Origin: a virus
Length of the DNA: 24,710 bases
IMG/VR virus record: IMGVR_UViG_3300040807_001652
Coordinates: 1 to 24,710 of that record
Strand: one strand, 5' to 3'
In this document: positions 1 to 24,710 of the stretch, one piece after another
Position numbering within the stretch: position 1 is the first letter of the stretch
Layout: each line of letters opens with the position of its first letter
Notes under the pieces: model-generated
Seen by the model: the letters and a program-made list of their open reading frames with translations, nothing else
What the model was told of the DNA's origin: nothing
The model's database searches: none
Translations under genes and position numbers: made by a program

Positions 1-855
1 AGCCTCGAGAACCTGCCTAAGTTCTCTTCTGTGGGAGAGGCAGCCAGACACTTCACAGACAACTATTTCCGGCCTTCTACGCCCCATTTGGACCGCCGTA
101 CAACCTCTGGTGAATCAGTATATCAGCGGTTCCTCAATGTGGGACCTCAAACCCCAAAGCCCGGCCTGTCACCTATCTTTAATGGTAAGTGGCTAAAGAA
201 TCTGGGTAAGAAGTTTGGTGATAACGCTTCCATTGGCACTGTGTTCTCCAAGGATCCAACCAAGAACGCTAAGTTGATGAGCAAGCTTGACAAGCGAGCA
301 GCCAAGGCACTTGGGGCTATCTACGACTTCCAACAAGGTCGTGGCGATAAGAAGCTAACCAAGAAGGGTTGGAAGTACCTTGAGAAGACTGGCATTTCCA
401 ATTTTGCTGGTGCTTTCGGTATCAACGACAAGCGTAGCCTCGTTCAGTCGAATAATAATGGCAATACATTCAAAATGCCATCTGCTTTGACCACGTTTAA
501 TCCCTCAGATATCTACAAGCAGAACAGCAGCTTCAGTGAAGCGCTTAATGCTCAGTATGAACGTCTGGGATCAATTGGGTCTCAAATGGGTAAGCTATTC
601 GTGGATAAGGCCAACTCTTACGGTACAAAGGCCTTTGAGCTCAGCACTAAGAACGTAGCTGACATCAACAACAGGGCTTACGCCGATGCTGGTAGTAGGG
701 AGGCAATCTCTGATGCTGCTGGTGTCTATGGCGGAGCTGCCCAGGTCAAAGCTGCTGAAGGCGGTGATGATTACGGTGAGAAAGCTATGAATATGGATAC
801 AACAACCATTAACCAAGCTGCGTACGGTACCAGTGCGCCTAACGTCGCCGGATAG
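1..855 (+). CDS. Late protein of unknown function, 5' end cut by window
   Basis: The frame is open from the first base (10 residues before the GTG at position 31), so the true start probably lies upstream; 284 residues are visible. I do not recognise the family. The visible part is rich in Lys, Gly, Asn and Ala, has no membrane segment or cysteine cluster, and includes a basic stretch (about residues 55-130) followed by an Asn/Ser-rich part and an Ala/Gly-rich C-terminal tail. It lies just upstream of the large terminase, where T7-like phages keep late genes (internal virion, fibre, lysis or small terminase genes), so a virion-associated role is possible. This is an inference from position only. 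Confidence 0.75.
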   Translation, partial: SLENLPKFSSVGEAARHFTDNYFRPSTPHLDRRTTSGESVYQRFLNVGPQTPKPGLSPIFNGKWLKNLGKKFGDNASIGTVFSKDPTKNAKLMSKLDKRAAKALGAIYDFQQGRGDKKLTKKGWKYLEKTGISNFAGAFGINDKRSLVQSNNNGNTFKMPSALTTFNPSDIYKQNSSFSEALNAQYERLGSIGSQMGKLFVDKANSYGTKAFELSTKNVADINNRAYADAGSREAISDAAGVYGGAAQVKAAEGGDDYGEKAMNMDTTTINQAAYGTSAPNVAG

Positions 856-863
856 GCCTCTAG

Positions 864-883
864 GAGGGGCTACAAGGCCCCTC
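864..883 (+). terminator. GC-rich hairpin between the late gene and terL
   Basis: A 7-bp perfect stem, GAGGGGC/GCCCCTC, with a 6-nt loop lies in the 49-nt gap between the two genes. No T-tract follows, so it may be an attenuator, an RNA-processing site or a 3'-end stabiliser rather than a true Rho-independent terminator. Confidence 0.4.
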
Positions 884-904
884 TAACCCCACTCACGCTA
901 GATT

Positions 905-2644
905 ATGCCTAACACTAAAACAAGCCGCCTTGAAGAGGCGTTAAAGGGGGACTTCAAGATTTTCTTACGTGCCGTATGGCATGAGCTAGGACTCCCTGCA
1001 CCAACCCGTGCCCAGAACTGCATAGCAGACTATCTGCAGAATGGGCCTAAGCGATTACAGATTCAAGCATTTAGAGGTATTGGAAAGTCTTATGTTACCG
1101 CCGCCTATGTACTATGGGAGCTCTTCAGAGATCCCGACAAGAAGATTATTTGTCTGTCCGCATCTAAAGATCGTGCAGACTCCAACTCGATCTTCCTCCA
1201 GAAGCTCATTATGCAGATCGACTGGCTCGCGCATATGCGGCCTAAAGGCGATCAGTTCCGCTGGTCTCGTGTCAACTTTGACATTGGCGGCTGTGTTCCT
1301 ACTCAGTCACCTTCAGTCAAGTCAGTCGGTATCACTGGTAACTTCACGGGTAGTCGAGCGGACATCATCCTCTACGACGACGTCGAAGTCCCCAACAACT
1401 CTGCTACAGACATGCAGAGAGAGAAGCTGCTCCAGCTTGTAACTGAAGCTGAATCAGTCCTCATTCCTAAGAAGACTTCCAGGATTATCTATCTTGGTAC
1501 TCCTCAGACAACCTTCACCGTCTATCGTAAGCTATCTGAGAGGGGCTACAAGCCCTTTGTATGGCCTGCTAGGTACCCTAGTGACCAAAGCCTCTATGAA
1601 GGCACCTTAGCGCCCCAGCTAGAGGCCGATCTGGAAAAGGGGGCTAAAGCGGGATCTCCAACAGATACTCGATTCGGAGAAGAGGAGCTAACAGAGCGTG
1701 AAGCCCACATGGGGCGCTCTAACTTCGAACTCCAGTTCCAATTAAACACAACCCTGTCTGATGCTGAGAAGTTCCCCCTTAGATTCTCTGACTTCATTTG
1801 TACACCTCTGTCTGACACCTGTGCTGAGCGTTACGCTTGGAGCAGTGACCTTCGTTACGTACACAAGGAGTTGCCTGCTGTCGGTCTACCTGGAGATCGT
1901 TGGTTTGCACCGATGTTTATTGATGAGGGGATGGACGACTATGCCGAGACGATCGTCTCCGTTGACCCTAGCGGTCGTGGTACTGACGAGACAGTGTATA
2001 CGGTTCTGTCTCAAGCTAATGGATATGTGTTCTTCCGCCATATGGGCGCTTCACGTGACGGCTATTCGGATACAACGTTATCTGAAATCGTAAGAACCGC
2101 TAAAAAGTATCATGCTACTACGATCCTTGTCGAGTCCAACTTTGGTGACGGAATGGTATGTGAACTCCTTAAGAGACACCTCATACAGCAGCAATGTAAT
2201 GCCCATCTGGAAGAGGTACGTGCTTCAGTACGAAAGGAGGAGCGAATCATTGAGACTCTGGAACCTATTCTAAATCAACACAAGCTAATCGTAGATCCCA
2301 AGGTTATTGAGTGGGACTACAGATCCAATCCAGACGTTGCTCCAGAGAAGAGACTGGAATACATGCTCATGTACCAGCTCTCCCGCATGTGTAGGGAGAA
2401 GGGAGCAGTCAAACATGATGACCGGGTTGACTCGCTTGCTCAAGGGGTCCAATGGTTTACAGATGCTCTTGCTCAATCCGCTCATAAGCGTCAAGCAGAA
2501 AGACGAAATGAAGAGTGGACAGCAATGATGGAGATGTTCGAAGAAGCTCCCTCTGAAGCAATTGATGGTCTCTGTTTAGGGGTCAGTTTTACCCAGTTTA
2601 AGCGTAAGTCTCAGAACCTACGCAAACCCTTGCGCTGGAACTAA
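905..2644 (+). CDS. terL: Terminase, large subunit (T7 gp19-like)
   Basis: ATPase and nuclease of the DNA packaging motor, which docks on the portal and cuts concatemers at the genome ends. The ATPase domain has a Walker A-like FRGIGKS (K61) and Walker B IILYDDVE (D158/D159). The C-terminal RNase H-like nuclease shows the first acidic residue in SVDPSGRG (D354), a second block VESNFGDG and the final acidic cluster HDDRVDSLAQG. At 579 residues it is close to T7 gp19 (586). The ATG at 905 starts right before the conserved N-terminus. It is followed by a long non-coding stretch and then the early genes, as expected for the last gene before the right genome end of a T7-like phage. Confidence 0.97.
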   Translation: MPNTKTSRLEEALKGDFKIFLRAVWHELGLPAPTRAQNCIADYLQNGPKRLQIQAFRGIGKSYVTAAYVLWELFRDPDKKIICLSASKDRADSNSIFLQKLIMQIDWLAHMRPKGDQFRWSRVNFDIGGCVPTQSPSVKSVGITGNFTGSRADIILYDDVEVPNNSATDMQREKLLQLVTEAESVLIPKKTSRIIYLGTPQTTFTVYRKLSERGYKPFVWPARYPSDQSLYEGTLAPQLEADLEKGAKAGSPTDTRFGEEELTEREAHMGRSNFELQFQLNTTLSDAEKFPLRFSDFICTPLSDTCAERYAWSSDLRYVHKELPAVGLPGDRWFAPMFIDEGMDDYAETIVSVDPSGRGTDETVYTVLSQANGYVFFRHMGASRDGYSDTTLSEIVRTAKKYHATTILVESNFGDGMVCELLKRHLIQQQCNAHLEEVRASVRKEERIIETLEPILNQHKLIVDPKVIEWDYRSNPDVAPEKRLEYMLMYQLSRMCREKGAVKHDDRVDSLAQGVQWFTDALAQSAHKRQAERRNEEWTAMMEMFEEAPSEAIDGLCLGVSFTQFKRKSQNLRKPLRWN

Positions 2645-2722
2645 TTAACAACGACTGCGGCCATTAGCAAGGAGAGGACCAAGGGAAGTGGTGCTCCCCC
2701 TCTCCAAGGTGGATGGCGACAC

Positions 2723-2762
2723 GGGGAAGAAGACCACCTAATCGGTAGTCTCTTCCCCCTTT
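2723..2762 (+). terminator. Terminator-like hairpin after terL
   Basis: GGGGAAG (2723-2729) pairs with CTTCCCC (2752-2758), and the inner AGAC/GTCT extends the stem after a one-base bulge, giving 11 bp. A short T-tract (2760-2762) follows. The position 80 nt after the terL stop fits the end of the late transcript. The T-tract is short, so efficiency is uncertain. Confidence 0.5.
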
Positions 2763-2773
2763 AAGCCGCCTAA

Positions 2774-2875
2774 GGGGGGGACTATAGGGGGGGATTAAAG
2801 ACCGTATAAGCCGGTGATGGGGGGAATAAGAGGGGGATTAGACAGGAATATGGAATAGACGGGGATAAAGGGGGG
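2774..2875 (+). repeat. Degenerate G-run repeat array
   Basis: Six runs of 4-7 G occur within about 100 nt, at 2774-2780, 2787-2793, 2819-2824, 2832-2836, 2861-2864 and 2870-2875. Several are followed by an A/T-rich word of the type ATTAAAG, AATAAGA, ATTAGAC or ATAAAG, so this is a degenerate repeat, roughly GGGGG-RATWARA. T7 has arrays of short imperfect CCTAAAG repeats next to its terminal repeat; a similar role in packaging or end processing is an inference. The G runs could also form a quadruplex. Confidence 0.6.
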
Positions 2876-2900
2876 AGTATATCCATCACATCTTTATAGC

Positions 2901-2929
2901 TGACGTATGACTGATGATAGATGACGTAT
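2901..2929 (+). repeat. Two TGACGTAT direct repeats, 21 bp apart
   Basis: TGACGTAT occurs at 2901-2908 and again at 2922-2929, a period of 21 bp or two helical turns, in an A/T-rich segment within otherwise G-rich DNA. The spacing suits binding of a dimeric protein on one face of the DNA. No function is known. Confidence 0.4.
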
Positions 2930-2984
2930 CCGATTAGATGGAATTCTAACGTTAAAGCGGACACGTCCTACTACTGAGAGTATT

Positions 2985-3012
2985 TTGTCAGAAAAATGTG
3001 AACCCGTATACG
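2985..3012 (+). promoter_or_regulatory. Weak sigma70-like promoter candidate
   Basis: TTGTCA (2985-2990), a 16-nt spacer and TATACG (3007-3012) match the bacterial -35 and -10 boxes at 5/6 and 4/6 positions. It lies in the A/T-rich part of the genome-end region. T7 has several tandem early host promoters, so a second, weaker one here is plausible but unproven. Confidence 0.3.
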
Positions 3013-3125
3013 ATAAGGTAGGGGCCAAAATCCCCCCTTAGCCCCCCCTTGAAACCCATTGCAACGGGGTAGGGGGCCTGTGATGGTGAAAGCGGGCGCT
3101 AGCTCGCACCCTATGCGCTATATGT

Positions 3126-3181
3126 GGGGTCAAAGGGGGCATCAAGGGGCCTAAAGGGGCTAGATGCGGGGTCAAAGGGGG
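3126..3181 (+). repeat. GGGGTCAAAGGGGG direct repeats
   Basis: The 14-mer GGGGTCAAAGGGGG is present at 3126-3139 and 3168-3181, with related words ATCAAGGGGCC and CTAAAGGGGC between. A near-inverted version (CCCCTTTGAACC) occurs at about 3223-3234. This belongs to the same family of G-rich words that fills the presumed genome-end region. Confidence 0.55.
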
Positions 3182-3267
3182 TTGACTTATGCCCCTAAGT
3201 GCGCGCATCTGTTCGCTTTGATCCCCTTTGAACCCTCATCAACCCGCTACATCGCTCTACAAGGCCA

Positions 3268-3370
3268 CTAGCGGGCGTTAGCACGCCCTACAAGGGGCTA
3301 CAAGGGGCTTCAAGCATTGATTGGGTGCAATGACACCAACGACCAGCTAGGGCGTGCTAGCGCCCGCTAG
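3268..3370 (+). repeat. 23-bp inverted repeat with 57-nt loop
   Basis: Positions 3268-3290 and 3348-3370 are inverted copies of each other over 23 bp with one T/C difference, which in RNA would still pair as G-U. The arms contain GCGGGCG and CACGCCC blocks. The loop (3291-3347) holds two tandem copies of CAAGGGGCT[A/T]. A third, diverged copy of the arm lies at 3091-3113. Such a long stem may mark a genome-end cleavage or hairpin site, or a processing site; this is inference. Confidence 0.65.
3291..3310 (+). repeat. Tandem 10-mer CAAGGGGCT[A/T] x2
   Basis: CAAGGGGCTA and CAAGGGGCTT stand head to tail and are followed by a partial third unit (CAAG). A related tandem pair, AGGGGCTTAC x2, lies at 3371-3390 just outside the second arm of the inverted repeat. 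Confidence 0.55.
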
Positions 3371-3390
3371 AGGGGCTTACAGGGGCTTAC
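3371..3390 (+). repeat. Tandem 10-mer AGGGGCTTAC x2
   Basis: Two perfect head-to-tail copies are followed by ACAG, directly after the second arm of the 23-bp inverted repeat. The words are related to the CAAGGGGCTA pair within the loop of that repeat. Confidence 0.55.
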
Positions 3391-3678
3391 AGCGTGGACC
3401 ATGGATATAGAGCGTGCTCGATGCATTAGGTCATTCACCATCACCCTGCCCGCTTGAGCCCCCTTGAAGCCTCATATATCTATTGTTACAGGCCTCGTTA
3501 CAATGAATTTATCCAGTGATACCAATGGATTTGGGGTGGATATGGCACAACAGGTAGAAATACTCATGCCATCTCGGCTGGCTGGGGTCCATAATGTGGG
3601 TACGAGGCGAGGGGAAGGCGGCAACGCACCTCAAGCCTCACACCAAGAAGGAGCCGGCGAGAAGCCAGGCCAACCGAC

Positions 3679-3707
3679 TTGACAAACGCCACGATCCGGG
3701 GCATAAT
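3679..3707 (+). promoter_or_regulatory. Strong sigma70-type early promoter
   Basis: A perfect -35 box TTGACA (3679-3684), an optimal 17-nt spacer and a -10 box CATAAT (3702-3707, 5/6) form the best bacterial promoter I could find in the window. Transcription would begin near 3714 and run into the early gene cassette. The position just left of the first genes matches the host-RNAP promoters of T7-like phages, which must fire before the phage polymerase is made. Confidence 0.7.
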
Positions 3708-3772
3708 CGGACCAAGGCCACCGGGAAGGCCTTCCAAAGTTCCCACCAGCACCTAGACAACCGAATCACGGA

Positions 3773-3889
3773 TCTCCCAGGCAATAAGGCCAGGGCTTCC
3801 CCGAGAACTCTCCCACGCACTCCGGCTCACCAAGGCAGGCACGGGCAAAGGGATCGAGCGGGGCACGACAGGCAATAAGCCCTGGGAGA
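3773..3889 (+). repeat. Direct and inverted repeats in the early leader
   Basis: CAGGCAATAAG occurs at 3778-3788 and 3869-3879. Overlapping these, TCTCCCAGG (3773-3781) is the inverse complement of CCTGGGAGA (3881-3889), so the leader RNA could fold with the two direct repeats near its ends. With no gene here, the stretch 3710-3953 looks like a structured untranslated leader or a small RNA. Confidence 0.45.
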
Positions 3890-3905
3890 CACCGAGTTCC
3901 GCAGA

Positions 3906-3953
3906 GCACCAAGACAAGGCGAGAAGCCGAGAGATCGAATCACTCCTTGGTGC
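3906..3953 (+). ncRNA. tRNA-like fold in the early leader (speculative)
   Basis: GCACCAAG (3906-3913) pairs perfectly with CTTGGTGC (3946-3953), like an acceptor stem. Inside it are a small hairpin GGC-GAGAA-GCC (3918-3928) and a T-arm-like element, GAGAG-ATCGAAT-CACTC (3929-3945), abutting the 3' strand; its loop ATCGAAT resembles the TTCRANY consensus and the stem has one mismatch. D and anticodon arms are absent and no CCA directly follows, so it is not an ordinary tRNA. It may be a tRNA-like processing or regulatory element, or chance. Confidence 0.3.
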
Positions 3954-3977
3954 ATTGCCAGCCAATGAGGCTGGCTC
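3954..3977 (+). repeat. Leader hairpin repeat, copy 1
   Basis: A 24-nt element containing the 7-bp stem GCCAGCC/GGCTGGC with a 5-nt loop, 10 nt before the ATG at 3988. A second copy with 23/24 identity is at 4597-4620, also just upstream of a gene. A role in RNA processing (T7 early mRNA is cut by RNase III at intergenic stems) or in translation control is an inference. Confidence 0.65.
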
Positions 3978-3987
3978 ACCTAGTACA

Positions 3988-4146
3988 ATGCTTCTTCAAG
4001 CTGCTGCTGGCTCACGTAAGCTGGCTAACCACACCGACCCACGGACACAAGGCGGTGACAGGGCTGAGGCTTTCCGCTTTGACCCTGCTGCAGATCCACG
4101 GTTCGTGGCATTCATGGCTAAAGTTCACCATCATCACGAGGCTTGA
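3988..4146 (+). CDS. Small early protein, unknown
   Basis: This frame encodes 52 residues with no recognised family. It starts MLLQAAAG, has a polar middle and the hydrophobic/aromatic segment PRFVAFMAKV near the end, and finishes with four histidines. The histidines come from the recurrent leader word TTCACCATCATCAC, which here doubles as the upstream region of the next gene. I chose the ATG at 3988 because it follows the hairpin repeat, as the ATG at 4632 follows the other copy; an in-frame start at 3955 would run through the hairpin. It is the first candidate gene after the early promoter. Coding status is likely but not certain. Confidence 0.5.
   Translation: MLLQAAAGSRKLANHTDPRTQGGDRAEAFRFDPAADPRFVAFMAKVHHHHEA
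4124..4140 (+). promoter_or_regulatory. TTCACCATCA leader motif
   Basis: TTCACCATCATCACGAG lies 27 nt upstream of the ATG at 4151 and shares TTCACCATCA plus CACGAGG with the copy at 5546. The GAGG at its end could pair weakly with 16S rRNA. Confidence 0.45.
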
Positions 4147-4150
4147 TCTC

Positions 4151-4309
4151 ATGCAATCGATGACATCCGTTAAGTGCTCTGGCAAGACTGCTCGCAAGGG
4201 CAGGATCTACCATCAGCTCAAGGGCAAAAAAGTTGACCGGCCTATTGACTGGTCAGCCAAGCCACCAAAGGCTAAGGCTCTTGAAATCGTCACTCTCATT
4301 AAGGCCTGA
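4151..4309 (+). CDS. Small basic early protein, unknown
   Basis: A 52-residue, strongly basic frame (Lys/Arg-rich, including KGRIYHQLKGKK) with one tryptophan and a short hydrophobic C-terminal helix (LEIVTLIKA). I do not recognise it. Its charge would suit nucleic-acid or RNA-polymerase binding, but nothing specific shows this. A second in-frame ATG is at 4160. It starts 5 nt after the previous stop and ends 3 nt before the next ATG, so it fits a tight operon. Small basic early proteins of podoviruses often modify host functions; that is an inference. Confidence 0.55.
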   Translation: MQSMTSVKCSGKTARKGRIYHQLKGKKVDRPIDWSAKPPKAKALEIVTLIKA

Positions 4310-4312
4310 ACC

Positions 4313-4555
4313 ATGACCACACGCACATGCCCAACGCTTGGCTATCTCTTCCCAGCTGCTCGTGATGAGGACTGGGATGCACAGATCGATGACATCATCT
4401 ACGAACTCGCTGAGATGGAGGCTGCTCCTAACTCTGAGGAATGGGCCGATGCCATCGAGGGTTATCGCTGCATGACCGATGCTGAGATAGCTCAGATCTA
4501 CGTCGATAGATCTCAAGCAGTCTATGAGCCCATCGACTATGATGAGGCCTGGTGA
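4313..4555 (+). CDS. Small acidic early protein, unknown
   Basis: 80 residues, very acidic, with many Asp/Glu spread throughout (DEDWDAQIDDIIYELAEME) and an acidic C-terminus ending DEAW. There is no signal peptide, membrane segment or known motif. The charge distribution is like that of DNA-mimic inhibitor proteins used by phages against host nucleases or transcription, but this is only a resemblance in composition. It follows the basic 52-residue gene by 3 nt, which raises the question whether the two products bind each other. Confidence 0.7.
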   Translation: MTTRTCPTLGYLFPAARDEDWDAQIDDIIYELAEMEAAPNSEEWADAIEGYRCMTDAEIAQIYVDRSQAVYEPIDYDEAW

Positions 4556-4570
4556 TCCGTTAAAGCGGGA

Positions 4571-4591
4571 GGACAGGTGCAATCCCTGTCC
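4571..4591 (+). other. Hairpin with 7-nt T-loop-like loop, followed by CACCA
   Basis: GGACAGG pairs perfectly with CCTGTCC around the loop TGCAATC, and the next bases are CACCA. It resembles the 3' minihelix of a tRNA, but no 5' acceptor strand, D arm or anticodon arm can be built upstream. It directly precedes the second leader hairpin repeat. Confidence 0.4.
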
Positions 4592-4596
4592 CACCA

Positions 4597-4620
4597 ATTG
4601 CCAGCCACTGAGGCTGGCTC
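4597..4620 (+). repeat. Leader hairpin repeat, copy 2
   Basis: It is 23/24 identical to 3954-3977, with the same 7-bp GCCAGCC/GGCTGGC stem and the only change in the loop. It lies 11 nt upstream of the ATG at 4632, nearly the same distance as copy 1 from its gene. Confidence 0.65.
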
Positions 4621-4631
4621 CTTTAAGCACC

Positions 4632-4880
4632 ATGAACACCACCACCAAAGCTGCCTTCCGTACCGTTGCTGAGGCTGATGTCTTTGCAGCTGACAAGGCT
4701 CCCGCCAAGGTAGTCCGTCCCTACTACCTCGCTGATATGGATCACGCCGCTAGCATGGCCCGTGGCTGGGCAGTGCTTGCAGACTGTGGTCGCCCCGGCG
4801 CTGCTGAGCGCTTCAACGAGTGCATTCACACGGCCATGGGCTGGCGCCCTGAGCACACAGCTGATGAGCTCACCTTCTGA
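4632..4880 (+). CDS. Small early protein, unknown
   Basis: An 82-residue protein of unknown family. The N-terminus MNTTTKAAFRTVAEADVF is followed by an Ala-rich segment, KVVRPYYLADMDHAASMARGW, and a C-terminal part with two cysteines (LADCGRP and FNECIH). It has no signal peptide or membrane segment. I chose the ATG at 4632 because it follows the hairpin repeat; a longer frame from 4524 would overlap the previous gene and run through both hairpins. A pair of stable hairpins follows its stop codon, possibly an attenuator between this gene and the next. Confidence 0.65.
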   Translation: MNTTTKAAFRTVAEADVFAADKAPAKVVRPYYLADMDHAASMARGWAVLADCGRPGAAERFNECIHTAMGWRPEHTADELTF

Positions 4881-4890
4881 TCATCCTACT

Positions 4891-4927
4891 GAGGCCTTCG
4901 GGCCTCTCTAGGGTGTTCTCGCACCCT
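4891..4927 (+). terminator. Two consecutive hairpins, one with a TTCG tetraloop
   Basis: GAGGCC-TTCG-GGCCTC (4891-4906) is a very stable C(UUCG)G hairpin, and AGGGTG-TTCTCG-CACCCT (4910-4927) follows after 3 nt. There is no T-tract, so RNA processing or attenuation is more likely than full termination. The second hairpin is followed by ACCAATT, the same word that follows the hairpin at 4571. Confidence 0.45.
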
Positions 4928-4932
4928 ACCAA

Positions 4933-4942
4933 TTCACCATCA
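4933..4942 (+). promoter_or_regulatory. TTCACCATCA leader motif
   Basis: An exact copy of the word, followed by TCATTC, ends 11 nt before the ATG at 4954. No Shine-Dalgarno sequence is present upstream of this gene. Confidence 0.45.
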
Positions 4943-4953
4943 TCATTCAACCA

Positions 4954-5211
4954 ATGGACTTCGAACAACGTCTTGAGCGCTACGTGCGCATCTTTGTCAA
5001 GGTTTGTGTAGCCGTATATGTTGCGGGCTACACGCTTGGATCATTTGTCCACAAGGCCAACAATCAGCTGACTGCCCTTGTACGCCTTCCTAGGCGCTCT
5101 AAGGTACAGAAGGCCCAACGCCTAGCTAAGCAAGCCTTACAGGCCCTTCTAGACGCCGCTGAGCGCCTTCTAGCTCAGGCTGATCAGTACCTATCAACCC
5201 TTGAGGCCTAA
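4954..5211 (+). CDS. Small single-pass membrane protein, unknown
   Basis: 85 residues. Residues about 11-32 form one hydrophobic segment (VRIFVKVCVAVYVAGYTLG), followed by a basic linker (RLPRRSKVQKAQRLAKQA) and a heptad-like Leu/Ala-rich helix to the C-terminus. This suggests one membrane anchor with a cytoplasmic coiled-coil tail. I do not recognise a family. It overlaps no neighbour and is followed after 3 nt by the next gene. Early phage membrane proteins can act in superinfection exclusion or membrane takeover; nothing in the sequence proves either. Confidence 0.7.
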   Translation: MDFEQRLERYVRIFVKVCVAVYVAGYTLGSFVHKANNQLTALVRLPRRSKVQKAQRLAKQALQALLDAAERLLAQADQYLSTLEA

Positions 5212-5214
5212 CTG

Positions 5215-5394
5215 ATGCCCATGCACTACACCGTCATCTATAAGGATGAGCGCAACCAGCGCCGTCACTTCTGTTGCTATGCGACTGGCGTCTATGAGGC
5301 GCGGATCGCAGCAATGGAGCTCAACGCTCACATCCACCAGCACCCCAACTCCATTACCCACATCATCACGAACAACAATGACGACTGGCAGTAA
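5215..5394 (+). CDS. Small early protein, His-rich C-terminus, unknown
   Basis: A 59-residue frame beginning MPMHYTVIYKDERNQRRH. The pattern of a short beta-strand (YTVIYKD), a turn and second strand (HFCCYATG), then a helix (YEARIAAMELNAHIHQH) looks like a compact alpha/beta fold. The C-terminus is NNNDDWQ. It begins 3 nt after the previous stop and overlaps the next gene by 17 nt. The reading frame uses the G/C-ending codons of its neighbours, which supports that it is coding. The family is unknown; the ATG at 5221 is an alternative start. Confidence 0.6.
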   Translation: MPMHYTVIYKDERNQRRHFCCYATGVYEARIAAMELNAHIHQHPNSITHIITNNNDDWQ

Positions 5395-5545
5395 CCGACA
5401 CCCACATCCCAACTCAACTCTGGTTGAGCGCATCTTGTTCTACAGTGAGCATGACATGCTCGCTCAGGCTCGAGCCCTAGCTGCCCTTGGAGATTACCTC
5501 GAAGAGTGTGCAGCATGGGAGCTCGAGATCGAAGACATCTTCTGA
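5378..5545 (+). CDS. Small acidic early protein, unknown
   Basis: 55 residues: a polar N-terminus (MTTGSNRHPHPN) followed by one long, acidic amphipathic helix (LVERILFYSEHDMLAQARAL through ELEIEDIF). No motif is recognised. The ATG at 5378 overlaps the end of the preceding gene by 17 nt, indicating translational coupling. An earlier in-frame start at 5246 would lie wholly inside the preceding gene and is less likely. The stop at 5545 touches the next TTCACCATCA leader motif. Confidence 0.55.
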   Translation: MTTGSNRHPHPNSTLVERILFYSEHDMLAQARALAALGDYLEECAAWELEIEDIF

Positions 5546-5561
5546 TTCACCATCACACGAG
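5546..5561 (+). promoter_or_regulatory. TTCACCATCA leader motif
   Basis: TTCACCATCACACGAG starts 25 nt upstream of the ATG at 5571, almost the same word as at 4124-4140. The terminal GAGG may serve as a weak ribosome binding site. Confidence 0.45.
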
Positions 5562-5570
5562 GTACACACC

Positions 5571-5882
5571 ATGACCAACAAACTTGCACCACTTGCCCTG
5601 CCCCTTGGGGCCGCTCTATTGCTCGCTGGTCAGGCTATGGCTGCGCCTGTAGCTGCCCTTAAGCAGTTAGGCAGGGAGGCAGCCCGCATCTACTGCAGCG
5701 ACACCGTACAAGCTGAGCTAGTGGGCGCTACGCCCTTTGCAAGGGGTCAAGTCGCCAGCTTTATCAGGGAGCAGCTCGGTGAGGAACTGGGCTATGAGCT
5801 TACAGCTGTTGAGAAAGGACGAGTGAGCGCACTTGTGCGTGACCTTACTCTCGGAGGCTATTGTGAGCCTGGCAGCATTTAA
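5571..5882 (+). CDS. Exported early protein with Sec signal peptide, unknown
   Basis: 103 residues. The N-terminus is a classical signal peptide: Lys4, a hydrophobic core over residues 5-20 and an AMA/AP cleavage site after Ala24. The mature part is helical and polar, with exactly two cysteines (C42 and C98) that could form a disulfide in the periplasm. I know no family. The ATG at 5571 follows the leader motif and gives the complete signal peptide. An exported product among early genes is unusual for a T7-like phage and suggests a role at the cell envelope, for instance blocking other phages or affecting host transport; this is inference. Confidence 0.75.
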   Translation: MTNKLAPLALPLGAALLLAGQAMAAPVAALKQLGREAARIYCSDTVQAELVGATPFARGQVASFIREQLGEELGYELTAVEKGRVSALVRDLTLGGYCEPGSI

Positions 5883-6204
5883 GGTTAGCTGGTCACCTAA
5901 ACTCTCTAAATTCAGAGTTCTGAGGCGTAAGCTACGGGTCTATACCCGCAACCTACATCCAGTTTTGAAGATTATTCTCGAGCATCTACTCGACGGCATC
6001 CTTAGGTTCTTTGAGGATCATTGGATAGACGCAAAGGTAGATGCTGAGATCAACAGAGCAGTTGCAAGCTGGCCTGAGGCTAAGGAGCCTCAACCAATCA
6101 TTCGGGAGCTTCCCTCTGAGGTTCCCGGTTTACCAACTTTCACAATCACGGCACCACACCATGACAGAACGACACAAGCGGGGCCAAGCACCCACCCCCA
6201 TTGA
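5863..6204 (+). CDS. Early protein with hydrophobic helix, unknown
   Basis: 113 residues starting at GTG 5863, chosen because a clear Shine-Dalgarno GGAGG (5852-5856) lies 6 nt upstream; it overlaps the exported-protein gene by 20 nt. The N-terminal third is very basic (KLSKFRVLRRKLRVYTRN), then follows an amphipathic to hydrophobic helix (VLKIILEHLLDGILRFF), an acidic stretch and a Pro/Thr-rich tail. This suggests a membrane-associated protein with a basic face. No known family is recognised. The end overlaps the next gene by 44 nt, so part of the tail is read in two frames. Confidence 0.6.
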   Translation: MSLAAFKVSWSPKLSKFRVLRRKLRVYTRNLHPVLKIILEHLLDGILRFFEDHWIDAKVDAEINRAVASWPEAKEPQPIIRELPSEVPGLPTFTITAPHHDRTTQAGPSTHPH

Positions 6205-6385
6205 GCAGTCTTACATAGAGATGTGTGAGCGCTGTGATGCCCTGGGAGCGCAGTTTGACGCAGCTAAGGCATGCGACGACAAAGAGCATGCTGCAAAGGT
6301 CTTTCTAGACCTCAAGAGCATCGCTACCGAATGGGGTATCGGCATACAGCTGGTTGAGGTGGACCCCGATGAGGATTCTCAATAA
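6161..6385 (+). CDS. Small early protein, unknown
   Basis: 74 residues, beginning MTERHKRGQAPTPIEQ, then a helical region with the pair C-x-x-C (MCERCDALG) and a third cysteine (AKACDD), ending with an acidic tail (VEVDPDEDSQ). The C-x-x-C might bind a metal, but only one further Cys and two His are available. The ATG at 6161 is preceded at 22 nt by TTCACAATCA, a 9/10 match to the leader motif, and no Shine-Dalgarno is seen. The family is not recognised. Confidence 0.65.
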   Translation: MTERHKRGQAPTPIEQSYIEMCERCDALGAQFDAAKACDDKEHAAKVFLDLKSIATEWGIGIQLVEVDPDEDSQ

Positions 6386-6522
6386 CCAGCCCTTATTGAG
6401 ATACAGGCCATTAACAGCCCAAGGGGAGACAACCCTGAGGCCCCTTCCATTAGACCGGAGGTGACCGATGGAATAGAGACCACAGCATCACCACCTCTGC
6501 TTCAAACCCGCTTTAACCCATC

Positions 6523-6570
6523 ATGAAACCACATCCACACCGCGCCCTGGAGGCCCTGCCCGATGACTGA
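6523..6570 (+). CDS. Possible 15-residue leader peptide
   Basis: A tiny frame (MKPHPHRALEALPDD) begins at ATG 6523 and its stop overlaps the ATG of the next gene at 6563. It could couple translation to the downstream gene. The upstream 130 nt (6386-6520) hold only short inverted repeats such as AAGGGG/CCCCTT. Such short frames also arise by chance, so support is weak. Confidence 0.2.
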   Translation: MKPHPHRALEALPDD

Positions 6571-6772
6571 CCTCTCCCCCGCCGCGAAGGCGGTGCTTGA
6601 TGCTGCCAATGGTGCTCAATCCTATGGCCCAGATGATTGTCTCAACGAATCTCGCTGGGTTGCTGCTGCCGCCCTGCGAGCTGCTGCAGATCAACTGAAA
6701 TACAAGCTCCTTGATGTGGAGGTTGTCGATTGTTCACAACTGCTTTTGCTCGCTGATGAGCTTGAAGCCTAG
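6563..6772 (+). CDS. Small conserved-looking phage protein, unknown
   Basis: 69 residues rich in Ala and Leu: MTDLSPAAKAVLDAANG, then AAAALRAAADQLKYK and a C-terminal LLLLADELEA. This pattern recalls short hypothetical proteins common in cyanobacterial and cyanophage genomes; I cannot name a function. A GGAGG (6549-6553) lies 9 nt upstream of the ATG, one of the clearer ribosome binding sites in the early region. All-helical and soluble. Confidence 0.7.
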   Translation: MTDLSPAAKAVLDAANGAQSYGPDDCLNESRWVAAAALRAAADQLKYKLLDVEVVDCSQLLLLADELEA

Positions 6773-6788
6773 TAGTCAGACCCACTTA

Positions 6789-6798
6789 ATCACCATCA
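6789..6798 (+). promoter_or_regulatory. Leader motif variant ATCACCATCA
   Basis: A 9/10 match to TTCACCATCA, ending 6 nt before the ATG at 6805. It is the last copy before the polymerase gene. Confidence 0.4.
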
Positions 6799-6804
6799 CA
6801 CGCC

Positions 6805-6951
6805 ATGATCATTCTCGATGACCAATGCTACGTAGACACTGAGGGATACATCATCTCACTGTCTCAAGAGGCCGCTGAACAGCTCACAGATGAGGAATAC
6901 AGCCTCTATCTCGCTGGTCAGCTTGAGTACACCCTATCGGAGATCGTATGA
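6805..6951 (+). CDS. Small acidic protein coupled to RNA polymerase
   Basis: 48 residues, acidic (MIILDDQCYVDTEGYIISLS, then helix QEAAEQLTDEEYSLYLAGQL). Two short beta-strands and a helix are likely. Its stop TGA overlaps the polymerase start (ATGA at 6948-6951), so the two are translationally coupled, and its last codons carry the polymerase's Shine-Dalgarno (GGAG). No family is recognised. The tight coupling makes a link to polymerase production or activity possible but unproven. Confidence 0.65.
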   Translation: MIILDDQCYVDTEGYIISLSQEAAEQLTDEEYSLYLAGQLEYTLSEIV

Positions 6952-9323
6952 GTGATGAGTCTTTAGCTGCTGTAAGCCGGCAGCTCGCACTCGAGACACG
7001 CTCACACAATGAGGCGGTAGAGCGCCTTCTAAGCCGCACTAACAAGGCTGAGGATAAGGGTAGGGGCTCACAGACCCTTACCGGTTCAAAGCTGATCAAA
7101 GCCGCCGTAGAGGCCTGTGCAAGTACCTTTCAAGCCAACATCAACCACACTCTCAGGGGTGTGGCTGGTCGTGATATGGCCCTTGTGGCTAACACCGTTG
7201 GCAAGATGGACCCCGAGATTCTGGTCGTTATCACCCTTAAGGTGGTGATGGACTCAGTGCTCCTTAAGGACAGGCCGAACAAGAAACAGGTCGTAGATAA
7301 CGAGATAAAGAGTGTCACTAGCAAGATTGGTGCAGCAATACACCATGAGGCTAGGCTCTCATCATATCGAGAGCAGGCACCAAAGCTCTACGACCACATA
7401 GAGCGAAGCTGGAATGAGCACGGACATAAGTCCGTTGCTTATCGTGTCACAGGTATGGCCCGCTCTATGAACAAACAAGGCATAGAGTGGAAGGCTTGGA
7501 GTCCCTTACAGACCAACAAGATAGGGGCTAAAATGCTGAACTGGGTCGCTGAGGCTACTGGAAACCAGTGGTTCACAATAGAGACCCACATGATCGGCAA
7601 GAACAAGAAGGTCACCACTATCTACCCCACGAGGGAGCTGTTAGGCATACGGGATTCAATTATGAATGCTGCATGCAACATGGCCTACCTATCGTGGCCA
7701 ATGCTTTGTAAGCCAGTCCCTTGGTCATCAGAGCAACATGGTGGGTACCTTACTGCTGACGCTAGATCCCATACCCTTGTGCGAGGCCATAAAGGCACGC
7801 CACAGGCTCAGAACGAGCTTCCCCTTGAGATGCTCAACAACCTACAGACCGTGGCATACAGGCTCAACAGGCCTGTCCTTGATGCGGCTCAGTACTGCTA
7901 CGACCACTGGATGGAGGTTGGCTGCTTCCATCGTAAGGCCGCAACTGTTGTTGAGTCTTGGCTATCTGAGGATGCCACCAAGGAAGAGATCAGGGATTAT
8001 CGTCGCTACCGTAAGGCAGTTGAAGATGAGAACTGTAAGCTCACAGCCAAGAACTGGCAGACCACTGAGGCTATGTACGTAGCCAACATCTTTAAGGATG
8101 AGCCAGAGTTCTACTTACCGTGGAACTTTGACTATCGTGGCCGTGTCTACAGCATATGCACCTCTCTTCAGCCACAGGGTACAGACTTCCAAAAGAGCCT
8201 GTTCTACTTTGCTGAGGAAGGCCCCATAAACGCCGATTGGCTGTACTGGCACGCCGGCACCACTTGGGGTCTAGACAAGAAGACACATGCTGATCGCATC
8301 GCTTGGGCTAAGGAACAGCACGAGATGTTCACCATCATAGCTGCTGACCCCGTGGAAGCTCTCCCTATCTGGTCAAAAGCTGATGAGCCTTGGATGTTCT
8401 TGGCTGCTGCCATTGAGATCCACGACTGCCTGATCGCCAAGACTAAGGCCACCTCTGGCCTACCCATTGGCGTAGATGCCACATGCTCTGGTCTGCAGCA
8501 TCTCTCAGCCTTAACGCTGAATAGAGATGCAGCCTATCAAGTTAATGTGGTGCCCACCCCTGTGCCTTCTGATGGCTACAGGACCGTGGCAGAACGGGCT
8601 AGAAAGTTCCTACCCAAGCATGTAGGAGATTGGATCGATCGTAAGGTCACCAAGCGGACAGTGATGACGCTACCCTATGGCGTCACTAAGGAGTCAGCTA
8701 GGCACTACATCTACATGGCTCTACAAGAGCAGGGTAGGACAGATGAGGAGCTGAAGCCCTATGAGACTGAGATCGTGAACGCGATCTTCTGTAAGGCAGT
8801 GCCTGAGGTGTTCCCTGGCCCTATTTCCGTTATGTCTTGGCTGCAGAAGTCAGCTAGAGATCTAATCAGGAATGGGAACAAGGAGATCAGCTGGGTCACT
8901 CCCTCTGGCTTTATCGTTCACCAGATCCACCACAAGTGGAACTGCGATATCGTTAAGACCAGAATCATGGGCTCAGTCAGAAAGATGAGCATAGCTAGAG
9001 ATGAAGAGAATCACACGCCAGACTCTGGCAGGCATTCCTCTTCTATCAGCCCTAACCTCATCCACTCTCTAGATGCATCACTGCTGCATTTCATGTTCAG
9101 CGAATGGGATAAGCCTTTTACCTGCATTCATGACTGCATCCTTGGCCGCTCTTGCGACATGGATGACATGCAGCAGGGCATCAGGCTGCACTTTGCTGAG
9201 ATGTACAAAGGAGACCCACTTAAGGATTGGGCCAAACAGCTAGGCCTTAAGGTTCCTGATGACATGATCATCGGAGACCTAGACCTAGATCAAGTCAACC
9301 ATTCCCACTACTTCTTCTGCTGA
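6948..9323 (+). CDS. T7-type single-subunit RNA polymerase
   Basis: DNA-directed RNA polymerase that transcribes the middle and late phage genes from phage promoters. At 791 residues it is shorter than T7 gp1 (883), as usual for cyanopodoviruses. Motifs: WNFDYRGRVYS (T7 MDWRGRVYA region); motif A GVDATCSGLQH with catalytic D510; O-helix KRTVMTLPYG with K569 and Y577; IHSLDASLLH; motif C CIHDC with H728/D729; and an aromatic C-terminus HYFFC, similar to the T7 foot FAFA. GGAG lies 5 nt upstream of the ATG. It ends the early cassette and precedes the replication genes. Its promoter sequence cannot be deduced with confidence here. Confidence 0.97.
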   Translation: MSDESLAAVSRQLALETRSHNEAVERLLSRTNKAEDKGRGSQTLTGSKLIKAAVEACASTFQANINHTLRGVAGRDMALVANTVGKMDPEILVVITLKVVMDSVLLKDRPNKKQVVDNEIKSVTSKIGAAIHHEARLSSYREQAPKLYDHIERSWNEHGHKSVAYRVTGMARSMNKQGIEWKAWSPLQTNKIGAKMLNWVAEATGNQWFTIETHMIGKNKKVTTIYPTRELLGIRDSIMNAACNMAYLSWPMLCKPVPWSSEQHGGYLTADARSHTLVRGHKGTPQAQNELPLEMLNNLQTVAYRLNRPVLDAAQYCYDHWMEVGCFHRKAATVVESWLSEDATKEEIRDYRRYRKAVEDENCKLTAKNWQTTEAMYVANIFKDEPEFYLPWNFDYRGRVYSICTSLQPQGTDFQKSLFYFAEEGPINADWLYWHAGTTWGLDKKTHADRIAWAKEQHEMFTIIAADPVEALPIWSKADEPWMFLAAAIEIHDCLIAKTKATSGLPIGVDATCSGLQHLSALTLNRDAAYQVNVVPTPVPSDGYRTVAERARKFLPKHVGDWIDRKVTKRTVMTLPYGVTKESARHYIYMALQEQGRTDEELKPYETEIVNAIFCKAVPEVFPGPISVMSWLQKSARDLIRNGNKEISWVTPSGFIVHQIHHKWNCDIVKTRIMGSVRKMSIARDEENHTPDSGRHSSSISPNLIHSLDASLLHFMFSEWDKPFTCIHDCILGRSCDMDDMQQGIRLHFAEMYKGDPLKDWAKQLGLKVPDDMIIGDLDLDQVNHSHYFFC

Positions 9324-9324
9324 T

Positions 9325-9426
9325 GTGATCTTTATTCCTGACACCCACTACATGCTGATCCCGATCATCTTGGTCGGGTTCGGTTTGCCCACCATCATCA
9401 ACTACATCGCACACATCCACAAATGA
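9325..9426 (+). CDS. Small hydrophobic peptide between RNAP and SSB
   Basis: A 33-residue frame from GTG 9325 (24 residues from ATG 9352) encoding one hydrophobic segment, MLIPIILVGFGLPTIINYIA, followed by a short His/Lys tail. The stop TGA overlaps the SSB start (ATGA at 9423-9426), and the GTG is one base after the polymerase stop. The peptide fills the entire gap between the genes, which supports translation. It looks like a single-pass membrane peptide. A hairpin CCCGATC/GGTCGGG inside it (about 9359-9377) is an alternative reason for conservation. Confidence 0.5.
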   Translation: MIFIPDTHYMLIPIILVGFGLPTIINYIAHIHK

Positions 9427-10004
9427 CCAACAACCGCTACACCTTTGAGACCACCCTTGAGGGCTTCGTCAACGTTGGCGAGCCAAGCGGTAAGTTCCAG
9501 AACTGCTGCTTCAGCTTCCGCATCCCTGCTGAGGTACTGAAAGGGCAGGTCGAGCCTGACCGAGCTGAGCTGCTGGAATGGGCAGCCAGCAAAGGCACCA
9601 CCAAGCGCACCAACGATCCCAAGTGGGATGAGGAAGGGCTGGTTAAGTACACCTACAACCAGCAAGAGGAGGGGGTGACAAAGCTGCCTGAGGTTGTCTT
9701 CGTAGACACTGATGGCGACATCATCCCCCTTGAAACCCGCAAGGGCATCCGCAAGGGCACCAAGGTAGTCCTCATTGTCCAGCAGAAGCCATACACCAAG
9801 CCCAAGCTGGGCACAAAGCTGATCGTCCTTGGTGCTCAGGTACTTGAGCTCAACAGCGGGCAGGTGGTCGATTCCGGTGACCTAGCACAAGAGGACGTAG
9901 CTGCCTTGTTCGGTAAGCGTGACGGCTTCAAGCTCAGTGCTCCCAATGTGGTAGCCGCTGAGGTAGCGCCCGATGCTGAAGAAGAAGGCGGCTATGATTT
10001 CTGA
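9423..10004 (+). CDS. ssb: Single-stranded DNA-binding protein (T7 gp2.5-like)
   Basis: Coats single-stranded DNA during replication and recombination and contacts polymerase and helicase through its acidic tail. The 193 residues show an OB-fold-like strand pattern (YTFETTLEGFVNV, KVVLIVQQKPY, TKLIVLGAQVLEL) and the hallmark acidic C-terminus EEEGGYDF, equivalent to the T7 gp2.5 tail ending in Phe. It is a little shorter than T7 gp2.5 (232). The place between RNA polymerase and endonuclease I is conserved in T7-like phages. The start overlaps the stop of the small peptide gene. Confidence 0.9.
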   Translation: MTNNRYTFETTLEGFVNVGEPSGKFQNCCFSFRIPAEVLKGQVEPDRAELLEWAASKGTTKRTNDPKWDEEGLVKYTYNQQEEGVTKLPEVVFVDTDGDIIPLETRKGIRKGTKVVLIVQQKPYTKPKLGTKLIVLGAQVLELNSGQVVDSGDLAQEDVAALFGKRDGFKLSAPNVVAAEVAPDAEEEGGYDF

Positions 10005-10353
10005 GAACTTCCGTTCTAAGTTCGAGCAACGCCTTGCTGCCCTACTCGACAAGGTTGGGGTGCCCTATCTCTATGAGTGCAGGCACCTCGATTATGTATG
10101 CAAACGAACCTACACCCCAGACTTTGAACTTCCTAACGGCGTTATCCTTGAGGCTAAAGGCTTCTTCAAGCCAGCAGACCGAACCAAGATGCTTGCGGTT
10201 AAGAAGGCTCATCCCAGTCTAGACATAAGGTTTGTATTCCAAGCCAACAACAAGCTATCAAAATCTTCAAAGACAACCTACGGGGCCTGGGCAGACAAGC
10301 ACGGGTTCCCATGGTGTATTGGTCCCTCCATTCCCGAATCATGGCTAAAGTGA
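9994..10353 (+). CDS. Endonuclease I, Holliday junction resolvase (T7 gp3-like)
   Basis: Structure-selective nuclease that resolves branched DNA and helps break down host DNA. From ATG 9994, 119 residues: E11 in RSKFEQRL, D43 in YTPDF and E53/K55 in ILEAKGF reproduce the T7 catalytic set E20, D55, E65, K67 with identical D-E-K spacing. LDIRFVFQ and TYGAWADKHGF match further T7 segments. I preferred ATG 9994, which has AGAAGG five bases upstream; ATG 9973 would add seven residues. Either overlaps SSB's 3' end. T7 gp3 is 149 residues, so both ends are trimmed here. Confidence 0.92.
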   Translation: MISENFRSKFEQRLAALLDKVGVPYLYECRHLDYVCKRTYTPDFELPNGVILEAKGFFKPADRTKMLAVKKAHPSLDIRFVFQANNKLSKSSKTTYGAWADKHGFPWCIGPSIPESWLK

Positions 10354-10490
10354 ATCCTGACATCGACATCTTCATGCGCGAGCTTGATGCAATCGTCGAT
10401 GAATACGAGCACGACTTCCACGTCAACATCAGCGACCTGCGTAATGCTCTTGTAGATTACGTGGAGGTGCTCGATGAGCTCAGACTCTGA
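10341..10490 (+). CDS. Small acidic helical protein, unknown
   Basis: 49 residues (MAKVNPDIDIFMRELDAIVD onwards), strongly acidic and probably all helix. It overlaps the endonuclease I stop by 13 nt and the primase-helicase start by 17 nt, so three genes are linked end to end. Its sequence also carries the GGAGG Shine-Dalgarno (10461-10465 region) of the next gene. The family is unknown. Confidence 0.65.
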   Translation: MAKVNPDIDIFMRELDAIVDEYEHDFHVNISDLRNALVDYVEVLDELRL

Positions 10491-12039
10491 GTTCGTACGT
10501 CACATCCCTTGTGACAATTGCGGTAGCTCAGACGCCAACAGTCTATACACTGATGGCCACACCTACTGTTTCTCATGTAACCATGTGACAAGCACAGAAG
10601 ACAGCGAGGCCCCATCTGAGGGCCTTGTTTTTTACTTTGGTGAGCATCGCGCATTGCGTGCTCGCAAGATCAGCGAAGAAGTCTGCCGTAAGTTCAACGT
10701 CAAGGTCGAGGGGCCTCACATAAGGTTCCCTTACACCGATGTAGCTGGCCGCGTTGTTGGCTACAAGGAGAAAGACCAAGAGAAGAACTTCAAGTGGCGG
10801 GGCAAGAACGCTGAGAAGCGCCTATTCGGCCAACAGCTCTTTGGTGGCGGCAAGAGAGTCGTAATCACTGAGGGCGAAATGGATGCGTTGTCTGTCTATC
10901 AGGCAATGCCCAAATGGCCAGTAGTCTCTATCTTCTCAGGAGCTAAGGGAGCCCGCAAGGATCTCGAGCATCAGCTAACTTGGCTGATGGGCTTTGAGGA
11001 GATCGTTCTTCTATTCGACGCTGATGAACCAGGACAAGCTGCAACACTTGAGTGCGCTCAATTATTCCCACCAGACAAGGTTAAGATCGCTAGCCTTGGA
11101 GGATACAAGGATGCATCAGAGGCGCTGCAAGCTGTTGACGGTGAGGCGATCAGACAAGCTATCTGGAACGCCCAGAGCTACACCCCTAAGTCAATCATAT
11201 CAGGAGCTGAGATCTATGATCTTCTCAGGGCTCCAATGGTTGGCAGGGACTGCTCTTGGCCTTGGACTGCTATCGATACCGTTACTGGTGGCATCAGGCT
11301 CAAGGAGCTTATCACCATCACAGCCGGTACCGGAGCTGGTAAGAGCACCCTTTGCGGGGAACTCGCCCAGCATCTTATCGCTCAAGGCTTTAAGGTCGGC
11401 TACATCGCATTAGAAGAGTCAGTACAACGTACTGGTCTCAGACTGATGACTGTTGTTGCCAACAAACCACTACACCTCGACAACACCCTAGATGAACGAG
11501 ACTTTAAGCGCGCTTTTGATCTCAGCGTTGGTTCTGGGAATTTGTATCTTCGAGACGGCTTTGGCTCTATCGATCCTGACGTGATCCTGAACGATATGCG
11601 CTACTTAGTTAAAGCTAAGGGCGTGCAGTTCTTGATCCTCGATCACCTCAGCATCTTATTGTCTGGTACCTACCATGATGATGAGCGCAAGATGATCGAT
11701 GTCACTATGACCAAGCTCCGCTCATTCGTAGAGGAGACTGGTGTTGGCTTGTTCCTTATTTCTCACCTTAGGAGGGGTCGAGATGATCGAGGCCATGAGG
11801 ATGGGGCTCAGATCTCTATGTCGCAGCTTCGAGGTTCACATTCAATCTCGCAGCTTTCAGATGTTGTCATCGGCCTGGAACGGGCTGTATCTACCGGAGC
11901 AGACTGTGCAAGACTCAGAGTACTCAAAAACCGTTTCAATGGAGCCACAGGAGATGCAGGAGAACTCATCTACAACAAACAAACAGGAAGAATGCAAGCT
12001 GCTGAGGTACTACCATCTATCGACACTACCGATTTCTAA
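10474..12039 (+). CDS. Primase-helicase (T7 gp4-like)
   Basis: Bifunctional replisome protein that makes RNA primers and unwinds DNA as a ring. The 521 residues contain, in order: a zinc-binding domain with C13, C16, C32, C35; a TOPRIM primase core with ITEGEMDALS (E133) and LLFDADEPGQ; and a RecA-like helicase with Walker A GTGAGKS (K290), Walker B LILDHLS, the switch region ISHLRRG and QLRGSHSISQLSD, which matches the T7 segment DLRGSGALRQLSD. The C-terminus SIDTTDF is acidic and ends in Phe, like the T7 tail that docks on the polymerase. GGAGG lies 6 nt upstream of the ATG. Confidence 0.97.
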   Translation: MSSDSEFVRHIPCDNCGSSDANSLYTDGHTYCFSCNHVTSTEDSEAPSEGLVFYFGEHRALRARKISEEVCRKFNVKVEGPHIRFPYTDVAGRVVGYKEKDQEKNFKWRGKNAEKRLFGQQLFGGGKRVVITEGEMDALSVYQAMPKWPVVSIFSGAKGARKDLEHQLTWLMGFEEIVLLFDADEPGQAATLECAQLFPPDKVKIASLGGYKDASEALQAVDGEAIRQAIWNAQSYTPKSIISGAEIYDLLRAPMVGRDCSWPWTAIDTVTGGIRLKELITITAGTGAGKSTLCGELAQHLIAQGFKVGYIALEESVQRTGLRLMTVVANKPLHLDNTLDERDFKRAFDLSVGSGNLYLRDGFGSIDPDVILNDMRYLVKAKGVQFLILDHLSILLSGTYHDDERKMIDVTMTKLRSFVEETGVGLFLISHLRRGRDDRGHEDGAQISMSQLRGSHSISQLSDVVIGLERAVSTGADCARLRVLKNRFNGATGDAGELIYNKQTGRMQAAEVLPSIDTTDF

Positions 12040-12043
12040 CGTA

Positions 12044-12322
12044 GTGCTCATCATAGATGAGAGCCCTGAGGGTGAGCTTCTCAAAAGTATCCGCAACTAC
12101 GTGCTGCAGGATACCGACTACCACCAACACCTACCACTGCTTGAGGCGCAGTATCACAAGTCCATCCTCGTCTCGTACGAGGTGCACAAGTTCCCAACAA
12201 TTCTGCTCTTAGACAAGTACAACCAAGAGGTGTTCCGCCTTGAGGGCACTGCTTGCCTGAATGCAGACAGGCTTATCTCAATCGTCCACCATCTGGAGTA
12301 CAACTGTGATTCTAACCTTTGA
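12044..12322 (+). CDS. Thioredoxin-fold-like protein without CxxC
   Basis: 92 residues from GTG 12044, five bases after the primase-helicase stop. The pattern fits a small thioredoxin fold: first strand VLIID, a helix, a strand around SILVSYEVH, the FPT motif (residues 50-52) with the presumed cis-proline, strands TILLLD and EVFRLEG, and a final helix. The catalytic CGPC is missing; the matching place reads ESPEGE. The only cysteines are near the C-terminus. Its position directly upstream of, and 17-nt overlapping with, DNA polymerase recalls T7, whose polymerase needs host thioredoxin as processivity factor without using its redox activity. Assignment is from eye alignment; no ATG or Shine-Dalgarno supports the start. 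Confidence 0.6.
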   Translation: MLIIDESPEGELLKSIRNYVLQDTDYHQHLPLLEAQYHKSILVSYEVHKFPTILLLDKYNQEVFRLEGTACLNADRLISIVHHLEYNCDSNL

Positions 12323-14069
12323 CATTGAGACCAATGGCCTTGTACGTACTTTCGATCGTATCCATTGTCTGGTTATTCAGGACGTTGAGACTGGTGAGGT
12401 CTATCGATTTAATGATGAGCCTGACTCGAAAGAGCGGAACATCAACGTAGGTATCAACGAGCTTCTGATGGAAGCCGATGAGATCTGGGGCCACAACATC
12501 GTCAACTTCGACATCCCGGCTATCCAACGCCTCTACCCCTACTTCAAGGAGATCGAGGCTAAGATCTACGACACCCTGATCCTGTCCCGCCTGTTCTTCA
12601 CGGACATCCTTGACCGGGACCTGGGTAGCAAGCCACGGGACATGCCCCCTAACCTCTATGGCCGTCACAGCCTGGAGAGCTGGGGATACCGACTCAAGTT
12701 CCGCAAGGGTGAGTTCGGTAAGACCTGCGACTGGCAGGTGTACAGCCGTGAGATGGAAGACTACTGTGAGCAGGACGTACGTGTAACGACCAAGCTCGTG
12801 CAGATGTTCCGCCCCAAGGTCAAGCTCTATGCTGATCCCATTCAGCTGGAGCACGAATGCCAGCGCATCATGGCTGAGCAGGAGCAGTCTGGCTACCCTT
12901 TTGACATTGAGGCTGCGCAGCGCCTGGATAACAAGCTGCGTACGGAGATCGAGAAGCTCTCGGACGAGATGACTTCGAAATACGTCTTCGTACAAGGCGC
13001 AGAGTTCACCCCGAAGAGGGATAACAAGAGACAGGGCTATGTTGCTGGTTGCCCTTTCACGAAGCTCAAGGACTTCAATCCTGGCTCTCGTGATCACATT
13101 GCTTGGATCTTCACCACCCTCCATGGTCACACATTCACAGAGCTTACTGAAACAGGCAAAGCAAAGATCGACGACACCGTGTTACGGGCTGTTGGTCACC
13201 CAGATGCAGACAAGTTCGCCCGCATCATGGAGCTTCGGAAGTTTCTGGGCCTTTTGTCGGAGGGAGATAACAGCTGGCTTAAGCTTGTTGAAAGTGATAA
13301 CCGGCTCCATCATTCGTGTATTTTAAACACTGCCACAGGACGCAATGCCCACAACCGACCCAACCTCGCACAAGTCCCAAGCGGACACGAATACCGAGAG
13401 CTCTTTAATCCCGGACCTGGAAGACTTCAAGTCGGCAGTGATGCAAGTGGCTTGGAGTTACGCTGCCTTGCTCACTATCTGGCTCCTTACGATGGCGGGG
13501 CTTTCGGCAAGGAACTACTTGAGGGAGACATCCACACAAAGCTTGCAGAGATCTACGGCACCGATCGGAAGAACGGTAAGACCGTAACCTACTGCATGAT
13601 CTACGGCGGCGGTAACGCCAAGCTGGGCCTGGCAGCAGGCGCTAGTAAGGCCAAGGCTGTCTCTCGTGGTAAGGCTATCCGAAAGGCTGTTATGGACGGT
13701 CTTACAGGTTTCAAGGAACTGATGGACGCTGTGTCCAGTAAGGCTGAGAGCGGACAACTCAAGGGCCTGGATGGCCGCATCATCAGGATCAAGAAGCCAC
13801 ACGCTGCCCTCAACTACCTACTGCAAAGCGCTGGAGCTGTCATCTGCAAGAACTGGGTGGTCAACATGAACGGATACTTCAAGGGTATGGATGTCCAGCA
13901 CATGGCTTTCGTACATGACGAGGTGCAGTTGTCGGTTGACCCCAAGGATCTCGAAGATGTCACCAAGTACCTACACCAATCAATGACTGATGTCCAAACC
14001 AAATTCAACTTCCGAATCGCTCTTGAGTGCGAAGTCGTTAGCGGAGCAAATTGGGGAGACACCCACTAA
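12306..14069 (+). CDS. DNA polymerase, family A (T7 gp5-like)
   Basis: Replicative polymerase with 3'-5' exonuclease. From GTG 12306 (GGAG 7 nt upstream), 587 residues; a longer frame from ATG 12261 would push residues before the conserved start FDIET. Exonuclease: D6/E8 and EQDVRVT. Polymerase motif A SDASGLELRCLAH (D379), O-helix RKNGKTVTY with R421, K425, Y429, and motif C VHDE (H537/D538). The O-helix residue equivalent to E. coli Pol I position 762 is Tyr, as in T7. Compared with T7 (704), most of the thioredoxin-binding insertion between the thumb and YVAG is missing (about 19 instead of 55 residues). Confidence 0.97.
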   Translation: MILTFDIETNGLVRTFDRIHCLVIQDVETGEVYRFNDEPDSKERNINVGINELLMEADEIWGHNIVNFDIPAIQRLYPYFKEIEAKIYDTLILSRLFFTDILDRDLGSKPRDMPPNLYGRHSLESWGYRLKFRKGEFGKTCDWQVYSREMEDYCEQDVRVTTKLVQMFRPKVKLYADPIQLEHECQRIMAEQEQSGYPFDIEAAQRLDNKLRTEIEKLSDEMTSKYVFVQGAEFTPKRDNKRQGYVAGCPFTKLKDFNPGSRDHIAWIFTTLHGHTFTELTETGKAKIDDTVLRAVGHPDADKFARIMELRKFLGLLSEGDNSWLKLVESDNRLHHSCILNTATGRNAHNRPNLAQVPSGHEYRELFNPGPGRLQVGSDASGLELRCLAHYLAPYDGGAFGKELLEGDIHTKLAEIYGTDRKNGKTVTYCMIYGGGNAKLGLAAGASKAKAVSRGKAIRKAVMDGLTGFKELMDAVSSKAESGQLKGLDGRIIRIKKPHAALNYLLQSAGAVICKNWVVNMNGYFKGMDVQHMAFVHDEVQLSVDPKDLEDVTKYLHQSMTDVQTKFNFRIALECEVVSGANWGDTH

Positions 14070-14421
14070 GAGGTACCTGAACTGCAGGCACTGTGGGTAT
14101 GAGACTGCCCCATCTAGGTGGTCTGTCAGAGAAAAAAGATGGAGGCACACATCTGAGTGTCAGGCTTGTAGAGACTTCAAACACAAGTATGGCTTCAATC
14201 TAACCCACGAGGATAGGGCAATACTAAACGCTGAGCCCTACTGCGGTATTTGCCAGGCAACCGATAAGCTACACATAGATCATTGTCACGCCACCAACAA
14301 GATACGCGGCTACCTATGCAGCAACTGCAACACCTCCATCGGGCTACTGAACGAGGAAGTGTTCAGGCTCGCTAAAGCCATCGTATACCTCACCAAACAC
14401 AATGACCCTCCTACTGATTGA
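13990..14421 (+). CDS. HNH/endonuclease VII-type nuclease
   Basis: 143 residues from ATG 13990. The C-terminal half has the endonuclease VII pattern: CGICQ, then LHIDHCHATNKIRGYLCSNCN, in which DH-CH and two C-x-x-C pairs form the zinc-bound beta-beta-alpha metal site. The N-terminal half adds another possible zinc knuckle (CRHCGYE ... CQAC). Such nucleases cut branched DNA (T4 gp49) or act as homing enzymes. T7 also carries HNH genes in this area (gp5.3). The start is uncertain: ATG 13990 overlaps polymerase by 80 nt, TTG 14023 is an alternative. The end overlaps the exonuclease by 20 nt. Confidence 0.8.
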   Translation: MSKPNSTSESLLSAKSLAEQIGETPTKRYLNCRHCGYETAPSRWSVREKRWRHTSECQACRDFKHKYGFNLTHEDRAILNAEPYCGICQATDKLHIDHCHATNKIRGYLCSNCNTSIGLLNEEVFRLAKAIVYLTKHNDPPTD

Positions 14422-15124
14422 CTTCGACCCTATCCTGTATCGAGCTGCCTCAACATCTGAGACCGAGCTGGAGTTTAACCCCGAATGTACTGTTGTCATC
14501 GGGGACTTCAAGCGCGGCAAACAGATCGTCAAGCAGCTGATGCGGGAACTCATGACCCGTTTCGATTCTACACATGTGCTCTGCTTCACAACTAGCCCAA
14601 TTAACTTCAGGAAAACAGTCTTCCCAGACTACAAAGGAAACCGAGTCAAGCGGAAACCTTCTGGGTATCTTAAGCTCAAGAAATGGGCCAAAGACACCTG
14701 GCCTACCTACGAAAGGGAAGGGCTCGAAGCTGACGACCTTCTTGGAGTCGCTTGCACAAGCGGGAAACACCCCGACTTCATCCTCTGCTCTCCAGATAAA
14801 GACCTCCAACAGTTCCCAGTCAAAATCTGGAACAACAAAGAACTCTTTCAGCAAACTAAAGAAGCTGCTATCTACAAACGCTGGGAGCAAGCGCTGACCG
14901 GTGACCAGACAGATGGTTACCCCGGTGCTCGTGGCATCGGCCCTAAGCGCGCCCACCAGCTGCTCAGTCAAGTCAAGGATGGGGACTACTGGCCAGTAGT
15001 CCGTGACGCCTTTCTTGACGCCGGCCACACCGAGGAAGATGCTATCACTTCCGTCCGCCTAGCAACAATCCTCACAGCTGACATGATTGATGCAGCTGGT
15101 AAACCTATTCTCTTTACCCCATGA
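14402..15124 (+). CDS. 5'-3' exonuclease (T7 gp6-like, FEN family)
   Basis: Removes RNA primers and degrades host DNA to nucleotides. The 240 residues show the FEN signature: LLIDFDPILYRAA (D7, D9), FPDYKGNR, the metal-binding blocks LEADDLLG and SPDKDLQQ, and the helix-three-turn-helix LTGDQTDGYPGARGIGP. T7 gp6 is 300 residues; this form is shorter at the C-terminus. It follows the HNH gene with a 20-nt overlap and overlaps the next gene at ATGA (15121-15124). Confidence 0.95.
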   Translation: MTLLLIDFDPILYRAASTSETELEFNPECTVVIGDFKRGKQIVKQLMRELMTRFDSTHVLCFTTSPINFRKTVFPDYKGNRVKRKPSGYLKLKKWAKDTWPTYEREGLEADDLLGVACTSGKHPDFILCSPDKDLQQFPVKIWNNKELFQQTKEAAIYKRWEQALTGDQTDGYPGARGIGPKRAHQLLSQVKDGDYWPVVRDAFLDAGHTEEDAITSVRLATILTADMIDAAGKPILFTP

Positions 15125-15366
15125 ACGTCTACTACTTCCTGTTCACAATCATCATTGTAGCTATTGCCCTTGAACCCCACTTTATGCGCTGGGTTCAGTT
15201 GCAAGTCATCCGCTTTGAGCACCTTGTGGAGTCTAAAGTCTTAAAGGTGAAGCTTCTGGCTGAAATATATCTAGAGAGGTTCTACATGAAGATCGGGTAC
15301 GTACCCAAGAAGTACTATGACATGGCTTCAGAAATCCGCAAAGATCTTGGACTCGAAGATGAATGA
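15121..15366 (+). CDS. Small membrane protein, unknown
   Basis: 81 residues with one N-terminal membrane segment (residues 3-18, VYYFLFTIIIVAIAL) and a long amphipathic, charged helical tail. The start overlaps the exonuclease stop (ATGA), and the end overlaps the DUF3310 gene by 8 nt. There is no cleavage site after the hydrophobic segment, so it is more likely anchored than secreted. The family is not recognised. A position inside the DNA-metabolism block is odd for a membrane protein; holins of some phages look like this, but the evidence is weak. Confidence 0.7.
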   Translation: MNVYYFLFTIIIVAIALEPHFMRWVQLQVIRFEHLVESKVLKVKLLAEIYLERFYMKIGYVPKKYYDMASEIRKDLGLEDE

Positions 15367-15613
15367 TTTTCCACCACCATCCCAAATGTGTAAGTATTCA
15401 CCAGCCCACTACCAACGTGGCAAGATTCAAGTATGGGATTTCATTGCTGACCAGCAGCTTGGCTACCTGGAAGGCAATGTTATCAAGTACATCTGCAGAG
15501 CAGGCCACAAGGCCCACGAGAGCAGCCTAGACGACCTGCTTAAGGCACAGGCGTACATCAACAAACTCGTTTCCATCACACAACATGTCGAGCCACCAGC
15601 AGCAAGCCGTTGA
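15359..15613 (+). CDS. DUF3310 protein (related to T7 gp1.7 C-terminus)
   Basis: 84 residues from ATG 15359. The DUF3310 pattern is clear: SPAHYQRG, WDFIADQQLGYLEGNVIKYICRAGHK and DDLLKAQAYINKLV. T7 gp1.7, which carries a similar domain, is a nucleotide kinase able to phosphorylate dTMP and dGMP, so a role in nucleotide metabolism fits the neighbours MazG, ThyX and RNR; this small protein has not been shown to be active. A start at 15317 would overlap the membrane gene by 50 nt and is less likely. It overlaps the next gene by 29 nt. Confidence 0.85.
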   Translation: MNDFPPPSQMCKYSPAHYQRGKIQVWDFIADQQLGYLEGNVIKYICRAGHKAHESSLDDLLKAQAYINKLVSITQHVEPPAASR

Positions 15614-15965
15614 CTTCCGTTTGGCAATGGGCCAGACACTCAACCTCTTCAGTAGGGATGTGGTGAAGTTCCAACGCACCTTGATCTCAGAAGAGTTCCA
15701 GGAGCTCATTGAAGCCCTGTATCTCGCATCAGACGACCTGCGCAACAAGCGCGCACGAGAGGAGGCCCTCAAGGAGCTGGCAGACCTCGTTTACGTCTGC
15801 TACCAGCTTGCTGCTGCAGTAGGCTGGGACTTGGATGAGGCCCTTGATCGGGTTCAAGCTTCCAACATGTCCAAGCTTGTTGACGGTAAGCCAATCCGCC
15901 GTGAAGACGGTAAGGTTCTGAAAGGCCCCAACTACCAACCCCCTACCCTGATTGATCTCGTATGA
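15585..15965 (+). CDS. mazG: MazG-like nucleotide pyrophosphohydrolase
   Basis: 126 residues of the all-alpha NTP pyrophosphatase type. The metal-binding pattern EExxE (ISEEFQELIEAL) and ExxD (KELADLVYV) is present, followed by the phage-typical tail ASNMSKLVDGKPIRREDGK and KGPNYQPPTL. Members hydrolyse (d)NTPs; in cyanophages MazG has been discussed as acting on nucleotides or ppGpp during infection. It overlaps DUF3310 upstream and ThyX downstream (ATGA-type, 15962-15965), so all three are co-translated. The name mazG is used in the broad sense; the family could also be called phosphoribosyl-ATP pyrophosphohydrolase-like. Confidence 0.88.
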   Translation: MSSHQQQAVDFRLAMGQTLNLFSRDVVKFQRTLISEEFQELIEALYLASDDLRNKRAREEALKELADLVYVCYQLAAAVGWDLDEALDRVQASNMSKLVDGKPIRREDGKVLKGPNYQPPTLIDLV

Positions 15966-16594
15966 ACGTAAAGCTTGTATGGGCTACCCCTGAAGGCGAC
16001 CAGTTGATCGCCAAGATGGCACGTGTCTCGAACCCAGCTAACGAGAACAACGATGCCACAGCCCCCAAACTCATCAAGTACCTAATCAACCACGCGCATT
16101 GGTCACCATTTGAGATGGCCTCGCTGTGCGTTGAAATTGAAACCGAACGTGATGTCGCAGCCCAAATACTACGCCACCGGAGCTTCTCCTTCCAAGAGTT
16201 CAGCCAACGCTATGCTCAGGCCCCACTGCCCGTCGTGCCTGCTCTGCGTAGACAAGACCTTAAGAACAGGCAGAACAGCACAGACGACCTCCCAGAGCAG
16301 CTCGTAGAGCGCTACCAGGAGGCTATCGCACGCCACAACCTGGCAGGCTACGACCTCTACCAGTCCATGCTGGATGCTGGTGTGGCCAAGGAGTGCGCAC
16401 GCCGCGTGCTTCCACTATCAACACCCACTCGGATGTACATGTCAGGTACAGTCCGCTCGTGGATCCATTACTTCAAGGTCCGCTGTGACCCCGCAACCCA
16501 ACTAGAACATAGAGAAGTAGCTGATGCAATCCGTAGAATCTTCGTTGGAGTCTACCCAGCTGTTGCCGCCGCAACCGGAAATAATTACCCATGA
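15962..16594 (+). CDS. thyX: Flavin-dependent thymidylate synthase
   Basis: Makes dTMP from dUMP with FAD and methylenetetrahydrofolate. The 210 residues contain the signature RHR-x7-S: RHRSFSFQEFSQRY (residues 71-84). AHWSPFEMA and the late block ARRVLPLSTPTRMYMSGTVR with the nucleophilic Ser/Arg region and CDPATQLEHREVADAI are typical of ThyX. Cyanobacteria commonly use ThyX, which fits the presumed host. It overlaps MazG upstream, and its 3' end is overlapped by 71 nt by a small gene. Together with RNR it secures dNTPs for replication. Confidence 0.96.
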   Translation: MNVKLVWATPEGDQLIAKMARVSNPANENNDATAPKLIKYLINHAHWSPFEMASLCVEIETERDVAAQILRHRSFSFQEFSQRYAQAPLPVVPALRRQDLKNRQNSTDDLPEQLVERYQEAIARHNLAGYDLYQSMLDAGVAKECARRVLPLSTPTRMYMSGTVRSWIHYFKVRCDPATQLEHREVADAIRRIFVGVYPAVAAATGNNYP

Positions 16595-16718
16595 AGACTG
16601 TGTAGAAATACATGTCGGGGAAGAGATCGGCTGGGTCTCTTCCTTTCACCTAGTCGATCCCAAAGTCAACCAACTCAACCAAGCATATGTCGTTTCCCAA
16701 GCAAGCACCCTGCGCTAA
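16524..16718 (+). CDS. Small protein between thyX and RNR, unknown
   Basis: 64 residues from ATG 16524; a shorter version would start at TTG 16563. It bridges the 92-nt gap between the two enzymes, overlapping thyX by 71 nt and RNR by 32 nt. The middle segment, EDCVEIHVGEEIGWVSSFHLV, has an alternating pattern like a small beta protein. The part in the gap has the same codon style as the neighbours, which favours real coding. The start remains open and the function is unknown. Confidence 0.5.
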   Translation: MQSVESSLESTQLLPPQPEIITHEDCVEIHVGEEIGWVSSFHLVDPKVNQLNQAYVVSQASTLR

Positions 16719-18927
16719 TCCCGTCTACTTCCGCACCTACTCACGCCGCACAGAGAACGGTAAAGAGACATGGCAAGACACCGTTGAGCGGTGTGTATCT
16801 GGCCTTACCCGTGTGGGACACCTGGAAGAAGATGAAGCTGCTCTGATCCGTGAGCAGATGTCTGAGCTCAAGGCTCTACCCTCTGGCCGATGGCTGTGGG
16901 TAGGTGGCACCCCCTGGATTGAGCAGCAGAAGAACTTCAGTGGTGCCTACAACTGCACCAACACTGACCTGGAAGATCTCGAGGCCTTCAGCCTGCAGAT
17001 GGAGCTCCTGATGATGGGCTCTGGTACCGGAGCAATCATTGAGCCCCGCACCTTTGAGAAGCTCCCAGTAGTGAGACAAAACTTTACATTAGATATCCTG
17101 GAGAAAATTGGGGAAGAAGAAAACCCAGTTGAGCACACGATTGCGGCCATTAGCAAGGAAGAAGCCATTGTTACCGTTGGCGATTCACGAGAAGGTTGGT
17201 GTGACGCCTTCCTCTCACTCCTTAATCTAGCTTGTGGCCCGGACAAGATCGAAAAGGTAGTAATCGATCTATCACATGTCCGGGCTCCTGGCTCACCCAT
17301 TGCCGGCTTCGGTGGGGTGGCCAACCCAGTTAAGCTCGCCCATTTCTATCGACGTGCTGGAGAAATTCTCTCCAAGGCACACGGTCGTAAGCTCACTTCT
17401 GTTGAGTGCTGCCTACTGCTAGATGAATCGAGCCTCGCCGTTGTGGCAGGTAACGTTCGCCGTTCTGCTGGCATGCGCCAGTTCCACGGTGACGATGAAG
17501 CAGCAGCAGTAGCAAAAGACAATCTCTGGCAACAGGGCGAAGATGGTAAGTGGCGGATTGATCCTGAGCGTGATGCGCTACGCATGGCTAATCACACTCG
17601 GGTATTCCACGCCAAGCCTACGTTTGACGAGGTTAAAGCTAGTGTTACCAAGCAATTCTATTCAGGAGAAGGTGCTATCCAGTACGCCCCCGAGGCTATT
17701 GCTCGGAGTAGCGTTGACTTCCTGGATACTGACGACAAGAAGCGCCAGTTCCTCTATCTCTACGAGGCATCCCCAGATCTCGCAGCAGGATACCTCGAGG
17801 ATCTAGGTGCTGACCACATTGAACACCGCATGGGTCGCTACGGCTTGAACCCCTGTGGTGAAATACTTGGCAAGGACTTCCACTGTAACCTTGCTGAGAT
17901 CCACTTGAACCAGCTGGATCCCAATGACTGGGATGCCCAGCATCGTGCGTTCAAGGCAGGAGCAATTGCAGCCGCAGCGTTGCTCCATCATGAGTTCAAA
18001 GTTCCCCGCTATCAGTTCAGCCGTGAAGTCGATCCCATCATTGGTGTCAGCTTCACTGGTCTCTTCGACTTCTTCGTGAAGGCATTCGGAGCAGGCTGGC
18101 TTGATTGGTGGGAGAAGGGCCGCCCCAATGGTCCTGAAGGTCTTGGCTATCGCATTGTCGAGAGCAACTACCTTGACTTCTGGCGTCGTACCGTAGAGGA
18201 GACAGTCACTGAGTACTGCAACCGCCACGGACTGCGCATCCCCAACCGTTTCACCACCGTACAACCTGCCGGAACCAAGTCCCTTCTCACCGGGGCTGCT
18301 CCTGGCTGGCACCCGCCCAAGGCAGCACGGTTTATCCGTCGCATCACCTTTGCCAAGAACGATCCTGTCGCTCTGGCTTGTGAGGCTTACGGCTACAAGA
18401 TCATTCCGTCTCAGTCAGATCGTGACGAGACAGGTGCTCTGCTGGACGATCCTCGTGATCCCCGCTGCACTGAGTGGCTTGTAGAGATCCCTGTCCAGAC
18501 ACCCTGGGCTGATCTTCCTGGCTGCGACCAGTACAACATTAACGGCTTTGGAATCAACGCACAGTGGGACTTCTACATGCAAGTGCAGAAGTATTACACA
18601 ACCCACAACACTTCAGCAACGCTGGAGTATCGCGAGCACGAGATCGAAGAGTTGTCTACCCTCATCCACAAGGCTATCCAAGCTGATGAAGGATACATCT
18701 CTGCCGCCTTGCTGGCTCGTTTCGATGCCAATGAAACATTCCCTCGCCTCCCGTTTGAACCTATTGATCGGGAGACATACGAGCAGCTGGAACGTGATGT
18801 ACTGGAGCGTCGTATCACTGACGACTTTGCTCTGGCTATGTCAGTTTATGGAACTGCCCACGAGGCCAGTGGCCCAGCGGCTTGCGACGGGGATAAGTGC
18901 CTCTTCTCTGAGAAGAAACCTCAATGA
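16687..18927 (+). CDS. nrdJ: Ribonucleotide reductase, class II (B12-dependent, monomeric)
   Basis: Reduces ribonucleoside triphosphates to dNTPs using adenosylcobalamin, with a single subunit, as in Lactobacillus RTPR and in marine cyanopodoviruses. The 746 residues include NCTN (C90), NPCGEI with N388, thiyl C390 and E392, the second redox cysteine in FHCNLAE (C400), and the C-terminal CX4C pair C733/C738, which regenerates the active site in RTPR. The C90, C390, C400 set corresponds to RTPR C119, C408 and C419. Because it does not need oxygen or a second subunit, the phage depends on host cobalamin. It sits between the replication and virion genes, as in P-SSP7-like phages. Confidence 0.94.
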   Translation: MSFPKQAPCANPVYFRTYSRRTENGKETWQDTVERCVSGLTRVGHLEEDEAALIREQMSELKALPSGRWLWVGGTPWIEQQKNFSGAYNCTNTDLEDLEAFSLQMELLMMGSGTGAIIEPRTFEKLPVVRQNFTLDILEKIGEEENPVEHTIAAISKEEAIVTVGDSREGWCDAFLSLLNLACGPDKIEKVVIDLSHVRAPGSPIAGFGGVANPVKLAHFYRRAGEILSKAHGRKLTSVECCLLLDESSLAVVAGNVRRSAGMRQFHGDDEAAAVAKDNLWQQGEDGKWRIDPERDALRMANHTRVFHAKPTFDEVKASVTKQFYSGEGAIQYAPEAIARSSVDFLDTDDKKRQFLYLYEASPDLAAGYLEDLGADHIEHRMGRYGLNPCGEILGKDFHCNLAEIHLNQLDPNDWDAQHRAFKAGAIAAAALLHHEFKVPRYQFSREVDPIIGVSFTGLFDFFVKAFGAGWLDWWEKGRPNGPEGLGYRIVESNYLDFWRRTVEETVTEYCNRHGLRIPNRFTTVQPAGTKSLLTGAAPGWHPPKAARFIRRITFAKNDPVALACEAYGYKIIPSQSDRDETGALLDDPRDPRCTEWLVEIPVQTPWADLPGCDQYNINGFGINAQWDFYMQVQKYYTTHNTSATLEYREHEIEELSTLIHKAIQADEGYISAALLARFDANETFPRLPFEPIDRETYEQLERDVLERRITDDFALAMSVYGTAHEASGPAACDGDKCLFSEKKPQ

Positions 18928-19106
18928 TTGACCCCACCTTAGAGTTCAGCTCAGCTCAACTCAAGCGCCTCATCAACAAACTTGAGCAGCTCTACCCGGA
19001 CACCTACCCGGACCACATGCTGGACCCTAGGGAGGTAGCCTACCGGGCTGGTCAAGTTTCTGTTGTTCGACACCTCAAACAAGAACTGGAGAAACCCCAT
19101 GTGTAG
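18924..19106 (+). CDS. Small protein after RNR, unknown
   Basis: 60 residues (MIDPTLEFSSAQLKRLINKL onwards), probably two helices with the linker YPDTYPDHMLDPREV. The start overlaps the RNR stop (ATGA at 18924-18927), and the end overlaps the next gene by 8 nt. The segment YRAGQVSVVRHL is a typical short pattern in phage hypothetical proteins that I cannot assign. It links the nucleotide and virion blocks. Confidence 0.7.
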   Translation: MIDPTLEFSSAQLKRLINKLEQLYPDTYPDHMLDPREVAYRAGQVSVVRHLKQELEKPHV

Positions 19107-19590
19107 TGGTGGAGGTCCTTCGGGACCTTCTTCTTCTGACATGAAGAAGCAGGAGCAGGCTCAGAAGCGCTCCGAAAAGCAGATGAAGCGCCAGTACAAG
19201 CGCACCGAGAGGAAGGCTCAGAAACGTCACAACGAAATGGTGGCGCAGAATGAGCGTACATTCAAGGAAGGCCAGTACAACGCATTCCAACAATTCAAAC
19301 TATCACAATCGCAGCAGTCGCAGCAAGCGGCTATGCAGATGCAATCTCAGATGATGCAGTTTGCTGCTAGCCAGAAGATGGCACAGCAACAGATGGCAGC
19401 ACAGATGATGGAGAATCGTCGGCTAGCCAAGGAGTCTGAGATGGCAGCCCTGAAAGCTCAGGGACTTCAACCCACCGTGAATGAGAACGAAGCACGTCGT
19501 ATCAAACCACGGGACCGGAACCAGAACAGGTCGATGGGTACCGGACAACTAGTAGCTAAATCTAACCCAGGACTATCAATCGCAGGCTAA
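19099..19590 (+). CDS. Virion/tail assembly protein, T7 gp7.3-like
   Basis: 163 residues from ATG 19099 (GGAG 7 nt upstream), starting MCSGGGPSG. A long basic, Gln/Met-rich coiled coil follows (about residues 15-120, with SQSQQSQQAAMQMQSQMM), then a basic linker and the C-terminus SNPGLSIAG. The small size, composition, position before the portal and Gly-Leu-Ser-Ile tail resemble T7 gp7.3, a virion protein needed for adsorption and ejection. The next gene ends with a related motif. The family link is by eye and position, not by strong alignment. Confidence 0.65.
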   Translation: MCSGGGPSGPSSSDMKKQEQAQKRSEKQMKRQYKRTERKAQKRHNEMVAQNERTFKEGQYNAFQQFKLSQSQQSQQAAMQMQSQMMQFAASQKMAQQQMAAQMMENRRLAKESEMAALKAQGLQPTVNENEARRIKPRDRNQNRSMGTGQLVAKSNPGLSIAG

Positions 19591-20417
19591 TGGCAAAGAA
19601 GAACAATCAAGGAGTACGTAAGGCTCTCAAGAATGCAGGCTCCACCCTGTCTAGGAAGGAAGCCAAGCAGATTAAGAAGAGCACAGGCGCTAGTCTGGAC
19701 AAGGTTTACTCTCAAGCTAACAAGCAGGGTGTAGGCCTGGAGCAGAGCGCTACTAAATACTATCAGAATCAGAACGAATCGGCTTACCAGAAGGAGGCCT
19801 TCCTTGGCCAAGCTCTTGGTGATCTTGGGATCTCCAATCTATCCAAGACGCAGAAGGCTATCCAGGGTGCTACCCCAGGAAAGAATCAAGCCTTTGGTTA
19901 CAACAAGAGTGGCGGATTCTATGATCAGATCAGCAAGAATGACAAGACCTTAGATAGTCTTATCAGTGCTGGTGGTACCGTAGGTGATGTCGCAGATCCT
20001 GTACAAGATGTAGCTGTTGAGTCTACAGAGCCAGCAGTTGAAGATCCCTACGCCATTGACTTTGAGTCATTCTTCAATGAGATGGCAGCCCAGCAGAATG
20101 CTTGGGCAGAAGACTTCGCTACAGCTATGGACTCGGTACTGACCGGTATGGAGGAATCCATGGGTGAAATCATGGCTGGAATTGCTGGCGATACAGATGT
20201 ATCCACAGCTGAGCCTACCGACACCATCCGTGGTGAGTTCGAGACTGGCGCACAAGACTCAGCAACCTCAGTACCTGACGTTAATGGTCAAGGCACAGAT
20301 GAAGTACTCGACACATCAAATGATACAGGCCTCGCTATTGGTGACGCTACAGGTCCTACTGGCCTTGCTACTCCTGACGATGTGACCACATCTAGTGGCC
20401 TCGCTATCGGAGTATGA
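19590..20417 (+). CDS. Virion-associated protein with repeated GLAIG tail
   Basis: 275 residues; the start shares one base with the previous stop (TAATG). A basic N-terminal region (KNNQGVRKALKNAG, KEAKQIKKSTG) is followed by Gln/Ser-rich and acidic parts and an acidic Asp/Thr-rich tail with three related units: TGLAIGD, TGLATPDD and SGLAIGV at the end. I do not know the family. The first residues and the repeat tail suggest a tail or internal virion protein like the gp6.7/7.3 group that T7 ejects into the cell. It lies 3 nt before the portal gene. Confidence 0.65.
   Translation: MAKKNNQGVRKALKNAGSTLSRKEAKQIKKSTGASLDKVYSQANKQGVGLEQSATKYYQNQNESAYQKEAFLGQALGDLGISNLSKTQKAIQGATPGKNQAFGYNKSGGFYDQISKNDKTLDSLISAGGTVGDVADPVQDVAVESTEPAVEDPYAIDFESFFNEMAAQQNAWAEDFATAMDSVLTGMEESMGEIMAGIAGDTDVSTAEPTDTIRGEFETGAQDSATSVPDVNGQGTDEVLDTSNDTGLAIGDATGPTGLATPDDVTTSSGLAIGV
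20328..20410 (+). repeat. Direct repeat encoding the GLAIG units
   Basis: GGCCTCGCTATTGG (20328-20341) and GGCCTCGCTATCGG (20397-20410) differ by one base and encode the two GLAIG units of the preceding gene's C-terminus. A third, diverged unit lies between (TGGCCTTGCTAC). Confidence 0.55.
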
Positions 20418-20420
20418 TAA

Positions 20421-22076
20421 ATGGACGATCGTAAAGAGAGACTATCAGCTGAGCAGCGGTATGTACGCCTCAGCTCCACACGCCAACAGTTTCTGGACAT
20501 CGCCCGTGACTGCTCGAAGCTAACGCTTCCATATCTACTGCCCCCTTCAGGCCACTCGAACGGAGTTTACCTCCCAACACCGTGGCAATCAGTGGGCGCC
20601 AAAGGCGTAAACGTAATGGCTAGCAAACTGATGCTGGCCTTGTTCCCAATCAACCAAACCTTCTTCAAGCTACAGATCAACGACGGCCAACTGGCCAAGG
20701 ATCCTGAGCTGGATATGAAGGCACGTTCTGAGATCGATCAAGTGCTCTCCAAGATGGAGCGCGTGGTCATGCAGAACATTGCAGAGACAGCTGACCGTGT
20801 GATCATCTCACAGGCCATGCGTCATCTGGTCACATGCGGCAATGCCCTGCTTTTCATGGGCTCAAAGGGTCTCAAGATGTACCCGCTTGACCGCTATGTA
20901 GTGAACAGAGATGGCGATGGTAACGTCATTGAGATCGTTACACTCGAGGCTGTGCCCCGTGAAACCCTGCCTGAAGAGTTTCAGCGTGGCGGTGACATGA
21001 TGCCCGGCAACCATGTCGGCGAAGGTGGTGGTGGTAACATCACTGGTGATCTTGTCATCAACCCAGACCTTGACGAGGCAGCCCTGTACACCTGGGTGAC
21101 TCTCGAGAATGGGCGCTGGTCCTGGTACCAAGAGGTAGATGGCAAGCCACTACCCGATACAGAGAGCAGTGCTCCCAAGAACACCTCACCCTGGATCCCC
21201 CTGCGGTTCCAGATGGTAGACGGTGAGAGCTATGGACGTGGACGTGTGGAGGAGTTCCTTGGTGATCTCCGCTCCCTGGATAGCTTGATGCAGTCGATCG
21301 TGGAGGGCAGCAGTGCTGCATCCAAGGTCGTCTTCCTCGTTAGCCCCAGCTCCACAACCAAGCCGAAGCAGCTGGCCGAAGCCCACAACGGCTCCGTCAT
21401 TCAGGGCCGCCCTGATGAAGTCGGAGTTGTACAAGTCGGTAAGACGGCTGACTTCAAGACAGCGTACGACATGATCAACATGTTGACGCAACGCCTCAGC
21501 GATGCATTCCTCAGCCTGAACGTGCGTGACTCTGAGCGGACTACCGCAGAAGAGATCCGCTCTACCAAGTCTGAGCTGGATGAGCAGCTGGGTGGTATCT
21601 ACAGCAGCCTCACCATTGAGCTGCTTACACCTTATCTCAACCGTAAGCTCTCGGAACTCCAACGCAAGAAGGAACTACCGAAGCTGCCCAAGGATCTCGT
21701 GTTCCCCACTGTCGTAGCCGGCCTGTCCGGTGTTGGCCGTGGCCAGGACCTGCAAGCCCTGACTGGATTCATCCAGACTCTGGGCCAGACCATTGGTCCT
21801 GACAAGATCCCAACCTTTGTAAACCTCGAGGAGTTCACCAAGCGCCTTGCTACCTCCGCAGGTATCGATCAGCTAAACCTGATCAAGACTGCAGAAGAGC
21901 GTCAGCAGGAGCAGCAGGCAGCCCAGCAAGCAGCACAGCAGCAGTCCCTTATGGATCAAGCTGGACAGCTGGCAGGCACACCAGTCATGGACCCCTCTAA
22001 GAACCCAGGAATTCTCGATCAGATAAATGACAGCACCCCGCAAGAAGCCCCCCCTCAAGGTGGAGCAGCCGGCTAA
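20421..22076 (+). CDS. Portal protein (T7 gp8-like head-tail connector)
   Basis: Forms the dodecameric ring at the vertex through which DNA is packed and ejected. The 551 residues match the podovirus head-tail connector: an N-terminal R-x5-LDIARDCSKLTLPYLLP segment, TPWQSVGAKGVNVMASKL and LMLALFPINQTFFKL, then RVIISQAMRHLVTCGNALLF, typical of the T7 portal family (gp8, 536 residues). The C-terminus is a Gln-rich coiled coil (RQQEQQAAQQAAQQQS) and Pro/Gly tail. GGAG lies 8 nt upstream of the ATG. It overlaps the next small gene by 50 nt. Confidence 0.96.
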   Translation: MDDRKERLSAEQRYVRLSSTRQQFLDIARDCSKLTLPYLLPPSGHSNGVYLPTPWQSVGAKGVNVMASKLMLALFPINQTFFKLQINDGQLAKDPELDMKARSEIDQVLSKMERVVMQNIAETADRVIISQAMRHLVTCGNALLFMGSKGLKMYPLDRYVVNRDGDGNVIEIVTLEAVPRETLPEEFQRGGDMMPGNHVGEGGGGNITGDLVINPDLDEAALYTWVTLENGRWSWYQEVDGKPLPDTESSAPKNTSPWIPLRFQMVDGESYGRGRVEEFLGDLRSLDSLMQSIVEGSSAASKVVFLVSPSSTTKPKQLAEAHNGSVIQGRPDEVGVVQVGKTADFKTAYDMINMLTQRLSDAFLSLNVRDSERTTAEEIRSTKSELDEQLGGIYSSLTIELLTPYLNRKLSELQRKKELPKLPKDLVFPTVVAGLSGVGRGQDLQALTGFIQTLGQTIGPDKIPTFVNLEEFTKRLATSAGIDQLNLIKTAEERQQEQQAAQQAAQQQSLMDQAGQLAGTPVMDPSKNPGILDQINDSTPQEAPPQGGAAG

Positions 22077-22200
22077 CCTCCCGGAACCAGAGGTGAAGGA
22101 GGAGAAGAAGCCAGAAGTGCTTACCCCTAAGCAGCGTAAGTACAAGCCAGCCGACAAGGTCAAGCCAACCTTTGGCGGCGTTCGCACCGTAACCCACTGA
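22027..22200 (+). CDS. Small Pro/Lys-rich protein nested in the portal 3' end
   Basis: 57 residues (MTAPRKKPPLKVEQPANLPE onwards), with alternating Pro, Lys and Glu and ending GGVRTVTH. The first 50 nt overlap the portal gene in another frame; the rest fills the gap to the scaffold gene, which starts 2 nt later. It is probably disordered, so a role as a flexible assembly factor or scaffold partner is possible. The family is unknown. Confidence 0.6.
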   Translation: MTAPRKKPPLKVEQPANLPEPEVKEEKKPEVLTPKQRKYKPADKVKPTFGGVRTVTH

Positions 22201-22202
22201 AC

Positions 22203-23039
22203 ATGTCAAACACATCCACATTCTACGATCCGTCTGAAGATGACCAGGCGGTGAAGGCAGCTGAAGCCCGAGCATTGGCCGAGGGTGAGCGCCTAGCACA
22301 AGCTGAAGAGGACGATTCACAACGTCGCTTCCAGCAAGCTCGTGCAGAGCAGGAAGAGCAGGTCCGGTATGCCGGTAAGTACAAGTCAGCTGAAGAGCTG
22401 GAGCGTGCCTACAAGGAGCTGGAGAAGAAGCTTGGTGAGAAGACTGAAGCACCCGCTGAAGAAGAAGCCCCCGTTGAGCCCGCTGAAGAGCAGGCTGAAG
22501 AGGTAGAAGTAGATCTAGTCCGTCGTGGTCTGGAGAAAGCTGCTCAGGAGTTCGATGAAGGTGGAAGCATTTCCCCTGAGACTCTTGACGCGCTGTCGGA
22601 GCTTGACTCCCGCACGCTCGTTGAGACCTGGGCAAAGTACATCTCAGAGTCCCGCGGTCAAGCTGAACAAGCACAGGTGTCAAACGCCGAGGTTCAGCGT
22701 ATTTACCAATCGGTAGGTGGTCAGCAATCCTACGTAGAGATGACCCAATGGGCTGCTGAGAATCTCTCTGCAGAAGAAATTGGAGCTTACGATTCAGTCG
22801 TCAACAGCGGCAACCTTGACGCCGCATACTGGGCAGTACAAGGACTCAAGTCCAAGTACGCCGAAGCTAATGGCAGCCAAGGTAAGCGGTATTCTGGAGG
22901 ACGTGCGCCTGCACCTCAACCGGGCTTCCGCTCGCACGCTGAACTGGCAGCAGCTATCCGTGATCCACGCTACAACGAGGATCCAGCATACCGGATGGAT
23001 GTAGAAGCAAAGCTAGCAAGGTCTGGTGACTTGATCTAA
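22203..23039 (+). CDS. Capsid assembly scaffolding protein (T7 gp9-like)
   Basis: Guides assembly of the procapsid and leaves before maturation. The 278 residues are acidic and mostly helical: an N-terminal coiled coil (AEGERLAQAEEDDSQRRF), GKYKSAEELERAYKELEKKL, a run of Glu/Ala/Pro, and a C-terminal part ending with FRSHAELAAAIRDPRYNEDP and VEAKLARSGDL, the coat-binding helix region found in podovirus scaffolds. T7 gp9 is 307 residues. It lies directly before the capsid gene, as in all T7-like phages. Confidence 0.95.
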   Translation: MSNTSTFYDPSEDDQAVKAAEARALAEGERLAQAEEDDSQRRFQQARAEQEEQVRYAGKYKSAEELERAYKELEKKLGEKTEAPAEEEAPVEPAEEQAEEVEVDLVRRGLEKAAQEFDEGGSISPETLDALSELDSRTLVETWAKYISESRGQAEQAQVSNAEVQRIYQSVGGQQSYVEMTQWAAENLSAEEIGAYDSVVNSGNLDAAYWAVQGLKSKYAEANGSQGKRYSGGRAPAPQPGFRSHAELAAAIRDPRYNEDPAYRMDVEAKLARSGDLI

Positions 23040-23047
23040 ATGGTCAA

Positions 23048-23076
23048 AGGGGGATTCGATTCCCCCTCTTGTTATT
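23048..23076 (+). terminator. Hairpin between scaffold and capsid genes
   Basis: AGGGGGA (23048-23054) pairs with TCCCCCT (23061-23067) around loop TTCGAT, followed by CTTGTTATT, a weak T-rich tail. It could dampen read-through into the capsid gene or stabilise the upstream mRNA. The rest of the 211-nt gap holds a promoter candidate. Confidence 0.45.
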
Positions 23077-23213
23077 GAGCCGCCATGCTCGTTAAAAACT
23101 GGCCCTTGCAAGAGGCCCGAGAGGATACCCTCAATGAAAGGTTTTACCTTACAATTGAATAACCTGACTGACCAACGAAACGTTTCCAAATAGTGACCCC
23201 TAGGGACAAGTCT

Positions 23214-23242
23214 TTGCCTCAAACGTAAACCTTGTCTTTAAT
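23214..23242 (+). promoter_or_regulatory. Possible promoter just upstream of capsid gene
   Basis: TTGCCT (23214-23219), a 17-nt spacer and TTTAAT (23237-23242) match sigma70 boxes at 4/6 and 5/6. The start point would fall about at the capsid ATG (23251), giving an almost leaderless mRNA; no Shine-Dalgarno is visible before that ATG. The gap may instead contain the phage-RNAP promoter, whose sequence I cannot identify. Confidence 0.25.
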
Positions 23243-23250
23243 CTAGACCA

Positions 23251-24261
23251 ATGACCAACGTCAACATTACGTCTCCCGGCCAGGTAAATGGTGCCGGTGA
23301 TGAAAGGGCTCTGTTCCTTAAGCTGTTCAGTGGCGAAGTGTATGAGTCCTTTCGTAACAACCTGATCTCCAAGGGTCTGGTGATGAACCGCACCCTGCGT
23401 GGACAGAAGGAGACTCAGTTCATTCACACCGGAGCCATGAGCTCTGGCTACCACACTCCTGGTACCCCCATTCTGGGTACTGCGGGTGAGCCCCCAGTGG
23501 CAGAGACCACGATCACCATGGACCAGCTCCTGGTGTCGAGCGCCTTCCTGTATGACCTGGAAGAAGTTCTCTCCCACTACGATCTGCGTGGCCCCATCAG
23601 CCGTCAGATCGGTTACCAACTTGCTCAGCACTATGATCGTCGTGTGTTCCGCACCCTCGATCTGGCTTCGGGCGAGAGCGCTGCTGTGACTGGTGAGCCC
23701 GGTGGCTTCCGAGTCAACATCGGTGTGGGTAACGAGTACAACGCACAGGCCATCGTGGACGGCTTCTTCGAAGCTGCTGCTGTGCTTGACGAGCGTTCTG
23801 CTCCTCAGGAAGGTCGTGTTGCAGTGCTGTCGCCTCGCCAGTACTACAGCCTGATCTCCAGCGTGGACACCAACATCCTGAACCGTGACATCGGTACTTC
23901 CACCCAGGGTTCGCTGAACTCCGGTGAAGGTCTGTATGAGATCGCCGGTATCAAGATCTACAAGTCCAACAACATTCCGTTCCTCGGCAAGTATGGTACC
24001 TCCACTGGTACTACCATCGAGGACAATGATGACACCAACGAGAAGAATGGATACGGTGACGCCACCGACTTCTCCAACGCTTGTGGTCTCATCTTCCACC
24101 GTGATGCTGCTGCTACCGTCGAGGCCATCGGCCCCAGCGTGCAGACCACCAGCGGTGACTTCAACGTTCAATACCAAGGCTCCATGATCGTGGGTCGTCT
24201 TGCAATGGGTTGCGGTTCTGTCCGCGTGTCCGTTGCTGGCGCTCTTCGTAACCTGGCCTGA
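23251..24261 (+). CDS. Major capsid protein (T7 gp10-like)
   Basis: Builds the icosahedral shell (HK97 fold in this family). The 336 residues contain ERALFLKLFSGEVYESFRN, GQKETQFIHTGAMSSGYHTPG, the block LLVSSAFLYDLEEVLSHYDL and the C-terminal LIFHRDAAATVEAIGPSVQT, all typical of T7-like capsids; T7 gp10A is 345. The gene has a marked bias toward C- and G-ending codons, as expected for the most abundant virion protein. It stands alone between a hairpin and a strong terminator, so its expression can be set apart from that of its neighbours. Confidence 0.97.
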   Translation: MTNVNITSPGQVNGAGDERALFLKLFSGEVYESFRNNLISKGLVMNRTLRGQKETQFIHTGAMSSGYHTPGTPILGTAGEPPVAETTITMDQLLVSSAFLYDLEEVLSHYDLRGPISRQIGYQLAQHYDRRVFRTLDLASGESAAVTGEPGGFRVNIGVGNEYNAQAIVDGFFEAAAVLDERSAPQEGRVAVLSPRQYYSLISSVDTNILNRDIGTSTQGSLNSGEGLYEIAGIKIYKSNNIPFLGKYGTSTGTTIEDNDDTNEKNGYGDATDFSNACGLIFHRDAAATVEAIGPSVQTTSGDFNVQYQGSMIVGRLAMGCGSVRVSVAGALRNLA

Positions 24262-24267
24262 TCCTAA

Positions 24268-24298
24268 GGGGGTGGCTTCGGCTGCCCCCTTTTTTTTT
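24268..24298 (+). terminator. Strong Rho-independent terminator after the capsid gene
   Basis: A 9-bp GC-rich stem (GGGGGTGGC/GCTGCCCCC, two wobble pairs) closed by a TTCG tetraloop is followed by nine T (24290-24298). It corresponds in position to T7 T-phi, the terminator downstream of gene 10, and should reduce tail-gene transcription relative to capsid. Confidence 0.88.
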
Positions 24299-24336
24299 AC
24301 GCTTGCCCCCAGACCGGGGCATACTCCCTTAAGCAC

Positions 24337-24710
24337 ATGACAACCAAGCTTGATGCTGTCAACCAGATGTTGTCTTACATCGGTGCCTCAGCAGTAAACA
24401 CTATCGATAATGACAACCCAGAGATCTACAGTGCCATCGCCATCCTAGATGAGGTGACACGTAGTGTCCTGTCTGAAGGCTGGGACTTCAACTCAGAGCA
24501 GAAGTATCCGTTTACTCCTGACTCAGTTACTAAAGAGATAAGCATCCCAAGCAACCTGATCTACTTCGAGGCCAACCTCGAGGAGCACGGTAACGACTAC
24601 CAGCTGGTGGTACGTGAAGGTAAGATCTACGACAAGCGGTACCACGTGTATCAGTTTGATGAGCAGCTCAAGTGCGATGTAGTGTGGCTTGTTGACTTCG
24701 AGGATATGCC
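24337..24710 (+). CDS. Tail tubular protein A (T7 gp11-like), 3' end cut by window
   Basis: Forms the ring that joins the portal to the tail. The first 124 residues are visible, from ATG 24337. LDAVNQMLSYIGASAVNTID corresponds to the T7 gp11 start LSAVNDILASIGEPPV, and LDEVTRSVLSEGWDFN, IPSNLIYFEAN and KIYDKRYHVYQFD continue the match, ending at VDFEDMP (T7 RDYDEMP). The gene follows the capsid terminator by 38 nt, as in T7. The promoter for this unit, if separate, must lie in 24299-24336, where CCGGGGCATA (also found at the early promoter) occurs. Confidence 0.93.
   Translation, partial: MTTKLDAVNQMLSYIGASAVNTIDNDNPEIYSAIAILDEVTRSVLSEGWDFNSEQKYPFTPDSVTKEISIPSNLIYFEANLEEHGNDYQLVVREGKIYDKRYHVYQFDEQLKCDVVWLVDFEDM

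Follow-up and report, generated by a model that had tools for sequence, protein, structure and literature searches.

Published work on ACA enhancers in Salmonella proposes that these elements anchor the 30S subunit, with S1 as a candidate reader (PMC3879156). A study that selected C-rich ribosome binding sites in vitro proposes pairing with 16S rRNA and mentions C-rich leaders in some phages (PMC3310771). In cyanobacteria, weak 5′ UTR structure is described as offsetting a missing Shine-Dalgarno (SD) sequence during SD-independent initiation, and that work cites the S1 dependence of some mRNAs and found mimicry of host SD usage by cyanophages S-SSM6a/b (PMC6847405). How genes are recognized without an SD in cyanobacteria and their phages is a poorly settled question. 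In this report, we describe a G-free, non-palindromic word, TTCACCATCA, that recurs in a window of viral DNA (the whole 24,710-nt stretch analysed). On balance, we lean toward reading it as the local spelling of a clade-wide mRNA leader element that would favour SD-independent ribosome entry.

Copies of the word in the window

The copies and the features that surround them are as follows:

3081..3090, minus strand: exact copy in non-coding DNA
3434..3443, plus strand: exact copy in non-coding DNA; next ATG at 3504, no start codon within 60 nt
3679..3707, plus strand: sigma-70-like promoter, TTGACA-17-CATAAT (11/12 match), upstream of the early genes
4124..4133, plus strand: exact copy lying within the small upstream ORF at its 3′ end (peptide ending in VHHHHEA); 27 nt to ATG 4151
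4290..4299, plus strand: divergent member TCACTCTCAT, preceding ATG 4313; motif score 8.6
4933..4942, plus strand: exact copy; 21 nt to ATG 4954
5546..5555, plus strand: exact copy immediately 3′ of a stop codon; 25 nt to ATG 5571
6139..6148, plus strand: 9/10 copy TTCACAATCA, overlapped by the ORF upstream; 22 nt to ATG 6161
6789..6798, plus strand: 9/10 copy ATCACCATCA; 16 nt to ATG 6805
6948..9323, plus strand: T7-like RNA polymerase gene, 45-47% identical to those of S-CBP42, S-CBP2 and Syn5, which places the phage
8328..8337, plus strand: exact copy within the RNA polymerase gene
9398..9407, plus strand: weak member TCAACTACAT, preceding the ssDNA-binding gene at 9423; score 6.3

Scanning the window returned the exact word on the plus strand at 3434, 4124, 4933, 5546 and 8328. 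The first four of these, together with the 9/10 forms at 6139 and 6789, had been listed in the initial annotation, and all were found; the statement that five of the six lie 16-27 nt before a start codon was borne out as well, the distances from first base to ATG being 27, 21, 25, 22 and 16 nt. Two of these five copies (4124 and 6139) sit in the 3′ end of an upstream ORF. The claim of a single further exact copy holds for the plus strand (8328) but overlooked the minus-strand copy at 3081-3090, and additional 9/10 copies had escaped notice at 11311 and 15142 (both within ORFs) and at 19406 (minus strand). Allowing one mismatch, the window holds 11 matches on both strands, compared with 1.84 expected (SD 1.32; maximum of 100 shuffles, 5). 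The copy in the RNA polymerase gene is probably a coding coincidence, and that at 3081-3090 is probably unrelated to the leader word or a piece of a repeat; a search of relative L008 for the exact word on the minus strand, as a counterpart to it, found none.

The word had also been tied to early genes. This is true of the window, where 7/9 early leaders and 2/16 later leaders score above 6, but not of the clade: where the intergenic gap measures 20 nt or more, the motif is present in 58/175 leaders before the polymerase gene, 36/82 after it and 14/57 in the late region. Early-gene specificity across the clade was rejected once leaders with an intergenic gap were compared.

A gapped motif in related T7-like cyanophages

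A DNA search of the early region against phages gave no match, and none of 4227 Rfam families matched at the gathering score. Neither the word nor a cyanophage leader motif was found in literature titles and abstract openings, and the papers containing the 10-mer, among the matches listed, are apparently unrelated by title. Relatives were taken as the best 80 of 215, the best 80 of 543 and the best 80 of 436 related stretches; 28 of 86 sequences were removed as near-duplicates, and gene starts are the predictions of a simple greedy ATG caller. A first enrichment list was contaminated by conserved coding ends. Leaders of related T7-like cyanophages, 1204 in all after dereplication and with the window excluded, served as a held-out set, in which TTCACCATCA ranked first of 4200 same-letter permutations, with 16 matches at a spacing of 8-20 vs. 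3 further upstream. Syn5, S-CBP2 and P60 carry it ahead of different genes.

These leaders suggest that the window word is one dialect of a clade-wide G-poor motif, about TCAC-N3-CAC(T), which generalizes to TCA[C/A]-N3-CA[C/T] and in fuller form to about TCACTTCCACT...CCAA. The core reads CAC...CAC, with ACA adjoining some copies only, and the motif may directly adjoin a start codon or precede it by up to about 30 nt, with loose spacing. In intergenic DNA of 57 relatives, TCAC-N3-CAC occurs 75 times, 46 of them no more than 30 nt from a predicted ATG; nine other gaps give counts of 14-26, and the reverse complement gives 9. Since the gapped form was picked after viewing this main set, it was tested on fresh loci, where the N3 gap gave 35 occurrences vs. 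2-16 at other gaps (near starts, 13 vs. 0-5); the reverse complement occurred 14 times there, a count matched by the best of its other gaps. When 163,840 gapped words were scanned without bias, TCAC-N3-CAC came 6th in the discovery set and 15th in the fresh set. Several of the words above it in the discovery set match parts of this extended motif; those above it in the fresh set are mostly G or C runs or GTG-rich and resemble conserved coding sequence. When expectation-maximization (EM) was run on clade A leaders from several seeds, it converged on a single motif, with a log-likelihood of 191 (shuffles, 28-37); the same method recovers AGGAGG from T7. Clade A was drawn by hand, and L205 and L210 (polymerases 41% and 40% identical) were added after their matches were seen; the gap counts over all loci (75 vs. 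14-26; reverse 9) are independent of that drawing.

Could composition alone produce this pattern, if leaders were selected to be both G-poor and unstructured and a handful of words of C, A and T recurred through a limited vocabulary and local copying? Several observations fit such an account. G is depleted in all phage leaders, its fraction dropping from 0.25 to 0.15 at -25 to -16, and although motif leaders are less folded than others (-2.8 vs. -6.1 kcal/mol), this is wholly due to composition (shuffled, -2.6). In addition, clade B leaders carry another A/C-rich motif, AACnACCACACC, and the window word is missing in one ortholog. Nevertheless, a score of at least 6 was reached by 150/622 forward leaders, vs. 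16 in reverse and 60 when shuffled, such that about 60 of the 150 would be expected on composition alone. This excess, the preference for the N3 gap over nine others in intergenic DNA of two sets and the first rank among permutations make composition unlikely as the full explanation. Mimicry of the host was rejected on three host chromosomes, in which the word matches 0/355, 0/389 and 1/382 leaders, although starts there are crude leftmost-ATG calls and the three may not include the phage's own host; none of the three shows an N3-gap excess.

Conservation, possible spread and strand

Orthologous leaders preserve, drop or respell the word while their flanks change. The 4124 copy is preserved in L008 and L446, the 5546 copy in L008, and the 6789 copy has an exact counterpart in L008, L009 and L144; the 6139 copy reads TCACCATCAC in L143 and L446 and TAACAATCAC in L008 and L144. 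Ahead of gene 4954, the exact word is gone in L008, which counts against a leader element, and in L446 it is present at a different spacing.

It had been proposed that a repeated leader spread with the genes, and within the phage group this finds support: likeness of the 4124 and 5546 leaders extends beyond the word, and homology between the window and L008 restarts at 6790, inside it. Relative to L008, the window has additional early genes at 4151-4309 (gene 4151 is present in L446) and 6563-6772 and is missing an early gene that L008 carries at 2403-2750; each of these adjoins a copy. The word might thus mark exchange boundaries of small early genes and be copied along with them, and the middle triplet is indeed identical in 27/149 same-genome copy pairs vs. 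12.0 expected. Clade-wide, however, copies from one genome have flanks scarcely more similar than copies from different genomes (0.32 vs. 0.29). The word is also found within coding ends, and conserved genes, ssb among them, follow many of its copies; we therefore regard a recombination linker or hitch-hiking leader as very improbable.

The copy at 3434 deserves separate mention. Its counterparts are ATCACCATCAC in L008 and TCACAATCAC in L446, and it is preserved without a start codon, an observation that speaks against a leader element. Its place upstream of the 3679 promoter, which lies in an aligned block preserved in L008 (the window holds 4 sigma-70-like sites vs. 3.0 in shuffles), would, together with this preservation, suit a signal in DNA, such as a site bound by a regulator (of phage or host origin) or a strand-specific promoter or pause element, as would the short inverted repeats right after the word in some relatives. 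Such a signal is nonetheless improbable, given the strand bias of the main set, the location of copies within gene strings directly ahead of ATGs, and the identity of the known Syn5 promoter as another word. As for the regulator site put forward initially, a double-stranded operator fits poorly with a word that is not a palindrome and that favours one strand in the main set (75 vs. 9); the fresh set (35 vs. 14) speaks less clearly on this point. A Syn5/T7-type phage RNA polymerase promoter was rejected on sequence and places: in Syn5 itself the promoter word lies at 4929 and 44797, and the window has no match to it even when as many as 3 mismatches are tolerated.

Proposed ribosome entry and comparison with known systems

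Most of the genes had been described as lacking an SD. Three of the five have no GGAG, GAGG or AGGA at -16 to -4, but genes 4151 and 5571 have GAGG between word and ATG (4138-4141 and 5559-5562). The word itself was ruled out as an SD, being G-free, spaced at 3-32 and accompanied by a separate GAGG in 2/5 window leaders. Since SD words are no rarer in clade leaders with the motif (10/108) than without it (20/213), the motif was also rejected as a visible SD substitute. Pairing of a C-rich site with host 16S rRNA was rejected at the level of the exact pattern in three host 16S genes: the exact complement of the gapped word, GTGNNNGTGA, is absent from the RCC307 (L361) and SynAce01 (L363) loci, and its one occurrence in WH5701 locus L366, at 2453, falls outside the 16S gene by the reported coordinates.

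Of the three explanations offered initially, an unstructured landing site for the ribosome is the best supported, given the gene-strand bias, the position upstream of ATGs, the G-poor and little-structured leaders and the loose spacing, with S1 kept as a candidate reader. On a G-poor, single-stranded stretch of C, A and T in the mRNA, the 30S ribosome could find a landing place, with S1 or a different reader of single-stranded RNA as the probable intermediary; this would allow small, densely packed genes to start with a weak SD or none. Action at the RNA level, the effect on translation and S1 or another protein as reader are inferred from sequence. It is conceivable, if quite unlikely, that the motif is a clade-specific ribosome-entry code, in which a host or phage RNA-binding protein with two sites would read a pair of CAC units in single-stranded RNA whose starts lie six bases apart, giving phage mRNAs privileged initiation, with a middle-triplet dialect per phage as if co-evolving with the reader. 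Being short, countable and variable from phage to phage, the leader word is open to direct mutational test; it could help improve the calling of start codons in cyanophage genomes and is a possible expression part for cyanobacteria.

The motif is a C/A-rich upstream element without strict spacing, and in this it resembles the ACA/CA-rich enhancers of yifK and dppA described in PMC3879156. Unlike them, it is gapped (TCAC-N3-CAC), lineage-specific, recurrent through phage genomes and mostly without an SD. As in S1-dependent leaders, the leader is unstructured, though composition explains this. The C-rich sites of PMC3310771 are likewise non-SD, C-rich and not strictly positioned; they differ in their proposed 16S pairing, as the exact complement of the phage word was not found in the three host 16S genes. 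The Syn5 promoter described in PMC3950665 is also a short recurrent word in the same clade, with a different sequence and different places. Finally, unlike S-SSM6a/b as presented in PMC6847405, this T7-like clade uses a recurrent non-SD word.

Recurrence of the leader word

Judged from its sequence, the virus record of 24,710 bases is a T7-like cyanophage, since its RNA polymerase finds its nearest counterparts, at 44-47% identity, in S-CBP42, S-CBP2 and Syn5 (all Synechococcus phages), in cyanophage SS120-1 and in phage P60.

6948-9323, RNA polymerase gene; nearest relatives S-CBP42, S-CBP2, Syn5, SS120-1 and P60

The leader word is real and recurrent. Its copies were present where the initial annotation had claimed them, five lying 16-27 nt ahead of the ATGs at 4151, 4954, 5571, 6161 and 6805 and the sixth (3434) in non-coding DNA; a minus-strand copy at 3081 had been overlooked. 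At ≤1 mismatch, the window holds 11 copies vs. 1.84 expected, and GAGG follows the word in two of the five near-start genes. The word is common to other phages and not private to this one. Using annotated starts, ≤2 mismatches and spacing ≤30, we found it in 7/60 leaders of Syn5, 2/53 of S-CBP2, 3/54 of P60 and 0/56 of P-SSP7, vs. 2, 0, 1, and 2 hits, respectively, in downstream control segments. In Syn5, the 9-mer TCACCATCA has six copies within the 4.1 kb ahead of the polymerase gene and another six across the remaining 42 kb. Enrichment in related phages, which the initial annotation had proposed to look for, was evident in a dereplicated set of 1204 leaders from 57 relatives (without the window; drawn from the best 80 of 215 related stretches, near-duplicates dropped): 16 leaders carried the 10-mer at ≤1 mismatch and spacing 8-20, vs. 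3 in equal width further upstream, and all 4199 remaining permutations of the same letters stayed below 16 (mean 1.37).

A wider gapped motif

The runner-up words TCACTTACAC, TCAATTCCAC, TCACTTCCAC, TCACTACCAC, and TCACTTGCAC all share TCA[C/A]-N3-CAC, where N3 is a three-base gap. Across intergenic sequence from these 57 relatives, the gene strand carried TCAC-N3-CAC 75 times and the reverse complement at N3 was seen 9 times; gaps of 0, 1, 2, and 4-9 gave 14-26. Codon periodicity was ruled out as the source of the N3 excess, because the in-phase gaps 0, 6, and 9 gave 22, 26, and 17. Fresh loci, fetched by terminase and primase queries (from the best 80 of 543 and best 80 of 436 related stretches) with DNA ≥85% identical to the old set masked, gave 35 at N3 vs. 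2-16 at other gaps and, for the reverse complement, 14 vs. 0-14; the gap preference was thus repeated, with a weaker strand contrast. Three host chromosomes (400 kb of each) had no N3 excess.

TCAC-N3-CA[CT] reached 79 vs. 14-30 in the clade of Syn5, P60, S-CBP2, and S-CBP42 (clade A), with little excess (20 vs. 9-19) in the remaining relatives, the clade boundary being hand-drawn and two related stretches, L205 and L210, having been joined once their matches were known. EM motif search of 622 clade A leaders yielded TCAnTnnCACT from different seeds (log-likelihood 191 vs. 28-37 in eight shuffled sets). Applied in the same manner to T7, EM returned AGGAGG, and leaders of clade B (P-SSP7, S-CBP4 and kin) gave a different A/C-rich motif, AACnACCACACC. 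An unbiased gapped-word scan suggests a longer form, TCACTTCCACT then CCAA.

Repeats also occur nearby. The non-coding stretch to the right of the terminase gene (2645-3480) is full of GGGG and CCCC runs and contains an inverted repeat.

3265-3290/3348-3373, 26-nt inverted repeat

This array looks clade-wide, since G- and C-run words were among the top of the scan in fresh relatives. Tandem TTAAAGCGGACACG copies lie in L449, a related stretch, from 4641 to its end, near terminase; the window has one (~2953). A hairpin-like repeat, ATTGCCAGCCANTGAGGCTGGCTC, lies at 3954-3977 and 4597-4620, directly ahead of start codons, with similar hairpins in relatives L008 and L446. In leaders of L134, L147, and L148, also relatives, a short inverted repeat, e.g., TTACAccgcTGTAA or TTGCAcggcTGCAA, comes after some of the words.

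Placement and turnover

Motif-to-ATG spacing is loose (3-32 nt). Among leaders with ≥20 nt of intergenic space, 108/321 exceeded the score threshold: 58/175 of those preceding the polymerase, 36/82 of those following it and 14/57 of the late ones, 7 leaders being without class. The early-gene link drawn by the initial annotation therefore holds as a bias within the window but, by the relatives' classes, largely tracks where leaders have room. Shine-Dalgarno words were as rare with the motif (10/108) as without (20/213), and motif leaders were less folded, a difference accounted for by composition.

IMG/VR contigs L007, L444, and L445 are 99.9-100% identical to the window across shared parts, L008 and L009 mostly ~85-96% in aligned pieces (some lower), and L446 72-76% where pieces of its early region align. 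L008 and L446 retain the word at 4124; it is also retained at 5546 in L008, and at 6789 in L008, L009, and L144; at 4933 it is absent in L008 and closer to the ATG in L446. Site 6139 reads TCACCATCAC in L143 and L446 and TAACAATCAC in L008 and L144. Orthologs of the 5571 gene in L143 and L446, and of the 6805 gene in L142, L143, and L446, are without the word. Small early genes at window 4151-4309 and 6563-6772 and at L008 2403-2750, each present in one close relative and missing from another, are inserted beside leader words. The middle triplet agreed in 27/149 same-genome copy pairs vs. 12.0 expected (0/5000 permutations) and, with the window left out, in 21/128 vs. 9.2 (7/5000); flank likeness of same-genome copies was barely higher (0.32 vs. 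0.29). This dialect may stem from co-evolution with a reader or from short-range copying, or from the two together.

Proposed function

In the most likely reading, the word is a putative mRNA element that would ease 30S loading. The strand bias of the main set fits this reading, as do the word's position ahead of ATGs within gene strings, its loose spacing, its freedom from G and its low folding. Three points count against it: the copy at 3434 is conserved and has no start codon, the fresh set yielded 14 reverse-complement matches, and no trade-off with Shine-Dalgarno words is seen. Judged by titles and abstract starts in literature searches, the lineage-specific gapped form is new; the leader word itself belongs to an already known kind of element. 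C-rich ribosome binding sites are functional in a reconstituted system (PMC3310771) and 5′ structure is weaker in cyanobacterial genes without Shine-Dalgarno sequences (PMC6847405). Published ACA enhancers of enteric bacteria act in the way proposed here for the window word, with S1 as the suggested contact (PMC3879156).

Follow-up and report, generated by a model that had tools for sequence, protein, structure and literature searches.

What does the short open reading frame between the primase-helicase and DNA polymerase genes of a marine cyanobacterial virus encode, and what could its product do there? The initial annotation had described a thioredoxin-like protein without redox cysteines and had proposed that it acts as a clamp for the neighboring polymerase. 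We examined the origin of the protein, the fate of its cysteines, its likely partner, and the true start of its gene.

Identity of the gene between helicase and polymerase

The window comprises a complete IMG/VR record (24,710 bases). On its plus strand, Pfam and PHROG models identify a primase-helicase gene of the T7 gp4 type (10474–12039, C-terminus ...TDF) and a T7-type family A DNA polymerase gene (12306–14069, 587 amino acids, GTG start at 12306). Between them lies a GTG-initiated ORF of 92 codons plus stop (12044–12322, plus strand), encoding a thioredoxin-like domain. The ORF, stop codon included, extends 17 nt into the polymerase gene, as the initial annotation had stated; its FPT (cis-proline), TILLLD, and EVFRLEG motifs were likewise reproduced exactly. 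In the region of this gene, the window is almost the same as a longer contig, IMGVR_UViG_3300040808_000776. The window polymerase is closest to those of clade-A cyanopodoviruses (60% identity to S-CBP2, 57% to SS120-1 and to Syn5, and 56% to P60), and the small gene occupies the position of the clade-A thioredoxin. At its 3′ end, the polymerase gene overlaps an Endonuclease VII gene (13990–14421; Pfam 4.6e-15) by 80 nt in another frame, an arrangement also present in SS120-1 (L009, 4194–4610). The polymerase of clade-B cyanopodoviruses is apparently split into exonuclease and polymerase ORFs overlapping in different frames (L015, 2495–4254, and other matches). In one record of S-CBP42 (KC310805; L003, 4201–5963), the polymerase reading frame is broken, perhaps by a sequencing error; a second record of the same phage, EF535234, is intact.

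Scans with polymerase queries yielded many syntenic orthologues of the small gene. A match in a 122-kb contig (L008, 52% over 25 amino acids) was dropped as a chance antisense hit near the genes of a different phage. At the same locus are the thioredoxins of Syn5 (gp25, NCGPC), P60 (gp15, DCGPC), and S-CBP42 (gp50, ECQPC) and the annotated thioredoxin of S-TIP28 (gp27); that clade-A relatives encode their own thioredoxin has been noted in the literature (PMC9381782, PMC2784036). Of 54 aligned family members, 46 matched Pfam Thioredoxin_2 and 47 matched PHROG 22 ("thioredoxin domain"), and synonymous changes dominate, so that the ORF is more than a chance reading frame. The profile evidence divides: the family profile matches thioredoxins at about 1e-6, but the window protein alone falls below the Pfam cut-off (E = 0.029), and its identity therefore rests on orthology and fold. 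PF00085 had no match in the window protein or in the long near-identical contig; with neither that match nor CxxC, the protein does not qualify as an active thioredoxin enzyme.

Modeling of the 92 residues alone by AlphaFold2 (pLDDT 81) gave E2–4, H8–21, E32–34, H39–44, E52–56, E62–67, and H74–91, the beta-alpha-beta-alpha-beta-beta-alpha order of the thioredoxin fold. The closest PDB structures to this model are thioredoxins, with modest E-values (best 1.8e-3) and TM scores of 0.6–0.7. The model, the fold search, and orthology thus agree with the fold initially annotated, and the cis-proline (PT) and the family homology are both present. The histidine of a KENH-like motif typical of the family, before helix 2, is largely conserved and is kept in the window protein without the cysteines (H38, 12155–12157). 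We regard fold and ancestry as firm: the protein descends from the clade-A cyanopodovirus thioredoxin that bears CxPC and whose gene lies between those for helicase and polymerase. It is a redox-dead variant of that thioredoxin, kin by descent and position rather than by the CxPC motif.

Where the relatives have CxPC, the window protein reads SPEGE, and the absence of CxxC that had been annotated stands. CxPC is retained in most relatives, and the rows that lack it fall into two groups on the polymerase tree: a 14-row clade (support 99; the window, L020, L022, S-CBP2, L154, L157, L214–L218, L220, L221, and L227) and L026, which lies within a CxPC group. This topology indicates that CxPC was lost twice, independently. 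The motifs that replaced it vary (SPEGE, SRRGK, EDLIS, HLPS, KHQH, and SEQQAS), and in L227 and L241 a single cysteine lies close to this position, again without CxxC. Searches for a second thioredoxin yielded nothing in S-CBP2 or in those cysteine-free genomes, long or complete, that were tested, and SS120-1 (46,997 bases) has no phage thioredoxin at all. A literature search limited to open-license papers found none describing a cysteine-free phage thioredoxin beside a polymerase.

The polymerase hairpin and a non-redox role

Given the loss of CxxC, the function that is retained must be non-redox. In T7 polymerase, thioredoxin is a structural part that acts as a clamp without requiring its redox activity (PMC3997047). 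Simulation of that complex gave the contacts E319–K90, E330–R73, T327–I75, V329–R73, and P325–A93, with the T7 residue named first and that of thioredoxin second, and showed basic residues in the backward loop 272–290 meeting DNA (PMC5984650). The window polymerase was modeled with a pLDDT of 91, and its best PDB matches are T7 gp5. It lacks T7 261 to about 302, roughly half of the binding loop, including the DNA-contacting backward loop, and keeps a hairpin equivalent to T7 ~303–333 (residues 226–258, 12981–13079, plus strand; predicted strands 228–234 and 251–256). Some 33 residues thus remain of the 71–76-residue loop of T7. Retained within them is the contact strand (T7 320–331), which reads YVAGCPFTKLKD in the window polymerase versus YVAGAPYTPVEH in T7 and corresponds to modeled strand 251–256. 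Its YVAGCPFTKL matches T7 YVAGAPYTPV, the stretch that contacts thioredoxin I75, R73, and A93 in the simulation (PMC5984650). Retention of the hairpin makes a docking site plausible. Essentially the same hairpin is found in relatives without a phage thioredoxin (SS120-1, L027, and a large outgroup); it may therefore serve host thioredoxin or none.

T252 of the window polymerase (13059–13061) aligns with T7 T327. This residue is Cys in 32 of 43 CxPC phages, and Thr in 6 of 7 cysteine-free and 18 of 20 thioredoxin-less ones, a switch that is suggestive of contact with thioredoxin. As proof of coevolution it was rejected: there are four independent contrasts, many other columns do equally well, and shared ancestry could explain the pattern.

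Operon position, the use of E. coli thioredoxin by T7, and the retained hairpin make a role as polymerase clamp plausible by analogy. The pairing is weakened by the missing T7 segment, by the hairpins of thioredoxin-less relatives, and by an exchange of alleles. The polymerases of the window and L020 are 97% identical in amino acids (dS 0.37) and their thioredoxins 64% identical (dS 1.46), a divergence so far above that of the polymerase that allele exchange by recombination is indicated; since the alleles have been swapped on nearly the same polymerase, the pairing is not tight. These same observations, one polymerase type with two very different thioredoxin alleles and a hairpin that persists without phage thioredoxin, would fit a redox-dead adaptor that serves the replication module in some other non-redox way, for example by binding helicase, single-stranded DNA-binding protein (SSB), or a host protein, as would the fact that the gene touches and overlaps the helicase gene as well. 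The adjacent position and the example of T7 favor the polymerase instead, and we consider the adaptor unlikely, though deserving of weight. The polymerase clamp is the best guess. The further proposal of the initial annotation, that a phage-encoded clamp would free the phage from the host protein, is not supported; it proved not to be specific to this gene, as a CxPC thioredoxin is already encoded at the locus in most clade-A relatives.

The translation start and the helicase gene

In all CxPC orthologues checked, the gene starts with an ATG 4–10 codons before strand 1, overlapping or near the helicase stop; the window has no such ATG. At the old start position the window has GTG, L020 has GTC and then TTG, L154 has TTG, and L157 and S-CBP2 have nothing usable. 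L214–L222 have an initiation codon (ATG or GTG) immediately ahead of strand 1, for which the Shine-Dalgarno sequence is weak or absent. L026 has TTG at the old start place and no overprinted half. Because the GTG is GTC in L020, lacks a Shine-Dalgarno sequence (anti-Shine-Dalgarno ΔG +0.3 kcal/mol), and is preceded by a frame open to ATG 11783, translation probably does not begin at GTG 12044. A Shine-Dalgarno-like AGGAGG (11770–11775, plus strand), formed by two in-frame AGG arginine codons of the helicase, lies 7 nt before ATG 11783; its ΔG of −10.7 kcal/mol compares with −10.6 for the start of the helicase itself. The probable full gene, judged from this site and the open frame, spans 11783–12322 on the plus strand. 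Its product would be 179 amino acids long, not 92, with about 87 residues overprinted on the 3′ end of the helicase gene in the +1 frame, followed by the thioredoxin-like domain.

In the main cysteine-free clade, the +1 frame is open for 93–102 codons into the helicase gene, compared with ~34–62 expected from synonymous codon shuffling. The shuffling P values of individual main-clade sequences ranged from 0 to 0.0425 and, given the shared ancestry of the lineages, are not fully independent. An open frame with a Shine-Dalgarno-preceded ATG or GTG 83–92 codons before the helicase stop was present in all 15 distinct main-clade sequences; none of 65 CxPC sequences had an open frame with a start of such strength. 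When the open frame was not demanded, 23 of the 65 control CxPC helicases also had a Shine-Dalgarno sequence and start, which are therefore not diagnostic by themselves; it is the stop-free frame (15 of 15 versus 0 of 65) that carries the signal separating the groups. Synonymous-site suppression in the overlap was uneven: it was strong in L154/L157 (1/86 versus 30/108) and absent in window/L020, and CxPC control pairs varied in both directions. Between the window and L020, the overprinted N-terminal half showed no sequence constraint. The idea that it forms a basic, DNA-binding extension was rejected, its charge (−3 in the window) being equal to that of codon-shuffled controls.

The same open frame could instead be entered by programmed +1 frameshifting, which would yield a helicase-thioredoxin fusion. 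The thioredoxin frame is +1 to that of the helicase and open over the last ~100 codons, and the window, L022, L154, and L214–L216 carry the tandem in-frame AGG AGG, which is +1-shifty in E. coli. This tandem is CGG AGG in L020 and CGG AGA in S-CBP2 and is absent in L217–L222, whereas the Shine-Dalgarno sequence and start are present in 15 of 15 main-clade sequences. Frameshifting is thus improbable, and an internal start inside the helicase gene appears likely. The annotated ORF is real, but its extent is probably too short. Similar annotations are probably truncated too, such as that of S-CBP2 gp21, where the annotated GTG 3983 (L001) would remove the first strand and the frame and Shine-Dalgarno sequence favor ATG 3668 (L001).

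Selection and comparison with known systems

Having lost its start codon and cysteines, and being absent from SS120-1 and L027, the gene might be decaying with no function left. The substitution rates speak against this: dN/dS for thioredoxin was 0.13 for window/L022 (dN 0.025, dS 0.19), 0.24 for window/L020 (dN 0.34, dS 1.46), and 0.03 for L154/L157; there are no stops, and the new start region is kept open. Decay is very improbable, and the cysteine-free gene is, by these rates, under purifying selection. The window also encodes a class II (B12-dependent) ribonucleotide reductase (16687–18927, plus strand; Pfam RNR-II_ins_dom 4.5e-08, RNR_Alpha 2.2e-07), another possible client of a phage thioredoxin. 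The lack of CxxC already rules out for the window form a role as its reductant, which the CxPC relatives could fill. Such a role also sits poorly with SS120-1, which has the reductase and no phage thioredoxin, and is close to untenable.

The best explanation as a whole, to which we give about an even chance, is a non-redox structural accessory subunit of the polymerase made from an internal start. A clade-A CxPC thioredoxin has lost its redox cysteines while purifying selection kept the gene; the protein would use its cis-proline face to dock on the thumb hairpin that survives from the thioredoxin-binding loop of T7, and would steady the polymerase on DNA; and translation from the internal Shine-Dalgarno/ATG in the helicase gene would probably give a product of ~180 residues whose N-terminal half is overprinted. 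More tentatively, and at somewhat less than even chance, the protein may be a dedicated non-redox replisome subunit of ~180 residues, its N-terminal half gained by overprinting the helicase gene after the start and the cysteines were lost, with the cysteines lost again in L026.

The redox-independent thioredoxin clamp of T7 polymerase is a textbook oddity, usually demonstrated by cysteine mutation in the laboratory. Natural versions without CxxC have seemingly arisen at least twice, in phages whose replication genes include a thioredoxin of the phage itself, and allow a direct test of whether phage thioredoxins can have a non-redox role. In this marine cyanobacterial virus, a redox protein has apparently taken on an entirely structural role, probably within the replication machinery; the move of the start into the helicase gene, if true, would be a clear case of gene extension by overprinting.

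A phage thioredoxin at the helicase-polymerase locus is already known; what is new is the apparently relocated start in the main cysteine-free clade. The clade-A thioredoxins of Syn5, P60, S-CBP42, and S-TIP28 share locus, fold, and cis-proline motif with the window protein and can be aligned with it, but have CxPC and an ATG by the helicase stop, both of which it lacks. Its closest described relative is S-CBP2 gp21, a hypothetical protein at the same place, likewise without CxxC and with the same relocated start region; it differs in reading EDLIS at the site and in being annotated from GTG 3983. The thioredoxins of the N4-like roseophages DSS3Phi2 and EE36Phi1 are also phage-encoded and have been proposed as replication-module accessories (PMC2784036), but are host-like, 105 amino acids long, and from another phage group. 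E. coli thioredoxin, the T7 processivity factor, has the fold in common with the window protein; it differs in being host-encoded, in having CGPC, and in binding a loop of 71–76 residues, only half of which survives in the window polymerase.
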